A program made the translations under genes and the position numbers. From the NCBI RefSeq assembly GCF_040214835.1, contig NZ_CP157874.1, positions 2,174,001 to 2,238,000 on the forward strand: a stretch of 64,000 nt of DNA. Direction: 5' to 3'. The DNA is from Pseudomonas asiatica. Lineage in GTDB: Bacteria; Pseudomonadota; Gammaproteobacteria; Pseudomonadales; Pseudomonadaceae. Of this stretch, positions 1-64,000 are shown piece after piece (the stretch's first letter is position 1; each line of letters starts with the position of its first letter). The notes below the pieces were generated by a model. It saw only the letters and a program-made list of their open reading frames with translations. It did no database searches and was not told where the DNA came from.

Positions 1-1647
1 GTAGTACTCGCCCAGCTTCATCTTCACTTCCAGCTCGATCAGGTGGACGCCGTTGTAGAGAAACTGCGTGGCGCTGTTCAGATGCCGCACGGCCTTCTGA
101 ATGCCAGGTGACAGACATGGCGCCAGCCGCTGACTGGCCGCATTGAGCGCGCCCTGCGTTTCAGCAATGGCCTGCTTGAGGGTATTGCGCATGCGCAGGC
201 CGGCGTCATCGCTGGCGATGATCTTGCTCAGCATGCCGTAGAGCTTGTCGCTGTCGTTCCAGTTGATCGCTTCTGTGGCGGAGAAACTGGGCAGCAGCCC
301 GGCCAGCAGAGAGCGATCCCGCATCAACAAGGCGCGGTAGGGCGGGCTGTCCGGGTCCTGCAGCCATTTCAACCAGAGCAGTTCGCTGGTGCCGGAAGCG
401 GGAATATGCGGTTCAAGGCGGGGGACGACAGCTTCCGTAACGCCACCGCCCAGGCACAGGGCCATGGTCTTGGCGTAGGCCACCCCGGACTCACGATCGT
501 TACCGTCGTAGTCGTACGCCTCGGCCACCTTGAACATGGGCGTATCGAACAAGGCAACGTACGCCCTTGTGTCCTTGTCGATGTAACGCTGAAACTCGCG
601 CTCCTGCTGCTCGTATTCAGCCTGGAACGCGGCCCGCTGCGGTTCGTGGTAGCGCTCTTCAAGCCGCTCGTCACTCTCCTGCTGCGCACGCTCGACCAAT
701 AGCTGCCGCTCGACAGCCGGGTCGGTGAACACCGGCGGCCCATCGCCCGTCATCGGTTCCAGCGACGGCACCTTCTGCGCCGCCCATTCCCTGTGCGTGG
801 CACGAATGATCTGCAGGATCTGCGAGGTCTGCAGCTGATAGGCGCGCATCGGGTCTTCACGCCAGGCCTGACGCTTCAGTACCCAGTTCAGGCGCTGATG
901 GTTGTACTCCTGAATCAGCCCGACAGTGTCGTCGAGCACCACCGCCAGCACGCCGTTTTCCAGCTTGTGCCGGTTGATCGCATTGACCAGATACCCTCGC
1001 AGGGCGAACCGGCGCAACCAGCGGCTGTGGAAGCCATGCGCACTGTCGAAGGGGGCACAGCCATGCTGGGCGTACTCGAACACCTGCTGGTCGACCCCAA
1101 GCTTATCGGGCGTCATGGCGATGCCCAGCAGTTCGGGATTGTTGCGGGCCTGGATCAGGTCCAGGCCCTCGAAGCGATGCGCAGGCGACGCGCCGCTCTT
1201 GTAGGCGTTCAGCACGCTCACCGGCCAGGCGTCACTGGAGAAGGCCAGCCAGGCGCTGGTGTACCTGCCGGTATCGAGGTTGAGAAAGGCCGAAGGAATG
1301 TCGTGATCTGCGTTCACGCATTTTTCGGGCAGCGGCGAAGGCGGGCCATCTGGCGGCTCGTAAGGGTTGAAGCGGCGCAGATGACCTTGCTCGCTGACGG
1401 CATAGGCATGCCAGACCTGCTGGTCGAGCAGCACATACAGGAAGCCCCTGCGCAAGGTGCGCAAGCCGATCTTTGTCGAGATATGCCGGTTATCCGCCAC
1501 GGTGGAGACACACTCGGGGCGGGTATCGGGCACCAGGGCGCGACGCAGCGGTAGGATCGGCAGGCCCTGGCGCTCGCAGAACATGCACTGGTCGTGCGGC
1601 AGCCCGGCTTCGGCGATCGCGAGGGCAATACGTTGGCTGATGGTCAT
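1..1647 (-). CDS. VasX-like type VI secretion effector, 5' part (runs off left edge)
   Basis: The frame is open from an ATG at 1647 to the window edge, giving at least 549 residues with no stop. The N-terminus carries a CEFC/CMFC-type motif (MFCERQGLPILPLRRAL, about residues 21-37), then LRTLRRGFLYVLLDQQVWHAY and a 'RFNPYEPP' turn. This layout is known from the VasX N-terminal (MIX-type) region of T6SS-delivered membrane toxins. The later visible part is charged and helical; the pore-forming membrane segments of this family lie C-terminally and would be outside the window. An AGGA lies 7 bases before the start. No T6SS structural, adaptor or immunity gene is visible here; an immunity gene would be expected downstream, to the left of base 1. 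The family call rests on motif recognition only. Confidence 0.72.
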   Translation of the reverse strand, partial: MTISQRIALAIAEAGLPHDQCMFCERQGLPILPLRRALVPDTRPECVSTVADNRHISTKIGLRTLRRGFLYVLLDQQVWHAYAVSEQGHLRRFNPYEPPDGPPSPLPEKCVNADHDIPSAFLNLDTGRYTSAWLAFSSDAWPVSVLNAYKSGASPAHRFEGLDLIQARNNPELLGIAMTPDKLGVDQQVFEYAQHGCAPFDSAHGFHSRWLRRFALRGYLVNAINRHKLENGVLAVVLDDTVGLIQEYNHQRLNWVLKRQAWREDPMRAYQLQTSQILQIIRATHREWAAQKVPSLEPMTGDGPPVFTDPAVERQLLVERAQQESDERLEERYHEPQRAAFQAEYEQQEREFQRYIDKDTRAYVALFDTPMFKVAEAYDYDGNDRESGVAYAKTMALCLGGGVTEAVVPRLEPHIPASGTSELLWLKWLQDPDSPPYRALLMRDRSLLAGLLPSFSATEAINWNDSDKLYGMLSKIIASDDAGLRMRNTLKQAIAETQGALNAASQRLAPCLSPGIQKAVRHLNSATQFLYNGVHLIELEVKMKLGEYY

Positions 1648-1892
1648 GAGCGATCCTCGTGTTGGACAGGTCCTTGTCGACCTCTGAACACTAACGGGGA
1701 ATCGCTTTCCAGAGAGGCATTGGGCTTCCTAAAAGCTTGTAGGAAACGTCTCTGAATAATGGTTTAGCTCTATATGGGGCCATGATCGGTACCCCGGCCT
1801 TTTGCGCCACCTGTCGAACCCAAGGCACTGCTGCTGGCCGTTTTCCGTCCGATCTGTATGCGCGATCAATGCGCAAACCCAGGAGAACTTCC
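1648..1892. promoter_or_regulatory. Divergent intergenic region between VasX-like gene and small acidic protein
   Basis: This 245-base gap separates two outward-facing genes and must hold both promoters. It contains a less GC-rich patch around 1730-1780 with TATAT near 1771. I could not fix a convincing -35/-10 pair for either side. No RNA gene or repeat was seen. Confidence 0.3.
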
Positions 1893-2060
1893 ATGGCAAA
1901 CGATCAGAATGACCCCGGCCTCGAGCAAACCGAATCCCAGCCCGGCAGCGGTGACGGAGAGATCCCGCTACCTTCGGATGACGAAGGCCCGATCGAGGAG
2001 GAGATGGAGGACGTGCAGGCCAACAATTCGGTTTCTGCCGAGCACCCGCAGCCTCGCTGA
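1893..2060 (+). CDS. Small acidic hypothetical protein (55 aa)
   Basis: The ATG at 1893 is chosen because AGGAGA lies 6-7 bases upstream; an earlier in-frame start at 1782 would add a cysteine- and arginine-rich tail unlike the rest. The product is almost all Asp, Glu, Gln, Ser and Pro (for example SDDEGPIEEEMEDVQ), with no hydrophobic segment or cysteine, so it is probably a disordered cytoplasmic protein. A second acidic small gene follows 54 bases downstream. I do not recognise a family and assign no function. Confidence 0.6.
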   Translation: MANDQNDPGLEQTESQPGSGDGEIPLPSDDEGPIEEEMEDVQANNSVSAEHPQPR

Positions 2061-2114
2061 CGGAATTGCCCGGAACGAATGCGGTTCACACCTTTTCTTG
2101 CGAGGTATGCAGCG

Positions 2115-2336
2115 ATGAGCCCCGATCCGAATGCACAAGGCGGCACGAACCTGGACATGCCCACTTCACCTGACCTGGCCGTTGACCCCGACCGCCCGAC
2201 CATACCCGACCCTGACGACGACCCGCTCATGAACGAAGAAGAGGGTGGTGATTGGCAGGAGGAAGACAGCTTGGCTGATGACGGCAGGCAGAGCGTGGAG
2301 CAGCCTGCGGTAGACCTGGATCAGCGCAGGGAGTGA
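2115..2336 (+). CDS. Small acidic hypothetical protein (73 aa)
   Basis: The ATG at 2115 has GAGG 9 bases upstream; the in-frame ATG at 2079 has no clear ribosome site. The protein is rich in Asp, Glu and Pro (DPDRPTIPDPDDDP, then NEEEGGDWQEED) and predicted disordered. It resembles its upstream neighbour in composition and is probably co-transcribed with it. The 3' end abuts the REP array, which may protect the message end. Function unknown. Confidence 0.55.
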   Translation: MSPDPNAQGGTNLDMPTSPDLAVDPDRPTIPDPDDDPLMNEEEGGDWQEEDSLADDGRQSVEQPAVDLDQRRE

Positions 2337-2350
2337 CCATTGATAGGGCG

Positions 2351-2756
2351 GGGCCCTGTGGGAGCGGGTTTACCCGCGAAGAATCCGACACAGTGCATGG
2401 CACCGGCTGCGCCGGTGTTCGCGGGTGAACCCGCTCCCACAGGTACTGCGGCTGCCTTGAAGGTTGTGGTAATCCTGTAGGAGCGGGCATGCCCGCGAAG
2501 AATCCAACGCGGTGCATGGCACCGGCTACGCCGGTGTTCGCGGGTGAACCCGCTCCCACAGGTACTGTGGCTGTCTTGAAGGCTGTGGTGATCCTGTGGG
2601 AGCGGGCATGCCCGCGAAGAATCCAGCGCGGTGGCTGGCACCGGCTGCGCCGGTGTTCGCGGGCACGCCCGCTCCCACAGGTACTGCATCTGCCTTGAAG
2701 GCTGTAGTGATCCTGTAGGAGCTGGCTTGCCTGCGATGGGCTGCGCAGCAGCCCCA
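2351..2756. repeat. Tandem REP-pair array, three copies of a 119-bp unit plus a terminal REP of another class
   Basis: Each unit begins with CCTGTRGGAGCGGG (starts at 2355, 2474 and 2593), has a central GGCACCGGCTRCGCCGGTG hairpin and ends with CCCGCTCCCACAGGTACTG. The start-to-start distance is exactly 119 bases twice, and a fourth start at 2712 is again 119 away. The last element (2712-2756) is of the GGAGCTGGCTTGCC class followed by GGGCTGCGCAGCAGCCCC. Each unit is an inverted pair (BIME/REPIN-like) able to form a large cruciform. It fills the whole gap between 2337 and 2788; no gene is present. Confidence 0.93.
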
Positions 2757-2788
2757 ATGGACACAGCCCTGGCATGCGCGCCGGCGTA

Positions 2789-3553
2789 TCACCCCCGTCG
2801 CAACGCAGCCGCCAGCCCCACGGTCAGGATCACGGCACAAAGCATGGCCAGGCTGATGGCAATTGCGACACCCCAGACATCGAGCAGCCCTGCCAATACC
2901 AGATAAAACGCAATCACCCCCACCGCTCCGATCGCATTGCCCCGCACCATCGCCGCCATTCCGGCACGGCCATTCTGCAGATGGGCGAACACCACCAGCG
3001 GCCAGGCGATCACCGGGATCGGCGCCAGCATGCCGCTGGCCGCCGGGCCCAGCCAGTTGGCCAGGCTTGTGATGACCATCAGCAACGAAGTGGCAGACAC
3101 CATGCGCAGAGGGATCTCCCAAAACCGCTGTCGTGGCCGGGCCAGGGCATCCGGCCTGGGCTCGCGGCCGCTGGCGCGTATCAGCACGCCAATCAGCACC
3201 AGCGCCACGGCAATCGACAGGTACAGGTTGCCCCCATGGGTAAACGCATAGGCCGCTACACCATAGAACAGTATCGCCAGCAATACGGCCGGGCCGATGC
3301 CGAGCCTGCGTGTGGCGAACAGGTAGAAGGTGTACGTGGCCTGCACCGCCGCCAGGCCGCCCAGCGCGCCGGGCACCGCACCCAGGGCGAAGGCCGTGCC
3401 CTGTTCCAGGCACAGGAAGGTCATTACCAGTGCCGAGGTGATCGGCAGGCCGGACAGCAACCCGCCGAGCAGGCCGCCCCAGCGACGCGAGGCGAGGGAG
3501 ATGGCCCACATCAGGAGAGGGGTGACGATCAGCTTGAGGTAGAACAGAGTCAT
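2789..3553 (-). CDS. Multi-pass integral membrane protein of unknown function (about 254 aa)
   Basis: The protein is strongly hydrophobic with about seven or eight membrane segments, beginning LFYLKLIVTPLLMWAISLA. Glycine-rich stretches (WGGLLGGLLSGLP, residues about 25-37) sit between the first helices, as in small permeases. The start at 3553 is favoured because the first helix follows at once; in-frame ATGs at 3568 and 3598 would add 5 or 15 polar residues, and none has a clear Shine-Dalgarno sequence. It stands alone on the strand, 65 bases past metY. I do not recognise the family; a transport role is only an inference from topology. Confidence 0.6.
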   Translation of the reverse strand: MTLFYLKLIVTPLLMWAISLASRRWGGLLGGLLSGLPITSALVMTFLCLEQGTAFALGAVPGALGGLAAVQATYTFYLFATRRLGIGPAVLLAILFYGVAAYAFTHGGNLYLSIAVALVLIGVLIRASGREPRPDALARPRQRFWEIPLRMVSATSLLMVITSLANWLGPAASGMLAPIPVIAWPLVVFAHLQNGRAGMAAMVRGNAIGAVGVIAFYLVLAGLLDVWGVAIAISLAMLCAVILTVGLAAALRRG

Positions 3554-3617
3554 CGCAGGGCTATCCATATGTGCGAAAGGTGCGCCCGCCGTAGGCATTG
3601 GGTAGGGCGCAGATGAA

Positions 3618-4895
3618 TCAACCGCGGCTGGCCTCCAGCGCCTGGGCCAGGTCGGCGATGATGTCGTCGCTGTGCTCGATGCCGATCGACAGGCGCACCA
3701 TGTCCCGTGGCACGCCGGCCTTCTCCAGTTCCTCGTCGTTGAGCTGGCGGTGGGTGGTGGAGGCGGGGTGGCAGGCCAGCGACTTGGCGTCGCCGATGTT
3801 CACCAGGCGCACCACCAGTTGCAGCGCATCGATGAAGCGCGCGCCGGCCGCCTGGCCGCCCTTGATGCCGAACGACAGGATCGACGCCGGTTTGCCGCCG
3901 GTGTAGCGCTGGGCCAGCTCATGCTCGGGGTGGTCGGGCAGCCCTGCATATTTCACCCACGCCACCTGTTCGTGGGCTTGCAGGTAGCGGGCGACCTTCA
4001 GCGCGTTCTCGGTGTGGCGCTCCATGCGCAGGGCCAAGGTTTCCAGGCCTTGCAGGATCAGGAAGGCATTGAACGGCGACAGCGCGGCACCGGTGTTGCG
4101 CAACGGCACCACGCGGCAGCGGCCGATGAAGGCGGCGGGGCCGAAGGCTTCGGTGTAGGTGACGCCGTGGTAGGACGGGTCGGGGGTGTTGAGCAGGGCG
4201 AAGCGTTCCTTGTTGTCGGCCCAGGGGAACTTGCCGGAGTCGATGACGATGCCGCCAATGCTGGTGCCATGGCCGCCGATGTACTTGGTCAGCGAGTGCA
4301 CGACGATATCGGCACCGTGCTCGAACGGCCGGCACAGCACCGGGGTGGCCACGGTGTTGTCGACGATCAGCGGCACACCATGGCGGTGGGCGGCCTCGGC
4401 CAGCGCGGCGATGTCGACGATATTGCCGGCAGGGTTGCCGATGGACTCGCAGAACACCGCCTTGGTGCGCGAATCGATCAATGCTTCGAGGGCGGCGATG
4501 TCGTCATGGGCGGCGAAGCGGGTGTGGATGCCCATGCGCGGCAGGGTGTGGGCCAGCAGGTTGTAGGTGCCGCCGTACAGCTTGGCCACCGAGACAATGT
4601 TGTCGCCGGCCTCGGCGACGGTCTGGATGGCGTAGGTGATGGCCGCCATGCCCGAGGCCACCGCCAGCGCGCCAACCCCGCCCTCCAGGGCGGCCATGCG
4701 CTGCTCGAGCACGTCGTTGGTGGGGTTCATGATGCGCGAGTAGATGTTGCCGGCCACCTTCAGGTCGAACAGGTCGGCGCCGTGCTGGGTGTCGTCGAAG
4801 GCGAAGGAGGTGGTCTGGTAGATCGGTACGGCCACTGCCCGGGTGGTCGGGTCGGGGCTGAAGCCTGCGTGGATGGCGAGAGTTTCCAGCTTCAT
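3618..4895 (-). CDS. metY: O-acetylhomoserine sulfhydrylase / aminocarboxypropyltransferase (MetY type)
   Basis: This 425-residue cytoplasmic PLP enzyme replaces the acetyl group of O-acetylhomoserine with sulfide (or methanethiol) to give homocysteine (or methionine). It has the Cys/Met-metabolism fold: IYQTTSFAF near residues 25-33, the substrate motif NPTNDVLEQRMAALEGG (57-73), IVDNTVATP with the pyridine-ring Asp near 179, and the PLP lysine in HSLTKYIGG (K204). Length matches the MetY branch (about 425) rather than the shorter MetZ/MetB branch. The ATG at 4895 has AAGGAACG upstream; the longer frame to 4958 has no support. It appears monocistronic. MetY versus another O-acetylhomoserine-lyase activity cannot be separated from sequence alone. 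Confidence 0.9.
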   Translation of the reverse strand: MKLETLAIHAGFSPDPTTRAVAVPIYQTTSFAFDDTQHGADLFDLKVAGNIYSRIMNPTNDVLEQRMAALEGGVGALAVASGMAAITYAIQTVAEAGDNIVSVAKLYGGTYNLLAHTLPRMGIHTRFAAHDDIAALEALIDSRTKAVFCESIGNPAGNIVDIAALAEAAHRHGVPLIVDNTVATPVLCRPFEHGADIVVHSLTKYIGGHGTSIGGIVIDSGKFPWADNKERFALLNTPDPSYHGVTYTEAFGPAAFIGRCRVVPLRNTGAALSPFNAFLILQGLETLALRMERHTENALKVARYLQAHEQVAWVKYAGLPDHPEHELAQRYTGGKPASILSFGIKGGQAAGARFIDALQLVVRLVNIGDAKSLACHPASTTHRQLNDEELEKAGVPRDMVRLSIGIEHSDDIIADLAQALEASRG

Positions 4896-5012
4896 GCAAT
4901 CGTTCCTTGAGCGTGGGTGGAGCGATCGAGCATGTGGCGGGGGGAGGGCGTGGGTCAAGCGTGAACGCGCGATGGGCTGCCCGGCAGCAGCCCATCGCGT
5001 TCAAAGGTGCTT

Positions 5013-5450
5013 CTACTGGTCCTGGCGGCGTACCTGCATCAACCACTGCCCCAACTGCCAGGCGCCGCCTACCGCGATCAGGCCCGCCACTGCGCGCCAG
5101 TCACGGAAGAACAGTCGCATCGCGTTGATGGTGGGCGGTGCGTCGCTACTGCGGACGTAAATGCGGATCCGCGAGGGTTGTGGTGCGGGATCGGTCTCCA
5201 CGCTGTCGTGTTGCGACAGCGAAGCTGGGCTGACGCCCTCCTGGATGATCAGGTAGTCACGGCCCTGCTGCGCCACATGGGCGTTGATCTTTTCCTTCTT
5301 CAACTGCTCGACCAGGCCTTTGGTGACGCTTTGGATCTGCTGATCCACGGTATGGACGAAGTCCAGTAACTGGGCGCCACTCACCTTTGGCTCGGCGGTA
5401 AACGCCAGCGGGCCGGCGTTGATGGTGGCGATTTCTATGGGTTTGTTCAT
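5013..5450 (-). CDS. Hypothetical protein with C-terminal membrane anchor (145 aa)
   Basis: The start is supported by AAGGAGCTGAGA directly upstream. Residues 1-95 form a soluble domain with a helical stretch (LLDFVHTVDQQIQSVTKGLVEQLKKEKINAHV) and a polar linker. A single hydrophobic segment, AVAGLIAVGGAWQLGQWLM, lies near 119-137 and is followed by a basic tail (QVRRQDQ), so the protein is probably inner-membrane tethered. It lies 63 bases past the RhiA-like gene on the same strand and is likely co-transcribed with it. I recognise no family. Confidence 0.65.
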   Translation of the reverse strand: MNKPIEIATINAGPLAFTAEPKVSGAQLLDFVHTVDQQIQSVTKGLVEQLKKEKINAHVAQQGRDYLIIQEGVSPASLSQHDSVETDPAPQPSRIRIYVRSSDAPPTINAMRLFFRDWRAVAGLIAVGGAWQLGQWLMQVRRQDQ

Positions 5451-5513
5451 TCTCAGCTCCTTGCCGAATCCGGCGACAGCAGGCCGGCGCGCTGCTGCGC
5501 GCCGGCCGCAGCT

Positions 5514-6203
5514 TCAGGCGTGTTCCAGAACCCTGCCAAGGCGCTCCTGGCGGGCAGCGATCAACCGTTGGGTAGCCTCGTAGGATACTTTGGTCACTTC
5601 GGAGTAGGTGATGGTCAGTTTGATATTGGCGCCGTCCATGCGCGCAGTTGCGGTTGCGCAGTTCATGCCACTGGGGAACTTGATCTCTCTTGGGCCGACA
5701 ACGACGTTGCTGCTGATGACTTCACCCAGCTGTACTTTCTGGAACAGCCCCAGGTAATAAGTGGGTGTCACCTTGAACTGAGCCTGGCCGCTACCGACCA
5801 CATCCGGCTTGAACACCGAACCCTGCCCGCTCATGCCGATACCCAGGTTGGCAGGCAAGTTCGATTTGTTGTTGATCTGGATGCTGTCTCCGGGCGCGGA
5901 GCCGCTACCCAGCACCAGTTGCTGGACGTTGTCCTTGAACACACAGTCCCAGACCGATCCGAGCTGCGTCGACAGCGTCTGGCTGGCCTTGTACACCCCG
6001 ACGCCACCGACCTGCCGATAGTTGGCGATCACCACGTTGTAGTCGATGGTCCACTCCACCCCGCTGAAGCCCTGGGTGGGCACGGTGGTCTGCTTCCAGG
6101 ACACGCTGTCGAGCCCTACCGAGCTTGGCAAGGTCTGGTAGACCGCGAGGGTCCAGGTATCGTTGGTCTGGTTGTCGAAGTCTACATAGTAGTCAGTGCT
6201 CAT
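5514..6203 (-). CDS. RhiA-like beta-rich protein of unknown function (229 aa)
   Basis: This 229-residue protein begins MSTDYYVDFDNQTNDTWTLAVYQ and is rich in short beta-strand patterns. It resembles the rhizosphere-expressed RhiA proteins of rhizobia and homologues in pseudomonads; this recognition is from memory and moderate at best. There is no signal peptide. Conserved-looking features are GLDSVSWKQTTVPTQG (31-46), WTIDYNVVIANYRQVGGVGVYKASQ and INNKSNLPANLGIGMSGQG. AAGGAG lies 8 bases before the ATG. A strong hairpin lies 20-51 bases upstream in the leader, suggesting translational or termination control. It is the first gene of a two-gene unit with the membrane-anchored neighbour. Confidence 0.55.
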   Translation of the reverse strand: MSTDYYVDFDNQTNDTWTLAVYQTLPSSVGLDSVSWKQTTVPTQGFSGVEWTIDYNVVIANYRQVGGVGVYKASQTLSTQLGSVWDCVFKDNVQQLVLGSGSAPGDSIQINNKSNLPANLGIGMSGQGSVFKPDVVGSGQAQFKVTPTYYLGLFQKVQLGEVISSNVVVGPREIKFPSGMNCATATARMDGANIKLTITYSEVTKVSYEATQRLIAARQERLGRVLEHA

Positions 6204-6222
6204 GATGCTCTCCTTGTCATGT

Positions 6223-6254
6223 GGGCCGAGCGTGTGGGGTCACGCGCTCGGCCC
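6223..6254 (-). promoter_or_regulatory. Stable hairpin in the 5' leader of the RhiA-like gene
   Basis: GGGCCGAGCG (6223-6232) pairs with CGCTCGGCCC (6245-6254), and the loop pairs further as GTG/CAC around TGGGGT. The structure starts about 20 bases before the start codon and just outside the ribosome site. No U tract follows, so it is less likely a terminator than a leader structure or protein-binding site. Confidence 0.55.
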
Positions 6255-6328
6255 AGTGACAGGAGCATCGATCATGCCAGGCTGGTGATCGCTTTCCTTT
6301 CAACCAGTTAGGCCGAAAAGCAGGGGTA

Positions 6329-6352
6329 CAGGTGGACGTTTTCGTCCACCTG
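6329..6352. terminator. Perfect 10-bp hairpin between racemase end and RhiA-like gene
   Basis: CAGGTGGACG, TTTT loop, CGTCCACCTG. It lies 32 bases past the racemase stop in the direction of transcription. No uninterrupted U run follows (TACCCCTGCTTTT), so it may be a weak terminator, an attenuator, or a palindromic operator for the downstream gene. Confidence 0.45.
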
Positions 6353-6383
6353 GGGGAGCCCATGGCGGACGTATCCGGCCACC

Positions 6384-7100
6384 TCAGCCAAGGGGCGCCC
6401 TGGCGTAGCACAAACGGCTCGGTCGCACCTTCATTCGCACCAGCGACAGCAGGAAGCCGAAGCCACACTGGTTGGGGTCCAGCACCGGTACGTAGCAGCC
6501 AAGGTCCTGCTCGATAAGCTTCGACAAGCGCTCGGCGACACCCATGAAGCCGGTACAGCCGAGCAACAGTGCCTGCGCGCCATCCTCGTTGATGGCAGCC
6601 AGCCCGGCTTGCAATGCCTTGACCAGTACCACCTCCACATCACCCAACTGGGCTACCGGGCAGTCGATGGCACGGATCGAGGCAAAATTGATGCTCTGGC
6701 CATAATTGGCCACATGACCGCGTTGCAGGGCCAGGGTGCTCTGCAGGATGGTGATGATGGAAAACCGCTGACACAACCCCAGGGCACTGAACGCGGAGGT
6801 GGGGAAGCCGCCAATGATCGGGATATCGATCACTTCGCGGGCAGGCTCCACGCCGCACATGTCGAAATCGCTCAGCCAGATGCCGTCGAACCCCTGCTGC
6901 TCAAGCTGTTGGGCCAGGCGCACCACCGCCAGGGCGTTCTCGGTGAGATTCAGCCGGTTCTGGATACACGGGCTGCCCTGGACGATGTTGTACACCTGGA
7001 CCTCGACGTCCGGGGGCACCACTGGGGCTATCGAGGCCAGCAGGCCCTCGTTGTAGTCGCTGCTGTTGACCGGTGCGAGAACCGCAATACGCAGGCTCAT
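6384..7100 (-). CDS. Asp/Glu/hydantoin racemase family protein (238 aa)
   Basis: This cofactor-independent racemase-family enzyme begins MSLRIAVLAPVNSSDYNEG. The two catalytic cysteines expected in this fold fit the Cys in SDFDMCGVEP (near 81) and the Cys in ALLLGCTGFMG (near 184). The start overlaps the stop of the DUF917 gene as ATGA, so the two are translationally coupled. In-frame sequence upstream of 7100 is internal to the neighbouring gene. Family members racemise hydantoins, aspartate/glutamate or related compounds. With the DUF917 partner, a (thio)hydantoin or cyclic amide substrate is a reasonable inference but unproven. Confidence 0.8.
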   Translation of the reverse strand: MSLRIAVLAPVNSSDYNEGLLASIAPVVPPDVEVQVYNIVQGSPCIQNRLNLTENALAVVRLAQQLEQQGFDGIWLSDFDMCGVEPAREVIDIPIIGGFPTSAFSALGLCQRFSIITILQSTLALQRGHVANYGQSINFASIRAIDCPVAQLGDVEVVLVKALQAGLAAINEDGAQALLLGCTGFMGVAERLSKLIEQDLGCYVPVLDPNQCGFGFLLSLVRMKVRPSRLCYARAPLG

Positions 7101-8293
7101 GGTCGTAACTCCTGCAGTTGCTCGATGCTTCGGTAAGCGCCCATGTAACCCAGGTCTGCCAGCAACTGCTCGAAGCTCCACGCGATCAATCCACCGGGTT
7201 GGCGTAGCGGCGCCGCCGCCTGCCAGCCGATCAGGCAGGCACCGCGCCCGGCATAGCTCGGGTCCAGCGAGCCGTCGGCGCGCACCAGGTCGCCGTTGGA
7301 GGCCAGTGCCGGCCCCGGGCCTTCGAAGAACCAGGCAATGCTGTCCGGGGCCATGGCCAGCGGTTGCGGCTGGTGCTTGTCCCACAGCAACAGCGACTCG
7401 TTCTCGTAGCACAGGCGCAAGCTGCCTTCTGGGCTGTCGAGGTCGATGCGGCCGATGTCAAAGCCGCCCTGGGTAGTCACGCCGGCGTGGGTCAGGCGCG
7501 CATTGCGGGACAGGCAGCGGGCCATCAGGCCGAACTGGCCAAGCCAGTCGAGCACGGCCTGGCAAGTGTGCAGCTGCCCCGCAGCCAGGGCTCTGCCCAG
7601 CGCCAGGGCGCGGCTGAGGGTGCCGCGCAGCGGCAGCGCGGAAGGCAGCTGGTCGGGGCTCATGCACCATAGCGCCAGGCCACCGAACTCACCGAACGCC
7701 GGCGAGCCGACCACAGGGCGCAACATTTGCTCGGCGATCACATTGGCGTTTTCAGCGTACCCCTGGGCCTTGGCCGGCGGCGTCACATTCAGCTCCACCA
7801 CCAGTCCGCCCTGGCTGACCACGAACGCCGGCCGCGGCGGTATACCGGCAGCAGCGAAGGTGAGCATCGGCAATGAGGGCACCGCGCGCCCGGCGCCGTC
7901 CGCATCGACCACCGCCAGGCCCAGCTTGGCGGCGGCCAGGCACGCAACCAGAAAGCCCAGCGCGCCGCTTTCCGGCGGCACGACATAGGCAAGCTCGCGG
8001 CCCTGCTCATTCAGGCGCTGGCGCAAGCATTCCAGGGCCTGAATCGGCCCGAGGGGGTACTGGCAACGCCCGATCGTTTCCGGTGCACCCATGTACGCCA
8101 CTACCGCGGCGTCGCCGGCACGGGCCTCATCCACCGTGACCACCCTGACGCGGTCGCGCGGGTAGAATTCCCCGACATTGAACGCGGCCAGCAAGTGCCG
8201 GGCCGACGCCAAGGTGCCGCCACCACCACTGCCAAAGAAACAACCACCGTTGATCAACGCTTGCAGATCCTTGTGCTCCAGCTCGAACGCCAT
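7097..8293 (-). CDS. DUF917 / S-methyl-thiohydantoin desulfurase family protein (398 aa)
   Basis: The N-terminus (LINGGCFFGSGGGGTLASA, residues 13-31) is the glycine-rich signature of the DUF917 family, which includes S-methyl thiohydantoin desulfurases and proteins next to hydantoinases. A second region, VVAYMGAPETIG (64-75), and FGEFGGLALW near 200 fit the family's two-domain structure. AGGAG lies 7 bases before the ATG. It lies 30 bases after the sigma-54 activator on the same strand and overlaps the racemase by 4 bases, so the three form one operon. Role: hydrolysis or desulfuration of a cyclic urea-type compound, inferred from family and neighbours. Confidence 0.82.
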   Translation of the reverse strand: MAFELEHKDLQALINGGCFFGSGGGGTLASARHLLAAFNVGEFYPRDRVRVVTVDEARAGDAAVVAYMGAPETIGRCQYPLGPIQALECLRQRLNEQGRELAYVVPPESGALGFLVACLAAAKLGLAVVDADGAGRAVPSLPMLTFAAAGIPPRPAFVVSQGGLVVELNVTPPAKAQGYAENANVIAEQMLRPVVGSPAFGEFGGLALWCMSPDQLPSALPLRGTLSRALALGRALAAGQLHTCQAVLDWLGQFGLMARCLSRNARLTHAGVTTQGGFDIGRIDLDSPEGSLRLCYENESLLLWDKHQPQPLAMAPDSIAWFFEGPGPALASNGDLVRADGSLDPSYAGRGACLIGWQAAAPLRQPGGLIAWSFEQLLADLGYMGAYRSIEQLQELRP

Positions 8294-8323
8294 GATCGTG
8301 CTCCTGCTTTCGGGTTGAGGGGG

Positions 8324-10582
8324 TCAGCTCGACAAACGTGCCAGCCAGCTACGCACGGTGCTGGCGGGCGGGTAGTCCAGTTGCGGGTCGAGACCGCGTA
8401 GCGCGCGCACCAGGATCGACTGCACCTGGGCGCCACGTTCGCTGCGTTCGAGCAACCGGGCCAATTCCAAGGCGGCGTGCAGCCGCGCCGGCACCACGCC
8501 GAGGGTCAGTGCGGTGGACAAGGCGACGCGCAGGGTCGCCTCGGCTTCGCGGTCGTCACCAAGCGCCAGCAGCGCCCGGCCGCGTAACAGCATCAGTTCG
8601 CACAGGTAGGCGCGCTCCTGATGGTCCTGGGCCAGGTCGAGGGCGACATCCACCAGTTCCAGGCAGGCCTCTGCACGCCCGCCCAGCAACAGCACTTCGC
8701 CGCGCTTCCAGGCCTGGAAACCATGGAACAACAGGCCGCCGTTACGCAGTACATGCTGCTGGTAGCCTTCGGCAATGGCCTGTTCACCGGCTTCGTACTC
8801 ACCCGATATGCCCTGGTGATAGCCGCGCAGGATCATGCCCACGCCCCGGTAGAAGGAGAACTCGTGGCGCGCACTGAGCAGCTCCAGCTCGCGGGCCTGG
8901 CGCCCGAGTGCATCGCGCTCGCCCAGCACTGCGGCGAGCCAGGCCGCGCCCTGCAGGGCGACCGCGCGGTTGAAGGGGTTGTCGACCGCCTGCTCGGCGC
9001 GGGACTGCAAGCGGGCCAGCGCCTGGCGCGCCTGGCTGAACAGGCCCAGCTCGAAGGCGGCCAGGCCTTCGAAAGTGCGGGCCAGGCCCACCAGGTCCAG
9101 CCCTTGGTTCGATGGCCAACTGGCCTGGTCGTCCTCCAGCAGCCTGCCGCGCGTCAGGCAGGCCAGGCTTTCCTCGAAATCGCCGAGCCAGAACAGGGTG
9201 TTGGCCATGGCCAGGTGGGCCTCGATGCGCAGTGCTTCGCCACCGGCTATCTGCGCCTGCTGCAGCATCTGTTGTGCCGTAGCGCGGGCCTCTGCCAGAT
9301 CCAGGCCCATCAACAGGGTGGTCCACAGCCCGAACGACACCGACGCCATCTCTTGCGCCTGGCCTTGGCGCGCGGCCAAGGCCTGGGCGTCCCGGTAGCT
9401 GGCCAGGCTGGTGATGCTCAACCAGCCCTCAATACTGCGAAAGCTAACTCCCAGTAACCGGTGCAACTCAAATTGCAAACGCCACAGGTCTTTGCCCTCG
9501 TAGACCCGCTCGGCTACTTCCAGGCCTTTCTGCAAAGGGCCCAGGGCGCCGCGGAAGTCGGCCCCGTCGATCAGCTTGCGGCCTTCGGCCAGGTAGCGCT
9601 CCACGGTCAGGCGCAAGTCCTGGCGCAACCGGACCCGCCGCTCGATCACCTTGCGGTTGACCCCCAACAGCTGCGCCGCAGCACTCTTGTTGCCGTTGCA
9701 GCGGTTCAGCGCATGCTCGATCAGCAGTGTTTCCACCGCCGCCAGTTTGTCCGGCCCCTCAAGCCCGAGCAGCGCTTCGGCCAGCTCTACGGCAAGCGCA
9801 GAGGCGGGCGAGGGCGGTGCCAGCAACTGCTCGAGGGTTTCCCGGTCGACCAGTGGTGACGGGGCCAGGGTGCCGATGCGATCGATCGAATTGCGCAGTT
9901 CGCGCACATTGCCGGGCCAATCTCGCTGGCACAGCAGCTCCAGCGCTGCGGCATCGAAGTGCAGCGGTCGCCGTTGCTGACGGCAGAAGTGCTCGATCAG
10001 GTCCGGGATGTCCTCCCGCCGCTCGTTCAGCCCCGGCAGTTCGAGCTCGAACACCGACAAGCGGTAGTACAGGTCTTCGCGAAAGCGCTCCTCGGCCACC
10101 AGGCGCTTGAGGTCACGGTGGGTGGCCGCCACCACCCTGCCGCGGAAGTGCCGGCTCTCGCTGCTACCGAGCGGCCGGTACTGCCCGGTTTCCAGCACCC
10201 GCAGCAGCTTCGGCTGCAGGGCCAGGGGCAGTTCGCCGATCTCGTCGAGGAACAGAGTCCCCGTCCCAGCCATCTGCAGATGGCCCATGCGCTCGCCAAC
10301 CGCGCCAGTGAACGCGCCGCGGGCATGGCCAAACAGCTCGGACTCGAGCAATTGCTCGGGGATCGCCCCGCAGTTGAGGTCGATGAACGGCTTGCCCGGC
10401 GCGCTCAGGCGGTGCAGTTGCTGGGCGATGACTTCCTTGCCGGCTCCCGTCGGGCCGAAGATCAGCACCGGCCGGTCGCTCTGCGCCACCCGTCGCAGCA
10501 GGGCTTGCAGCGCCTGCATGGCAGGCGAACGGCCAGGCACGCCGTCCTCGTCGCCCGGGTGCGTGGTGCACAGTGGCTCCAT
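8324..10582 (-). CDS. Sigma-54-dependent activator with C-terminal helical-repeat (TPR-like) region (752 aa)
   Basis: The AAA+ domain occupies residues 20-255: Walker A GPTGAGKE (43-50), the sigma-54 contact loop GAFTGA (89-94), Walker B TLFLDEIGE (109-117), and the sensor/arginine-finger region FREDLYYRL. A FIS-type helix-turn-helix follows (KSAAAQLLGVNRKVIERRV, 299-317). Residues 330-752 are a long alpha-helical repeat region, so the presumed sensor part lies at the C-terminus; there is no N-terminal receiver, PAS or GAF domain. The ATG at 10582 has AGGA 11 bases upstream; the frame upstream runs through the transporter remnant and is not coding in this frame. It heads the regulator-DUF917-racemase operon. 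The ligand is unknown. Confidence 0.88.
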   Translation of the reverse strand: MEPLCTTHPGDEDGVPGRSPAMQALQALLRRVAQSDRPVLIFGPTGAGKEVIAQQLHRLSAPGKPFIDLNCGAIPEQLLESELFGHARGAFTGAVGERMGHLQMAGTGTLFLDEIGELPLALQPKLLRVLETGQYRPLGSSESRHFRGRVVAATHRDLKRLVAEERFREDLYYRLSVFELELPGLNERREDIPDLIEHFCRQQRRPLHFDAAALELLCQRDWPGNVRELRNSIDRIGTLAPSPLVDRETLEQLLAPPSPASALAVELAEALLGLEGPDKLAAVETLLIEHALNRCNGNKSAAAQLLGVNRKVIERRVRLRQDLRLTVERYLAEGRKLIDGADFRGALGPLQKGLEVAERVYEGKDLWRLQFELHRLLGVSFRSIEGWLSITSLASYRDAQALAARQGQAQEMASVSFGLWTTLLMGLDLAEARATAQQMLQQAQIAGGEALRIEAHLAMANTLFWLGDFEESLACLTRGRLLEDDQASWPSNQGLDLVGLARTFEGLAAFELGLFSQARQALARLQSRAEQAVDNPFNRAVALQGAAWLAAVLGERDALGRQARELELLSARHEFSFYRGVGMILRGYHQGISGEYEAGEQAIAEGYQQHVLRNGGLLFHGFQAWKRGEVLLLGGRAEACLELVDVALDLAQDHQERAYLCELMLLRGRALLALGDDREAEATLRVALSTALTLGVVPARLHAALELARLLERSERGAQVQSILVRALRGLDPQLDYPPASTVRSWLARLSS

Positions 10583-10659
10583 GAGAATCCATCCTCGTTG
10601 GGGTGAGCCAGGCAATGAGGTATAGCAGAGCGACGCGGCCGCTGCTGTGTGTCCGGGTG

Positions 10660-10986
10660 GCCACCGGTCAGAACGTCGTAAATGCGCGCGACCAGCCCGC
10701 CAGAAACGATGGAAGCGGCGGCCGAGGCCACTGTCTGGTTGATGTTGCTTTCGTGCAACGTCCATGCGGGCCGGCCCTTGCTCCGCCCCGCCAGGCCCTG
10801 CCACAGGGCGAAGCCGACCAGCAAGGCGATGATCGACATGTTGAACGACCAGCCGATCCGAAGGCCCGCGTACACATTCGAGGGCGTCAGCAGAATGCCA
10901 AGCACTACGCCGGTGAGCACCGCCCGCAGGCTCAGTTCACGTTCGATGCGAGCCTGGGGAAGGGCGGTGGACGGGGCATCTCTCAT
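10660..10986 (-). pseudogene. OPT-family oligopeptide transporter, N-terminal remnant
   Basis: From the ATG at 10986, about 100 residues match the start of OPT family transporters: ELSLRAVLTGVVLG, then LLTPSNVYAGLRIGWSFNMS and ESNINQTVASAAASIVSGG. Family members are about 550-650 residues long. Similarity ends near 10687 after SGGLVA, and the frame then runs as unrelated Arg/Pro-rich sequence into the sigma-54 gene, stopping at 10462. Most of the transporter is therefore deleted. Its position, just before the regulator-DUF917-racemase genes on the same strand, suggests it once supplied the substrate of that operon. Confidence 0.8.
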
Positions 10987-11228
10987 GGCAATCCCTTGTC
11001 GGAGTGGTAAGCGCGCTTTGCACAACTGAGCCACTGCTGCCACAAAGGTTCACTGTCGCTACTGGTTGTGAAAGGTGCCCAGCAACAGCCCGGAAGTGCT
11101 AGCGGCAACACCGTTGGGTCTCAAGGAAAGTGCTGTGCACAGGGGCTCGCTTTTGCTGACATTGCCGAATCAAGTGAAATTAGTTAAGTTATCTAAATTC
11201 GATAACATCCCTAAACTCGGTATAAGTC
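10987..11228. promoter_or_regulatory. Divergent intergenic region with GTTATC-N7-GATAAC palindrome
   Basis: The right half (about 11160-11210) is markedly AT-rich. GTTATC (11188-11193) and GATAAC (11201-11206) form an inverted repeat with a 7-base spacer, 22 bases before the AAA ATPase start, which is a plausible operator or part of a promoter. On the other side TGGCTCAGTTGTGCA (minus strand, near 11030) looks like a -24/-12 element but has GG and GC separated by 9 rather than 10 bases. Confidence 0.4.
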
Positions 11229-12422
11229 ATGGACCCGATCGCTAATCCCTATTCCCCGGGAGCAGGCGCGCCGCCGCCGGCATTGGCTGGTCGCGACGCA
11301 TTGCTCAAGCAGGTAAGCATCGCAATCGCCCGCATTCGCCGGGGCCGAGCGGCGAAGAGCGTGCTGATGGTCGGCTTGCGCGGCGTGGGCAAGACTGTAC
11401 TGCTCGAAAAAATGCGCATTGAAGCCGAGGCCGAGGGTGTTCATGCCATACGCATGGAGGCGCCGGAAAACCGTTCGCTACCCGCACTGTTGGCGCCCCA
11501 ATTGCGCCTGGCGTTGCTTCGCCTGAGCCGGGTGGAAGCGGCTCGGGACCTGGCTCAACGTGGGTTACGAGCCCTTGCCGGCTTTGCAAAGTCGTTGAAA
11601 GTTACTTACGCGGACATAGAGGTGGGTCTGGATCTGGAGCCGGAGCCAGGCTTGGCTGATAACGGTGACCTCGAAGGCGACTTGGCGACCTTGCTGGAGG
11701 AGGCCGGCAAGGCCGCACAGCGCGCGGACACGGCGCTGGTGATGTTCATCGACGAGTTGCAGTACGTTGCCGAAGATCAGTTGGCCGCGTTGATTACAGC
11801 CTTGCATCGCTGTGCCCAGGGCCAGTTACCTGTCACGCTGGTTGGGGCTGGCCTGCCTCAATTGCGCGGGCGTTGTGGTAACGCGAAATCCTATGCGGAG
11901 CGACTGTTCGATTTCCCTGAGATCGGCCCGCTTGCTCCTGAGGCCGCAAGGTTTGCGGTAGTACGGCCTGCAGAAGATGAAGGCGTGGAATTCGAAGAGG
12001 CGGCGCTGGAAAGTGTGCTGGCACATTCACAGGGCTATCCGTACTTCCTGCAGGAGTGGGGCAAGCATTCATGGGATGTAGCCTCGCAGAGCCCCATCAC
12101 CAGCGCTGATGTCGAAACTGCTTCAGAGCAGGCGATTGCCACACTGGATGAGAGCTTCTTCCGGGTGCGCTTTGACCGCCTGACGCTTGCGGAAAAGAAG
12201 TACCTGCGTGGCATGGCGGATCTGGGGGCCGGCCCTCATCGTTCTGGTGATATCGCGGCCAGCCTGGCGCGTAAGGTTTCCACGCTTGCACCGCTGCGCA
12301 GTGCATTGATCGAGAAAGGGATGATCTACAGCCCGAACCACGGTGATACGGCGTTCACGGTGCCGCTCTTCGATGAGTTCATGCGGCGTATCATGCCGGG
12401 CGATGATTGGCGGATGGGCTAG
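11229..12422 (+). CDS. AAA (Orc1-like) ATPase, possible DNA-linked regulator (397 aa)
   Basis: This is a P-loop ATPase with Walker A GLRGVGKT (residues 49-56) and Walker B VMFIDELQ (171-178). A motif near 200-230 (TLVGAGLPQLRG) fits sensor 1 of AAA_16/Orc1-type ATPases. The C-terminal 100 residues (from about FDRLTLAEKKYLRGMADLG) look like a winged-helix domain, as in Orc/STAND-like proteins. The N-terminus NPYSPGAGAPPPALAGRD is typical of the group. The start has only a weak ribosome site. It is monocistronic, preceded by an AT-rich promoter region. Homologues occur with mobile or defence loci, but nothing else here supports such a role. Confidence 0.75.
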   Translation: MDPIANPYSPGAGAPPPALAGRDALLKQVSIAIARIRRGRAAKSVLMVGLRGVGKTVLLEKMRIEAEAEGVHAIRMEAPENRSLPALLAPQLRLALLRLSRVEAARDLAQRGLRALAGFAKSLKVTYADIEVGLDLEPEPGLADNGDLEGDLATLLEEAGKAAQRADTALVMFIDELQYVAEDQLAALITALHRCAQGQLPVTLVGAGLPQLRGRCGNAKSYAERLFDFPEIGPLAPEAARFAVVRPAEDEGVEFEEAALESVLAHSQGYPYFLQEWGKHSWDVASQSPITSADVETASEQAIATLDESFFRVRFDRLTLAEKKYLRGMADLGAGPHRSGDIAASLARKVSTLAPLRSALIEKGMIYSPNHGDTAFTVPLFDEFMRRIMPGDDWRMG

Positions 12423-12594
12423 CCTGCTCTACAGGCATGCAAGCCGCAATCACAGGCAACGGTCCTCCCTGATTGCCAGTACGACTGTAAAGATATGCAA
12501 AGTTTCCCCGGGCCATCACGCTGCCGCTCTAGAATCCGCGCGCTGCCGAACCTGGCAATGGCAGGCAGCAGATCTAGCCTTGTGGAGCGTTCAA

Positions 12595-12756
12595 ATGAAG
12601 TCGAAACACCTTTTCCGCGCAGCCCTGGTTGCGGCGCTGGTATCGGCCTTGTCAGGCTGCTGGATGTTCATGCCGCCGGGTGGTGGCGGTGGTCATGGTG
12701 GTGGCCACGGTGGCGGCGGTGGCTTTGGCGGTCATCAGGGCGGTGGCCCTCGCTAA
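12595..12756 (+). CDS. Gly/His-rich small lipoprotein (53 aa)
   Basis: The ATG at 12595 has GGAG 9 bases upstream. Residues 1-21 are a lipoprotein signal: basic start MKSKHLF, hydrophobic core, then lipobox LSGC with the acylated cysteine near 21. The mature peptide (about 33 residues) starts with a Trp/Met/Pro patch and is then nearly all Gly with interspersed His, which could bind metal or stay disordered at the membrane. A longer in-frame open frame from 12343 overlaps the AAA gene and is not supported. A hairpin follows the stop. Function unknown. Confidence 0.7.
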   Translation: MKSKHLFRAALVAALVSALSGCWMFMPPGGGGGHGGGHGGGGGFGGHQGGGPR

Positions 12757-12785
12757 GCTGACCTTGCGACGGAGCGCACAGCCTC

Positions 12786-12810
12786 GGCCGGGACGCTAAA
12801 GCGTACCCGG
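12786..12810. terminator. Bidirectional terminator-like hairpin between convergent genes
   Basis: GCCGGG ACGCT AA AGCGT (A) CCCGGC forms an 11-bp stem with one bulged A. It lies 30 bases after the lipoprotein stop and 27 bases past the convergent regulator stop. No U tract is present, so termination would be of the weak or Rho-assisted kind. Confidence 0.5.
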
Positions 12811-12836
12811 CGCGAGCGCACACACCTCGGTTCAGC

Positions 12837-13808
12837 TCACCCCGACCGCCCAAACCGCTTGCGATACTCCGCCGGCGTCACCCCCACATGCTTCACGAAC
12901 GCCCGCCGCAACGTATCCGCATTGGCAAACCCGCACAGCGCCGCCACCTGCTTCGGTGCCTCTCGCCCAGCCTCCAGCCGCGCCCGCGCAGCATTCACCC
13001 GCGCCAGCTCCACCCACGCGGCCGGGGTCATGCCCACATCACCCTGAAACACCCGTGCAAAATGCCTCGGGCTCAGCCCAACCCGCGCAGCCAGGCTGGC
13101 AACCCCGTGGTCCAGTGCAGGGTTGGCGGCCACGTAACGCTGCAACCCCTGCAATGCCGAACGCCCAACCGGTGATGTCCCACCTTGCCGGCTGAACTGC
13201 AGCTGCCCGCCAGGCCGCTTGAAGTACATCACCAGGTGCCCGGCAACTTGCTTGGCAATATGCCGCCCCAGGTCTTCTTCCACCAGGGCCAGCGCCAGGT
13301 CCAGCCCGGCCGTTACCCCCGCAGCGGTACGCAGGTTGCCGTCATGCACCTGAATGGCGTCGGCATCCACCTGCACCCGCGGATAACGCTCGGCCAGCGG
13401 CTGCGCCACGGCCCAATGGGTGGTCACACGCCGGTCATCCAGCAACCCGGCAGCCGCCAGGGCAAACGCCCCCGTGCACACCGAGCCGTAACGCCGGCAA
13501 GCGCCCGCGCGTTGTCGCAGCCAGTCGAGAATGCCGGGGCGCAGGTACTGCTCGGCAGCCTGCGGCGTGCCGGCGACCAGCAAGGTGTCGATGGCTTCCA
13601 GGTCTTCGCCGATCCAGCCGTCGGCGACCAGGCGCGTACCGGAAGAGCTCACCAGCGGCCCCGGTTCGCAAGCCAGCAACAGCAGGCGATAGGCGTCACG
13701 GCCGGCCTGGCGGTTGGCTTCGGCGAACACATCGAGCGGGCCGCAGGCATCCAGCAGTTGTACGCCGGGCATGGCCAGGATGGCGACCGTGATGGGGGCA
13801 GAGGGCAT
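12837..13808 (-). CDS. GlxA-family AraC-type transcriptional regulator with DJ-1/PfpI domain (323 aa)
   Basis: Residues 6-180 form a DJ-1/PfpI-like (class I glutamine amidotransferase) sensor domain with the nucleophile-elbow-like YGSVCTGAFALAAAGLL near 107-123. Residues 225-320 are an AraC-type double helix-turn-helix: VASLAARVGLSPRHFARVF, then the second helix pair QVAALCGFANADTLRRAF and the closing signature GVTPAEYRKRF. The ATG has GGAG upstream. It is divergent from the HD-domain gene, its most likely target. Relatives respond to nitrogenous metabolites such as betaines; the ligand here is unknown. Confidence 0.88.
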   Translation of the reverse strand: MPSAPITVAILAMPGVQLLDACGPLDVFAEANRQAGRDAYRLLLLACEPGPLVSSSGTRLVADGWIGEDLEAIDTLLVAGTPQAAEQYLRPGILDWLRQRAGACRRYGSVCTGAFALAAAGLLDDRRVTTHWAVAQPLAERYPRVQVDADAIQVHDGNLRTAAGVTAGLDLALALVEEDLGRHIAKQVAGHLVMYFKRPGGQLQFSRQGGTSPVGRSALQGLQRYVAANPALDHGVASLAARVGLSPRHFARVFQGDVGMTPAAWVELARVNAARARLEAGREAPKQVAALCGFANADTLRRAFVKHVGVTPAEYRKRFGRSG

Positions 13809-13938
13809 GGTGGCTCCGGGCGTTGCGCCGCAAGTCCGTAATCCGCCGACAATGGCAGTATCTGGCGCTACAAGTCAATTGAGGACATTGGCTCACAGCA
13901 GCAGACTGGGCTCGTCATCAACCCACCCAGGAGCGACC

Positions 13939-14580
13939 ATGTACTCATCTATCGCTGGTATCCAGGTGCCCGCCAGCGCCATGGCTCGGGAAATCACCGA
14001 GCTCGTCCGTGACACGGCTTCCCCTTTGCTGTTCCACCACTCCAGCCGGGTGTTCTACTTCGCGGCCCTTGCCGGGCAGCGGCTGGGACTGCGCTACGAC
14101 AGTGAACTGTTGTACGCAGGCTGCATGTTCCATGACATGGGCCTGACCCATCAGCACAGCAGCGATTGCTGCCGCTTCGAGGTGGACGGTGCCAATGCGG
14201 CGCGCGATTTCCTCCAGCGCCACGGCGTGGACGAGCGCGATGTCGAGCGTGTGTGGACGGCGATCGCGCTGCATACCACGCCGGGCATTCCAGAGCACAT
14301 GCACCCGCTGATCGCCCTGGTCACGGCGGGGGTAGAGACTGATGTGCTGGGGTTGCACCACGAAGGGCTGGGGATTGCCGCGCGGGACGCCGTGGTCCAG
14401 GCGCACCCGCGTGGGGAGCGGTTCAAGGAGGCGATCATCCAGGCGTTTTACGACGGGATTCGGCACAAGCCGCAGACCACGTTTGGCAACGTGAAGGCGG
14501 ATGTGATCGCGGACAAGGAGCCTGCATTCCGGCCTGGGAATTTCTGCAGCGTCATTCGGCAGTCCTGCTGGGCGAGCTGA
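13939..14580 (+). CDS. HD-domain metal-dependent hydrolase, possibly cyanamide-hydratase-like (213 aa)
   Basis: The metal site of the HD superfamily is visible: HHSSRVFYFAALAG (first His, near 34), CMFHDMGLTH (the HD pair, near 63-64) and a later His/Asp region (IALHTTPGIPEHMH). The spacing H-SxRVY/F-HD resembles cyanamide hydratase/DDI2-type enzymes, a plausible but unproven role. AGGAGCGACC supports the ATG at 13939, and the frame upstream reads through the divergent promoter. It is controlled presumably by the divergent GlxA-type regulator. Confidence 0.78.
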   Translation: MYSSIAGIQVPASAMAREITELVRDTASPLLFHHSSRVFYFAALAGQRLGLRYDSELLYAGCMFHDMGLTHQHSSDCCRFEVDGANAARDFLQRHGVDERDVERVWTAIALHTTPGIPEHMHPLIALVTAGVETDVLGLHHEGLGIAARDAVVQAHPRGERFKEAIIQAFYDGIRHKPQTTFGNVKADVIADKEPAFRPGNFCSVIRQSCWAS

Positions 14581-14695
14581 GTAAAGCGGGCGGAGGATGG
14601 CACTGGCGTTGCGCAGGTATTGCGCATTACATCAAACCGGTGCGATCGAAGTGGGAGCAGTTGTCTTGCTCACATTCTAAAAGTTGGCGCGAACC

Positions 14696-14816
14696 CCTGT
14701 GGGAGCGGCCTTGTGTCGCGAAAGGGCTGCAGAGCAGCCCCAGCAATTTCAACTGTTGCGCATCAATCCTGGGGCCGCTTTGCGGCCCTTTCGCGACACA
14801 AGGCCGCTCCCACAGG
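14696..14816. repeat. REP inverted pair, GGCCTTGTGTCGCGA class
   Basis: GTGGGAGCGGCCTTGTGTCG...GGGCTGCAGAGCAGCCCC faces its inverse GGGGCCGCTTTGCGGCCC...CGACACAAGGCCGCTCCCAC. The right arm (14763-14816) encodes the last 17 residues and stop of the 5'-nucleotidase gene. Confidence 0.92.
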
Positions 14817-15812
14817 TTCAGCGACAACCTCGGGAGCAACGCTGTACCTGTGGGGCACGTCGAGCGCAGAGTCTGCCACCGAACGCTCGCGATTCGCCAC
14901 CCCGAACGGCACATGCACCATCGGCAAATCCCCCGCCGGCGATTGCAAATGGCTGCGCTGGTCATCAAAGAACACATGCGGCTTCAGTATCGACAGCACC
15001 CTGGGTTTTTCCATCCCGCCCAGAAAGAAGCACTCGTCCGGCGATACGCCCCAATCCTTCAACGTCGTCACCACCCGCTCGTGCGAAGGGGCATTGCGCG
15101 CCGTCACGATGGCAATCCGCAAGATGCGCTTGTACGCCGGGTCCTCGGCCAACTTGCGGTCTTCGAGCATGCGAATCAGCGAAAGCTTGCGGTACAGGTC
15201 CGCCAGCGGCCCCGGCGAATGCGGGATGCCCTTGCGCACGCGTTCATGCTCCTGAAACTCGTCCAGGTTGTCGTCGCGCTTGTACACGCGCTCGGCCTCG
15301 TCATCGGCAATCACCCCGTCAAAGTCGAAGGCTACCCGCAGTTCGGTGTCGATCTCGTCATCGTAGATGCGTGTCGGCAGCACCCGCCCGGCCGGGTAGT
15401 TGGCGTCGATGGCTTTCTGCACATCTTCCTCGTTGGCGCTGAGAAACAGCGAGGCATTGAACGCCGGGATGTACTCGTAGGGCGAGCGGCCCGACATGAA
15501 CGCCGCGCGGGTGATGTCCAGCTGGTAGTGGCTGATCGAGCGAAACACCCGCAGGCCGGTTTCCGGCGAGTTGCGCGACAGCAGCACCACCTCCACCGGC
15601 AGCTGCTCGGGGAAGGCCTGGTTGATGCTCAGGAAGCGGCGAATGAACGGGAACGCCACGCCCTTGGGGAAGGGTTCGTCCAGGTTCTGCTGCTGGTGCT
15701 GGCGGTAAGCCTCGACGCCCTGGGTCTGGTAGATGTCGTCCGAGACGGTGAGGTCGAACAGCGCACTCGAAGCAACGCCGATGACCAGTTTCTGTTCGAT
15801 GGGGTAGGGCAT
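14763..15812 (-). CDS. Cytosolic 5'-nucleotidase-like protein (349 aa)
   Basis: The sequence matches the bacterial members of the cytosolic 5'-nucleotidase (NT5C1-like) family: start PIEQKLVIGVASSALFDLT, then VEVVLLSRNSPETGLRV and the HAD-like catalytic motif RVAFDFDGVIADDEAE (about 177-192, nucleophile Asp). VTARNAP and the closing FFDDQRSHL complete the HAD motifs. Family enzymes dephosphorylate nucleoside monophosphates. The ATG at 15812 has CAGGAG upstream; the longer frame to 15881 is unsupported. The C-terminus is unusual: the last 17 residues (PVGAALCRERAAKRPQD) are translated REP sequence, so the natural stop was probably lost and the tail extended by about 15-25 residues. Confidence 0.85.
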   Translation of the reverse strand: MPYPIEQKLVIGVASSALFDLTVSDDIYQTQGVEAYRQHQQQNLDEPFPKGVAFPFIRRFLSINQAFPEQLPVEVVLLSRNSPETGLRVFRSISHYQLDITRAAFMSGRSPYEYIPAFNASLFLSANEEDVQKAIDANYPAGRVLPTRIYDDEIDTELRVAFDFDGVIADDEAERVYKRDDNLDEFQEHERVRKGIPHSPGPLADLYRKLSLIRMLEDRKLAEDPAYKRILRIAIVTARNAPSHERVVTTLKDWGVSPDECFFLGGMEKPRVLSILKPHVFFDDQRSHLQSPAGDLPMVHVPFGVANRERSVADSALDVPHRYSVAPEVVAEPVGAALCRERAAKRPQD

Positions 15813-15896
15813 GAAGCAACTCCTGAGCGTGAGCTGAAGGCAAGTGTACCCGTGCGCTGTGACGAAAGCCCTCAGTACCAACAGGCGCTATCGGCA

Positions 15897-16388
15897 TCAG
15901 ATGAGGATGTAGTCGCTACGCACCATCAGCGGCTCATGCGCCCCTTCGACCAGGTGCACGAACTGCCCTGCCACCTGGTCGATCGCCAGGCAGTCGTCTA
16001 CATCCAGCAAGGCATCGGTATGCGGCTTCAGCCAGCCCGCCTGCATGCGTTGCTTGCCCAGGGCCTTGGCCTCGGTCTTGCTGTGGGCGGTGACCAGCAG
16101 GTAGCGGTGGGCCTCGCCGAACACTGCGCGTTCATAACCACCGAGGTTGATGAAGTACAGGCGCAGGGCACCGGGGGCGGGGGCGTGCGGGCGCAGTTCG
16201 ATGCGCTGGCCGTCGACGCCATGCACTTCCAGCCACGAATCGATGTGCAAACCTTTCGGGCTGCCGAACCAGGCCTGGCGCAACTGCGGGTAGGCCTGTT
16301 CGAAGGTGTCGGCCATGGCGAACACCACATCGTGAACTTCGATCTTGGCGCCGGGGTGGCGGCCTCCGAGCATGACGACGTAAAGCAT
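15897..16388 (-). CDS. DUF1543 family protein (163 aa)
   Basis: The protein starts MLYVVMLGGRHPGAKIEVHDVVFA, the typical beginning of DUF1543 proteins, and has two related halves (the second begins RLYFINLGGYE near 77). The ATG at 16388 has AAGGA 9 bases upstream; the frame to 16475 is a leader with no family match. It is cytoplasmic with no signal or membrane segment. Transcribed just upstream of the 5'-nucleotidase gene (84-base gap), it could be in one unit with it. Molecular function is not known. Confidence 0.78.
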   Translation of the reverse strand: MLYVVMLGGRHPGAKIEVHDVVFAMADTFEQAYPQLRQAWFGSPKGLHIDSWLEVHGVDGQRIELRPHAPAPGALRLYFINLGGYERAVFGEAHRYLLVTAHSKTEAKALGKQRMQAGWLKPHTDALLDVDDCLAIDQVAGQFVHLVEGAHEPLMVRSDYILI

Positions 16389-16487
16389 GGGCGGTCCTTT
16401 GCATGGTGGATGTAAAAGTGCGGCATTGTACTGCCAGAAGCGGATGCCGCTTTCATGGAACTGCACAGGACTCATTGAATTAGCAGG

Positions 16488-16584
16488 GCCCCTGTGGGAG
16501 CGGCTTTAGCCGCGAACACCGGCGCAGCCGGTGCCAGGCACTGTGTTGGATTCTTCGCGGCTAAAGCCGCTCCCACAGGGTACG
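16488..16584. repeat. REP inverted pair, GGCTTTAGCCGCGAA class
   Basis: GTGGGAGCGGCTTTAGCCGCGAA and its inverse TTCGCGGCTAAAGCCGCTCCCAC flank a GGCGCAGCCGGTGCC hairpin. It lies between the DUF1543 promoter side and the end of the LysR gene. Confidence 0.9.
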
Positions 16585-16600
16585 CGTACCGTTTGCGAAT

Positions 16601-17515
16601 TCAGTTCTCTGCGCAACAGCTCCGGCCTGACAGTTGCTCCACCAGAAAATCCACGAACACCCGCACCCGCGCCGGCATCGCCGGGCCGCCGACGAACACC
16701 GCATGGATCGGCTCGCGATCACCCGGGTTGTACGCCTCCAGCAACGGCACCAGCTGCCCGTTGGCCAGGTCGTCGGCCACGGTAAAGGTACCGATGCGCG
16801 CCACGCCGGCGCCGAGCCTGGCCAACTGCGCCAAGGCCTCGCCGCTGCTGCATTCGATACTGCCCGTCACCTTCAATGAAAATGCCTGCCCGTCGCGGCG
16901 GAACGGCCAGTCGGGCGCGGCGCGGCGGAAGTTGAAGCGCAGGCAGTTGTGCCGGGCCAGGTCTTCCGGCACAAGCGGCGTACCGCAGCGCGCCAGGTAC
17001 TCGGGCGAGGCGACGATCACCTGGCCGGTTTCGCCAATGGCGCGGGCGCTCAACGAACTGTCCGGCAGGTGGCCGAAGCGCAGCGCCACGTCGGCCTGGC
17101 CGCCAAGAATGTCGGCCACTTCGTCGCTGAGGGTAAGGTCGACCAGCACCTGCGGGTAGCGCGCGCTGAACGCCGCCAGCAACGGCACCACGGTCAAGCG
17201 GCCATGGCCCAGTGCTGCGCTGACCCGCAAGCGCCCGCGTGGCACGCCCTGGTCGGTGATGGCCTCTTCCACTTCGAGCATGTCGGCCAGCACCCGCCGT
17301 GCACCACGCAGGTACGCTTCGCCTTCGGGCGTGAGGGTGATCGCCCGGGTGGTGCGCAGCAGCAGGCGGGTGCCCAGGCGCTGTTCGGTGCGCGCGAGGA
17401 TGCGGCTCACCGCCGAAGGCGTCAGGCCCAGCGCCCGAGCGGCTGCGGACAGGCTGCCCTCGTGGGCCACCTTGGCAAATATTTCCATCTCTCCGGATCT
17501 TCCACTGAAGTCCAT
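16601..17515 (-). CDS. LysR-family transcriptional regulator (304 aa)
   Basis: The N-terminal winged helix reads EIFAKVAHEGSLSAAARALGLTPSAVSRILARTEQRLG (about 11-48). The effector domain (from about 92) starts GRLRVSAALGHGRLTVVPLL, of the CrgA-like branch that lacks a short linker. The ATG at 17515 has GAGGCAC upstream; the frame to 17545 adds ten residues without a ribosome site. It is divergent from the MFS efflux gene 94 bases away and is the probable regulator of it. Effector unknown. Confidence 0.9.
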   Translation of the reverse strand: MDFSGRSGEMEIFAKVAHEGSLSAAARALGLTPSAVSRILARTEQRLGTRLLLRTTRAITLTPEGEAYLRGARRVLADMLEVEEAITDQGVPRGRLRVSAALGHGRLTVVPLLAAFSARYPQVLVDLTLSDEVADILGGQADVALRFGHLPDSSLSARAIGETGQVIVASPEYLARCGTPLVPEDLARHNCLRFNFRRAAPDWPFRRDGQAFSLKVTGSIECSSGEALAQLARLGAGVARIGTFTVADDLANGQLVPLLEAYNPGDREPIHAVFVGGPAMPARVRVFVDFLVEQLSGRSCCAEN

Positions 17516-17609
17516 TTGTGCCTCTTCAGCAAAGGTGGTTCGCAAAAATGCAGTCTAGTGCGGCTCGCCTTCGGATCGTAGCATTTGCAGCACAGATAAG
17601 GAGCTTGCC

Positions 17610-18785
17610 ATGCGTATCAATCCACCTCTTGTCGCACTCGCCATCGGTGCCTTCGGCATCGGGGTCACCGAGTTTGCCCCCATGGGCATGTTGCCCAGCA
17701 TCGCCACCGACCTTGGCGTCTCCATCCCCGCAGCCGGGCTGTTGGTCAGTGCCTATGCGATCGGTGTGCTTATCGGTGCACCGCTGATGACCCTGGCCAC
17801 GGTGAAGATCCCGCGGCGTTACCTGCTGATCGGGTTGTTGGCCATCTTCACCCTCGGCAACCTGATGTCGGCCCTGGCCAGCGACTATGCCAGCCTGCTG
17901 GTCGCCCGTGTGGTCACCTCGCTGAACCACGGTGCGTTCTTCGGCATCGGCTCTATCGTCGCGGCCAGCGTGGTGCCGCCCGAGAAGCGCGCCGGGGCCG
18001 TGGCCGCCATGTTCATGGGGTTGACCCTGGCCACCATCGGCGGAGTGCCGCTGGCGACCTGGTTCGGTGAAATGCTGGGCTGGCGCACGGCATTCTGGGG
18101 CATCGCCGGGCTCGGGCTGGTGGCAATGACCACCCTCTGGTACGCGCTGCCCAATGTGCCGTCGCCCAAGGGTGGCGGGGCCATGGCCGAAATCCGCGTG
18201 CTGGGCCGCGGGCCGGTGCTGGCGGCACTGCTGCTGACCGTGGTGGGCTCCAGTGCGATGTTCACGGTATTCACCTACATCGCGCCGATCCTGCAGAGCG
18301 AGGCGGCAGCGTCCACCACCTTCGTCACGGCCATGCTGGTGTTGTTCGGTGTCGGCCTGACCTTGGGCAACGTGTGGGGTGGCAAGGCGGCGGACCGCTC
18401 GATCGACCGTACCCTGATGCTGTCGCTGGCCGTGCTGATTGCGGTGTTGCTGGTGTTCCCGCTGGTGATGGACTGGCCGCTGCCGACTGCGCTGGCGATC
18501 CTGGTATGGGGCGCTGCCAGCTTTGCCCTGGTGCCGCCGCTGCAGATGCGGGTGATGGAGGCGGCCAAGGATGCGCCCAACCTGGCGTCGGCGGTGAACA
18601 TCGGGGCGTTCAACCTGGGTAACGCGATTGGTGCGGCGCTGGGTGGGGCGGTGATCAATGCCGGGCTGGGGTATTCGGCGGTTTCCCTGGCGGGGGCGGC
18701 GATGGCGGCGGTTGGGTTGGTGATGGTATTGATGTTTGCCTGGCGTGGGCGGGCGGTGGCATTGGGGGATCGGGCAGCGGTGTAA
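17610..18785 (+). CDS. DHA1-type MFS efflux transporter (391 aa)
   Basis: Twelve predicted membrane helices in one MFS fold. The start MRINPPLVALAIGAFGIGVTEF is typical of AraJ/YdhP-type drug:H+ antiporters, and an A-like motif (GAPLMTLATVKIPRRYLL) follows the second helix. ATAAGGAGCTTGCC gives a strong ribosome site. It is divergent from a LysR regulator, the usual arrangement for substrate-induced efflux of a small molecule. The substrate is unknown. REP elements follow the stop. Confidence 0.88.
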   Translation: MRINPPLVALAIGAFGIGVTEFAPMGMLPSIATDLGVSIPAAGLLVSAYAIGVLIGAPLMTLATVKIPRRYLLIGLLAIFTLGNLMSALASDYASLLVARVVTSLNHGAFFGIGSIVAASVVPPEKRAGAVAAMFMGLTLATIGGVPLATWFGEMLGWRTAFWGIAGLGLVAMTTLWYALPNVPSPKGGGAMAEIRVLGRGPVLAALLLTVVGSSAMFTVFTYIAPILQSEAAASTTFVTAMLVLFGVGLTLGNVWGGKAADRSIDRTLMLSLAVLIAVLLVFPLVMDWPLPTALAILVWGAASFALVPPLQMRVMEAAKDAPNLASAVNIGAFNLGNAIGAALGGAVINAGLGYSAVSLAGAAMAAVGLVMVLMFAWRGRAVALGDRAAV

Positions 18786-18799
18786 GGGCTTGAGATCCT

Positions 18800-18906
18800 G
18801 GGGGCGCTTTGCGCCCCTTTCGCGACGCAAGGCCGCTCCCACAGGGAAGGCGCTGGCAGTACTTGTGGGAGCGGCCTTGTGTCGCGATGGGCTGCAAAGC
18901 AGCCCC
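18800..18906. repeat. REP inverted pair between convergent MFS and GST genes
   Basis: GGGGCGCTTTGCGCCCC then CGACGCAAGGCCGCTCCCAC, and inverted GTGGGAGCGGCCTTGTGTCG with GGGCTGCAAAGCAGCCCC. It sits between two converging genes and could act as a transcript-end barrier. Confidence 0.9.
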
Positions 18907-18938
18907 ACGGTCTTGCCCCGGTCGTCAATCTGTTGCCA

Positions 18939-19562
18939 TCACGGCGTACCGTTACGGCCATGCAGGTGATAGGCCGGGCGCTCGCTCAGCCGCTCGTAAT
19001 AATCGCGCACGGCCGGCAGGTGCGGGTGCTCGAACGGCGTTTCGAACCAGCGGTTGACCGACAGGCCAATGGGGATGTCGGCCAAGGTGAACTGGCTGCC
19101 GGCCACATAGGCACCGGTGCTTGCCAGCTGGCGGTCGAGAATGTGCATGTAGCGCGCCCAGTCCGCGCAGCCGGCGGCCAGGGCCTGTGGGTCCTGGTGG
19201 GCGGGCGAGTGCCTGACCAGCGACATGAACGCGTAGCTCCAGGAACGGTTGAGGTCCGAGGCCTGCCAGTCGATCCACTGGTCGATCCTGGCCCGCGCCT
19301 GCGCCTCGCCCGGGTAGAACGCGGTGGCGCCATAGCGCGTGGCCAGGTAGCGGATGATGCTGTTGGACTCCCACAGGGTGAAGTCACCATCCTGGATCAC
19401 CGGGATCATGGCGTTGGGGTTCAACGCAAGGAACTCGGCGCTGTCCGTGGGCTTGAAGCCCGCCCCCCAGTCTTCGCGCTCGAACGCGACCTCGAACTCG
19501 GCGCAGGCCCACAGGACTTTTCGTACATTGATGGAGGAGGCTCTGCCCAGTATCCGTAGCAT
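18939..19562 (-). CDS. Glutathione S-transferase family protein (207 aa)
   Basis: The thioredoxin-like N-terminal domain starts [22 protein letters not shown], with the active-site Ser in the SSINVRK loop, then [27 protein letters not shown] (the cis-Pro and glutathione-binding ES motif near 62-63). The C-terminal helical domain includes [12 protein letters not shown] (the N-capping ADI motif). AAGGA lies 8 bases before the ATG at 19562; an in-frame ATG at 19571 is too close to that site. It is monocistronic. Substrate unknown. Confidence 0.88.
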
Positions 19563-19759
19563 GGTGTTCATCCTTGTGGGGGGAGATTGATCGTCCGTCA
19601 CTGCCGGTTGCCGGTCAAGAGCCTGAGTGGTGGTGGAGCATCCCCTTTGTAGGTTCCTTGTAGTCCATTTCCGAAAGTAAGCCTTTCCACCCCCAAGGTT
19701 ATTGTGGCGGGGCAGGCAGCGCCCTAGTCTCGGCACGCTCGTAACCCCGAGGAATGGAC

Positions 19760-20062
19760 ATGGACAAAGACACTCCGAAAGAAAGCAGCAACCTCAATGT
19801 AGTGCGTGCAGCGGGCCGTTTTGGCAACGGCGGCGCCGAACTGGTGCAGATGAACGCGCAGCTGCCAATGCGTACGGCGCTGATGGAGGCCTCGAGCATC
19901 ATGGGCTGCATTACCGAACTCACCCGCAAGGCCATCGACCGGCCCGGTGACCGCAAGGCGATGATGCAGGCCACGTATTACCTGGCAGGCATGGCCAAGG
20001 CGCTGATCGACGGCCAGTTGCAGCAGTTGCGCCAGGCTCGGGGAGGCGAGCAGGAGCCTTAG
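19760..20062 (+). CDS. Small Pseudomonas-type hypothetical protein, DUF3077-like (100 aa)
   Basis: GAGGA lies 6 bases before the ATG at 19760; the ATG two codons earlier is too close to it. The protein has a polar start and a helical core ([24 protein letters not shown], then [23 protein letters not shown]). The layout resembles the small DUF3077 proteins of pseudomonads, but similarity is weak and the family call is tentative. No membrane segment or signal. Role unknown. Confidence 0.6.
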
Positions 20063-20140
20063 TCAGGCTTGCCTGGGGACCATGAACTTGGCACCCTTGG
20101 CCAGTTTGAATCTCTGTATCACGACAGAAGGAAGTTCGCA

Positions 20141-20863
20141 TTGAGCTGGGACAAGGTGGGGAAACTCCTCGTAGCCGTGCTGCTTGGCCTGATGGTCCTG
20201 TTGGCCGCCTATGGGTTGCTCAGGGGCAACCCGCGCCTGGAGGCATCGCTGACCTATGCCTACCTCACCTATCCCAGCCAGTTCAGCGAACGCATCACCA
20301 AAGCCAGCGAGCAGCTCAAGTACGAGCAGTTGCAGGGGCGTATCAATTCAATCAGCGAGGGCGGGCTGAGCCACGATCAGGTCGAGCGGCTGATCGAAAT
20401 GGCCCAGGCGCCGTATGCCCAGCTGTTCGCCAAGCCCTTCGAGGCCGGGCTGGTCGACCACCGTACCGGTCTGCTCATCGAGCTGCGCAACAGCGGTGAT
20501 GCGCAGGTGCGCCAGGTGAAAATCCGCCTGCCGGCGAAAGGCCTGGTACAGGTGCGCGATGCAGCTGGCAATGACACCATCCTGGAAACCTCCACCATGC
20601 AAGCGGACATCCCCGTCATCGAGCCGGGTGGCGCGTGCAAGGTATGGGTGTATTTCGATGCGGACTACTCACAGATCCGCCAGGGCGGGGTCAGCATCAG
20701 TCACGCCGATGGCAAGGCTGACATACAGGTTTACCGCGAGGTCATCGGTTTCCCGGCCTGGGTGGCCCGTTACAGCCGCGAGCTGATGGTGCTGCTGGGC
20801 GTATTGGCGGCCAGCGTGCTGGGTCTGGGGTATGCCTGCCTGTCGCGTCGCCGCCTGGCGTGA
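20141..20863 (+). CDS. Membrane-anchored hypothetical protein with N- and C-terminal helices (about 240 aa)
   Basis: A TTG at 20141 is chosen because AAGGA lies 8 bases upstream; an earlier TTG at 20069 has no such site. Helix one (LLVAVLLGLMVLLAAYGLL) lies near residues 8-26 and helix two (LMVLLGVLAASVLGLGYACL) near 215-234. Between them is a coil-prone stretch and a beta-rich domain (LLIELRNSGDAQVRQVKIRLP), probably periplasmic, with a short basic cytoplasmic tail (SRRRLA). No family recognised. It follows the DUF3077-like gene by 78 bases and may be co-transcribed. Confidence 0.6.
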   Translation: MSWDKVGKLLVAVLLGLMVLLAAYGLLRGNPRLEASLTYAYLTYPSQFSERITKASEQLKYEQLQGRINSISEGGLSHDQVERLIEMAQAPYAQLFAKPFEAGLVDHRTGLLIELRNSGDAQVRQVKIRLPAKGLVQVRDAAGNDTILETSTMQADIPVIEPGGACKVWVYFDADYSQIRQGGVSISHADGKADIQVYREVIGFPAWVARYSRELMVLLGVLAASVLGLGYACLSRRRLA

Positions 20864-20939
20864 GCTTGCCGGGCGTGTCTTCAGGGCAAAGGACATTTGC
20901 CGCAAACTCAACAATCGCGCGTTGACAACCCTCTATAGT

Positions 20940-20967
20940 GCTCGGCATTACAAGACCCATGCCGAGC
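20940..20967. promoter_or_regulatory. 9-bp inverted repeat just before LysR start
   Basis: GCTCGGCAT and ATGCCGAGC are separated by 10 bases and end 7 bases before the start codon. TATAGT (20935-20940) lies at its left edge. It may be an autoregulatory operator or a leader hairpin that hides the start. Confidence 0.5.
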
Positions 20968-20974
20968 CTGCCCG

Positions 20975-21895
20975 ATGATCCCCTCCCTGGACTCCATTTT
21001 TTCCCGCCTGCGCCTGCGTCAGTTACGCCTGCTCATCGAACTGGACCGTTGCGGCTCCCTGCACAAGGCGGCGGAGGCCATGGCGATTTCCCAGCCCGGT
21101 GCCACCAAGGCCTTGCGCGAGGTGGAGGAGGTGCTGGGTGTGCCGTTGTTCCAGCGCCTGCCCAGCGGCCTGGTGGCCAATGACGTAGGCCGTTGCGTGG
21201 TGCGATATGCGCGGTTGATTCACAGTGACCTGGGGCATTTGCGCGAGGAGGTGCTGGGCATCGTCCAGGGCCAGGGTGGGCGGCTGGCAGTGGGTAGCAT
21301 CATGGGTGCCATGCCGACCCTGGTCGGTGCCCTCGGGCGGTTGCGCCGCAAGCAGCCGCAACTGGCGGTGGAGATCGCCGAGAACACCAGTGCAAACCTG
21401 CTGGCCCAGCTTGATGAAGGGCGCCTGGACCTGGCCATCTGCCGGCCAGGGCTGGGCCGCAACGCGGCGGACTACGCCTTTGTCGAACTGGCCCAGGAGC
21501 CGCTGGCGGTGGTCGCGCACCCTCAGCACCCGCTGGCCGGTGCGGCGGCGCTGGAAGTTGGCGACCTGAGCCAGTATCGCTGGATCGTCTACCCGGCCAA
21601 CATGCCCATGCGCCAGGCGCTGGAGCGTGAGTTGAGCGAGGCGGGGGTGGAGGTGCCACGCTACCCGCTGGAAACCTTCTCCACCTTCGCCACCTTCATG
21701 CTGCTGGAAGACGACCCGACGCTGGTGGCGGTGATCCCCAGCGCCGTGGCGGCGTTTGCCGAGCAGCGCGGGTTGCTGGTGTCGCTGGCAGTGCAGCTGC
21801 GGGCACTGAGCGAGCCGTTCGGGATCGTGCACCGGGTAGCAGCGCCGCTGTCGCCGGCGGCGCGGTTGCTGGTGGAGGAGCTTACGGCCGGTTGA
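20975..21895 (+). CDS. LysR-family transcriptional regulator (306 aa)
   Basis: The DNA-binding part reads LRQLRLLIELDRCGSLHKAAEAMAISQPGATKALREVEEVLG (residues about 14-55), where the helix-turn-helix with QPGATKAL is typical of the GbpR/PcaQ-like branch of LysR proteins that control sugar-acid or aromatic uptake and catabolism. The effector domain contains GGRLAVGSIMGAMPTLV. It lies 354 bases before the end of the MFS gene of the iron-alcohol-dehydrogenase cluster and could regulate that cluster; this is inference. No strong ribosome site is visible. Confidence 0.87.
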   Translation: MIPSLDSIFSRLRLRQLRLLIELDRCGSLHKAAEAMAISQPGATKALREVEEVLGVPLFQRLPSGLVANDVGRCVVRYARLIHSDLGHLREEVLGIVQGQGGRLAVGSIMGAMPTLVGALGRLRRKQPQLAVEIAENTSANLLAQLDEGRLDLAICRPGLGRNAADYAFVELAQEPLAVVAHPQHPLAGAAALEVGDLSQYRWIVYPANMPMRQALERELSEAGVEVPRYPLETFSTFATFMLLEDDPTLVAVIPSAVAAFAEQRGLLVSLAVQLRALSEPFGIVHRVAAPLSPAARLLVEELTAG

Positions 21896-21910
21896 GCCCT
21901 GTTGCGGCCC

Positions 21911-22233
21911 CCTATGGGAGCGGGTTTACCCGCGAAGAAGACGACGCGGTGGATGGCACCGGCTGCGCCGGTGTTCGCGGCCACGGCCGCTCCCACAGGT
22001 ACAGCGTGAGCCCGAAGCCTGCGCCGTCCCTGTGGGAGCGGGCATGCCCGCGAAGCAGGCGACGCGGTGGATGGCACCGGCTGCGCCGGTGTTCGCGGCC
22101 ACGGCCGCTCCCACAGGTACAGCGTGAGTCCGAAAGCCTGCGCCGTCCCTGTGGGAGCGGGTTCACCCGCGAAGCAGGCGACTGGTGGATGGCACCGGCT
22201 CTGCCGGTGTTCGCGGCTGAAGCCATGCAGGGA
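21911..22233. repeat. Second tandem REP-pair array, period 118-119 bp, three copies
   Basis: Units begin CCTRTGGGAGCGGG at 21911, 22029 and 22148, so the spacing is 118 and 119 bases. Each contains CCGCGAAG, GGATGGCACCGGCT and CGGTGTTCGCGG, and the first two end with CCGCTCCCACAGGTACAGCGTGAG; the last copy is truncated after GTTCGCGGCTGAAGCC. Left and right arms differ in class (GGGTTTACCC versus GGCCACGGCC), so pairing is partial. It fills the 354-base gap between LysR and the MFS gene; no gene is present. Confidence 0.93.
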
Positions 22234-22249
22234 TCTCGCAATCTAGGTC

Positions 22250-23554
22250 TCAGAACTGCCGCTCGCGGTAATCGATCAAGCTGGAAAACACCGCAATCAA
22301 CACCGCAGCCACCACAAAGAAGATCAGCGCAAAGAAGTAATCCCCGGTGAACTGCACGATCAGCCCGATCACGATCGGCACCAGCACTCCGGCCATGTTG
22401 CCGCAGAAGTTCATGGTGCCACCCAGCACGCCGGTGCGCGACGGCCCGCCGATGATCGCCGGCAGGCACCAGTACATCCCGCACCAACGGATGAAGAACA
22501 TCGCCACGCACAGCAGGCTGATCACCGCGACGGTCTCGCCCACATAGGCTGCCGCCAGGATGCACAGCGCCGCCACCAGCGCCGAACCGCTGAACATGGT
22601 GCGCATCACCAGGTTCGGCGAGGCACCGCTGGCCCGCCAGCGGTCACCGATCCAGCCGCCGATCAGTTCGCCGACAAACCCGCACATGAAGATCAGGAAG
22701 GTCGCCCCGCCCATGGCCGAAATGTTCAGGCCATGGGCTTTGTGCAGGTAGCTCGGCATCCAGGTCAGCAGGCCGTAGAACACTGCCAGGATGCAGCTGT
22801 AGCCGGCGAACATGGCAAAGATCGAACGGTCCTTGAGCAGCTCGCGCAGCGGCAGCCTGGCCTTGGCTGCCGCGGCATGGGCGCTGGCGTTGCCTTCGGT
22901 GATGTGGCGCAGCTCGGCCTCGTTCACCCCCGGGTGCTCGCTGGGGTGGTTGCGGATGTACTTCCACGCCAGGATGCCGGCCAATACGGTGCCGACCCCG
23001 GCCACCACGAAGGCCAACCGCCACGAACCCAGCCAGGCAATCAGCCCGGAAATCAGGATCGCCCCCAGGGCGCTGCCCAGCGGCGCGCCGCCATCCACCA
23101 GCACCGCGCCACGGCCACGTTCGTTAGGCGTCAGCCAGGCGCCATTGAGCTTGGCCCCGGCGGGCATGATCGGCGACTCGGCCACGCCCAGGCCGATACG
23201 CGTCAGCAGCAGTACCAGCCAGTTGTGCGAGGCCGCGCCCAGTGCCTGGAACAGGCCCCAGGCCACAGTTGCCGCGCCAATGATGCCGCGGGTGTGGAAG
23301 CGGTCCAGCAGCATGCCGCCAGGGATCTGCATCAAGGCATAGGACCAGAAGAACGCACTGAGCATCAGCCCTTCCATGGCCGGCGTCAGGTTGAATTCGG
23401 GGGCGATCAGCGGCAGCGCCACCGACAGCGAGGCGCGGTCGATGTAGTTGATTGCGGTCAGCAGCAACAGGATCAGGAAGATGCGCCAGCGCACCGTGGT
23501 CATCGGGGCCGCAGCGGGCAGCGCCAGGTCGGCCGGGGAGGGGATGGTCTTCAT
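22250..23554 (-). CDS. MFS transporter of the anion:cation symporter (ACS) type (434 aa)
   Basis: Twelve helices. The start of the fold (RWRIFLILLLLTAINYIDRASLSVALPLI) is the ACS-family signature with the conserved NYIDR near residues 36-40, and LTRIGLGVAESPIMPAGAK is the helix 4 motif. ACS carriers import organic anions such as galactonate, glucarate, phthalate or 4-hydroxyphenylacetate. It is divergent from the iron alcohol dehydrogenase/NIPSNAP/SDR operon, across a region with a 28-bp inverted repeat, and probably imports that pathway's substrate. Confidence 0.88.
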   Translation of the reverse strand: MKTIPSPADLALPAAAPMTTVRWRIFLILLLLTAINYIDRASLSVALPLIAPEFNLTPAMEGLMLSAFFWSYALMQIPGGMLLDRFHTRGIIGAATVAWGLFQALGAASHNWLVLLLTRIGLGVAESPIMPAGAKLNGAWLTPNERGRGAVLVDGGAPLGSALGAILISGLIAWLGSWRLAFVVAGVGTVLAGILAWKYIRNHPSEHPGVNEAELRHITEGNASAHAAAAKARLPLRELLKDRSIFAMFAGYSCILAVFYGLLTWMPSYLHKAHGLNISAMGGATFLIFMCGFVGELIGGWIGDRWRASGASPNLVMRTMFSGSALVAALCILAAAYVGETVAVISLLCVAMFFIRWCGMYWCLPAIIGGPSRTGVLGGTMNFCGNMAGVLVPIVIGLIVQFTGDYFFALIFFVVAAVLIAVFSSLIDYRERQF

Positions 23555-23634
23555 CGCAGGAGCTCGTTGTTGTGATTATCGGGAGGCGTAGCAACTACGC
23601 AGGCCGATTGTTGGAGCGCTGCCGGCAGTGCAGG

Positions 23635-23724
23635 TAATGAAAAGAGCTGATCCGCCAATAACGCCTGCTTATTACCCAGGCAGGGGATAAGCAGTGGTTA
23701 TTGGCGGATCAGCTCTTTTCATTA
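23635..23724. promoter_or_regulatory. 28-bp perfect inverted repeat centred in divergent promoter region
   Basis: Bases 23635-23662 (TAATGAAAAGAGCTGATC...) are the exact inverse of 23697-23724. The 34-base centre has its own arms (CTGCTTAT at 23665-23672 and ATAAGCAG at 23687-23694). The centre lies 125 bases from the MFS start and 141 from the dehydrogenase start. Each arm, read outward, carries TTATTG-N16-CATTA(T/C), which could serve as mirror-image -35/-10 promoters sharing one operator region. No transposase or direct-repeat target duplication is seen. Confidence 0.75.
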
Positions 23725-23820
23725 TCGGCGGCCCTGGCCCGCGCTCTAGATTGCCCCGGCACGGCCCGCCAGCGTCACGACGGGCACAACAAGAACAACG
23801 CAGTTGCCTGAGGACCCCTC

Positions 23821-24984
23821 ATGAGCCAATTCCAGTTCCATTTCCCCACCATTGCCAAATGTGGCGCGGGCCTGGCCGACCAGGCCGGTGCGCTGCTCAA
23901 GCCGTACGTGGACGGCACCCTGCTGGTAGTCACCGACCAGGGCCTGATCGACGCTGGCATCCTGGCCGGCTTCTTCGCCTCGCTGGAGCAGGCGGGCATC
24001 GACTACCAGCTGTTCTGCGCCGTTGAAGCCAACCCCAGCACCGACGTGCTCGACGCTGCCGTGGCGCTGCTGAAAGAGCGCAACTGCACCGCCGTGATCG
24101 GCGTGGGCGGCGGCAGCAGCATCGACACCGCCAAGGGCGTGGCGGCGATGGCCACCAACCCTGGCAACATCCTCGACTACGAGGGCTACGACAAACTGAC
24201 CCAGCCGCCGCTGCCGATCTTCGCCATCCCGACCACCTCCGGTACCGGCAGCGAATGCACGGCGTCGACCGTGTTCACCAACAAGCGCACGCTGTTCAAG
24301 ACGGTGATCGTCAGCCCGCGGCTGTTCCCGCGCCTGGCCATCCTCGACCCGGCACTGACCCTGAAGCTGCCTGCGGCCATCACCGCCGCCACCGGCATGG
24401 ATGCCCTGACCCACGCCATCGAGTCGTATGTGTCGCGCCAGGCCAACCCGATCAGCCAGGCCATGGCCCTGCAGGCCATCCGCATGATTGCCGGCAGCCT
24501 GGAAACAACCTACTTCGTCGGCACCGACATGGCGGCCCGCGAGCAGATGCTGCTGGGCTCGTTTCTGGCAGGGGTGGCGTTCTCGCAATCCAAGCTGGGC
24601 AACGTGCATGCCATTTCCCACACCTTCGGCGGGGTGTTCAACATCCCCCATGGCATCGCCAACGCCGCCCTGCTGCCTTACGTGATCAAGTTCAACCTGC
24701 CGGCCTGCCCGGAGCGCTTCCGCGACATCGCCATTGCCCTGGGCGCCGATGTGACCGGGCTCAGCGTGGAGCAGGCCGCGGCACGCACGGTGGATGCGGT
24801 GGTGGCCCTGAACCAGGCCATCGGCATTCCCGCGACCATCCGTGAACTGGGCGTGGACCTGGAGTTCCTGCCGCAGATGGTCAGCGACTCGATGCGCAGC
24901 GGCAACGTGCTGGTCAACCCACGCCTGACCACCGCGCGCGATGTCGAGCGCCTGATCACCGACGCCTACCACGGCAACCTCTGA
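23821..24984 (+). CDS. Iron-containing alcohol dehydrogenase (387 aa)
   Basis: This group III alcohol dehydrogenase has the NAD-binding motif GVGGGSSIDTAKG (about 97-109) and IPTTSGTGSE (139-148). The metal ligands are visible: Asp and His in GMDALTHAIESY (about 193-204) and two His in GNVHAISHTFGGVFNIPHG (about 260-278). GAGGACCCCTC precedes the ATG. It is the first gene of an operon with a NIPSNAP protein and an SDR, and divergent from an ACS transporter. It probably oxidises or reduces a hydroxy/keto acid intermediate; substrate not predictable. Confidence 0.92.
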   Translation: MSQFQFHFPTIAKCGAGLADQAGALLKPYVDGTLLVVTDQGLIDAGILAGFFASLEQAGIDYQLFCAVEANPSTDVLDAAVALLKERNCTAVIGVGGGSSIDTAKGVAAMATNPGNILDYEGYDKLTQPPLPIFAIPTTSGTGSECTASTVFTNKRTLFKTVIVSPRLFPRLAILDPALTLKLPAAITAATGMDALTHAIESYVSRQANPISQAMALQAIRMIAGSLETTYFVGTDMAAREQMLLGSFLAGVAFSQSKLGNVHAISHTFGGVFNIPHGIANAALLPYVIKFNLPACPERFRDIAIALGADVTGLSVEQAAARTVDAVVALNQAIGIPATIRELGVDLEFLPQMVSDSMRSGNVLVNPRLTTARDVERLITDAYHGNL

Positions 24985-25005
24985 ACCTTTTACGGAACCA
25001 CGACC

Positions 25006-25320
25006 ATGTTCTATGAAATGCGTACCTACACCCTGCACATCGGCAAGATGAAGCAATACCTGGAGCACTTCGAAAAGGAAGGCTTGCCGGTGATCTCGCG
25101 CTACGCCAAGCTGGTGGGCTGGTGGTACACCGAGATTGGCGAACTGAACCAGGTGGTGCACATCTGGGCCTACGAGAGCCTTGACGACCGCATCGAGCGC
25201 CGCGCCGCCCTGTACCGCGATGCGGACTGGCTGGAGCGCTTCATCCCCGTGGCCTTCCCGATGCTGGTGCGGATGGAATCGAAGCTGTTGATGCCTGCCG
25301 CGTTTTCGCCGATCCAGTGA
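25006..25320 (+). CDS. NIPSNAP-family small protein (104 aa)
   Basis: A ferredoxin-like dimeric alpha/beta-barrel protein that starts FYEMRTYTLHIGKMKQYLEHFE, the hallmark N-terminus of NIPSNAP proteins, with the later HIWAYESLDDRIERRAAL motif. NIPSNAP proteins in catabolic gene clusters often act with transport or hydration/dehydration steps, but their reaction is rarely known. It lies 21 bases after the dehydrogenase and 33 before the SDR, inside one operon. Confidence 0.88.
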   Translation: MFYEMRTYTLHIGKMKQYLEHFEKEGLPVISRYAKLVGWWYTEIGELNQVVHIWAYESLDDRIERRAALYRDADWLERFIPVAFPMLVRMESKLLMPAAFSPIQ

Positions 25321-25353
25321 CCCTGTAACTGCATTGCATCAAGGAGCAACCCA

Positions 25354-26130
25354 ATGGATCTAGGCATTACCGGCCGCTGGGCCATCGTCTGCGCGGCCAG
25401 CCAGGGCCTGGGCAAAGGCTGCGCCGAGGCGCTGGGCAAAGAAGGCGTCAACCTGGTCATCAATGCCCGTACCCAGGCCACCCTGGAGCAGACCGCCGCC
25501 GAGTTGCGCGCGGCTTGCCCGGGCATCGAGGTGCGCACCGTGGCCGGTGATGTCGCCGACGCCGAGGTGCGCCAGGCGCTGCTGGCAGCCTGCCCGCAGG
25601 TGGATATCCTGGTCAACAATGCCGGTGGCCCGCCCCCGGGCGACTTCCGCGACTGGGGCCGCGAGGACTGGCTGAAGGCACTGGACGCCAACATGCTTAC
25701 CCCCATCGAGCTGATCAAGGCGGTGGTCGATGGCATGGCCGAGCGCGGGTTCGGCCGGGTGGTGAACATCACCTCCGGTGCGGTGAAGGCGCCGATCGAT
25801 ATTCTTGGCTTGTCCAATGGTGCGCGCAGTGGCCTGACCGGCTTCATCGCCGGCCTGGCCCGTCAGCAGCGCCTGGCGGGCAGCAACGTGACGCTGAATA
25901 ACCTGCTGCCTGGGGCGTTCGACACGGCGCGCCTGCGGAAGACCTTGAAGGCGGCAGGTGGCGATGTGGAAGCCACCGCCCAGTCGCGACGCAAGGCCAT
26001 CCCGGCGGCGCGCTTTGGCAGTGCCGGCGAGTTCGGCGCTTACTGCGCGTTCCTGTGCAGTGCGCATGCCGGGTACATCACCGGGCAGAACCTGTTGATC
26101 GATGGTGGGGCGTTCCCCGGTACCTTCTGA
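25354..26130 (+). CDS. Divergent short-chain dehydrogenase/reductase (258 aa)
   Basis: Rossmann fold with AIVCAASQGLGKGCAEALG (residues 9-27) and DILVNNAGGPPPG (about 84-96). The catalytic centre is atypical: the Ser is present in NITSGAVKAPI, but the canonical Tyr-x3-Lys is replaced by LGLSNGARSGLTG, with Ser and Arg at the Tyr and Lys positions. This LSNxxR variant is known in a subgroup annotated as 3-oxoacyl-ACP reductase-like. AAGGAGCAACCC precedes the ATG. Third gene of the dehydrogenase operon; a REP pair follows the stop. Reaction unknown. Confidence 0.87.
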   Translation: MDLGITGRWAIVCAASQGLGKGCAEALGKEGVNLVINARTQATLEQTAAELRAACPGIEVRTVAGDVADAEVRQALLAACPQVDILVNNAGGPPPGDFRDWGREDWLKALDANMLTPIELIKAVVDGMAERGFGRVVNITSGAVKAPIDILGLSNGARSGLTGFIAGLARQQRLAGSNVTLNNLLPGAFDTARLRKTLKAAGGDVEATAQSRRKAIPAARFGSAGEFGAYCAFLCSAHAGYITGQNLLIDGGAFPGTF

Positions 26131-26153
26131 GTCGCCTGACTGAACGCAGGCCC

Positions 26154-26242
26154 CCTGTGGGAGCGGGTTCACCCGCGAACACCGGCGAAGCCGGTGCCAT
26201 GCACCGTGTCGCTTTCTTCGCGGGTGAACCCGCTCCCACAGG
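26154..26242. repeat. REP inverted pair between convergent SDR and cyclase genes
   Basis: CTGTGGGAGCGGGTTCACCCGCGAA and TTCGCGGGTGAACCCGCTCCCACAG are exact inverses around ACCGGCGAAGCCGGT. It separates two converging genes. Confidence 0.9.
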
Positions 26243-26269
26243 TACCGTGTCAGCCCTCAGGCGCGGCGA

Positions 26270-27205
26270 TCAGTGAATCGCCACGGGGTTGATGTTCACC
26301 TGGGTCGAGCCCTTGTACAGGGGCTGGCCCAGCACGAACAGGAACTCGAACGCCTTGTCCTTCACCAGCGCGCGGGTGTCGATCAGCTCCAGGTTGTAGA
26401 TGCCGCGCTTGGCCAGCATGAACTGGTTGACCGGGAATTCTTCACCGGTCGGGTTCGGGTACACCTCCGAAGCCCAGGTATCGCCACCAAAGGCGACAAT
26501 GCCCTGGTCAGCCAGCCACTCGGCCGCCGGCAGGTCGATGCCCGGTTCGGTGGCGAGGAACTGCTGGTTGTCCTTGCCGATCAGTTCCAGCCAGCCGGTG
26601 TTGAACAGCACCACGTCACCCTTGCGCAGGGTAATGCCTTCTTTCTTGAGCACGGCCTTGATGTCGTCGACGGTGAACGAGGTGCCGCCCGGCACGATGG
26701 CCTTGCCGTAGTGAGCGGTCATGTCCAGCACCACGCCACGGGTGACCATTGGCGGTACTTTTTCCACGCCCAGCTTGGTCACGCCTTCGACCGTGACGAA
26801 ATCGGCAGCCTTGTTGCCGTTGTAGTAGACGTTGTCGATACCGATGTGGCCGATGCCGTTGAGCTGGGTGCCGACGCCGGTCCAGCCGTTGACCAGTTCA
26901 TCGTTGAAGCTGAACTTGTTGCGGCCCAGGGTCTGGCCGGCCTGTTCGCCAGGCTGGATGTTGTACAGGTGGAAGCTGCGGTGGCGGAAGGCCGGCAGGT
27001 CTTTGCTCACCGGTACGGCCAGCGGGTAGGTCTTGCCGGTCTTGACCAGGCCGACCGCCTGCTTGACCACTTCGGGGGTGAGCAGGTTGGCGGCGCCGAT
27101 TTCATCCTGTTTGCCGTAGGGCGAGGTCTGCCAGTCGGCGGCCAGGGTGGCCTGGGCAGTGGTCGCCAGGGCGACGGCGAGCAGCAGGGGCTTCAAGCGT
27201 TTCAT
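26270..27205 (-). CDS. Periplasmic cyclase-family (kynurenine-formamidase-like) protein (311 aa)
   Basis: A Sec signal peptide (MKRLKPLLLAVALATTAQATLA, residues 1-22) precedes the mature start ADWQTSPYG. The metal-site region has the variant GVGTQLNGIGHIG (near 110-122) instead of the HxGTHxDxPxH of kynurenine formamidase, so one metal-ligand set is altered. VVLFNTGW and GGDTWASEVYP are typical cyclase-family motifs. CAGGAGTACCCG supports the ATG at 27205. It converges on the SDR operon and may act on the same substrate in the periplasm, possibly a lactone or amide; this is inference. Confidence 0.85.
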   Translation of the reverse strand: MKRLKPLLLAVALATTAQATLAADWQTSPYGKQDEIGAANLLTPEVVKQAVGLVKTGKTYPLAVPVSKDLPAFRHRSFHLYNIQPGEQAGQTLGRNKFSFNDELVNGWTGVGTQLNGIGHIGIDNVYYNGNKAADFVTVEGVTKLGVEKVPPMVTRGVVLDMTAHYGKAIVPGGTSFTVDDIKAVLKKEGITLRKGDVVLFNTGWLELIGKDNQQFLATEPGIDLPAAEWLADQGIVAFGGDTWASEVYPNPTGEEFPVNQFMLAKRGIYNLELIDTRALVKDKAFEFLFVLGQPLYKGSTQVNINPVAIH

Positions 27206-27303
27206 CGGGTACTCCTGATAGTGAGGCGTTGTCAGGAGCAGATTCTGCGCAGGGCCAGCTATGGGAAAAAGCGGCCCGGGGGACAATGACTTTTGCTTGC
27301 CGG

Positions 27304-27846
27304 TCAACAACCACCCTCGTGCAGCGCCAGGCTCTGGCGCAACTGCTCGAGCATGGCCTGGCGCAGTGCCTGTGGCGCCTGCACGCGGATCGAGCCGGCT
27401 TGGGACAGCAGCCAGCCCATCAGCGCACGGTTGTCGTCGACGGTGGCTACCAGGGTGGCGCCGCCGTCCGCTTGCAGCGTCAGTTGCATATCTGCCGACA
27501 GGGGCGCCGCTTCCAGGCGCCGGGCCAGCGCATCATCGACCCAGGCGTGCAATTCAACCTGGTCCGGGGGTATGAGCGCATCGGGCTGCAGCTGCTGCGC
27601 CTCACCCAGGTTCAGGCCCGGTTGCCAGTACCAGCCGTAGGGCATGCCTTTGCTGTTGCACTGCAGCGGGAACAGCGCCGCGAGTTCGACCAGGTCGCGT
27701 TCGACGGTGCGTTTGCTGGTGATATGGCCCACGGTTGTCAGGGCGGCCTGCAACTGGGTGGAACTCATCCCCGGGTGACGGCCGGGCAGCAGCTTGAGCA
27801 GCTGCCACTGGCGGGCGATGGTGTGACGGGTAGGGTGGCTGGGCAA
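27304..27846 (-). CDS. Minimal WYL-family transcriptional regulator lacking the WYL core (180 aa)
   Basis: Start is a TTG with AAGGA 8 bases upstream, giving MPSHPTRHTIARQWQLLKLLP, typical of DeoR/HTH_11-type WYL regulators. The helix-turn-helix (GMSSTQLQAALTTVGHITSKRTVERDL) spans about 26-52. The family's normal middle WYL ligand domain (about 100 residues) is missing: after GLNLGEAQQLQ (76-86) the sequence passes directly to the C-terminal WCX-type extension (RRLEAAPLSADMQL, then MGWLLSQAGSIRVQAP). Usual length is 280-330. No frameshift is apparent at the junction. Function as a constitutive DNA-binding protein is possible. Confidence 0.75.
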   Translation of the reverse strand: MPSHPTRHTIARQWQLLKLLPGRHPGMSSTQLQAALTTVGHITSKRTVERDLVELAALFPLQCNSKGMPYGWYWQPGLNLGEAQQLQPDALIPPDQVELHAWVDDALARRLEAAPLSADMQLTLQADGGATLVATVDDNRALMGWLLSQAGSIRVQAPQALRQAMLEQLRQSLALHEGGC

Positions 27847-27953
27847 AGGGCTCGTCCTTGAAGGCAGGCATGAGGCCTGCCTGAGTAGTGGCGTTTAGCT
27901 ATTGCCCAGCATACCTTGTAGCAGAATGGGATCCAAGTTCTCGCGTACGGCGT

Positions 27954-28940
27954 TCAGTCGAGGCGCGTCACCCATTTGCCTGCGCCTTGGCCCTCTTTCA
28001 GCTGCCGCAGAGCCTGTGGCAATGCCGAGAAGGCGAACTCGCGGCGCTGTGGCGCGATCAGGCTGCCATCGGCGACGGCCTGCAGCAGGCGTTCACCGGC
28101 CACGCGCAGGGCTTGGCGATCTGCCAACCGGCCATGGGCATGAATGCTGTTGAGCGCCACTTCATGCAGCGAGATTGCCGTGCCGAAGGCGGGCGTTGGC
28201 GCGGTTTCCTGGCGGTCCTGGATGCACACCAGGTGGCCGTTGTAGCCGAGCAGGTGGGCAAGGCTACCGGCATGGGCGCCGCTGACGGTGTCGAACAGGG
28301 CATGCAGCGGGCGCTCGCCCAGGGCGGCCTGCAGTTGGTCCTGCCAGTCGGCGTCGTGGTAGTCGAACACCCCACTCACACCAAGGGCCTTGAGAGTGGC
28401 GTGGTGGCGTTGACCGGCACTGGCCCACACGCGCAGGCCGCGTTGCGCGGCCAGTTGCGCGAGGTAGAAGCCCACCGCGCCACCGGCGCCGATCACCAGC
28501 ACATCGCGGCTGGCACCTTCGGGCACCTTGGCCAGGGCCTGCCAGGCGGTCAGGGCGGGGCAGGGCACGGCGGCCGCGGCGGTGTCGCCGAGCGCACTGG
28601 GGATATGCATCACCAGGCTGGCATCCAGCAGGCAGTGCTCGGCAAAGCTGCCGTCACGCGCCAGCGATTGGTGGTAGGCAACGCGGCTGCCCAAAGGCAT
28701 GTCGACGCCTGCGCCAACGGCGACTACCACACCGGCGCCATCCACGCCCGGTACCGTGCCTTGCTGCCAGGCAGGGTGGCCCCACTCGCAGATTTTCCAG
28801 TCCACCGGGTTGAGGGCAATGGCGCGGTTGGCCACCAGCACCTCACCGGGGCCGGGTTGTGGCAGGGGTTTACGCAGCAGTTGCAGGCCGTCGAGGCCGG
28901 CGTTCGGGGTCCAGGCCCAGGCTTGATGATCGGTTGGCAT
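27954..28940 (-). CDS. Zinc-type alcohol dehydrogenase-like / quinone oxidoreductase (328 aa)
   Basis: Medium-chain dehydrogenase/reductase fold: GroES-like start with GPGEVLVANRAIALNPVDWKI (residues 30-50) and a nucleotide-binding motif VLVIGAGGAVGFYLAQLAAQRGL (147-169). The zinc ligands of true alcohol dehydrogenases are absent, so it belongs to the NADPH quinone oxidoreductase/enoyl reductase branch. AAAGGACCCGCACC supports the ATG. It is transcribed from its own promoter region, which holds a REP pair. Substrate unknown. Confidence 0.88.
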   Translation of the reverse strand: MPTDHQAWAWTPNAGLDGLQLLRKPLPQPGPGEVLVANRAIALNPVDWKICEWGHPAWQQGTVPGVDGAGVVVAVGAGVDMPLGSRVAYHQSLARDGSFAEHCLLDASLVMHIPSALGDTAAAAVPCPALTAWQALAKVPEGASRDVLVIGAGGAVGFYLAQLAAQRGLRVWASAGQRHHATLKALGVSGVFDYHDADWQDQLQAALGERPLHALFDTVSGAHAGSLAHLLGYNGHLVCIQDRQETAPTPAFGTAISLHEVALNSIHAHGRLADRQALRVAGERLLQAVADGSLIAPQRREFAFSALPQALRQLKEGQGAGKWVTRLD

Positions 28941-29044
28941 GGTGCGGGTCCTTTCGAGACGGGTGAGGGCGGCAGGCTAGCGGGGATCGGGCGGGGGAAA
29001 CAGCTGCGGTGAGGGCAAGGTGTTTTGATTTCAGGGCAAAAGTC

Positions 29045-29148
29045 TGGGGCCGCTTTGCGGCCCATCGCGACACAAGGCCGCTCCTACAGGAGAACGCGTT
29101 TCCTTGTAGGAGCGGCCTTGTGTCGCGATGGGCTGCAGAGCAGCCCCA
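29045..29148. repeat. REP inverted pair, GGCCTTGTGTCGCGA class
   Basis: GGGGCCGCTTTGCGGCCCATCG with CGACACAAGGCCGCTCCTAC faces the inverse GTAGGAGCGGCCTTGTGTCG with GGGCTGCAGAGCAGCCCC. It fills the gap between two genes on the same strand. Confidence 0.92.
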
Positions 29149-29156
29149 GGGGTAAC

Positions 29157-29954
29157 TCAGATAGCCAGGCTGTCGACTACACCACCATCGACCCGCAGCG
29201 CTGCACCGGTGGTGGCGGACGAGTAAGGGGAGGCGAGGTACACCGCCAGGTGGGCGACTTCGTCGACATCGGCGGCGCGTTGGATGATCGAGCTCGGCCG
29301 TGCGGTACGCACGAAGTTGTCGGCTTCTTCACGAATGCTGCGCCCGGACGCCTGGGCTGCATCAGCCACCAGCGCGGCCACGCCGTCGGTCAGGGTCGGG
29401 CCGGGCAGCACTGCGTTCACGGTTACCCCGGTGCCGGCCAGGCGCTTGGCCAGGCCATGCGATACCGCCAGGTTGGCAGCCTTGGTGACGCCGTAGTTGA
29501 TCATGTCGGCAGGGATGGCGATGCCCGATTCCGAAGAGATGAACAGGATCCGCCCCCAACCTTTCTCGACCATGCCCGGGGCATAGTGACGGGCCAGGCG
29601 CACGCCGCTCAGCACGTTGGTGTCGTAGAAGCGCGTCCACTCGCTGTCGGCCACGTCGAAGAAGTCGACGTCGTCGTAGATGCCCAGGTTGTTGACCAGG
29701 ATGTCGGCCCGTGGGTGGGCGGCGAACAGGGTTTTGGCACCGGCGGCGGTGCCCAGGTCGGCGACCACGCCGTGGATCTGCCCACGGCCACCTTGCTCGC
29801 GCAGTTCGGCCAGGGCGGCATCCAGCGACTTCTGGCTGCGGCCGGCAATGACTACGTCAGCGTTGGCGCGGGCCAGGCCGCGGGCGATAGCCAGACCAAT
29901 ACCGCCGGTCGAGCCGCTGATGATGGCGGTGCGTCCGCCGAGGTCGATGTTCAT
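29157..29954 (-). CDS. SDR-family oxidoreductase (265 aa)
   Basis: Classical short-chain dehydrogenase: TAIISGSTGGIGLAIARGLA (residues 9-28, the TGxxxGIG nucleotide motif), DILVNNLGIYDD (about 84-95), and the catalytic Ser and Tyr-x3-Lys in FISSESGIAIP and INYGVTKAAN (near 138 and 153-157). The ATG at 29954 has GGAG upstream; the frame to 29981 has no support. It lies 86 bases after the LysR gene on the same strand, so it may be in its regulon. Substrate unknown. Confidence 0.9.
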   Translation of the reverse strand: MNIDLGGRTAIISGSTGGIGLAIARGLARANADVVIAGRSQKSLDAALAELREQGGRGQIHGVVADLGTAAGAKTLFAAHPRADILVNNLGIYDDVDFFDVADSEWTRFYDTNVLSGVRLARHYAPGMVEKGWGRILFISSESGIAIPADMINYGVTKAANLAVSHGLAKRLAGTGVTVNAVLPGPTLTDGVAALVADAAQASGRSIREEADNFVRTARPSSIIQRAADVDEVAHLAVYLASPYSSATTGAALRVDGGVVDSLAI

Positions 29955-30040
29955 GGAATGGCTCCTGTGGGTGAGTTGCATCGATAGGAGCCATCCTAGT
30001 GAAGCGCGGTCAGACTGTAAAAGACGTAATTCGACTGAGT

Positions 30041-30964
30041 TCAGACCTGATTTGACTTATCAAGCCCTTGCTCGGCCAATGCCAGCACCCGCTCGCGGAA
30101 AATGCCCACGATCGGCCGCAAGTCGACCTGGTGCCAGACCGCCCACAACTGCTCGCTGGGCTGGAACCAGTCCAGCTGGCGCAGCACCACGGTAGGCCCG
30201 GCGCTGGCCGACAGGCTGCTTTGCACCATGGCCAGGCCCAGGCCGGCGGACACCAGGCCGAGCACGCTCAGCGGGTCGTTGGCCTCCAGCGACAGGCGCG
30301 GGGTGAAGCCGGCATCGCCACAGCGGGCGATGAAATCGTCACGCTTGTGGCCCTGGTCGGGCTGCCCACCGGTGATGATCCAGTCCTGTTCGTGCAGGTC
30401 GGCGGGGGTCAGTTCGGCCTTGCTGGCCAGCGGGTGCGCGGCCGGGATGGCCAGCAGCAATGGGTCGTCCAGCACCGGCTGGCCGCGCAGGTCGGGGTCA
30501 TTCTTTGGCGGCGGCTCGCAAACCAGGGCAATGTCCAGGCTGCGCTGACGCAGGCCTTCGAACTGTTCGTTGGGGGTCATGTTGTACAGCGCAATGTGGA
30601 TTTTCGGGCGTTCGCCACGAATCGCCCGCACCGCGCCCGGCAGCACGCCGGCGTGGATGGCGTGGTTGACGTAACCGATGCACAGCCCGCCTTCCTCGCC
30701 ACGGCCCAGGCGCTTGCCCAGCGATTCCAGGCGCTCGGCATGCTTGAGCAGGCCACGCGCTTCGGCCAGGAAGGTGCGCCCGTCCCTGGTCAGGTACAGT
30801 CGCTGGTTGCGCCGTTCGAACAGCGCCAGGCCAAGGTTGTCCTCCAGCTGGGCGATCTGCCGGCTGAGGGGGGATTGGGAAATATGCAGCTGCTCGGCGG
30901 CCCGGCCGACGTTCTCGCATTCGGCGACGGCTACGAAGTAGCGCAACTGACGTAGATCTTGCAT
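30041..30964 (-). CDS. LysR-family transcriptional regulator (307 aa)
   Basis: The winged helix reads RQLRYFVAVAECENVGRAAEQLHISQSPLSRQIAQLEDNLG (about 5-45), and the effector domain begins GGLCIGYVNHAIHAGVLPG. GGAGG-TCTC gives an excellent ribosome site. It is divergent from the MFS/Old Yellow Enzyme operon, 379 bases away, and upstream of an SDR on its own strand; both are possible targets. Of the CbnR/CatR-like branch by sequence feel; effector unknown. Confidence 0.88.
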   Translation of the reverse strand: MQDLRQLRYFVAVAECENVGRAAEQLHISQSPLSRQIAQLEDNLGLALFERRNQRLYLTRDGRTFLAEARGLLKHAERLESLGKRLGRGEEGGLCIGYVNHAIHAGVLPGAVRAIRGERPKIHIALYNMTPNEQFEGLRQRSLDIALVCEPPPKNDPDLRGQPVLDDPLLLAIPAAHPLASKAELTPADLHEQDWIITGGQPDQGHKRDDFIARCGDAGFTPRLSLEANDPLSVLGLVSAGLGLAMVQSSLSASAGPTVVLRQLDWFQPSEQLWAVWHQVDLRPIVGIFRERVLALAEQGLDKSNQV

Positions 30965-31343
30965 GAGACCTCCTGGGACTTAACTATTAATAATTATGAC
31001 TTGGGCGGTCTCGATCTTGCCAGCGTGCCATGCGTTCACTTCGTCGGGTTGATGAACGCGGTCAATTGTGGGAGCGGCCTTGTGTCGCGAAAGGGCTGCA
31101 AAGCAGCCCCAGCAATATACGTCTTTGCGCTGAACCCCTGGGGCTGCCTTGCAGCCCTTTCGCGACACAAGGCCGCTCCCACAACTGACCGCGCAGGCTG
31201 GAACATTAAAGTTGACCCGCTCGCAATAGCTTGAAGATAACCTTTGCCTTCAAATCAAAACTCATTGTCCCGTCCCCACCTTTTTCCCATCCCCATGTCC
31301 CTCGAGAATTCACCCATCCCAACCTTCCACAGGTGATTCTCAA
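30965..31343. promoter_or_regulatory. Divergent promoter region with AT-rich patch and embedded REP pair
   Basis: The 379-base gap between LysR and the MFS gene holds a short AT-rich patch (30980-31005, TTAACTATTAATAATTATGAC) that could be the LysR operator/promoter. From 31067 to 31184 a REP pair occupies the centre. From 31185 to 31343 I see no gene, repeat or clear promoter boxes. Confidence 0.4.
31067..31184. repeat. REP inverted pair with extended symmetry
   Basis: GTGGGAGCGGCCTTGTGTCG...GCAGCCCC and its inverse are exact over about 30 bases per arm. The symmetry extends outside the REP itself as GCGGTCA (31059-31065) and TGACCGC (31186-31192). Confidence 0.9.
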
Positions 31344-32537
31344 ATGCCTCTCGCCTTGTTAGCCCTGACCCTGGCAGCCTTCGCCATCGGCACCACGGAG
31401 TTCGTGATCGTCGGCCTAATCCCGACCATCGCCAATGACCTGGCGGTCACCCTGCCTTCGGCCGGCCTGCTGGTCAGCCTTTACGCCCTCAGCGTCGCCA
31501 TCGGCGCGCCTCTGCTCACTGCCATGACCGGCCGCGTCCCGCGCAAGCTGCTGCTGGTCGGCCTGATGGCGCTGTTCACCGCCGGTAACCTGGTGGCCTG
31601 GCAGGCGCCCAGCTACGAATCGCTGATCATGGCGCGCATCCTCACCGGCCTGGCCCACGGGGTGTTCTTCTCGGTCGGCTCGATCATCGCCACCAGCCTG
31701 GTGCCGAAAGAAAAAGCCGCCAGCGCCATCGCCACCATGTTCAGTGGCATGACCGTGGCCTTCGTCACCGGTATCCCGCTGGGTACCTTCATCGGCCAGC
31801 ACTTCGGCTGGCGCGTCACCTTCCTGGTGGTGGCTGCCTTCGGCCTGGTGGCGCTGCTTGGCGCACTGCTGTTCGTGCCCAAGCGCATCCAGCACAGCCA
31901 GCCGGCACCGCTGCTGCGCCAACTGCGGGTGATGCTGCAACCGCGCCTGCTGCTGGTGTATGCCATGACTGCCGTGGGTTACGGCGGCTCGCTGATCGCC
32001 TTCACCTTCCTTGCCCCGATCCTGCAGGACATCGCCGGCTTCGGCGCCAACAGCGTCGCCCTGGTGCTGCTCGCCTACGGCGTTTCGGTTGCCCTGGGCA
32101 ACATCTGGGGCGGCCGCCTGGCCGACCGCAAAGGCCCGGTCAAGGCACTGTCGATCATCTTCCTGCTGCTGGCCGTGGTGCTGCTGGCGCTGACCTTCAC
32201 CGCGCCGCATCCGGTGCTGGTGGTAATCACCGTACTGGCCTGGGGCGCGGTGGCCTTCGGCAATGTGCCGGGCCTGCAGGTGTACGTGGTGCAGCAGGCG
32301 GAAAAGGTCGCCCCCGACGCAGTCGACGTGGCTGCCGGTTTCAACATCGCCGCCTTCAACCTGGGTGTGGCCGGTGGCTCCTGGGGCGGTGCCCAGGTGG
32401 TGCAACAGCTCGGCCTCGGCCACACCCCATGGATTGCCGCGCTGGTCACCCTCGGTGCCTTGGCCCTGACCCTGTACAGCGGCCGCCTCGACCGCCGCGT
32501 ACCTGCCCAGCCACAACCTGTCGTCAGCCGCGCCTGA
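31344..32537 (+). CDS. DHA1-type MFS transporter (397 aa)
   Basis: Twelve-helix MFS protein starting LALLALTLAAFAIGTTEFVIVGLIPTIA, the TEF signature of AraJ/YdhP-like exporters, and the A-motif-like GAPLLTAMTGRVPRKLLL. It is the first gene of a two-gene unit with an Old Yellow Enzyme (27 bases apart) and divergent from a LysR. Coupled export and reduction of an electrophile is a common theme for such pairs and is inferred here. Confidence 0.88.
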   Translation: MPLALLALTLAAFAIGTTEFVIVGLIPTIANDLAVTLPSAGLLVSLYALSVAIGAPLLTAMTGRVPRKLLLVGLMALFTAGNLVAWQAPSYESLIMARILTGLAHGVFFSVGSIIATSLVPKEKAASAIATMFSGMTVAFVTGIPLGTFIGQHFGWRVTFLVVAAFGLVALLGALLFVPKRIQHSQPAPLLRQLRVMLQPRLLLVYAMTAVGYGGSLIAFTFLAPILQDIAGFGANSVALVLLAYGVSVALGNIWGGRLADRKGPVKALSIIFLLLAVVLLALTFTAPHPVLVVITVLAWGAVAFGNVPGLQVYVVQQAEKVAPDAVDVAAGFNIAAFNLGVAGGSWGGAQVVQQLGLGHTPWIAALVTLGALALTLYSGRLDRRVPAQPQPVVSRA

Positions 32538-32564
32538 CCCCTGATTCGCCTTACGGAGATGCTC

Positions 32565-33674
32565 ATGATGACTCAAGATCCGCTGTTCCAACCCCTGCAA
32601 TTCGGCGCCCTTAACCTGCCCAACCGCGTGCTGATGCCGCCGATGACCCGCTCCCGCGCCGCCCAGCCTGGCGATGTACCGACCGCGCTGATGGCCGAGT
32701 ACTACGCACAACGCGCCAGTGCCGGGCTGATCGTCAGTGAAGGCACCTGGATCTCGCCACTGGGCAAGGGTTACGCCCGCACCCCGGGTATCCATACCCA
32801 GGCGCAGATCGACGGCTGGCGCCTGGTCACGGAGGCGGTACATACCGCAGGCGGGCGCATCTTCGCCCAGCTCTGGCACGTCGGTCGCCTCAGCCACAGC
32901 AGCCTGCTCGGCGGCCAGGCACCGGTGTCGTCCTCGGCAATGCAGGCCGAAGGCGTGAACGTGTTCATCGACAATGCCGACGGCACGCCAGGCTTTGTCC
33001 AGGCCTCCAAACCGCGCGCGTTGAGCGAAGCGGAAATTGCCGAGATCATCGAGCAGTACCGCCAGGCTGCGCGCAACGCCATGGCAGCCGGTTTTGACGG
33101 TGTCGAGTTGCACGCGGCCAACGGTTACCTGGTCAACCAGTTCCTCGATTCCGGCGCCAACGACCGCACCGACCGCTACGGCGGCTCGTTGGAAAACCGC
33201 CTGCGTTTCCTCGACCAGGTCACCCGTGCGCTGGTCGAAGGCACCGGCGACGCCCAGCGCGTAGGTGTACGCCTGGCGCCGCTGACCACGCTCAATGGCT
33301 GTGTCGATGCCGACCCGGTCACCACCTATACCGCAGCGGCCAAGCGCCTGGGCGAAATCGGCATCGGCTACCTGCACATTGCCGAAGCCGACTGGGATGA
33401 CGCGCCGGACATGCCGGTGGACTTCAAGCAACAGCTGCGGGCGGTGTTCCCCGGGGTGCTGGTGTATGCCGGCAAATACACCGGCGAACGTGCACGGCGC
33501 GCGCTGGAGGAGGGCTGGGCTGACCTGATCGGCTTCGGCCGGCCATTCGTGGCCAACCCGGACCTGCCGGCGCGGCTGAAGCTGAATGCGCCCTTGGCCG
33601 AGCACGAACGGGCCACGCTGTTTGGCGGTGATGCCCATGGCCTGACCGACTACCCGGCACTGGCAACAGCCTGA
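32565..33674 (+). CDS. Old Yellow Enzyme family alkene reductase (369 aa)
   Basis: FMN-dependent ene-reductase of the XenA/XenB/NemA type. It shows LPNRVLMPPMTRSRA (residues about 18-32), AGLIVSEGTWIS, QLWHVGRLS (100-108) and the family signature HAANGYLVNQFLDSGANDRTDRYGGSLENR, which includes the active-site His/Asn pair and the conserved Tyr. It probably reduces alpha,beta-unsaturated carbonyls or nitro compounds. The ATG at 32565 is spaced 5-6 bases from GGAG; the upstream ATG at 32559 touches it. Co-transcribed with the MFS gene. Confidence 0.93.
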   Translation: MMTQDPLFQPLQFGALNLPNRVLMPPMTRSRAAQPGDVPTALMAEYYAQRASAGLIVSEGTWISPLGKGYARTPGIHTQAQIDGWRLVTEAVHTAGGRIFAQLWHVGRLSHSSLLGGQAPVSSSAMQAEGVNVFIDNADGTPGFVQASKPRALSEAEIAEIIEQYRQAARNAMAAGFDGVELHAANGYLVNQFLDSGANDRTDRYGGSLENRLRFLDQVTRALVEGTGDAQRVGVRLAPLTTLNGCVDADPVTTYTAAAKRLGEIGIGYLHIAEADWDDAPDMPVDFKQQLRAVFPGVLVYAGKYTGERARRALEEGWADLIGFGRPFVANPDLPARLKLNAPLAEHERATLFGGDAHGLTDYPALATA

Positions 33675-33690
33675 CTTCAGGTTCTACTTC

Positions 33691-33800
33691 TGTAGGAGCG
33701 GGCTCACGCTGTACCTGTGGGAGCGGCTTTAGCCGCGAACACCGGCAACGCCGGTGCCATTTACCGTGTCGCCTGCTTCGCGGGTGAACCCGCTCCCACA
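33691..33800. repeat. Composite REP element (one truncated, one inverted pair)
   Basis: A broken REP (TGTAGGAGCGGGCTCACGCTG) is joined directly to TACCTGTGGGAGCGGCTTTAG...GGTGAACCCGCTCCCAC. Arms of two classes (GGCTTTAGCC and GGGTGAACCC) are mixed, which indicates recombination between REP copies. Confidence 0.85.
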
Positions 33801-33876
33801 GTGACCGTGCAATTTCGAGGTAGGGTGTAAAAAAGCCGGCTGCACTGAAGTTCCTGCAAGACCGCCATTCTCTGTT

Positions 33877-34272
33877 CTATTCCATCAGCATCACAGCGTT
33901 GGCGTATTTTTCCTGGTCCGGTGTGAACGTTGTCAGCATGCCGGTGTGATTACAGGTCAGGGTGAGCTCTGTTCGCGTATCGATGAACAGATCCTCGCCG
34001 CGAAGGCCCTGCCATTGCGCCAGGTACTTGAACGAACCGTACTTCATCGGTTTTTTCAAAGCGCGATCATGGCCACCTTTCCAACCTAGCACCGGGAGTG
34101 CGCCATCGGCGCAGTGCCGGGCAAGTTCTGGTTGGGCCAGAGCCCGCTCACGGCCAATCTCCCAGCAGCGGATCAAGCCCTCGTCGGGCCCCTTCCATGC
34201 TTCTTCCCAGGTGATCAAGGGGCGGATGGGGTGATGAATGGGGCGTCGAATGACCCCGGTAGCTCGATCCAT
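33877..34272 (-). CDS. Hypothetical protein, possibly N-terminally truncated (131 aa)
   Basis: Start at 34272 has no good ribosome site, and the frame is open upstream only to 34296. The protein is rich in Trp, Arg, His and Pro near the start (MDRATGVIRRPIHHPIRPLITWEEAW) and is soluble with no signal. It ends TFTPDQEKYANAVMLME. I recognise no family. Length and start suggest it could be the 3' remnant of a longer gene, perhaps of a small toxin-linked protein, but this is uncertain. It lies between an OYE gene and a LysR gene. Confidence 0.5.
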   Translation of the reverse strand: MDRATGVIRRPIHHPIRPLITWEEAWKGPDEGLIRCWEIGRERALAQPELARHCADGALPVLGWKGGHDRALKKPMKYGSFKYLAQWQGLRGEDLFIDTRTELTLTCNHTGMLTTFTPDQEKYANAVMLME

Positions 34273-34360
34273 GACTGAGATTGTCCGTAATGTTCAGTTG
34301 GCCTGGATGCTACTAATTGGCCACTATCGTGTCCAGTGCTCGCCGACCCCAGCTCTGCGT

Positions 34361-35269
34361 TCAGTCAAGGCTCTGCTGCAACGCCTCGATAAACACCTCT
34401 TCTGCCCGGCTGAAGCGTTGCTCCCTGTTCCACAACAGGTGGATATCCACATCGGCAATCCCTTCCTGCGGCGGCAGCTTCCACAGCAACCCGGCGTCTA
34501 CATCCGGCGCCACCACATGCTCGGGCAGGCAGCCTATGCCAAACCCGGCAATCACCAGCCGGCGTACTTCTTCAAGGCTTGGTGACGATGCCACGATCCG
34601 CCCGGCAAACCCTTGCTGGTCGCGGAAAATGGTCAGTGGCGACAGCATGCCGCCAATCTGGTCACTGGTGAAACTGACGAAGTTCTCCCGCTGCAGGTCG
34701 CCTTCGTCCTGGCCAAACAGGGCATGGTGCTTGCCACAGAAGAACGCATAGCGCTGGCGCAGGAACAACCGTTGCTCCAGCCGTGGCTGCGCCCGCCGGT
34801 TCAGGCTGAGGCCCGCCGTGGCGGTTTTTTCCTGCAGGGCGGCGACGATGTCGGAGCTGCGCATCACGTCGATCTCCAGCTCCACCCGCGGGTGCTGGCG
34901 GTGGAAGTCGGCGAGGAAGTCGTCGAAGTGTTCGTTGACGATACGGCTGATCATCAGCAGGCGTACCTTGCCCACCAGTTCGTCCGCCGGCTGCTCCAGC
35001 AAGCCGCCGATCTGCGACATCTGCCCATAGACCTCGCCAGCCAGCTGGAACAGCTGCTCGCCCATTTCCGTCAGCACGAAGCGCGGCCCGCGGCGGGCGA
35101 TGAGCTGGCGGCCAAGCTGTTCTTCAAGGCGCTTGAGCGCCTGGCTCACTGCCGGCTGGGTGAGGTGCAGGCGGGCGGCCGCACGGCTGATGGACAGCTC
35201 CTGGCCGATGACCCGGAAGGTGCGCAGCAGGTTCCAGTCGAGGCGGTCGTTGAGCAGACGGTCGGGCAT
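34361..35269 (-). CDS. LysR-family transcriptional regulator (302 aa)
   Basis: DNA-binding start DWNLLRTFRVIGQELSISRAAARLHLTQPAVSQALKRLEEQLGRQLIARRG (about 11-61). The effector domain follows from VRLLMISRIVNEHFDD. It is divergent from the operon of MHS transporter, M20 hydrolase and deacetylase-like enzyme, whose 292-base control region includes an AT-rich patch (35285-35335) and a REP pair; it is therefore the likely regulator of that operon. Confidence 0.88.
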   Translation of the reverse strand: MPDRLLNDRLDWNLLRTFRVIGQELSISRAAARLHLTQPAVSQALKRLEEQLGRQLIARRGPRFVLTEMGEQLFQLAGEVYGQMSQIGGLLEQPADELVGKVRLLMISRIVNEHFDDFLADFHRQHPRVELEIDVMRSSDIVAALQEKTATAGLSLNRRAQPRLEQRLFLRQRYAFFCGKHHALFGQDEGDLQRENFVSFTSDQIGGMLSPLTIFRDQQGFAGRIVASSPSLEEVRRLVIAGFGIGCLPEHVVAPDVDAGLLWKLPPQEGIADVDIHLLWNREQRFSRAEEVFIEALQQSLD

Positions 35270-35374
35270 GGCAGGGCTCGATAATAAGCAAGGCTAATAT
35301 TTCGAATAATAAATAGAAAATTGACTAATCATAGCCCCGGGCCGATAAATCGCAGATATCGAGGCCTGCCGAGT

Positions 35375-35482
35375 CGGTGTTGGATTCTTCGCGGGCTTGC
35401 CCGCTCCCACAGGGTTACCACAAGTTTCGAATGCTGCGCAGTACCTGTGGGAGCGGGCGAGCCCGCGAAGAATCCAACACCG
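35375..35482. repeat. REP inverted pair in a divergent promoter region
   Basis: CGGTGTTGGATTCTTCGCGG and its exact inverse CCGCGAAGAATCCAACACCG flank CCCGCTCCCACAGG / CCTGTGGGAGCGGG. The right arm ends 78 bases before the transporter start, so it lies between the promoter-like AT-rich patch and the gene. Confidence 0.9.
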
Positions 35483-35560
35483 ATTCAACAGGCCAAGCGC
35501 CACAAGAGCGCCCCCGTGCCCCTGACAACTCCTGCCAGAACAACAAGCAAAGGAGCCCCC

Positions 35561-36865
35561 ATGAAGCCCACCGCTTCCCCCCAGCCACGCCGTGCCGCCG
35601 CCGCCGCGTTCATCGGTACCATGATCGAGTGGTACGACTTCTACATCTACGCCACCGCCGCCGCCCTGGTGTTCGGCGCGCTGTTCTTCCCCTCCGACAA
35701 CAGCCTGTTCAGCACCATGGCCGCGTTCGGTACCTTCGCCGTCGGCTTCTTCGCCCGGCCGCTGGGTGGCATCGTCTTTGGCCACGTGGGCGACCGTATC
35801 GGCCGCAAGAAGTCGCTGGTCATCACCTTGCTGATGATGGGCATCGTCACCGTGGGCATCGGCCTGCTGCCGACCTACGCACAAATCGGCGCCAGCGCGC
35901 CGGTACTGCTGATCCTGCTGCGCATCGTCCAGGGCATTGCCGTGGGCGGCGAGTGGGGCGGGGCGGTGCTGATGGCCGGTGAGCATGCACCCAAGGGCCG
36001 GCGCAACTTCTTCGCCTCGTTCGCCCAGTTGGGCAGCCCGGCGGGCCTGATCCTGTCGCTGCTGGCCTTCGGCGCGGTCACCCGCCTGCCGGAAGAAGAC
36101 CTGATGAACTGGGGCTGGCGCGTGCCGTTCCTGGCCAGCGCGCTGTTGCTGCTGGTGGGCCTGGCGATTCGCCTGGGGGTGAATGAGTCGCCCGAGTTCA
36201 TCGCCAGCCGCGAGCAGGCGGAAAAGGCCCGGCGCAAGGAGCAGGCCCCGGTGTTCGAAGTGCTGCGCACGGCCTGGCGCCCGCTGTTGCTGTGCATCGG
36301 GGCCAATACCTTGGGTATCGCCGGGGTCTACTTCACCAACACCTTCATGATCAGCTACACCACCACGCAATTGCACCTGGAGCGCTCCTTGATCCTGGAG
36401 TGCCTGTTCTTCGTGGCGATCATCCAGTTCTGCGTACAGCCGTTGGCTGCCTGGCTATCGGAAAAGATCGGCGCCACCCGCTTCCTGGCCCTGGTCGCGC
36501 TGCTGGCGATGGCCTCGCCTTACCCGATGTTCGTGCTGGTCAGCTCGGGCCAGGGCCCGTTGATCGTACTCGGCATCGCCCTGGCCGCCGCGTGCATGGC
36601 GTCGTTCTACGCGGTGATCGCCGGCTATGTCAGCGGCATGTTCGACACCCGCGTGCGCTACACCGCCATTTCCCTGGCCTACCAGATCTGCGGCGCCATC
36701 GCCGGCGGCCTGACTCCGCTGATCGGTACCTGGCTGGCCCACACCTTCACCGGCCAATGGTGGCCGATGGCGGTGTTCTACACCTTGATCGCAACCATTT
36801 CGCTGGTCTGCGTGCTCGCCCTGGCGCGCCAGTACGCCCGCAGCCAGCGCCTGGAACTGGCCTGA
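35561..36865 (+). CDS. MHS-family metabolite:H+ symporter (434 aa)
   Basis: Twelve helices. The motif AFIGTMIEWYDFYIYATAAALVFG (residues about 14-37) is the metabolite:H+ symporter (ProP/ShiA/KgtP) signature, and GHVGDRIGRKKSLV is the loop 2-3 A-motif. AAAGGAGCCCCC precedes the ATG; the longer frame from 35321 is translated REP. First gene of an operon with an M20 amidohydrolase and an acetylpolyamine-amidohydrolase-like enzyme, so it probably imports the amide or carbamoyl substrate of those enzymes. Confidence 0.9.
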   Translation: MKPTASPQPRRAAAAAFIGTMIEWYDFYIYATAAALVFGALFFPSDNSLFSTMAAFGTFAVGFFARPLGGIVFGHVGDRIGRKKSLVITLLMMGIVTVGIGLLPTYAQIGASAPVLLILLRIVQGIAVGGEWGGAVLMAGEHAPKGRRNFFASFAQLGSPAGLILSLLAFGAVTRLPEEDLMNWGWRVPFLASALLLLVGLAIRLGVNESPEFIASREQAEKARRKEQAPVFEVLRTAWRPLLLCIGANTLGIAGVYFTNTFMISYTTTQLHLERSLILECLFFVAIIQFCVQPLAAWLSEKIGATRFLALVALLAMASPYPMFVLVSSGQGPLIVLGIALAAACMASFYAVIAGYVSGMFDTRVRYTAISLAYQICGAIAGGLTPLIGTWLAHTFTGQWWPMAVFYTLIATISLVCVLALARQYARSQRLELA

Positions 36866-36895
36866 TCGAACCGCTTTTTTCTGGAGTACCCGCAC

Positions 36896-38137
36896 ATGTT
36901 GAAAAGCAATGGCGAACGCCTGTGGGCGAGCCTGATGGCCATGGCCGAAATCGGCGCTACCGCCCGTGGCGGCAGCTGCCGCCTGGCCCTGAGCGACGAG
37001 GACAAGGCTGGCCGTGAACTGTTCAGCCACTGGTGCCGCGAAGCCGGCCTGACGCTGACTGTGGATGCCATCGGCAACCTGTTCGCCCGCCGCGCTGGCA
37101 GCGACCCCGATGCAGCGCCGGTGATGATGGGCAGCCACCTCGACACCCAACCTGAGGGCGGCCGTTTCGATGGCGTCTACGGTGTGCTGGCAGGCCTTGA
37201 AGTGGTGCGCCGGCTCAATGACCTGAACATCCAGACGCGCAAGCCGCTGGAGATCGCCGTATGGACCAACGAGGAGGGCGCCCGCTTCACCCCGGCCATG
37301 TTCGGTTCGGCGGTGTTCACCGGTACCCTGGCGCTGGACGAAGCGCTGGCCATTCGCGATGCCGATGGCATCAGCGTCGCCGACGAACTGCAGCGCACCG
37401 GTTACGCCGGCCAGCGCCCGCTGGGTGGCCGAGTCGATGCCTATTTCGAGGCCCACATCGAGCAAGGCCCGATCCTTGAAGACAACGCCAAGGCCATCGG
37501 CGTGGTCAGCGGCGGGCAGGCTATCCGATGGCTCGACGTCACGGTCGAAGGCTTGGCCGCGCACGCCGGTACCACGCCGATGCCACTGCGCAAGGATGCC
37601 CTGTATGGCACCGCGCGGATGATCCAGGCAGTCGAGCAACTGGCTGCCGCTTTTGCCCCTGAAGGCCTGACCACGGTGGGTGAACTGTCCATCGCCAAGT
37701 CCTCGCGCAACACCATTCCGGGGCTGCTGCAGTTCACCGTCGACCTGCGTCATCACCGGGATGAAGCCATCGAGGCGATGGAACGCGAGCTGACGTTGAA
37801 GCTGCAAGCCATCGCCAATCAGCGCGGGTTGCAGGTGCGTATCGAGCGCCACTGGATCAGCCCGGCCACGCCATTCGATGCCGATTGCGTAGCCGCCGTG
37901 CAGCAGGCGGTGGATGGCCTCGGCTATGCCCAGCAGTCGATCGTCAGCGGCGCCGGCCACGACGCCATCCTGCTGGCCCGCTACTGCCCGACCGCCATGG
38001 TGTTCATCCCCTGTGTCGGCGGCTTGAGCCACAACGAAGCCGAAGACGTATTGCCCGACGACGCCCGCCAGGGTGCCGATGTACTGCTCAATGCCGTGCT
38101 GGCCCGCGCGGGCATTGTCGAACAAGGAGAAGCCTGA
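36896..38137 (+). CDS. Zinc-dependent M20-family amidase (N-carbamoyl-amino-acid hydrolase / allantoate amidohydrolase-like) (413 aa)
   Basis: Two-metal M20 hydrolase: GSHLDTQPEGGRFDGVYGVLAGLEV (residues about 81-105, His and Asp ligands), WTNEEGARFTPAMFGS (122-137, catalytic Glu), HIEQGPILE (about 186-194), GLAAHAGTTPM, and the final ligand His in SGAGHDAILLARYCPTAMVFIPC. This branch cleaves N-carbamoyl amino acids, ureido acids or allantoate. Its stop overlaps the next start (TGATG). Which substrate is used is not predictable. Confidence 0.9.
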   Translation: MLKSNGERLWASLMAMAEIGATARGGSCRLALSDEDKAGRELFSHWCREAGLTLTVDAIGNLFARRAGSDPDAAPVMMGSHLDTQPEGGRFDGVYGVLAGLEVVRRLNDLNIQTRKPLEIAVWTNEEGARFTPAMFGSAVFTGTLALDEALAIRDADGISVADELQRTGYAGQRPLGGRVDAYFEAHIEQGPILEDNAKAIGVVSGGQAIRWLDVTVEGLAAHAGTTPMPLRKDALYGTARMIQAVEQLAAAFAPEGLTTVGELSIAKSSRNTIPGLLQFTVDLRHHRDEAIEAMERELTLKLQAIANQRGLQVRIERHWISPATPFDADCVAAVQQAVDGLGYAQQSIVSGAGHDAILLARYCPTAMVFIPCVGGLSHNEAEDVLPDDARQGADVLLNAVLARAGIVEQGEA

Positions 38138-39156
38138 TGCGTTGCTACTTCCACCCCGAACAACTGCTGCACCACCCACGCAGCTACTACTCGCGCGGCG
38201 CCATGCGCACCCCGCAGGAAGTCCCCGAACGCGCCCAGCGCCTGCTGCAGGCGGCCAAGGATCTGGGCTTCGACATCCGTCAGCCTGAGGACGCCGGCCT
38301 CGAACCGCTCAAGGCAGTGCATGGCGAGGCCTACCTGGCCTTCCTCGAAGAGGCCCATGCGCGCTGGAAGGAAGTGCCCGAGGACTGGGGCGACGAGGTC
38401 ATGTCCAACATCTTCGTGCGTGAACCCAACGCCTTGCGCGGCATCCTCGCCCAGGCCGGGCGCTACCTGGCTGACGGCAGCTGCCCTGTAGGCGAACACA
38501 CCTGGCGCTCGGCCTATTGGTCTGCGCAAAGCGCAGTGGCCGGTGCCAAGGCCATTCTCGACGGCGAGCCGGCGGCCTATGCCCTGTGCCGGCCGCCAGG
38601 CCACCATGCGCGCTTCGATGCGGCCGGTGGTTTCTGCTACATCAACAACGCCGCTGTCGCTGCCCAGGCCTTGCGCAGCCGCTACAGCCGCGTGGCCATC
38701 CTCGATACCGACATGCACCACGGGCAGGGGATTCAGGAAATCTTCTACGACCGCCGGGATGTGCTGTATGTATCGGTGCATGGCGACCCCACCAACTTCT
38801 ACCCGGGTGTGGCCGGGTTCGCGGACGAGCGTGGCAGCGGTGCGGGGGAGGGGTACAACCTCAACTTGCCGATGGCGCATGGGGCTAGCGAAGCGGACTT
38901 CATGGGCCAGCTGGAGATCGCGCTGGCAGCGGTGAAGGACTTTGGCGCCGAGGTGCTGGTGTTGTCGCTGGGGTTCGATATCTACGAACTCGACCCGCAG
39001 AGCAAGGTGGCGGTGACGACTGAAGGGTTTGCGGTATTGGGCGAGCGGATTCGGGCGATGCGCTTGCCGTGCCTGATCGTGCAGGAAGGGGGGTATCACC
39101 TGGAGAGCCTGGAGGCGAATGTGCTGGGGTTCTTTGCTGATAAAGCAGATTGGTGA
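38137..39156 (+). CDS. Class II histone-deacetylase-like acetylpolyamine amidohydrolase (339 aa)
   Basis: Zinc amidohydrolase of the deacetylase fold. CRPPGHHARFDAAGGFCYINNAAVAAQ (residues about 149-175) has the catalytic His-His pair, AILDTDMHHGQGIQEIFY (about 187-204) supplies metal-binding Asp and His, and LSLGFDIYELDP supplies the second Asp, though the active-site GFDxH Asp/Tyr arrangement has Ile-Tyr. The length (339) fits bacterial acetylpolyamine amidohydrolases. It is translationally coupled to the M20 gene. Role: deacetylation of an imported N-acetyl amine such as an acetylpolyamine. Confidence 0.88.
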   Translation: MRCYFHPEQLLHHPRSYYSRGAMRTPQEVPERAQRLLQAAKDLGFDIRQPEDAGLEPLKAVHGEAYLAFLEEAHARWKEVPEDWGDEVMSNIFVREPNALRGILAQAGRYLADGSCPVGEHTWRSAYWSAQSAVAGAKAILDGEPAAYALCRPPGHHARFDAAGGFCYINNAAVAAQALRSRYSRVAILDTDMHHGQGIQEIFYDRRDVLYVSVHGDPTNFYPGVAGFADERGSGAGEGYNLNLPMAHGASEADFMGQLEIALAAVKDFGAEVLVLSLGFDIYELDPQSKVAVTTEGFAVLGERIRAMRLPCLIVQEGGYHLESLEANVLGFFADKADW

Positions 39157-39168
39157 TAAGTGCTATAT

Positions 39169-39195
39169 GCCGGCAGCTGTGTTGTCGCTGCCGGC
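39169..39195. terminator. Terminator-like hairpin between operon end and toxin/immunity island
   Basis: GCCGGCAGC (39169-39177) and GCTGCCGGC (39187-39195) with a 9-base loop. It is 13 bases past the deacetylase-like stop and lies between two convergent units. No T run follows on the plus strand. Confidence 0.5.
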
Positions 39196-39260
39196 GTCTG
39201 TGATGATACTCGGTCTCGGTGAACGAGGATGTACGTGCTGGGCTCTGGAATCAGTTCTGC

Positions 39261-39527
39261 TTATAGCTCATATCTTTTTTGGGTCAAGAATTCAGGCTCT
39301 CGCCAGTTTGGACCTTTGATATAGCCATTTCCACCACGCTGTATCAAACCTTCGTCACTCATTTTCTTAATCAGGTTAATGAGTTGTAGGCAGTCGCCAA
39401 TGTTCACCCATCCATTTCGATTGTATAGATTGTCGAGTCGTGGATGAGAAATGCCATTTTGCCTGACAAGCCACAGAATTATATCGGTGGGGCTTTCGTT
39501 GGTGATTATTTCGCTAATAGTGTTCAT
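39261..39527 (-). CDS. Putative immunity protein for the pyocin-domain toxin (88 aa)
   Basis: A small, low-GC gene whose ATG overlaps the toxin stop (ATGA), so it is translationally coupled to it. The product is soluble, with a helical start (TISEIITNESPTDIILWLVRQNG) and a winged-helix-like pattern (CLQLINLIKKMSDEGLIQRGGNGYI, about 46-70). I recognise no family; the immunity role is inferred from position and size and from the classic toxin-then-immunity order. It could instead be a small DNA-binding protein. AGAGAAC precedes the ATG. Confidence 0.72.
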   Translation of the reverse strand: MNTISEIITNESPTDIILWLVRQNGISHPRLDNLYNRNGWVNIGDCLQLINLIKKMSDEGLIQRGGNGYIKGPNWREPEFLTQKRYEL

Positions 39528-41272
39528 TTGTTCTCTCGTGCGATCTGCTGGTCATCTGCTTCAATTGCTTCTGGTGTGTAAAGCAGTTCGAGCTCCGAGG
39601 TGAGTTGGTAGTCTTCCAGTGTTGCAGCGTGTGTATTGTTCCATGCTTCACCATCATCGTTCGGCCTGATTTTATCTGGTATTTCAAGGGTGCGAAAGCG
39701 CTCCAGCTCCCTTATCTCATGTGTGTAAAAGCGCTTGTCGGTGTCCGTTTCTTGCAACTTGCCCTGTAGGATTTTTTCCAGCCTGTTGATCATGATGTCA
39801 TTTGCATCGGACGGGCCGAAGCGGCTTGTGTGTAATTTGACTAATTCGATGCCTGTCGCTGTGATTTTGACCTCGCGCCAATCCAGTCGCTCGATAGGTC
39901 CACCTGCTTTGTCTGGATTATAAGCTCGCCCGCTATAAGTGCCTATGGTTGTTGCGTCGGGATAGGGAGAATTGAAAACTATGTACAGTGGTGGCAGACC
40001 AGATTCTGGCGGGAAGCAGTAAATACAGTCTTTATAATTCGGTGGTTCATAGGCAGGGAGCGGTGTCGCTTCTATCCATGCGGGTCTGAGATTGACCCCC
40101 TCATAGGGGTCCGACAGTATCGGGTCACTGGGGGTTGTAGTTGACGACCCGTTCTCGGTATGAATGGGGAAGCTGAGCCTGATTGGAAAATCACTCGATG
40201 GAATCGATGTGTAGCTATTGCCTTCTTTATCCATTACTAAGGGGCGTACAGGCACCTTTTTTTCAGCACTTGTGGAGTTTGCGCGGTTCGTAAGAGTATA
40301 CGTGTCCAGATTGGCATTTATTCGTAGCGGTGATTCAATTGTCCCGTGCTTAAGCGCAATGTCATGAATATTCGTAGGCAAATCAGGAATGAGTAGTTCA
40401 GCAGGCATGCTCAGGGCTGAGTCATGGTACAAATCAGCGTTTCCTAATTCTGATGAATAAAAAAATAAACCTATGCCCAGCCTGAAGATTGGGGTTGCAG
40501 TAATGCCCAGTGTCTTAACTTTCTCTATTCCTCTAAGGATATGGCTCTGAAGGCTGCCAAATCTGATTGGGTTAGTTGATATTGTGGTTAATGTTGAGCT
40601 TAGCACTATTCCGGAGTTGGGTTTTAAGGTGATGGAATTGCCTTGACTGTCTTTGTTGTGGTTGTTTCTTAATATTATTATGGTTTTCTGCTGGAGGTTT
40701 TCGTATTCCTTTTTTATTTTTTCAAGGCAGCGATTTAGTACTATTTCAATTTGCGCGGCAGTAATGTTGCTCATTAAAAAGTACAAATCTTCCTCGATCA
40801 TATAGAAATCTTGGTCGTGCCAGCGGTTAAAGTGAACGACGTTTTCGAAATGCAGTGCTGCTTCGTCAATGCCTATTGTATATATGTGTTCTGCTAAGTA
40901 TAGGTTGATATTGTGGATGGCTTGTTTGTGGGTTTTGTTATAAAGGAGCAGGAGGAATTTCTTTTGGGCGTAAAGTTGGCTTGCCTGGTCTGGGTAGGAT
41001 TGTCTTATGTCTGAATAATGTTTATTCAAATAGTTCTCAAATCCAGGAGTGCTCACTGGGCAGGTAGCCTCGATTTCCTGTATCACATTTTTCGCAATGG
41101 TCGTTGCGTTGTCGCTGAGCGCATCATATGAAAGCGATGCTATGTTCGGCGGTGTTATAGGTAGTGTGAACGGGCTGTCCCAAGAAAGGATGTCCTCAAA
41201 GTCATATGTAAAAGGCGCGGCTGAGTATATTTCTTGCAGTTCCTGGCTTGTTAGTGTTCTGCGTGAGGTCAC
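39524..41272 (-). CDS. S-type-pyocin-domain toxin (582 aa)
   Basis: GTG start with AAGGG about 10 bases upstream. Residues 1-250 are helical with no signal and no known receptor or translocation domain (start LTSQELQEIYSAAPFTYDFED). Residues about 255-415 fit the S-type pyocin domain (PIFRLGIGLFFYSSELG, then KKVPVRPLVMDKEGN and the closing AWIEATPLPAYEPP). The C-terminal 165 residues look like the toxic module: PLYIVFNSPYPDATTIG, AGGPIERLDW and a conserved RFYTHEIRELERFR (514-527), whose His, Glu and Arg could be catalytic. The HNH motif of pyocin DNases is absent. Base composition is much AT-richer than the neighbours, indicating acquisition. Confidence 0.78.
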   Translation of the reverse strand: MTSRRTLTSQELQEIYSAAPFTYDFEDILSWDSPFTLPITPPNIASLSYDALSDNATTIAKNVIQEIEATCPVSTPGFENYLNKHYSDIRQSYPDQASQLYAQKKFLLLLYNKTHKQAIHNINLYLAEHIYTIGIDEAALHFENVVHFNRWHDQDFYMIEEDLYFLMSNITAAQIEIVLNRCLEKIKKEYENLQQKTIIILRNNHNKDSQGNSITLKPNSGIVLSSTLTTISTNPIRFGSLQSHILRGIEKVKTLGITATPIFRLGIGLFFYSSELGNADLYHDSALSMPAELLIPDLPTNIHDIALKHGTIESPLRINANLDTYTLTNRANSTSAEKKVPVRPLVMDKEGNSYTSIPSSDFPIRLSFPIHTENGSSTTTPSDPILSDPYEGVNLRPAWIEATPLPAYEPPNYKDCIYCFPPESGLPPLYIVFNSPYPDATTIGTYSGRAYNPDKAGGPIERLDWREVKITATGIELVKLHTSRFGPSDANDIMINRLEKILQGKLQETDTDKRFYTHEIRELERFRTLEIPDKIRPNDDGEAWNNTHAATLEDYQLTSELELLYTPEAIEADDQQIARENK

Positions 41273-41794
41273 GTCTATTTCCCTTGAAGAAGCCTTGAGG
41301 TACTAAACCTTGAGGCTTTCGCAAGAAGGGCGGCAGGTGGAATAGATGCACTGCTATTGAGTAGCGAGCGCGACACCAACAGAAATCGTAGATGCCGATG
41401 GCTGGTGGGTGTAAGAAGATGGGTTAAGCTGTTGGATCAAGGGAGTTAGACATCTAGTTTTTGTTATAGGCACTCGTTGGCTGAAGTATCCCTGAGGTTT
41501 ATGGAATAGGTGACGCAGACTGCGGAGGGAGTTGGCCTGCACCTGTGGCAGCGGGCATGTCCGTGAAGAAGCCAGCGTGGCTCAAGCGTGGAGTGTGCAG
41601 CTATCGGTGGCAGGCGTAGGCTGGGGGAACCAGAATCTTCGCATCAGGCGCCATCCCTTGGGCAATCCCTGCACAGACTGCAAGCACCAGAGAATCCCCC
41701 TGTTCCCCTGTTCCCCCCCCCCACTGCACGCCTAGGCCTAGTTGATGTGCAGAGCGGCGCTCGATCTCACAGGTGCTGAAAAGGTTGCGGCGAA
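41273..41794. other. Intergenic region upstream of toxin and downstream of the MocR gene
   Basis: The 522-base gap is AT-rich near the toxin and contains the toxin's promoter, not resolved. Seen: a hairpin at 41290-41318, a degenerate single REP at 41540-41571 (CACCTGTGGCAGCGGGCATG) and a run of ten C at 41713-41722. Open frames here lack ribosome sites and coding character; I see no convincing gene. Confidence 0.6.
41290..41318 (-). promoter_or_regulatory. Leader hairpin just upstream of toxin ribosome site
   Basis: AAGCCT TG AGGT ACTAA ACCT TG AGGCTT forms a stem interrupted by one 2x2 mismatch, starting 17 bases upstream of the GTG. It overlaps the bases just before the Shine-Dalgarno sequence and could limit translation of the toxin. 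Confidence 0.5.
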
Positions 41795-43219
41795 CTACAC
41801 CCCACCCCGCCGCACATGCTTCACCAACACCTTCTCCAGCAACTCCCACATCGCCGGCTCGGTACTGAACGCCACGTTGAACCGCATCCACCCGGTCGCT
41901 TTGGCATCGACCATGAACAACTGCCCGGGCCCGAGCATGATGCCTTTCTCCAACGCATCATCCAGCAACGCCGCGCTGTCTGGAATCGCCGGGTGGCGGG
42001 TCCAGATATACATCCCTTCATCCGACTCGATGAACAGCTCGAAGCCCAGCCGATGCAGATGCCGGCCAACTTCCTGGTGCGCCTCGGCCAGCCGCTGGCG
42101 CAGGCGCTTGAGGTGCTTGCGCCAGCGCCCGTCGATGATCGCGGCATACACCACGCGCTCCATCACCTGCGAGGTGGTCAGGCCAGAGCGCATTTTCAGG
42201 TGCAGCAGCTTCTGCATCAGCTCGGGGTTGGCCAGCATGTAGCCGACCCGCACATTGGGCGAAATGCTCTTGGAGTAGCTGCCCACGTACACCACCTGCT
42301 GCAGGTGGTCGAGGCTGGCCAGGCACGGCTGCGGTTCGGCGACCATGTCGGCGTACAGGTTGTTCTCCACCAGGCGGAAGCCGTGCTGGCTGGCCAGTTG
42401 CAGCAGGCGGTGCAGCTGCGGTAGCGGCGTGCGCGAGCAGGTCGGGCTGTGCAGGTGCGGCTGGGTGAAGAATGCAGTGGGGCGGTGATGGGTGAGCAAC
42501 TGTTCCAGCTGGTTCAGGTCGTAGCCGGCCGGTGTGCGCGGCACGCCGACCAGGGTCGCGCCCTGGGTACGCAGGATGCTCATCAGGTTGGGGTAACCGG
42601 GGTCGTCCACCAGCACCACGTCGCCCGGGCGCACCAGGGTGCGCGCGGCCAGGTCCAGGGCCTGGCTGGCGCCATGGGTAAGCATCAGCTGCGCCGGGTT
42701 GGCAACGATCGACAGTTCCTGCTGCAGGTTCTGTGCGGTCAGTGCACGCAGCTCCATCAGACCCATGGGGTCGCCGTAGCCCGACAGCTCCAGCGGGCTG
42801 CCGGCCACCTGGCGCAGGCCGCGGCGCAGGCCGTCTTCGTACATCCAGTCGTTGGGCAGCCAGCCGCAGCCTGGCTTGAACGGCAACTGGCGGATTTCGA
42901 AGATCTGCTGCAGGTACCACTCGGAGTTGAACGTTGGTCGACTGGTGTCGGCCTCGGCGTTGTGCGGGTCGAGCAATTCGCCCGCCGCGCGGTTGACGAA
43001 GAACCCCGCATTGCCCCGGCTCACCAGCAGGCCCTGGGCGACCAGACGGTCGTAGGCCTCGACCACGGTGAAGGTGCTCACCGAATAGCTCGCGGCAAAG
43101 GCGCGGATCGAGGGGACCTTGGCGCCTGGCTTGAGGGTCTGGTTGTCGATCAGCTCGCGCAGCCCGTCGATGATCTGGTTCACCAGCGGGGTCGAGGAGT
43201 CTGGATGTAATTCGAACAT
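41795..43219 (-). CDS. MocR-type PLP-dependent transcriptional regulator (474 aa)
   Basis: A GntR winged-helix domain (residues about 8-75: LVNQIIDGLRELIDNQTLKPG, then VPSIRAFAASYSVSTFTVVEAYDRL) is fused to an aminotransferase class I domain. The PLP lysine lies in SYSKSISPNVRVGYM (near 320), and LMLTHGASQALDL and NLYADMV are other fold motifs. AAGG precedes the ATG at 43219; the longer frame to 43312 has no support. It is divergent from a GABA-type permease, in the pattern of GabR-like regulators that sense an amino acid-PLP adduct. Confidence 0.9.
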   Translation of the reverse strand: MFELHPDSSTPLVNQIIDGLRELIDNQTLKPGAKVPSIRAFAASYSVSTFTVVEAYDRLVAQGLLVSRGNAGFFVNRAAGELLDPHNAEADTSRPTFNSEWYLQQIFEIRQLPFKPGCGWLPNDWMYEDGLRRGLRQVAGSPLELSGYGDPMGLMELRALTAQNLQQELSIVANPAQLMLTHGASQALDLAARTLVRPGDVVLVDDPGYPNLMSILRTQGATLVGVPRTPAGYDLNQLEQLLTHHRPTAFFTQPHLHSPTCSRTPLPQLHRLLQLASQHGFRLVENNLYADMVAEPQPCLASLDHLQQVVYVGSYSKSISPNVRVGYMLANPELMQKLLHLKMRSGLTTSQVMERVVYAAIIDGRWRKHLKRLRQRLAEAHQEVGRHLHRLGFELFIESDEGMYIWTRHPAIPDSAALLDDALEKGIMLGPGQLFMVDAKATGWMRFNVAFSTEPAMWELLEKVLVKHVRRGGV

Positions 43220-43338
43220 TTGGGCCTTCAGGTTGCGTATCGCCCGGCGTTTGCAAGGTGTATTGCAAGGGCGACCTGTACAGTGCAGTGCGAGTTTCAT
43301 GCCACTGTGCATGGCTCTCTGCGTCGGACATTTTTACA

Positions 43339-43363
43339 TTAGGTGTCAGATATCGCCACCTAA
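43339..43363. promoter_or_regulatory. TTAGGTG-N11-CACCTAA inverted repeat, candidate MocR operator
   Basis: A perfect 7-bp inverted repeat in the 322-base gap between the MocR gene and the divergent permease. Near it, ACAGTG (about 43280) and CACTGT (43303) form a second, looser inverted repeat. The rest of the gap (43364-43541) has no gene; only a CAGGCGCCTG palindrome near 43385 was noted. Confidence 0.5.
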
Positions 43364-43541
43364 AGCATGTTCAGTTCGCTCCAGGCGCCTGCCCTGGGGC
43401 GCGTCAGCAGGCCGCCATGGAAGGCCTGCGTGTGTTCGCTCACACCATCCTGCGCGCATTAGCACTGATGTACGTGAAACCGCCAGCCATCGGGGTTTCA
43501 CAGTTTTCCTTGGATAAAAAGAAGCACGGGGTACACAACTG

Positions 43542-44951
43542 ATGGACGCAACATCCACAACCACCACCGCGAAAAGCGGGCATGAGAGCAAGCTCAGTGC
43601 CTCGCTCAAGTCGCGCCACCTGACGATGATGTCGATCGCCGGGGTTATCGGCGGCGCCTTGTTCGTCGGTTCCGGCAGCGTGATTCACAGCGCCGGCCCA
43701 GCTGCTGTGCTGGCCTACCTGGCAGGCGGCATCCTGGTGGTACTGATCATGCGCATGCTGGGTGAAATGGCGACTTCCTCGCCAGACACCGGTTCGTTCT
43801 CCACCTACGCCGATCGCGCCATCGGCCGTTGGGCCGGTTTCACCATCGGCTGGCTGTACTGGTGGTACTGGGTCATCCTCATGGCCTGGGAAGCTTATGT
43901 GGCGGGCAAGATCCTGCATGGTTTCTTCCCCGACGTCAGCGTCAACGTGTTCGTGCTGGCCACGACCCTGTTGCTGATCACCGTCAACTTCTTCAACGTC
44001 AAGCACTACGGTGAGTTCGAGTTCTGGTTCGCCTTGATCAAGGTGATCGCGATCGTCTGCTTCCTGATCGTGTGTACCGCTGCCGTGCTGAACATCTGGC
44101 AGTTCGGTGAAGTGCGTGGCATCAGCCACCTCACCGCCGAAGGCTTCATGCCCAATGGCATCACCACCGTGATCGGTGCCTTGCTCGGGGTGATGTTCGC
44201 CTTCCTCGGCGCGGAAATCGTCACCATCGCCGCTTCCGAAGCCAAGGACCCGGCCGCGCAGATCGTCAAGGCGACCAACTCGGTGGTCTGGCGTGTGTGC
44301 CTGTTCTACGTGGGTTCGATCTTCCTGATCGTCTGCCTGGTACCGTGGAACGATCCGCACCTGGGCGTTTCCGGCTACGGCGCCTACCGCCGCACCCTGG
44401 AGCTGTTGGGCGTGCCGTATGCCGAGCTGCTGATGAACTTCGTGGTGCTGACCTCGGTGAGCAGCTGCCTGATCTCGGGCCACTACACCGCTTCGCGCAT
44501 GCTGTTCTCCCTGGCCCAGCGTGGCGACGCGCCGTCGTTCTTCAAGATCACCCGCGCCGGCACCGGTGTACCGGTGTACGCGATCATGGGTTCGTGCGCC
44601 GTGGCCGTGGTGTGTGCGCTGATCAACTTCAGCGAGACCCTGCGCCCGAAAGACGTGCTGGAAACCCTGATGAACACCACCGGCATGATTGCCCTGCTGG
44701 TGTACCTGGTGATTGCCTTCTCGCAGCTGCGCATGCGCCGCAAGCTGATTGCCGAAGGCAAGGAAGTACGCCTGAAGATGTGGCTGTTCCCATGGCTGAC
44801 CTACCTGGTGATCGCGTTCATCGTGGCCGCCCTGGTGACCATGGCCTTCATGCCTGACTACCAGATCCTGGTGATTTCCACCGGTATCGCCGCGGCAATC
44901 GTGGTGGCGATGGGTGTGGTGCATCAGATCCGCACTGGCAAGCAGCACTAA
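43542..44951 (+). CDS. Amino acid permease, GABA-permease type (469 aa)
   Basis: Twelve-helix APC-superfamily AAT carrier. SRHLTMMSIAGVIGGALFVGSGSVI (about residues 24-48) is the permease signature, and the motif FNVKHYGEFEFWFALIKV near 150-167 marks the AAT branch of GabP-like proteins. It imports 4-aminobutyrate or another omega-amino acid by proton symport; the substrate is inferred from closest family. It is divergent from a MocR regulator that probably controls it. A strong terminator follows. Confidence 0.9.
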   Translation: MDATSTTTTAKSGHESKLSASLKSRHLTMMSIAGVIGGALFVGSGSVIHSAGPAAVLAYLAGGILVVLIMRMLGEMATSSPDTGSFSTYADRAIGRWAGFTIGWLYWWYWVILMAWEAYVAGKILHGFFPDVSVNVFVLATTLLLITVNFFNVKHYGEFEFWFALIKVIAIVCFLIVCTAAVLNIWQFGEVRGISHLTAEGFMPNGITTVIGALLGVMFAFLGAEIVTIAASEAKDPAAQIVKATNSVVWRVCLFYVGSIFLIVCLVPWNDPHLGVSGYGAYRRTLELLGVPYAELLMNFVVLTSVSSCLISGHYTASRMLFSLAQRGDAPSFFKITRAGTGVPVYAIMGSCAVAVVCALINFSETLRPKDVLETLMNTTGMIALLVYLVIAFSQLRMRRKLIAEGKEVRLKMWLFPWLTYLVIAFIVAALVTMAFMPDYQILVISTGIAAAIVVAMGVVHQIRTGKQH

Positions 44952-44967
44952 GCGTCACTCGCTTCTC

Positions 44968-45004
44968 GAAACGGCCGGCTCCCTCAGGGACCCGGCCGTT
45001 TTGC
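44968..45004 (+). terminator. Rho-independent terminator of the permease gene
   Basis: AACGGCCGG (44970-44978) pairs with CCGGCCGTT (44992-45000); the loop contains TCCCT/AGGGA arms. TTTT directly follows the stem. It lies 18 bases past the permease stop. Confidence 0.85.
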
Positions 45005-45080
45005 GTTGTTGGGCCAGGGGTATATGGCCGCCTGTTACATGGCATATGCTGAATACATTGCCCGCCCAGAGGAGCTTCAC

Positions 45081-45857
45081 ATGGCCTGGTCCGCCACCCA
45101 GTATTCGCAATTCGAAGACGAGCGTACCCGCGCGGTGCGTGACCTGCTGGCCGCTGTACCGGCACGCCCGGTACGCCACGCCACCGACCTGGGCTGTGGC
45201 CCTGGCAATTCCACCGAGGTGCTGCTGCAACGTTACCCGGATGCCCAGGTGACGGCCCTGGACAGCGACCCGGACATGATCGACAAGGCCCGCGAGCGCA
45301 AACGGCTGTGCATCCCCCGCGTGCGCACAGTCATCGCTGACATTGCCGGCTGGTCCGCCCCCGAGCCGCAGGACCTGATCCTGGCCAATGCCTCGCTGCA
45401 ATGGGTACCCGACCACGCCTCGCTGTACCCGCACCTGGTGCGCCAGCTGAGCGAAGGTGCCAGCCTGGCCGTGCAGACCCCGGACAACCTCGATGAGCCG
45501 GCCCACCGGCAACTGCGCGAAATCGCCAGCCAGGGCCCCTGGGCGGCGAAGTTCGCTGATTTCCAGCTGCCGCCACGGCACAGCGCGGCGTTCTACTACG
45601 ACCTGCTCAGCCCGCTGTGTGCGCGGGTGGATGTGTGGCGCACCACCTACCACCACCCGTTGGCCGGTGGCGCGGAAGCCGTGGTGGAGTGGTTCAAGGG
45701 TTCGGCCTTGCGTCCGTACCTGGGGCGGTTGGAGGAGCAGGAGCAGGCGGATTTCCTGCAGATGTACCTGCAGGCGATGCAGCGCGACTACCCGCCGGCC
45801 ACCGATGGCAAGGTGCTGTTGCCGTTCCCGCGGCTGTTCGTGATCGCTACCCGCTAG
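45081..45857 (+). CDS. tam: Trans-aconitate 2-methyltransferase (258 aa)
   Basis: Class I SAM methyltransferase. The start MAWSATQYSQFEDERTRAVRDLL and motif I ATDLGCGPGNSTEVLL (about 33-49) are typical of Tam, with DLILANASLQWVPDH (about 97-111) as motif II region. Tam methylates trans-aconitate, which would otherwise inhibit aconitase. AGAGGAG precedes the ATG at 45081; the frame to 45006 has no such site. Its last 11 bases overlap the convergent DUF2784 gene. Confidence 0.88.
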   Translation: MAWSATQYSQFEDERTRAVRDLLAAVPARPVRHATDLGCGPGNSTEVLLQRYPDAQVTALDSDPDMIDKARERKRLCIPRVRTVIADIAGWSAPEPQDLILANASLQWVPDHASLYPHLVRQLSEGASLAVQTPDNLDEPAHRQLREIASQGPWAAKFADFQLPPRHSAAFYYDLLSPLCARVDVWRTTYHHPLAGGAEAVVEWFKGSALRPYLGRLEEQEQADFLQMYLQAMQRDYPPATDGKVLLPFPRLFVIATR

Positions 45858-46218
45858 GGCGGCGCCAGCGCCAGGCCACGTAGCTGTAGATGCCGAGGTT
45901 GAGCAGCAGCACGAAAGTGCCCAGCAGCAGCTGGATGTGCGGTGTCAGCCCGGCGGGGTAGATCAACGGCCAGATATAGTGCTCGACGAAGCCGCCCTGG
46001 TAGCCCGCGTCACCAGCCGTGCTACGCATGCGGTTTTCCCAGGTGGTCAGCGGGCAGCCCAGGTGCAGGCATTCCACCGCCAGGCCCCAGGCCAGCGCCG
46101 GCAGGTGCAGCAGCAGGGCAGGGCGCCAGCGCAGTACCAGCAGGCCGCCGAACAGCACCAGCAGGATGAAGAGCAGGTGCAGCAGGACCAGGCTGTCGGC
46201 GGCAAGGCGGTAGAGCAT
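45847..46218 (-). CDS. DUF2784 small membrane protein (123 aa)
   Basis: Three or four membrane helices: LVLLHLLFILLVLFGGLLVL (residues 10-29), then a polar WRPALLLHLPALAWGLAVE segment and a last helix near 95-115. HLGCPLTTWENRMR and GYQGGFVEHYIWPLIYPAGL are DUF2784 hallmarks. The ATG at 46218 has no strong ribosome site; the longer frame to 46311 runs into REP sequence. Role unknown. It overlaps tam tail to tail. Confidence 0.82.
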   Translation of the reverse strand: MLYRLAADSLVLLHLLFILLVLFGGLLVLRWRPALLLHLPALAWGLAVECLHLGCPLTTWENRMRSTAGDAGYQGGFVEHYIWPLIYPAGLTPHIQLLLGTFVLLLNLGIYSYVAWRWRRPSG

Positions 46219-46262
46219 GGTTTGTGTGCCGAGGGTTGAGGTTATCCCAGCATAGTTGGGTT

Positions 46263-46431
46263 GCCTGTACCGGCCTCTTCGCGGGTGAACCCGCTCCCAC
46301 AGGTACTCCACAGAGCTTGAGAGCTGTGGAATACCTGTGAGAGCTGCCTGTATTGGTCTCCCACAGGTACCGTGCCAATCTGAGCCTTAGTGCGGCCCCT
46401 GTGGGAGCGGGTTTACCCGCGAAGAGGCGGC
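46263..46431. repeat. REP inverted pair with internal duplications
   Basis: CCTCTTCGCGGGTGAACCCG...CAGGTAC on the left faces CCTGTGGGAGCGGGTTTACC...GAAGAGG on the right. Between them lie two shortened CTGTGGA/CTGTGAGAGC copies. It separates two genes on the same strand. Confidence 0.85.
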
Positions 46432-46437
46432 ACAGGC

Positions 46438-47307
46438 TTACAACCCTTCCTCCACCATCTGCAGGAAGGTCGCCACCACCCGCCGCGTGCGCTGCTCGCT
46501 CAGGCACACCAGGGTCTCGGTCAGGTGCCGCTGGCAATCGACGATCGGCAAGGCGCACACCCGCGCATCCGCACCAAACTCCGCCGCCGACACCACCCCC
46601 ACACCAATCCCCACCACCACCGCTTCCCGCGCCGCTTCCCGGCCTTCCACCTGGATCGCCGGGCGAATCCGCAGCCCGGCCCGTTGCATTTCTTCTTCCA
46701 GCGTCTGCCGCGTCACCGACCCGGGCTCGCGCAGCACCAGCGGCGTATCGTCCAGGTCCGCCAGGCTGATCGCGCCGCGGCTGGCCCATGGGTGCTGGTG
46801 CGAGACGAACGCCACCATCGGGTCGCGGCGCAGCGGCAGGCAGTGCAGCCGCTCATCGTCGACGTCCCGCCCCAGCAGGGCCAGGTCGGCCTGGTAGCTG
46901 AACAGCCGGGCCAGCGACTCGTCGGTGTTGCCAGTCTCGATCTTCACCTGGATACCCGGGTAGCGCTGGCAGAAGCGGGCGATCTGCGGCAGCACGTGCA
47001 CCGGCGCATCCACCGCCAGCACCAGGCTGCCGGTGTGCAGCGCACGCGAATCCTGCAGCAGTTCATGGGCTTCGGCCTCGCAGGCGAACAGGCGCTGGCT
47101 GATGCCCAGCAGGCGCTCGCCGAGGTCGGTGAGCTGCACCGAACGCTTGTTGCGGTGGAACAGCAAGACGCCGAAGCGCTCCTCCAGTTTGCGCACCTGG
47201 TCCGACACCGCGGGCTGGGTAAGAAACAGCTTTTCGGCGGCGCGGGTAAAGCTGCCGTGAACGGCCACGGCATGGAAGGCCTTGAGTTGTGCGTGGGAAA
47301 CCGACAT
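46438..47307 (-). CDS. LysR-family regulator of the aminophosphonate/amine cluster (289 aa)
   Basis: DNA-binding domain QLKAFHAVAVHGSFTRAAEKLFLTQPAVSDQVRKLEERFG (about 7-46), of the CysB/CbbR-like branch. The effector domain begins GSLVLAVDAPVHVLPQIARF. GAGG precedes the ATG. It is divergent from the GlpT-like transporter and FAD oxidoreductase, 243 bases away, and is the likely regulator of that pair. Regulators of similar sequence accompany aminophosphonate genes in pseudomonads, from memory. Confidence 0.86.
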   Translation of the reverse strand: MSVSHAQLKAFHAVAVHGSFTRAAEKLFLTQPAVSDQVRKLEERFGVLLFHRNKRSVQLTDLGERLLGISQRLFACEAEAHELLQDSRALHTGSLVLAVDAPVHVLPQIARFCQRYPGIQVKIETGNTDESLARLFSYQADLALLGRDVDDERLHCLPLRRDPMVAFVSHQHPWASRGAISLADLDDTPLVLREPGSVTRQTLEEEMQRAGLRIRPAIQVEGREAAREAVVVGIGVGVVSAAEFGADARVCALPIVDCQRHLTETLVCLSEQRTRRVVATFLQMVEEGL

Positions 47308-47550
47308 GACGACCTCAGTAACAAGCTGGGCTTATGTGTGAAATACGATAAATCGATTTTATTTATCTTAGCGCAACTGTTTCCATGCATGTCAGCCCGA
47401 CGCTGGTATCACAAGTGCCGCCAGGGCCATGGCACCCACACGGCGCCATCTGACCCGATGACAGCCTCGTCATCGCTGTGCGTAACACAAGAACAAGACA
47501 GGCGTTTCTTCACATTCTGCCGGCACACTCAAGCAAGAGGTCAGACTTAC

Positions 47551-48867
47551 ATGAACCAATCCCTAGCCGCGTTCAAACGCTGGCGTATCCAGATTTTCGC
47601 CATTACCTGGCTGGCCTACGCCGCCTTCTACTTCACCCGCAAGGCCTTCTCGGTGGCCAAGCTGGGCATCGGTGAAGACCCCAACTTCATGCTCGACAAG
47701 GCCGCCATGGCCAACCTCGACGCCATCTACCTGACCGCCTACGCCGTAGGCCAGTTCACCTGGGGCATGCTTGCCGACCGCTTTGGCCCACGCGTGGTGG
47801 TGCTCGGCGGCCTGCTGATTTCTGCTGCTGCGGCGGTGGTGATGGGCAGTTACGCCACCTTCCCGATCTTCGCCACCTGCATGCTGGTGCAGGGCCTGGC
47901 GCAATCCACCGGCTGGGCCGGGTTGTGCAAGAACATCGGCAGCTTCTTCCCGGCGTCGCAGCGTGGGCGGGTGCTGGGCCTGTGGAGTTCCTGCTATGCC
48001 TTCGGCGGCCTGGTGGCCTCCCCGTTCGCCGGCTGGTGGGCCTATACCCTGGTCGGTACCTGGCACGCGGCGTTCTTCTCCAGTGCCGCGGTGGTGGCGC
48101 TGGTGGCCGTGCTGTTCTTCTTCCTGCAGCGCAACAAGCCTGAAGACGTCGGCCTGCCGGCGGTGGAGCCCGAGCCGCAGAGCATGGCCCCGGCCGGCAA
48201 CCTGTGCAGCGTGTGGGCGCCGCTGAAGGAGATCATGCGCAACCGCACGGTGCTGACCCTGGGGCTGGCGTACTTCCTGTTGAAGCCGGCGCGCTACGCC
48301 ATCCTGCTGTGGGGGCCGGTGATCGTCTTCGAGCAGATGCCCTCGGTGGGCAAGGTGGGGGCAGCAATCATCCCGACAGCCTTCGAACTGGCCGGGCTGC
48401 TCGGCCCGATCATCATCGGCCTGGCCTCCGACAAGCTGTTCGGCGCCCGGCGCATGCCGGCTTGTGTCATCAGCCTGGTGTTGCTGACCGTGGCGTTGGC
48501 GGCGTTCATGGCGGCCATGCACACCGGCAGCGTGATCCTGGTGGTGGCCCTGCTGTTCGTCATGGGCCTGACCCTGTACGGGCCGGACTCGATGATCAGC
48601 GGCGCTGCGGCCATCGACTTCGGCACCGCCAAGGCTGGCGCTACCGCAGCTGGCTTCGTCAACGGCTGCGGTTCGGTGGGGGCGGTGCTTGGCGGGCTGC
48701 TGCCGGGGTACTTCGATGGTGTCACGGTGTTCATCGTGTTCGCCGGCTGCGCGCTGTTCTCGGCGCTGGTGCTGCTGCCGCACTGGAACAGCCGCCCGGC
48801 CAGCGCTGCGCAAAGCACTGACGTGGCCCCGAATACCAGCATGGCAATCAAGCCACTGCGTACCTGA
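47551..48867 (+). CDS. MFS transporter of the organophosphate:Pi antiporter (GlpT/UhpC) type (438 aa)
   Basis: Twelve helices. The early motif WLAYAAFYFTRKAFSVAKLGI (about residues 18-38) is the GlpT/UhpC signature with the YxxRK positively charged helix-1 end, expected for carriers of phosphate- or phosphonate-bearing substrates. A-motif: GMLADRFGPRVVVLGG. AGAGG-N10 precedes the ATG. It is followed after 15 bases by an FAD amine oxidoreductase; together they suggest uptake and oxidation of an aminophosphonate, which is an inference. Confidence 0.88.
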   Translation: MNQSLAAFKRWRIQIFAITWLAYAAFYFTRKAFSVAKLGIGEDPNFMLDKAAMANLDAIYLTAYAVGQFTWGMLADRFGPRVVVLGGLLISAAAAVVMGSYATFPIFATCMLVQGLAQSTGWAGLCKNIGSFFPASQRGRVLGLWSSCYAFGGLVASPFAGWWAYTLVGTWHAAFFSSAAVVALVAVLFFFLQRNKPEDVGLPAVEPEPQSMAPAGNLCSVWAPLKEIMRNRTVLTLGLAYFLLKPARYAILLWGPVIVFEQMPSVGKVGAAIIPTAFELAGLLGPIIIGLASDKLFGARRMPACVISLVLLTVALAAFMAAMHTGSVILVVALLFVMGLTLYGPDSMISGAAAIDFGTAKAGATAAGFVNGCGSVGAVLGGLLPGYFDGVTVFIVFAGCALFSALVLLPHWNSRPASAAQSTDVAPNTSMAIKPLRT

Positions 48868-48882
48868 AAGGAAAGCGAGCGA

Positions 48883-50274
48883 ATGAGACCCTTCTGGCTG
48901 CAACAGGCCCTGGATTCGGCGCAAGAGGCGGTGTGCCCACCGCTGCAAGGCGATGCCCGGTGCGATGTGTGCATCGTCGGCGGCGGCTATACCGGCCTGT
49001 GGACCGCGCTGATGCTCAAGGAAGCGGTGCCGGCCCTGGATATCGTGCTGATCGAGGCCGATATTTGCGGTGCCGGTGCCAGTGGCCGCAATGGTGGCTG
49101 TGCGTTGTCCTGGTCGGCCAAGTACTTCACCCTCGAGCGGCTGTTCGGGGTGGCCGAGGCGGTGCGCCTGGTGCGTGAGTCCGAGCGCAGCATAGGTGAG
49201 ATCGGCGCGTTCTGCGCGGCCAATGGCATCGATTGCGACTACCGCCTGGACGGCACGCTGTACACCGCCACCAATGCCGCGCAGGTCGGCGCCACCGACG
49301 CGGTGATCGCCGCGCTGGAGCAAAAGGGGATCAATTCGTTTCGCCGCCTGCCGCTGCAGCAGGTGCAGCGCCTGGCGGGTTCGGCGCGGCACCTGGAAGG
49401 CTGGTTCTCGCCGGCCGCGGCCACGGTGCAGCCGGGCAAGCTGGTGCGCGGCCTGCGCCGGGTGGCCTTGCAGCGCGGCGTGCGCATCCATGAGGGCACC
49501 GCCATGACCGGCCTGGAGCACGGCGCCCCGGTGCAGGTGCGCACAGCCCATGGCACGGTGCGCGCCGACCGCGTGGTATTGGGCCTGAATGCCTGGATGG
49601 CGCGGGCTTTCCCACAGTTCGAGCGCAGCGTGGCGATTGTTTCCAGCGACATGGTAATCACCGAACCTTGCCCCGAGCTGTTGCACCAGGTCGGCCTGGA
49701 CAGCGGCATCAGCGTGCTCGATTCACGGATATTCGTGCATTACTACCACAACACCTCCGATGGTCGGCTGATGCTCGGCAAGGGCGGCAATACCTTCGCC
49801 TATGGCGGGCGCATGCTGCCGGTGTTCGACCAGCCGTCGCCGTACCGGCCGCTGCTGCGTGAAAGCCTGGGCGGATTTTTCCCGGCGCTGGCCGAGGTGC
49901 CGCTGGCGGCCAGCTGGAACGGGCCGTCCGACCGCTCGGTGACCGGTTTGCCGTTCTTTGGCCGGCTGGACGGGCAGGGCAACGTGTTCTACGGCTTTGG
50001 TTACTCCGGCAGCGGCGTCGGGCCGTGCCACATGGGCGGGCAGATTCTGTCGTCGCTGGCACTGGGGCTGGACAACCCATGGACCCGTTCGCCGCTGGTC
50101 AAGGGGCCGCTGGGGCTGTTCCCGCCCGAGCCGATTCGCTACCTGGGCTCGCTGATGGTGCGCAATGCCATCCGCCGCAAGGAGCGGGCCGAGGACCGTG
50201 GGCTGCGGCCGCGCAGGCTGGATGTGCGCCTGGCGCGGTTTGCCGCGGCGGCGGGCAAGGCCGATAAAGGCTGA
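48883..50274 (+). CDS. FAD-dependent amine oxidoreductase, aminophosphonate-oxidoreductase-like (463 aa)
   Basis: DAO-superfamily flavoenzyme. CDVCIVGGGYTGLWTALMLKE (residues about 27-47) is the FAD-binding GxGxxG motif, preceded by PFWLQQAL. GAGASGRNGGCALSWSAKYFTLERLFG is the group's second signature, and FYGFGYSGSGVGPCHMGGQI closes the flavin site. The whole resembles the family described as putative aminophosphonate oxidoreductase, of similar length. It probably oxidises the amine group of an imported substrate; AEP and relatives are candidates. AAAGGAAAGCGAGCGA precedes the ATG. Confidence 0.85.
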   Translation: MRPFWLQQALDSAQEAVCPPLQGDARCDVCIVGGGYTGLWTALMLKEAVPALDIVLIEADICGAGASGRNGGCALSWSAKYFTLERLFGVAEAVRLVRESERSIGEIGAFCAANGIDCDYRLDGTLYTATNAAQVGATDAVIAALEQKGINSFRRLPLQQVQRLAGSARHLEGWFSPAAATVQPGKLVRGLRRVALQRGVRIHEGTAMTGLEHGAPVQVRTAHGTVRADRVVLGLNAWMARAFPQFERSVAIVSSDMVITEPCPELLHQVGLDSGISVLDSRIFVHYYHNTSDGRLMLGKGGNTFAYGGRMLPVFDQPSPYRPLLRESLGGFFPALAEVPLAASWNGPSDRSVTGLPFFGRLDGQGNVFYGFGYSGSGVGPCHMGGQILSSLALGLDNPWTRSPLVKGPLGLFPPEPIRYLGSLMVRNAIRRKERAEDRGLRPRRLDVRLARFAAAAGKADKG

Positions 50275-50283
50275 TGAGATTTC

Positions 50284-50313
50284 TTGTCGAACACAGGCCA
50301 GAGGGCGTATAAA
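50284..50313 (+). promoter_or_regulatory. Candidate promoter of the yebC gene
   Basis: TTGTCG (-35, 50284-50289) and TATAAA (-10, 50308-50313) with an 18-base spacer. The transcript would start near 50320, just before the hairpin at 50328-50351. It begins 10 bases after the oxidoreductase stop. Confidence 0.6.
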
Positions 50314-50327
50314 CTGCACCCACTTTT

Positions 50328-50351
50328 GGCCGGTCGCTTCCTGAACCGGCC
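50328..50351 (+). promoter_or_regulatory. Leader hairpin before yebC
   Basis: GGCCGGT and ACCGGCC form a 7-bp stem with a 10-base loop, ending 20 bases before the start. It may stabilise the leader or terminate upstream transcription; no T run follows. Confidence 0.5.
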
Positions 50352-50371
50352 GCTGAAACAAGAGAGTCGAC

Positions 50372-51082
50372 ATGGGCGCACAGTGGAAAGCCAAACATAA
50401 AGAAGCCGCGGCCAACGCCAAAGGCAAGATCATGGGCAAGCTGTCCAAAGAGATCCAGATCGCCGCCAAGTCCGGCGCCGACCCGGACATGAACCCACGC
50501 CTGCGCCTGGCCATCGAGCAGGCCAAGAAGGCCTCGATGACCCGCGAGACCCTGGAACGCGCAATCCGCAAGGGCGCGGGCCTGGACGGCGATGCCGTGC
50601 AGTACTCGGCGGTAAGCTACGAAGGTTTTGCCCCGCACCAGGTACCGCTGATCGTCGAGTGCCTGACCGACAACGTCAACCGCACCGTCGCGCAGATCCG
50701 CGTGCTGTTCCGCAAGGGCCAGCTGGGTGCCAGTGGTTCGGTGGCCTGGGATTTCAACCATGTCGGCCTGATCGAAGCCACCCCGAACGGCGACGCCGAC
50801 CCGGAAATGGCGGCCATCGAAGCCGGTGCCCAGGACTTTGACGAAGGCGACGAAGAGGGTTCGACCCTGTTCATCACCGACACCACCGACCTGGACGCGG
50901 TGCAGAAGGCCCTGCCGGAGCATGGCTTCACCGTGACCTCGGCGAAGATCGGCTACACCCCGAAGAACCCGGTGAGCGCGGCAACCCTGAGTGCCGAAGC
51001 GCTGGCCGAGGTGGAAGCGTTCCTCGAAGCCATCGACGAGAACGATGACGTGCAGAACGTTTATGTTGGTCTGACTGACTGA
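50372..51082 (+). CDS. yebC: YebC/PmpR-family protein (236 aa)
   Basis: The start [33 protein letters not shown] and the [32 protein letters not shown] core (about 38-69) are diagnostic of YebC, followed by [16 protein letters not shown] and [15 protein letters not shown]. Some family members act as transcription regulators (PmpR) and others as translation factors that help ribosomes through proline stretches. Pseudomonads commonly carry two paralogues; this one, starting with GAQWKAKHK, appears to be the second, not the ruvC-linked copy. Own promoter upstream, REP pair downstream. Confidence 0.9.
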
Positions 51083-51092
51083 TCTGCTTCTC

Positions 51093-51196
51093 TGGGGCCG
51101 CTTTGCGGCCCATCGCGACACAAGGCCGCTCCTACAGGGGAACGCATGACCCATGTAGGAGCGGCCTTGTGTCGCGAAACGAGGGCAAAGCCCTCG
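51093..51196. repeat. REP inverted pair just upstream of a LysR start
   Basis: GGGGCCGCTTTGCGGCCCATCG with CGACACAAGGCCGCTCCTAC and the inverse GTAGGAGCGGCCTTGTGTCG. The element ends with GAGGGCAAAGCCCTC only 25 bases before the LysR start, so it lies in or beside the LysR leader. Confidence 0.9.
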
Positions 51197-51220
51197 CCAG
51201 CGGTCTGGAGCCGAACCCCG

Positions 51221-52165
51221 ATGAACCCCGCTTTCGCCTCCCTCAGCCTCGCCCACCTGCGCACCCTCGACCACCTGCTGCAGCTGAAGAACCTCAGCCA
51301 CGCCGCCGAGCGCCTGGGCGTCAGCCAGTCCGCCCTCAGCCGCCAGCTTGCCCACCTGCGCGAAGCCTTCGATGACCCCTTGCTGGTACGCCAGGGCCGT
51401 GGTTACGTGCTCAGCGAACACGCCGAAGCCCTGGTCGAACCCCTGCGCCAGGTTCTCGAAGAGCTGCACGCCCTGCGCCAGCCCGCGGTGTTCGACCCGG
51501 CGCGCTGCGAGCGGCGTTTCTGCCTGGCCGCTTCGGACTACGTGGCCGAGCACATGCTGCCGCTGCTGGTGGCGGCGCTGGAGCGCGAAGCGCCGGGTGT
51601 ATCGCTGGAGTACCGCACCTGGCAGGCCGGCCAGTACGCCTTGCTGGCCAGCGGCGAGATCGACCTGGCCACCACCTTGTTCGACGAGTCGCCACCCAAC
51701 CTGCACGGGCGCCTGTTGGGCGAGGACCGCGCGGTATGCCTGATGCGCCACGACCACCCGCTGGCCGCCCGCGGCGCGCTCAGCCAGGCCGACTACCTGG
51801 CGCACAAGCATGTGCGTATTTCCGGTGGAGGCGACAAGGACAGCTTCATCGACCGCCACTTGCGCGCCCAGGGCCTGCAACGGCGGGTCAGTTTGGAAGT
51901 GCCGTTCTTCTCCGCCACCGTGCAGGTGATCGCCAACAGCCAGGCGCTGGCCACCGTGCCCGAGCACATCGCCCGGCAGCTGTGCCGCCTGCATGACCTG
52001 GCCTGGCGGCCGTTGGGCTTCATCGACCACAGCCAGCGCTACTGGGTAGTGTGGCACCAGCGCCTGCAGGCCTCGGCCGAACACCGCTGGTTGCGCAACC
52101 GGGTGTTCGAGTTGTGGCGCCAGTCGCAGTTCGGTGTGCAGGGCGGGCATGCGGGTTTGCCATAG
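51221..52165 (+). CDS. LysR-family transcriptional regulator (314 aa)
   Basis: DNA-binding start LAHLRTLDHLLQLKNLSHAAERLGVSQSALSRQLAHLREAF (about 10-50), of the NodD/NahR-like branch with the DDPLLVRQGRGYVLSE extension. The ATG at 51221 has GGAG 10 bases upstream; the frame back to 51146 is translated REP. The control region contains only the REP pair, so the promoter is uncertain. It precedes the decarboxylase gene by 181 bases on the same strand and is a candidate regulator of it. Confidence 0.87.
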   Translation: MNPAFASLSLAHLRTLDHLLQLKNLSHAAERLGVSQSALSRQLAHLREAFDDPLLVRQGRGYVLSEHAEALVEPLRQVLEELHALRQPAVFDPARCERRFCLAASDYVAEHMLPLLVAALEREAPGVSLEYRTWQAGQYALLASGEIDLATTLFDESPPNLHGRLLGEDRAVCLMRHDHPLAARGALSQADYLAHKHVRISGGGDKDSFIDRHLRAQGLQRRVSLEVPFFSATVQVIANSQALATVPEHIARQLCRLHDLAWRPLGFIDHSQRYWVVWHQRLQASAEHRWLRNRVFELWRQSQFGVQGGHAGLP

Positions 52166-52226
52166 CAGGTATGCGCGAGGCGGGGTTATTTGCCTGGGGA
52201 TAGGTGCCTAGACTGGGGGCATTATG

Positions 52227-52321
52227 TTGCCTGTACCGGCCTCTTCGCGGGTAAACCCGCTCCTACAAACGATGCAGTACCTGTGGGAGCGGGTTTACCC
52301 GCGAAGAGGCCAGTACAGGCA
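52227..52321. repeat. REP inverted pair directly before ddc
   Basis: TGCCTGTACCGGCCTCTTCG and CGAAGAGGCCAGTACAGGCA are near-exact inverses around CCGCTCCTACA / TGTGGGAGCGG. The right arm ends 13 bases before the AGGAG of the decarboxylase gene. Confidence 0.92.
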
Positions 52322-52346
52322 GCGAACCACCCACAGGAGACCCCAG

Positions 52347-53759
52347 GTGACCCCCGAACAATTCCGCCAGTACGGCCACCAACTGATCGACCTGATCGCC
52401 GACTACCGCCAGACCGTCGGCGAGCGCCCGGTCATGGCCCAGGTCGAGCCCGGCTATCTCAAGGCCGCCTTGCCCGCTCAGGCCCCCCTGCAAGGCGAAC
52501 CTTTCGCAGCGATCCTCGACGACGTCAACCAGTTGGTCATGCCCGGCCTGTCCCATTGGCAGCACCCGGACTTCTACGGCTACTTCCCCTCCAACGGCAC
52601 CCTGTCGTCGGTCCTCGGTGACTTCCTCAGCACTGGCCTGGGCGTGCTTGGCCTGTCGTGGCAGTCCAGCCCGGCCCTGAGCGAGCTGGAGGAAACCACC
52701 CTCGACTGGCTGCGTCAGCTGCTCGGCCTGTCTGGCCAATGGAGCGGGGTGATCCAGGACACCGCATCCACCAGTACCCTGGTGGCGCTGATCTGCGCGC
52801 GGGAACGCGCCAGCGACTACGCACTGGTACGCGGCGGCCTGCAAGCCCAGGCCAGGCCGCTGATCGTCTATGTCAGCGCCCATGCCCACAGCTCGGTGGA
52901 CAAGGCCGCATTGCTGGCCGGTTTCGGTCGCGACAACATCCGCCTGATCCCGACCGACGAACGCCATGCCCTGCGCCCGGAAGCACTGCAGGCGGCGATC
53001 GAGCAGGACCTGGCCGCCGGCAACCAGCCCTGCGCCGTGGTCGCGACCACCGGTACCACCGCTACCACGGCCCTCGACCCGCTGCGGCCGATCGGCGAGA
53101 TCGCCCAGGCTCATGACCTGTGGCTGCACGTGGACTCGGCCATGGCCGGCTCGGCGATGATCCTGCCGGAATGCCGCTGGATGTGGGACGGCATCGAGCT
53201 GGCCGATTCGCTGGTGGTCAACGCGCACAAGTGGCTGGGTGTGGCCTTCGATTGCTCGATCTACTACGTGCGCGACCCGCAGCACCTGATCCGGGTGATG
53301 AGCACCAACCCCAGCTACCTGCAGTCGGCGGTGGATGGCGAGGTGAAGAACCTGCGTGACTGGGGTATCCCGCTGGGCCGCCGGTTCCGTGCGTTGAAGC
53401 TGTGGTTCATGCTGCGCAGCGAGGGGGTCGAGGCGTTGCAGGCACGGCTGCGGCGTGACCTGGACAATGCCCAGTGGCTGGCCGGGCAAATCGGCGCGGC
53501 GGCGGAGTGGGAGGTGCTGGCGCCGGTGCAGTTGCAGACGTTGTGCATTCGCCATCGGCCTGCGGGGCTGGAAGGGGAGGCGCTGGATGCGCATACCAAG
53601 GGCTGGGCCGAACGGCTGAACGCGTCCGGGGATGCCTATGTGACACCGGCGACGCTGGATGGGCGGTGGATGGTGCGGGTGTCGATTGGCGCATTGCCGA
53701 CCGAGCGGGAGCATGTCGAACAGCTCTGGGCGCGCTTGCAGGAAGTGGTCAAGGGCTGA
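52347..53759 (+). CDS. ddc: PLP-dependent L-DOPA / aromatic amino acid decarboxylase (470 aa)
   Basis: Group II decarboxylase with a GTG start 7 bases after AGGAG. It begins TPEQFRQYGHQLIDLIADY, and the PLP-binding lysine lies in VNAHKWLGVAFDCSIYYV (near 294). Motifs HPDFYGYFPSNGTLSSVLGD and VSAHAHSSVDKAALLAGFG match aromatic L-amino acid decarboxylases. Length and order agree with the DOPA decarboxylase gene known from P. putida (PP_2552, from memory). It converts L-DOPA (and probably related amino acids) to the amine. A REP pair separates it from the next gene. Confidence 0.88.
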   Translation: MTPEQFRQYGHQLIDLIADYRQTVGERPVMAQVEPGYLKAALPAQAPLQGEPFAAILDDVNQLVMPGLSHWQHPDFYGYFPSNGTLSSVLGDFLSTGLGVLGLSWQSSPALSELEETTLDWLRQLLGLSGQWSGVIQDTASTSTLVALICARERASDYALVRGGLQAQARPLIVYVSAHAHSSVDKAALLAGFGRDNIRLIPTDERHALRPEALQAAIEQDLAAGNQPCAVVATTGTTATTALDPLRPIGEIAQAHDLWLHVDSAMAGSAMILPECRWMWDGIELADSLVVNAHKWLGVAFDCSIYYVRDPQHLIRVMSTNPSYLQSAVDGEVKNLRDWGIPLGRRFRALKLWFMLRSEGVEALQARLRRDLDNAQWLAGQIGAAAEWEVLAPVQLQTLCIRHRPAGLEGEALDAHTKGWAERLNASGDAYVTPATLDGRWMVRVSIGALPTEREHVEQLWARLQEVVKG

Positions 53760-53765
53760 AACTGC

Positions 53766-53886
53766 CGGGGCCGCGTTGCGGCCCTTTCGCTGGCAAGCCA
53801 GCTCCCACAGGGACCGCACAAGACCTGGCGCCTATGCGGTCAAGGTGGGAGCGGGCATGCCCGCGAATGGGCTGCAGAGCAGCCCC
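53766..53886. repeat. Mixed-class REP elements
   Basis: GGGGCCGCGTTGCGGCCC with GGCAAGCCAGCTCCCACAGG, then GTGGGAGCGGGCATGCCCGC with GGGCTGCAGAGCAGCCCC. Three REP classes are combined in one element. It lies between two converging genes. Confidence 0.85.
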
Positions 53887-53896
53887 CTGCAATCTG

Positions 53897-55270
53897 TCAG
53901 TGGCTCACCGCCTGAAAGCTCCCTTTACGGCTAGCCTCATACGCGGTCTTGTCCATCGGCTTGGCATCGGGGTTGCCAAGGTCTTCCATTGCCAGGCGAT
54001 GGGTTTCCGGGGCGATGTACGCTGCCAGGGCACACACGCAGGTGATGAAGAACGCCAGGCCACCGACCACCAGCGGGATGTTGTCCGAACCAGGCGGGGC
54101 TACCAGGGCGAACAGCGCCGGCAGCATGGCGGTCAGCATGGTGCCGATGTTCTGCGCGATGGCCATGGCCGAAACACGGTAGCGGGTGTGGAACAGCTCT
54201 GGGTAGAAGCTTGGGAACACCGCGTTGTAACCCTGGTACACCATGCCCCACATCACGATCGACGAGGCGAACGCCAGCGGTACGTTCTGAATGCTGATCG
54301 CATACAGGTAGACGAAAGCCAGCAGGCCCGAGCCCAGGCAACCGGCGATCATGGTCGGGCGACGGCCGATCTTGTCGGACAGATTGCCGACAAATGGAAT
54401 CACCAGCACCGCGACGATGTTGCCGACTACCGGAATCCACAGGTACACGCTCTTGTCGAAGCCGATGCCATAGGCTGGCTGCACCGCGTAGGCCGCACCG
54501 AAGATGGTGGCGACTACCGGGATCACGTTCATCAAGGCCATGAACATCACCAGCACCATGTGCTTCCAGCTGTGGCGGAAGGCCTCGCTGATCGGCGACT
54601 TGGCGACTTTGTCCTGCTTCTCTTCCTTCACGAACGCCGGGGTTTCGTGCACTTCCTTACGAATGATGAAGCCGGCGATCAGCACGATGGCGCTCATCAG
54701 GAATGGAATGCGCCAGCCCCAGTCGTTGAAGGCTTCGCTGGGCATGAAGTAGGCCAGTGGCAGGAACACTGCCGCCGCCAGCACCTGGCCAGCCTGCACG
54801 CCTTGCAGGGTGAAGCTGGCGTAGTAGCCCCGTCGACCGAACGGTGCGTGCTCCATGATCATCGAACTGGCACCGGAGATTTCCCCGGCCACGGCAAAGC
54901 CCTGGATCAGGCGCAGCACTACCAGCAAGGCCGGGGCGAGCAGGCCGATGTCGTGGTAGGTGGGCAGCAGGCCAACGGCCATGGTCGACAGGCCCATCAG
55001 GAACATGCACAGCAGCAGTACGTTCTTGCGGCCGCGGGTGTCACCCCAGTGGCCCAGCACGAAGGCGCCGACCGGGCGCGCCAGGTAACCCACGCCGTAG
55101 GTGGCCAGCGAGGCAATGATGGCCATTTTCGGGTCGGTGTTGGGGAAGAAGATCTGCGGGAAAATCAGCGCAGCGGCCTGGGCGTAGATGAAGAAGTCGT
55201 AGTACTCGAGTGCCGAGCCTATCCATCCACTGGCGGTCGCTTTCTTGGCTTGAGAGCTGGAGTGAGCCAT
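53897..55270 (-). CDS. MHS-family transporter of the quinate/shikimate module (457 aa)
   Basis: Twelve-helix metabolite:H+ symporter. ASGWIGSALEYYDFFIYAQAAALIF (residues about 13-37) and LGHWGDTRGRKNVLLL are the family signatures. The ATG at 55270 has CGGAGACAACG upstream; the frame to 55300 adds a Thr-rich tail without a site. It is divergent from quiC across a PcaR-like box, so it most likely imports quinate, shikimate or dehydroshikimate. From memory, the same gene order occurs at PP_2553/PP_2554 of P. putida. Confidence 0.88.
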   Translation of the reverse strand: MAHSSSQAKKATASGWIGSALEYYDFFIYAQAAALIFPQIFFPNTDPKMAIIASLATYGVGYLARPVGAFVLGHWGDTRGRKNVLLLCMFLMGLSTMAVGLLPTYHDIGLLAPALLVVLRLIQGFAVAGEISGASSMIMEHAPFGRRGYYASFTLQGVQAGQVLAAAVFLPLAYFMPSEAFNDWGWRIPFLMSAIVLIAGFIIRKEVHETPAFVKEEKQDKVAKSPISEAFRHSWKHMVLVMFMALMNVIPVVATIFGAAYAVQPAYGIGFDKSVYLWIPVVGNIVAVLVIPFVGNLSDKIGRRPTMIAGCLGSGLLAFVYLYAISIQNVPLAFASSIVMWGMVYQGYNAVFPSFYPELFHTRYRVSAMAIAQNIGTMLTAMLPALFALVAPPGSDNIPLVVGGLAFFITCVCALAAYIAPETHRLAMEDLGNPDAKPMDKTAYEASRKGSFQAVSH

Positions 55271-55409
55271 CGTTGTCTCCGTTGTTATTGTTGTTTGCAC
55301 AGGTTCCGCCGGAGATTCGCCAAGGCAGGAGGCGAGGGTCGGTGTGCCTGCGTCTGTGGTTCATGTTGACCACGGGCCAGTGGACTGGCAATTCGCTAAA
55401 ACCGGTTTT

Positions 55410-55424
55410 GTGCGATAATCGAAC
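55410..55424. promoter_or_regulatory. PcaR-like (IclR-family) operator
   Basis: GTGCGATAATCGAAC reads GTTCGATTATCGCAC on the other strand, one base from GTTCGATAATCGCAC, the site I recall for PcaR in P. putida. It is itself a near-perfect palindrome. It lies 140 bases from the transporter start and 222 from quiC. Confidence 0.65.
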
Positions 55425-55520
55425 GCAAAACTAACCATTCCGTACAAAGAGATTGAAGCGACGACTTTACCTGCGAATAATCGATCGTGCCAGGAACTGT
55501 GGTCCTGATTTTCCAGGTCT

Positions 55521-55596
55521 GGCCCAATCGCCGGCAAGCCAGCTCCCACAAGGCATGCGCCAATCCTGTGGGAGCTGGCTTGCCGGCGATTGGGCC
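55521..55596. repeat. REPIN, 30-bp perfect inverted repeat before quiC
   Basis: The 30 bases from 55521 (GGCCCAATCGCCGGCAAGCC...) are the exact inverse of 55567-55596, with a 16-base loop. It is of the GGAGCTGGCTTGCCGGCGAT class and ends 49 bases before quiC. Confidence 0.95.
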
Positions 55597-55645
55597 GGTA
55601 CAGGCAGCCCTGGCCTCAACCCTCTAACAACAAGGAACTCCCGCC

Positions 55646-57553
55646 ATGCAGCGTTCGATCGCTACCGTGTCCTTGAGCGGCACCCTGCCGGAAAAGCTCG
55701 AAGCCATCGCCGCCGCCGGTTTTGACGGCGTCGAGATCTTCGAAAACGACCTGCTCTATTACGCCGGCAGCCCGCGCCAGGTACGGCAGATGTGCGCCGA
55801 CCTGGGTATTGCCATCACCCTGTTCCAGCCGTTCCGCGACTTCGAGGGCTGCCGCCGCGACCGCCTGCAGAAAAACCTCGACCGCGCCGAGCGCAAGTTC
55901 GACCTGATGCAGGAACTGGGCACCGACCTGGTGCTGGTATGCAGCAACGTCCAGGCCGATGCCCTGGGCGAAGAACAATTGCTGGTTGATGACTTGCGCC
56001 TGCTGGCCGAGCACGCTGGCAAACGCGGCCTGCGCATTGGCTACGAAGCGCTGGCCTGGGGCCGCCACGTCAACACCTACCAGCAAGTCTGGAACCTGGT
56101 GCGCCAGGCCGACCACCCGGCCCTCGGGGTGATCCTCGACAGCTTCCACACCTTGTCGCTCAAGGGCGACCCGAGCGCGATCCGCGACATCCCCGGCGAC
56201 AAGATCTTCTTCGTGCAAATGGCCGACGCGCCGATCCTGGCCATGGATGTGCTGGAGTGGAGCCGCCACTTCCGCTGCTTCCCGGGGCAGGGCGAGATGG
56301 ACATGGCCGGTTTCCTGGCGCCAATTCTTGCCACTGGCTACCGCGGGCCGCTGTCGCTGGAAATCTTCAACGATGGGTTCCGCGCCGCACCGCCCCGGCA
56401 GAACGCCGCCGACGGCCTGCGTTCGCTGCTGTACCTCGAAGAGCACACACGCCTGCGCCTGGAGCAGGAAGGTACCTCGATCGAGCCCGGTGTACTGTTC
56501 ACCCCACCGGCGGCCAGTGCCTATGACGGTGTGGAGTTCCTCGAATTCGCGGTCGACGAAGCCGTTGGAGCGCGCCTGGGCAGCTGGCTGAAGCGCCTGG
56601 GCTTTGCCGATGCCGGCAAGCACCGCAGCAAAGAGGTGCAGCTGCTGCGCCAGGGCGATATCAACATTGTGCTGAACGCCGAACCCTATTCCTTCGGCCA
56701 CAACTTCTTCGAGGCCCACGGGCCGTCGCTGTGTGCCACCGCGCTGCGGGTCAAGGACCAGCAAGCCGCCTTGAAGCGCGCCACCGCCTTCCGTGGCCAG
56801 CCGTTCCGTGGCCTGGTCGGGCCCAACGAGTGCGAAGTGCCGGCGGTACGTGCGCCAGATGGCAGCCTGCTGTATCTGGTGGAGCAGGGCACTGCCGGCC
56901 AGACCCTGTACGACACCGACTTCAGCCTTGACAAGAACGCCACGGCCACCGGCGGCCTGCGCCGTATCGACCACATGGCCCTGGCCCTGCCGGCCGAGTC
57001 GCTGGACAGCTGGGTGCTGTTCTACAAGAGCCTGTTCGATTTCGCTGCCGACGACGAAGTGGTGCTGCCGGACCCTTATGGCCTGGTCAAGAGCCGCGCC
57101 CTGCGTAGCCAATGCGGCACTCTGCGCCTGCCGCTGAACATCTCGGAAAACCGCAACACCGCCATCGCCCATGCGCTGTCCAGCTACCGTGGCTCGGGCG
57201 TGCACCACATCGCCTTCGATTGCGACGACATCTTCCGCGAGGTGGCGCGGGCAAAACTGGCTGGGGTACCGTTGCTGGAGATCCCGCTGAACTACTACGA
57301 CGACCTAGCGGCGCGTTTCGATTTCGACGACGAGTTCCTCAGCGAACTGGCGTACTACAACGTGCTGTACGACCGCGATGCCCAGGGCGGCGAGCTATTC
57401 CACGTGTACACCGAGCCGTTCGAAGAGCGTTTCTTCTTCGAGATCATCCAGCGCAAGGGGGGGTATGCCGGTTACGGTGCGGCCAACGTTGCGGTGCGCC
57501 TGGCAGCCATGGCCAAGGCCCGCAGCGGGGCGGCGCGCAAGCCGGTCCTCTGA
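55646..57553 (+). CDS. quiC: Fused 3-dehydroshikimate dehydratase / HPPD-like protein (635 aa)
   Basis: The N-terminal half (1-280) is a xylose-isomerase-like TIM barrel: AAAGFDGVEIFENDLLYY (23-40), then DSFHTLSLKGDPS (near 169-181) and FFVQMADAP, with metal-ligand Glu, Asp, His and Glu at barrel ends. It converts 3-dehydroshikimate to protocatechuate. The C-terminal half (about 295-620) is a vicinal-oxygen-chelate domain like 4-hydroxyphenylpyruvate dioxygenase (RIDHMALALPAESLDSWVLFYKSLF, then FHVYTEPFEERFFFEIIQRKGGY). This two-domain form is the QuiC1 type of Pseudomonas. CAAGGAACTCCCGCC precedes the ATG. Feeds the beta-ketoadipate route. Confidence 0.93.
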   Translation: MQRSIATVSLSGTLPEKLEAIAAAGFDGVEIFENDLLYYAGSPRQVRQMCADLGIAITLFQPFRDFEGCRRDRLQKNLDRAERKFDLMQELGTDLVLVCSNVQADALGEEQLLVDDLRLLAEHAGKRGLRIGYEALAWGRHVNTYQQVWNLVRQADHPALGVILDSFHTLSLKGDPSAIRDIPGDKIFFVQMADAPILAMDVLEWSRHFRCFPGQGEMDMAGFLAPILATGYRGPLSLEIFNDGFRAAPPRQNAADGLRSLLYLEEHTRLRLEQEGTSIEPGVLFTPPAASAYDGVEFLEFAVDEAVGARLGSWLKRLGFADAGKHRSKEVQLLRQGDINIVLNAEPYSFGHNFFEAHGPSLCATALRVKDQQAALKRATAFRGQPFRGLVGPNECEVPAVRAPDGSLLYLVEQGTAGQTLYDTDFSLDKNATATGGLRRIDHMALALPAESLDSWVLFYKSLFDFAADDEVVLPDPYGLVKSRALRSQCGTLRLPLNISENRNTAIAHALSSYRGSGVHHIAFDCDDIFREVARAKLAGVPLLEIPLNYYDDLAARFDFDDEFLSELAYYNVLYDRDAQGGELFHVYTEPFEERFFFEIIQRKGGYAGYGAANVAVRLAAMAKARSGAARKPVL

Positions 57554-57567
57554 GCCCGGCGCGGTCC

Positions 57568-57682
57568 CTGTAGGAGCGGCCTTGTGTCGCGATGGGCCGC
57601 AAGGCGGCCCCAGGATTTCAGCAGCACCGCATGAATCTTGGGGCCGCTTTGCGGCCCATCGCGACACAAGGCCGCTCCTACA
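57568..57682. repeat. REP inverted pair, GGCCTTGTGTCGCGA class
   Basis: TGTAGGAGCGGCCTTGTGTC...GGGCCGCAAGGCGGCCCC and its inverse GGGGCCGCTTTGCGGCCC...GACACAAGGCCGCTCCTACA. It lies between convergent quiC and the methyltransferase. Confidence 0.93.
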
Positions 57683-57697
57683 CCGACCGCGTATGCT

Positions 57698-58366
57698 TCA
57701 AGGGCGTTCGGCCACCAACAGCAGCGACTGCGGCAGCGCACTCTGCGGGTGCTGTGGCTCCTGCAGGCTGACCAGCCGCAACCCCGCCATGTCCAGCGCG
57801 TTCAACCAGCTGGCCAGGGTACGGAAGTACCACGGCATCACCTGCCAATCCCCGGCGAACCCGGCAAACGCCTCCTCCCGCCAGCCATCCTGGTAATCCC
57901 CATCCGCCACGCCCCACGGGTGCAGGGTCTGGATCACCAGCGCACCGCCGGGCGCCAGCAACGCATTCATCGCCGCCAGCAGCGGGATGATGTCCTGCTG
58001 CAACAGGGCGAAGTTGGCGCAGATCAGGTCATAGTCCTTGCCAACATAGGCCTGCCCGGCGGCCAGCTGTGCATAGCTGGCCAGGTGCACCTCGGCGGAA
58101 CCTGCAGCACGCGCGGCATCCACCAGCGCCCGGTCTCCATCCACACCTACCGCCTCGACACCCCGGTCGCCCAGCGCGCGCAACAGCCAGCCTTCACCAC
58201 AGCCCAGGTCGAGCACCCGTTCGGGCTGGCGGCCAAGAATGACCAGCAGGATGGCCTGGTCGGTGACCTGGCGGCGGCTCTCGATACTGCCGCTGCGTAC
58301 CGCATCGATCCAGGCCTGGGCGTTGTGCTGCCAGCTGTCGAGCAAGGCGTCTTCAGGGTTGCGCAT
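57698..58366 (-). CDS. Class I SAM-dependent methyltransferase (222 aa)
   Basis: Motif I reads VLDLGCGEGWLLRALG (about residues 51-66), motif II region VEAVGVDGDRALVDAAR, and DLICANFALLQQD (about 111-123) fits motif III. LLAPGGALVIQTLHPWG is motif IV. GGAG lies 6 bases before the ATG at 58366; the ATG at 58372 adjoins it. The substrate is unknown; the family includes small-molecule and ubiquinone-type methyltransferases. It is followed by the REP pair, and preceded 46 bases upstream by the GGDEF gene on the same strand, so both may share a transcript. Confidence 0.85.
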   Translation of the reverse strand: MRNPEDALLDSWQHNAQAWIDAVRSGSIESRRQVTDQAILLVILGRQPERVLDLGCGEGWLLRALGDRGVEAVGVDGDRALVDAARAAGSAEVHLASYAQLAAGQAYVGKDYDLICANFALLQQDIIPLLAAMNALLAPGGALVIQTLHPWGVADGDYQDGWREEAFAGFAGDWQVMPWYFRTLASWLNALDMAGLRLVSLQEPQHPQSALPQSLLLVAERP

Positions 58367-58411
58367 GGTCATCTCCGTCGTGCTCGTTTCCGCTGGCGGC
58401 CGCCAAAGCGC

Positions 58412-59275
58412 TCAGCCGGCCGCAGCGTGCTGTCGCTTGATCCGGTACATATCGCCATCAGCATGGCGCAGCAGCATGTCGGCATCGTTGCCGTCCTCGG
58501 GGAAACGGGCCACGCCAATGCTGCAGGATGGCGCATCGATGCCCGCAAACTCGGCGCCGAGTGGCTCCGCCATGGCGGCCAGGATGCGTGCCACCTGCTC
58601 GGCGATGGCCTCTGGCGACACGTAGTCGGTCAGCAGCACGGTGAACTCGTCACCACCCATCCGCGCCACTGTATCGGTCGCACCTACGCAGCCTTCCAGG
58701 CGCCGGGCCAGGGTGCACAGCACCCGGTCACCCACGCTGTGGCCATGGTTGTCGTTGATGTCCTTGAAGTCATTGATATCGATGAACAGCAACGCCAGCG
58801 GGTGGTTGTGGTGCCGGGCCGCGGCAAGGGCGGTGTCCAGCCGCTCATTGAACATGGCCCGGTTGGCCAGGCGAGTGAGTGGGTCGTGGTGGGCCAGGAA
58901 GCGCAGTTCCTCCTCGGCCTTACGTTGGGCGGTGACATCCCGCGCCACACCGATGCGGGCATCGGCCTCATCGGACCAGCAGGCGGCCCACAGGATATGC
59001 ACGATACCGCCATCCTTGCGGATGTAGCGGTTGCGGAAGTCGTAGTGGGATTGGCCGTTCATCACCCGGACGATCGATGCGCGGGTGATCGCCAGGTCGT
59101 CAGGGTGCATGTAATCGGTGATCGGGGTGCCGATCAGTTCGCAGGCCCGGTAGCCCAGCAGCGCCTCGCAGGCATCGCTGACGAAAACGATCTGGTTGTC
59201 CCGGTCGACCACGAACACCGTGTCCAGCATCAGGTGGATCAGCCTGGGGTATAACGCTTGCAGGTCTACGGGCAT
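58412..59275 (-). CDS. PAS-GGDEF diguanylate cyclase (287 aa)
   Basis: Residues 10-125 form a PAS sensor domain (TVFVVDRDNQIVFVSDACEAL, then PAC motif GIVHILW). The GGDEF domain spans about 130-285: DPLTRLANRAMFNERLD, FIDINDFKDINDNHGHSVGD (metal-ligand Asp) and RMGGDEF (205-211), so the active site is intact. The inhibitory I-site position (198-201) reads GATD instead of RxxD, so product feedback is probably lost. No signal or membrane segment: cytoplasmic. It synthesises cyclic di-GMP in response to an unknown cue. Ribosome site weak. Confidence 0.92.
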   Translation of the reverse strand: MPVDLQALYPRLIHLMLDTVFVVDRDNQIVFVSDACEALLGYRACELIGTPITDYMHPDDLAITRASIVRVMNGQSHYDFRNRYIRKDGGIVHILWAACWSDEADARIGVARDVTAQRKAEEELRFLAHHDPLTRLANRAMFNERLDTALAAARHHNHPLALLFIDINDFKDINDNHGHSVGDRVLCTLARRLEGCVGATDTVARMGGDEFTVLLTDYVSPEAIAEQVARILAAMAEPLGAEFAGIDAPSCSIGVARFPEDGNDADMLLRHADGDMYRIKRQHAAAG

Positions 59276-59360
59276 GGGGCAGGGTGTCCGCGGCGGGGTG
59301 ACCGATCATAGCCTGAAGGGGAGAGGCGCAGCCATGGGGGCAGCGAGGGTTGTGTGGTTC

Positions 59361-59481
59361 CTTGTAGGAGCGGCCTTGTGTCGCGATCGGGCCGCAAAGC
59401 GGCCCCGGCAATTTGTCCTGCGTAGCTGAAATCCGGGGGCCGCTCCGCGGCCCGATCGCGACACAAGGCCGCTCCTACAAG
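59361..59481. repeat. REP inverted pair, GGCCTTGTGTCGCGA class
   Basis: TTGTAGGAGCGGCCTTGTGT...GGGCCGCAAAGCGGCCCC and its inverse GGGGGCCGCTCCGCGGCCC...ACACAAGGCCGCTCCTACAA. It lies between the end of tolC-like and the start side of the GGDEF gene. Confidence 0.93.
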
Positions 59482-59492
59482 GGCAGTTGCCA

Positions 59493-60821
59493 TCAGTTAC
59501 TCACTATCAGTTCCGGCCCGAGGTAATCGTTGATCTGCTGGATATCGTCATCCCCCAGGCTGCCCACCGACGATGCCAGGCGCAGCCGCGACATCAGGTA
59601 GTTCAGCTTCGCCTCGAACAGGTCATGCCGGGCGTCAAACAGCAATTCCTCGGCATTGAGCACATCCGAGTTGGTGCTGGTACCGCCTTCCCGGAAACCC
59701 TTGCGGGCCGAAAGCAGCGAGCGTTCGTTGGACGCCACGGCCTTTTCCAGCGCCTGAATGCGCAAGGCGCCACTCTGCACGCCGCGGTACTCGCGAGTGG
59801 TGCCGGAAATCACTTCCTCGCGCGTGGCGTCCAGTTCATCCAGGGCCTTGGAACTGTTGGCGCTGGCCTGGCGGGTGAGGGCGCTGGTGCTGCCGCCGCT
59901 GTACAACGGAATGTTCAGCTCCAGCCCGATCGAGCTGTAGTGGTTGCGCTGGTTCAGTTCGGAAATCGACTGGCTGCTGCCGGCGGTATAGCCCGCCACG
60001 AAATCCAGGGTCGGCCAGTGCCCGGCGCGGGCGCGTTTCACTTCTTCTTCGGCCAGCTCGTAGTTGTGCCGGCGCGCATGAATCAATGGGCTGTCGGCCT
60101 GGGCCTTGACCAGCCAGTCCTGCAGGTTGCCCGGCATCAGCGGCGGGGTGCTGAAGCCCGGCTGCAAGGTGGTCAGCGACTCCGGCGTTTCACCGATGTA
60201 TTCCTCCAGCTTGCGGCGGGCGTTGACCAGGTTGTCCTGGGCCTCGATCAGGTCGGCCTCGGCCAGGTCGCGACGGGCTACTGACTCGTCGATGTCGGTG
60301 ATGGTGCCGGCACCCAGCTCCATGCGCCGCTTCGCCGACGCCAGCTGCTCTTCGAAGGCATTCAGCTTGGCTTTGGCCAGGGTGATGGTTTCGCTGGCCA
60401 GCAGCACGTCGAAGTAGGCGTCGGCCAGGCGCACCGCAGCGTCCTGGGTCTTGGCATCGAACACCGCCACGCTGTAGTCGGCACGTTGCTGGCCCTGGCG
60501 GTATTCGGCCATCTTCTGCTTGTTGAACAGCGGTTGGCGCAACCGCACGTTGGCGCCCTTGGAGTCATAGTCCAGGTCGCTGTCCCGGCCATTCTGCCGC
60601 TGGCTGCCATTGACCTTGTTGAAGTAGCCCGCAGCGTTGATCTGCGGCAGCAGGCCGGCCTCGCCGATGGCGCGGTTCTCACTGCCGGCTTCTTTCTCGT
60701 GCACCGCGGCGCGGTAGATCGGGCCCTGGTACTGCAGCAGGTCCCAGGCTTGCTTCAGGTCCATGGCACTGGCCTGTACGGACAACCCCAACAGGCACAA
60801 CATCAGGCACGGGCGATTCAT
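59493..60821 (-). CDS. TolC-family outer membrane channel of a type I secretion system (442 aa)
   Basis: A signal peptide (MNRPCLMLCLLGLSVQASA, residues 1-19) precedes the mature start MDLKQAWDLLQYQ. The two internal repeats of TolC/AprF channels are seen, each with a long coiled helix and a beta hairpin (VRLRQPLFNKQKMAEY near 92-107 and LELNIPLYSGGSTSALT near 300). AAGGAGCAATGAC supports the start. It is the last gene of the ABC-HlyD-TolC operon, one base after the HlyD gene. It forms the export duct with the two upstream products. Confidence 0.92.
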   Translation of the reverse strand: MNRPCLMLCLLGLSVQASAMDLKQAWDLLQYQGPIYRAAVHEKEAGSENRAIGEAGLLPQINAAGYFNKVNGSQRQNGRDSDLDYDSKGANVRLRQPLFNKQKMAEYRQGQQRADYSVAVFDAKTQDAAVRLADAYFDVLLASETITLAKAKLNAFEEQLASAKRRMELGAGTITDIDESVARRDLAEADLIEAQDNLVNARRKLEEYIGETPESLTTLQPGFSTPPLMPGNLQDWLVKAQADSPLIHARRHNYELAEEEVKRARAGHWPTLDFVAGYTAGSSQSISELNQRNHYSSIGLELNIPLYSGGSTSALTRQASANSSKALDELDATREEVISGTTREYRGVQSGALRIQALEKAVASNERSLLSARKGFREGGTSTNSDVLNAEELLFDARHDLFEAKLNYLMSRLRLASSVGSLGDDDIQQINDYLGPELIVSN

Positions 60822-60822
60822 G

Positions 60823-62163
60823 TCATTGCTCCTTGAACGAGGCGTCCACGCGTTCGAGCATCGGCTTGAGCAGGTAGCTGAGCAGGTTGCGCTCGCCGGT
60901 CTTGATGGTGACGGTGGCCGGCATGCCGGGGCGGATGTGGTTGCTGCCCAGCAGGCCCATGCCGCCTTGCGTCACTTCCACTTGGGCCAGGTAGTACGGC
61001 TGCTTGCTTTCTTCGTCCATCAGGCGGTCGGCGGAAATGGTCATGACCCGCCCGGGAATGTTCGGCGTCTTCGCATGGTTGAAGGCCGGGAAGGCGAGGT
61101 CCACGTCCAGGCCCGGCACCATCTTGTCGATGGCCTGCACCGGGATCATCGCGTCAACCTGCAACGGCTGGTCGAGCGGCACCACCTCCATGATCTTGGC
61201 TCCAGGCTGGATGATGCCGCCGACCGTGGCGATGCTCAGTGCCTGGACCATGCCGTCGATCGGCGAGCGGATCACCGTGTGGGTCACTTCGTAGTCCAGC
61301 GCGCGCAGGCGATCGGCCAGGGTGGTGTTCTCCTTGGCGGTATCGGTCAGTTGCGATTCCACTTCCTTGAGGTAGTCGTGCTGGCGTTGCAGGATGCGCA
61401 GCTTGATCTCGGTGGCCTGGCTGCGCGCCCGGGCAATGTTGTTGAGGTTTTCGGCCTGGCCGGCGGACAGGTCGGCATTGTTGCGCTCCAGCTCCAGCAG
61501 GCGGTTGCGTGGCACATAGCCTTCGGCGGCCAGCACGCGTGTGCCTTGCAGTTCCTGGTTGAGGAAGCCGATCTGCGAGGCGCGGGCGCCGTACACCTGC
61601 TGCAGGCCCTTGAGCTGCACCGCCGTGGCGGCCAGGTTTTCCTCGAGGATGCTCAGTTCGCCAGCAAGGCCGGCGCGGCGGGTGTCCAGCAGGCGCTGTT
61701 GCAGGTCCATGGCTGCCAGCAGGCGCGGGTCGTTGCCGTAGTGCTTGAGCAGGGCAGGGTCGAAGGTGACCTTGTCGCGGCCATCGCGTTCGGCTTCCAG
61801 GCGGTTTTCCACGGTCTTGCTGACGATGTACTGGGCACTGACCGCGCCCTGTTCGGCCACCGCGCGCAGGGCGTCCAGGCGTACCACCTCCTGGCCTTTC
61901 TTCACCATGTCGCCTTCACGCACCAGGATCGCCTCGACCGTGCCGCCGGTCAGGTGCTGCACCGCCTTGCGGTTGCTGGTGACCTTGACCGTGCCGGTGG
62001 CGACCACCCCGGCATCAAGTGGCGCCAGGCACGACCACAGCAGGAAGCCGCCAAAGCCGGCGATGACCATCCATACGCCCCAGCGTGCCGGCCGGCCCAT
62101 GTCCAGGTCGATACCGTTGCGGGCCTCGGCGGGAATCAATTCGGTGTGTTGGGTCATCTGCAT
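60823..62163 (-). CDS. HlyD-family periplasmic adaptor of type I secretion (446 aa)
   Basis: A single N-terminal membrane helix (WGVWMVIAGFGGFLLWSCLAPL, about 29-50) is followed by the lipoyl half (VVATGTVKVTSNRKAVQHL and EAILVREGDMVKKGQEVVRLD), a long coiled coil (about 95-285) and the second lipoyl/beta-barrel region (IRSPIDGMVQALSIATVGGI). The C-terminus YLLKPMLERVDASFKEQ is typical of AprE/PrtE-type proteins. GGAG lies 9 bases before the ATG. It follows the ABC gene by 6 bases and precedes the TolC gene by 1. Confidence 0.92.
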   Translation of the reverse strand: MQMTQHTELIPAEARNGIDLDMGRPARWGVWMVIAGFGGFLLWSCLAPLDAGVVATGTVKVTSNRKAVQHLTGGTVEAILVREGDMVKKGQEVVRLDALRAVAEQGAVSAQYIVSKTVENRLEAERDGRDKVTFDPALLKHYGNDPRLLAAMDLQQRLLDTRRAGLAGELSILEENLAATAVQLKGLQQVYGARASQIGFLNQELQGTRVLAAEGYVPRNRLLELERNNADLSAGQAENLNNIARARSQATEIKLRILQRQHDYLKEVESQLTDTAKENTTLADRLRALDYEVTHTVIRSPIDGMVQALSIATVGGIIQPGAKIMEVVPLDQPLQVDAMIPVQAIDKMVPGLDVDLAFPAFNHAKTPNIPGRVMTISADRLMDEESKQPYYLAQVEVTQGGMGLLGSNHIRPGMPATVTIKTGERNLLSYLLKPMLERVDASFKEQ

Positions 62164-62169
62164 GATCGA

Positions 62170-63906
62170 TCACTCCCGTGCTTTTACCGAGGCCAGCGGC
62201 GCTGCGGTCGCCGCCGGGATCACGCTGGCCTTGCGCAGCGCCGCGAACACTTCGTCGCGGCTGCCGAGCATGTGCACGGCACCGTCACGCAGCATCAGCA
62301 CCTTGTCGACCGCGCACAGCACATTAGGCCGGTGGGAAATCAGGATTACCGTGGCCCCGCGCGCCTTGAGTTCGGCCAGCGCATCGACCAAGGCCTTTTC
62401 GCCAACGTCATCGAGGTTGGCGTTGGGCTCGTCCAGCACCACCAGGTTCGGCTCGCCATACAGCGCACGGGCCAGGGCGATGCGTTGCTTCTGGCCACCG
62501 GACAGCGGGCTGCCGTCGGCTGCCAGGCGGGTGTCGTAGCCCTGCGGGAAGCGCAGGATCATGTCGTGCACGCCACTGCTGCGGGCAGCGCGGATCACCG
62601 CTTCGCTGTCCACTTCGGTGAAGCGTGCGATGTTCTCGGCGATAGTGCCCTCGAACAACTCCACATCCTGCGGCAGATAGCCGAGCCACGGGCCAAGTTC
62701 GGCCTTGTTCCAGGTGAAGATGTCGGCGCCGTCCAGGCGCACCTTGCCGGCCTGGGTCGGCCACACGCCTACCAGCAGGCGGGCGAGGGTGGATTTGCCC
62801 GAGGCCGAAGGGCCGATGATGCCCAGGCTTTCACCCGGGACCAGGCTGAAGCTGACCCCGCGCACGATGTTGTTGTTGGTGCCGGGGGCGCCTGCGATCA
62901 CGTTTTCCACGGCCAGCATGCCCATTGGCCGCTGCAGCGACATGCTCGGTGGCCGCTGCGGGTAGTCGTGCAGCAGGTCGTTGAGCCGGCCCCAGGCGGA
63001 ACGGCAGCCCAGCAGTTGCTTCCACGCGGCGATCGCCTGTTCAACCGGGGCCAGGGCGCGGCCGGTAAGGATCGAGCAGGCGATCATCATGCCGGGGGTG
63101 ATCTTGCCCTCGATCGCCAGCAGTGCGCCGGCACCGAGGATCACTGACTGCAAGGTGATGCGCACGAAGCGCCCGGTGCTGCTGATCATTGCGGCGCGGT
63201 CGGAGGCCAGGGTCTGCATCTGCAGGATGCGCAAGTGCCCCTGGTACCAGCGCTTGCCTATCTCCGGCAGCATGCCCATGGCTTCGATCACTTCGGCGTT
63301 GCGCAGGTTGTTGTTGGCATAGCTGGCCGACGACATGGCCGCCTGGTTGGCCTCGGCCAAGGGTTTTTGCGTGGCCTTCTCGGTGAGGTAGGCCAGGCCC
63401 ACCAGGATCAGCGAGCCGATCAGCGTCACCAGCCCCAGCAGTGGGTGGATCAGGTAGCAGACCAGCAGGTAGATCGGCGTCCAGGGGGCATCGAAGAAGG
63501 CGAACAGGCCGTTGCCGGTCAGAAACTGGCGCACCTGCGCAAGGTCCTGCAGGGCCTGGGCCGGGTTGCCGCCGGCGCGGCTCAGGTTGCGTTCGAAGGC
63601 AGCGCTGAAGATGCGTCGGTTGAGGTCCATGTCGAGGAAGTTGCCGACCCGGATCAGTACGCGGGTACGGACCATCTCCAGGGCCGACATCAGCATGAAC
63701 AAGCCGATCACCAGCAGGGTGAGCATGGTCAGGGTGGTGACGTTGCGGCTGACCAGGGCGCGGTCGTACACCTGCAACATATAAATTGCTGGCGTCAACA
63801 TCATGACGTTTATGACGCCGCTGAAGGCGGCCAGGGCAAAAAAGCTGCGGCGCAGGCGGAACAGCACGTCGGCCAGCTCGGAACGAGTGCGTGGTGGCTT
63901 GTGCAT
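62170..63906 (-). CDS. Type I secretion ABC transporter, AprD/PrtD type (578 aa)
   Basis: Residues 15-330 form the six-helix exporter domain (FFALAAFSGVINVMMLTPAIYMLQVYDRAL at the start) without an N-terminal peptidase domain. The ATPase domain shows Walker A GPSASGKST (near 371-379), Q-loop YLPQDVELF, signature LSGGQKQRIALARAL, Walker B LVVLDEPNANLDD (near 500) and switch His in LISHRPN. GGGAGGCCCCG gives an excellent ribosome site. First gene of the secretion operon; it exports a protein with a C-terminal signal, whose gene is not in the window but may lie just to the right. Confidence 0.93.
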   Translation of the reverse strand: MHKPPRTRSELADVLFRLRRSFFALAAFSGVINVMMLTPAIYMLQVYDRALVSRNVTTLTMLTLLVIGLFMLMSALEMVRTRVLIRVGNFLDMDLNRRIFSAAFERNLSRAGGNPAQALQDLAQVRQFLTGNGLFAFFDAPWTPIYLLVCYLIHPLLGLVTLIGSLILVGLAYLTEKATQKPLAEANQAAMSSASYANNNLRNAEVIEAMGMLPEIGKRWYQGHLRILQMQTLASDRAAMISSTGRFVRITLQSVILGAGALLAIEGKITPGMMIACSILTGRALAPVEQAIAAWKQLLGCRSAWGRLNDLLHDYPQRPPSMSLQRPMGMLAVENVIAGAPGTNNNIVRGVSFSLVPGESLGIIGPSASGKSTLARLLVGVWPTQAGKVRLDGADIFTWNKAELGPWLGYLPQDVELFEGTIAENIARFTEVDSEAVIRAARSSGVHDMILRFPQGYDTRLAADGSPLSGGQKQRIALARALYGEPNLVVLDEPNANLDDVGEKALVDALAELKARGATVILISHRPNVLCAVDKVLMLRDGAVHMLGSRDEVFAALRKASVIPAATAAPLASVKARE

Positions 63907-64000
63907 CGGGGCCTCCCTTTATCACAAATCGGGAAGCCCTTGCGGCGCCCCGTGCAGCGGTAATCGTGGCTTCTGGTTGGCTCGCAGGCGGATCGCTCTA
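63907..64000. other. Upstream region of the secretion operon, window edge
   Basis: The last 94 bases contain the ribosome site of the ABC gene and no recognisable repeat. A promoter may lie here or further right; the cargo gene, if upstream, is cut off by the edge. Confidence 0.4.

Follow-up and report, generated by a model that had tools for sequence, protein, structure and literature searches.

What would a short AT-rich gene pair in a GC-rich Pseudomonas genome do, and by which chemistry would it kill? A toxin/immunity pair is in itself ordinary for Pseudomonas, but published accounts disagree on the killing chemistry of the class with which this one falls. The killing domain matters because it is widespread in Pseudomonas and Enterobacterales, matched no Pfam model of its own, gave no significant fold match, and has been credited with two conflicting activities. 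Our reading, to which we give a probability of roughly 0.87, is that the locus encodes an S-type (colicin-like) bacteriocin and its cognate immunity protein, with import, tail class and translation arrest as proposed below.

A killer gene and an immunity-type gene in an AT-rich island

The window, that is, the whole 64-kb stretch of DNA that was analyzed, belongs to a genome assembled as a single contig of 5.85 Mb, and Pseudomonas provided the nearest named relatives both in the database search and in a scan of one genome per species. As originally predicted, two ORFs lie head to tail on the minus strand (Table 1), both frames being intact, with the stop of the toxin gene and the start of the small gene sharing the sequence ATGA (39524-39527). 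The low GC content that had been claimed against a high-GC background is equally clear, with values of 0.452 for the toxin gene and 0.416 for the small gene vs. a mean of 0.642 (sd 0.036) for 2-kb windows across the 64 kb. The minimum of these 2-kb windows (0.448) falls inside the island, and the only ones below 0.52 start at 38.6-40.2 kb. The four neighbors scanned are peptidase-family, histone-deacetylase-family, MocR-type and amino-acid permease genes. A run of 10 C (41713-41722) lies in the intergenic DNA that separates the island from the MocR-type gene, at the return to high GC. The perfect inverted repeat that separates the immunity gene from the convergent histone-deacetylase-family gene possibly marks a transcription end, although a terminator function is a guess, and no T-run follows the repeat in the sequence. 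Upstream of the toxin gene, we saw neither a LexA-like box (the best candidate, 286 bases upstream, has two mismatches to CTGTN8ACAG) nor a P-box-like site, both sought as consensus patterns, which leaves pyocin-type regulation unsupported.

Table 1. Features of the toxin/immunity island, with positions numbered along the window
Feature	Position	Strand	Basis
S-type bacteriocin (killer) gene	39524..41272	-	ORF, 582 aa, GTG start; Pyocin_S PF06958, E 9.6e-22
Immunity-type gene	39261..39527	-	ORF, 88 aa, ATG start
Shine-Dalgarno-like AAGGGA	41280..41285	-	Read directly; 7 bases separate AAGGGA from GTG
Receptor-binding-like helical domain, residues 19-212	40637..41218	-	Predicted fold, like pyocin S2 bound to FpvAI
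Pyocin_S domain, residues 303-432	39977..40366	-	Pfam; inner-membrane translocation role from PMC9040868 (excerpt)
DPY motif D415-X4-F420-P421-X8-Y430	39983..40030	-	Translation; definition from PMC5536347 (excerpt)
Cytotoxic tail, residues 433-582	39527..39976	-	Relatives and AlphaFold2 model; assigned indirectly to the carocin D / pyocin G / SX2 type
Conserved helix RFYTHEIRELERFR, residues 514-527	39692..39733	-	Alignments A2 and A4
Conserved WNNTHAATLEDY, residues 544-555	39608..39643	-	Alignments A2 and A4
Perfect 9-bp inverted repeat	39169..39195	.	Read in sequence; between immunity gene and convergent histone-deacetylase-family gene

The killer protein carries putative receptor-binding and translocation domains

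A Pfam search with both proteins bore out the pyocin-type domain of the original prediction, since Pyocin_S matched residues 303-432 of the toxin (78.4 bits, cut-off 22.5, E 9.6e-22), and nothing else was found in either protein at E <= 10. This is the only Pyocin_S match in the whole genome. The DPY motif, defined as D-X4-FP-X8-Y in the available part of PMC5536347, is matched exactly (D415, F420-P421, Y430). Pyocin_S is described as an inner-membrane translocation domain (PMC9040868, excerpt), and the predicted fold of residues 19-212 resembles pyocin S2 (PDB 5odw; Foldseek E 0.056, identity 13%), in a type of comparison where helical bundles reach high scores by chance. The claim that the protein has no recognizable receptor or translocation part was not borne out, as the N-terminal domain is, on its predicted fold, a candidate receptor-binding domain of the pyocin S2 type.

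The N-terminal 200 residues are present in 7 of 298 Pseudomonas genomes, all seven of which also contain a window-type tail. Shorter proteins of 325-333 aa, with no N-terminal domain, occur as well (L007 in genome G045, P0010, P0022 and P0030). In G045, the N-terminal part (a 252-aa frame) and the C-terminal part are separate matches, which may represent decay or a split protein.

The tail is a conserved helical module found behind many N termini

The AlphaFold2 model of residues 425-582 (pLDDT 91.3, pTM 0.85) predicts six helices together with strands of only two residues. The two most conserved stretches of the tail, RFYTHEIRELERFR and WNNTHAATLEDY, each map to a helix in this model, with the conserved His segments on model helices 86-104 and 118-130. 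In an alignment of 20 tails (A2), R514, T517, H518, E519, R521, E522, E524 and R525 are invariant in the first stretch, as are W544, N545, H548, A550, T551, L552, E553 and D554 in the second, and all of these remain invariant in a second alignment (A4) that takes in Enterobacterales and P. aeruginosa. The window tail retains every residue that is invariant in A2. A fold search with the tail model against the PDB and viral models gave no significant match, and a Pfam scan of the 20 tails one by one found no nuclease family and no model for the tail itself.

We identified 476 tail relatives at E <= 1e-3, and PF06958 is present in each of the best 120. Within Pseudomonas, the tail occurs in 51 of the 298 genomes vs. 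seven for the N terminus, which points to a single killing module combined with many N termini. The scan of one genome per species returned 166 tail relatives; among the best 80 of these, 20 are from Enterobacterales (with Kosakonia, Erwinia, Pantoea, Serratia, Morganella, Klebsiella, Rahnella, Rouxiella and Enterobacter among them). Plasmids carry the tail too (34 of 72,556 records, half of the 34 from Klebsiella), including Klebsiella plasmids of 5.8 kb. The names given to several of the enterobacterial proteins (colicin-D, klebicin D activity protein, "colicin-like bacteriocin tRNase domain-containing") apparently follow the PF03515 domain at the N terminus and are misleading as to the killing domain. 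One locus (L032, G181:C90:134000-150000) presents a same-strand array of whole and orphan tail copies, with five matches on the contig, which may be likened to the orphan cassettes of polymorphic toxins.

Several indirect bridges link the tail to carocin D, pyocin G and pyocin SX2

While the C-terminal toxin had been left unassigned, there is a strong but indirect sequence case that it belongs to the carocin D / pyocin G / pyocin SX2 class, made through published descriptions, primer ends and hybrid proteins. The available text of PMC7322526 gives the killing domain and immunity protein of pyocin G as homologous to those of carocin D, and that of PMC5909648 notes the carocin D class in P. baetica, set apart from pyocin S3. 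The first bridge is a hybrid from Pseudomonas sp. NFR02, described as ColM plus Pyocin_S plus a carocin D module without a Pfam domain (PMC5821083, excerpt). The same architecture is displayed by P0079, in which ColM and Pyocin_S precede a window-type tail, a match that would tie the tail to carocin D. A protein from NFR02 itself, P0094, is not the published ColM hybrid, since it carries the tail but gives no match to ColM. Pectobacterium, in turn, encodes two proteins (P0177 and P0190, 827 and 874 aa) in which a tail 59-60% identical to that of the window lies behind Cloacin (PF03515) and Pyocin_S. A further bridge is provided by the primers for ImSX2 printed in PMC10422930 (excerpt), a comparison that covers only the two ends of that protein. 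They translate to MLDLE and EKKYGIV. Family immunity proteins in L123 and, after one extra Met, L116 begin with the former, and the one in L130 ends with the latter.

A small signature ORF accompanies every tail inspected

In the database search, the window immunity-type protein matched seven proteins at E <= 1e-3, including its own cluster. A small ORF with the signature [KR]G..W..P.F was present near 31 of 31 tails, from 30 loci including the window. It overlaps the end of the toxin in all cases except L021, where the tail is cut and the ORF lies 168 bases on, and in 23 of the 31 a start is available 4 bases short of the toxin gene's end. Together with the 476 tail relatives, this places the observation beyond chance and upholds the toxin/immunity-type pair of the original prediction. 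Of these partner proteins, 21 align as one family, and the window protein gives a profile match to its P. aeruginosa counterpart in L130 (hhalign E 5e-28). Identity to the window protein ranges from 26 to 81% in this family, vs. 54-87% for the tails; an immunity protein varying faster than its toxin is as expected of a specific inhibitor. The adjacent 88-aa gene thus qualifies by sequence as the probable cognate immunity gene, whose protective action we infer.

Three Pseudomonas loci (L034, L035 and L036) have cut tails and an immunity domain in one 210-residue frame, ending ...GPNW..PEFMIDKRY. These fusions read as orphan toxin-remnant/immunity proteins, and the one in L036 adjoins a full-length relative.

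A module swap and empty sites point to horizontal gain

Relatives with swapped C termini, which had been anticipated, were found in one case. A 711-aa ORF on a P. aeruginosa plasmid (L130, NZ_CP131792.1) matches pyocin S2 (5odw) over residues 1-210 with 444 bits, contains Pyocin_S, and ends in a tail 54% identical to that of the window over 156 aligned positions; next comes an 85-aa member of the window immunity family. By sequence, this is a natural swap that places the N terminus of pyocin S2 on a window-type tail. The chimera is absent from the gene table of this megaplasmid, and is followed by additional immunity genes and by two short features of the pyocin S6 toxin type.

We also surveyed the surroundings of the bordering histone-deacetylase-family gene at 30 loci. 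The toxin adjoins this gene at five of them (L131, which is the window, L163, L164, L168 and L169), and the MocR-type regulator adjoins it, without toxin, at six others (L132, L161, L162, L166, L167 and L172). At 18 loci, both toxin and regulator are absent within 1.5 kb, although fewer than 700 bases are visible at one of these (L165). The spacing between the histone-deacetylase-family and MocR-type genes is 2.6 kb in the window vs. about 40-350 bases at empty sites. The seven genomes with the N terminus of the window toxin include five that have it at this site, and G245, which has it elsewhere. With occupied and empty sites, and with G245 elsewhere, the pair behaves as would a mobile cassette that uses one site repeatedly. 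These findings support the original proposal that the toxin/immunity pair was gained horizontally. At the remaining locus (L170), the histone-deacetylase-family gene has broken repeats of the MocR-type regulator next to it. These pieces match the 3' part of the regulator, at the cassette site, and are possibly the scar of a cassette exchange.

Arrest of protein synthesis is favored over DNA cleavage

The original prediction had left the toxic activity open, which was fair, and there is a sharper reason for it, namely that the published activities of the carocin D / pyocin G / SX2 class conflict (PMC10422930, excerpt). On one side, the same bacteriocin would have a tail that is a non-HNH DNase. 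In the excerpts available, carocin D is called an in vitro DNase and nuclease activity is inferred for pyocin G (PMC7322526), carocin S3 is reported to digest DNA (PMC7461348), and carocin D is listed as a His-Me finger DNase (PMC9990079). On the other side, PMC10422930, in its available part, reports no DNase activity for pyocin SX2 with Mg, Zn or Ni, and a reduction of cell-free reporter synthesis by 50% with SX2 vs. 97% with colicin D. In our model, the tail is predicted to be mainly helical, and the position of both His segments on helices gives no suggestion of a His-Me finger, being unlike a beta-beta-alpha metal finger. Moreover, the net charge is negative in 19 of 20 Pseudomonas tails (mean pI 5.5; the exception, L011, is +6), and 14 further tails from 13 loci comprise 13 that are net negative and one that is neutral. 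By comparison, all 18 of the E3-type rRNase domains taken from this genus have a net positive charge, with a mean pI of 9.5, the comparison being imperfect since the E3 matches span ~80 residues and the tails ~145. From the helical His segments and the acidic tails, we judge it more likely that the window protein would arrest protein synthesis, by attacking tRNA, rRNA or some other component needed for translation, than that it would cleave DNA, and consider a DNase tail rather unlikely.

A bolder idea, which we put forward only tentatively, is that these tails represent a new enzyme fold, blocking protein synthesis by means outside the known bacteriocin nuclease chemistries, with an active site formed by H518, E519, R521, E522 and R525 together with the W544-N545-x-x-H548 helix. 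With 19 of 20 tails net negative, a particular protein or RNP would be a better-fitting target than free DNA. If so, the DNase reports for carocin D and carocin S3 would reflect contamination or a side activity. The tail and immunity gene of the window offer a compact copy, with a list of invariant residues, in which the question of DNA or translation is directly testable.

An HNH bacteriocin was rejected, in agreement with the original prediction, as neither an HNH nor a Colicin-DNase (PF12639) match was found by Pfam at E <= 10, and none in the 20 tails. The four best Colicin-DNase matches in 59 Pseudomonas genomes (L189-L192) lie in frames of 2709-3978 aa, far longer than S-type pyocins.

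A colicin-like bacteriocin model and its rivals

In the model that we favor, toxin and immunity protein would be made together and released as a complex, after which the helical N-terminal domain would bind an outer-membrane TonB-dependent receptor on related pseudomonads, much as FpvAI is bound by pyocin S2. Pyocin_S would then carry the tail through the inner membrane, a step that is FtsH-dependent in pyocins G and SX2, and this 150-residue module, a member of the carocin D / pyocin G / pyocin SX2 class, would kill in the cytoplasm, probably by halting translation, with the 88-aa protein binding the tail to protect the producer. What the computation shows is the order of the genes, their domains and predicted folds, the conservation, a single module swap, the constant company of immunity-type genes and the empty sites, the receptor, import route, target and protection being the parts that we infer. 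Counted against it are the indirect nature of the class assignment, the DNase reports for carocin D and S3, the 50% effect of SX2, weaker than that of colicin D, the positive tail of L011, the low N-terminal identity to pyocin S2 and the fact that no pyocin control box was seen upstream.

Pyocin_S domains are also known in type VI secretion effectors (PMC9040868, excerpt), and the toxin could be such an effector, borrowing Pyocin_S for inner-membrane passage, instead of a diffusible bacteriocin. Residues 408-448 have a weak NCBIfam match to VPA1263 (19 bits, cut-off 900), and the genome has nine PAAR matches. However, the closest of these is about 152 kb off, the four scanned neighbors are not T6SS genes, PAAR, VgrG and Hcp domains were not found in the toxin by Pfam or NCBIfam, the modeled N terminus resembles the pyocin S2 receptor domain, and the window-type tail occurs on a pyocin S2 backbone in L130, all of which makes this reading improbable. 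Least probable of all is a decayed or silent remnant kept by chance, which would accord with broken relatives (a copy with two internal stops in G157, and the G045 copy in two matches), with the cut and orphan tails and with the failure to see a known pyocin control box upstream, but not with the intact frames and complete set of invariant tail residues of the window, or with the near-identical full-length relatives among the matches listed (P0001, 582 aa, tail 99%; P0002, 578 aa, 96%).

Comparison with known systems

The likeness of the window toxin to VPA1263-type T6SS effectors (NF047924) is limited to the Pyocin_S/DPY region; the toxin tail of these effectors is different, and Pfam and NCBIfam detected no T6SS domain in the window protein. 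Pectobacterium relatives differ by their Cloacin-type N-terminal domain. Pyocin S2 is similar in the predicted fold of its N-terminal domain, and its N terminus is found with a window-type tail in P. aeruginosa. In pyocin S2 proper, the C-terminal domain is an HNH DNase. The HNH domain of pyocin SX1 is 63% identical to that of S2 (PMC10422930, excerpt).

As in the window, the killer gene of carocin S3 from Pectobacterium overlaps its 90-aa immunity gene by ATGA, although carocin S3 is longer, with 880 aa vs. 582 (PMC7461348, excerpt). The P. aeruginosa pair pyocin G / ImG shares the Pyocin_S domain, which pyocin G requires for inner-membrane passage (PMC7322526 and PMC9040868, excerpts); its N terminus is of the S1 type, with Hur as receptor, whereas that of the window toxin is pyocin S2-like by predicted fold. 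Pyocin SX2 from P. aeruginosa, as described in the available part of PMC10422930 (which prints EHF11209.1 and WP_083842350 for pyocin SX2/ImSX2), has a measured activity, while the window toxin is known from its sequence. It has 696 aa with CPA-binding and CrtA-binding domains, vs. 582 aa with one compact receptor-like domain in the window, and its cytotoxic domain is reported to be unlike other bacteriocin killing domains of known structure. As in the window, an inner-membrane translocation domain is followed by a pyocin G / carocin D-like cytotoxic domain, and ImSX2, with 87 aa vs. 88 for the window immunity-type protein, has primer-encoded ends that match the window family.
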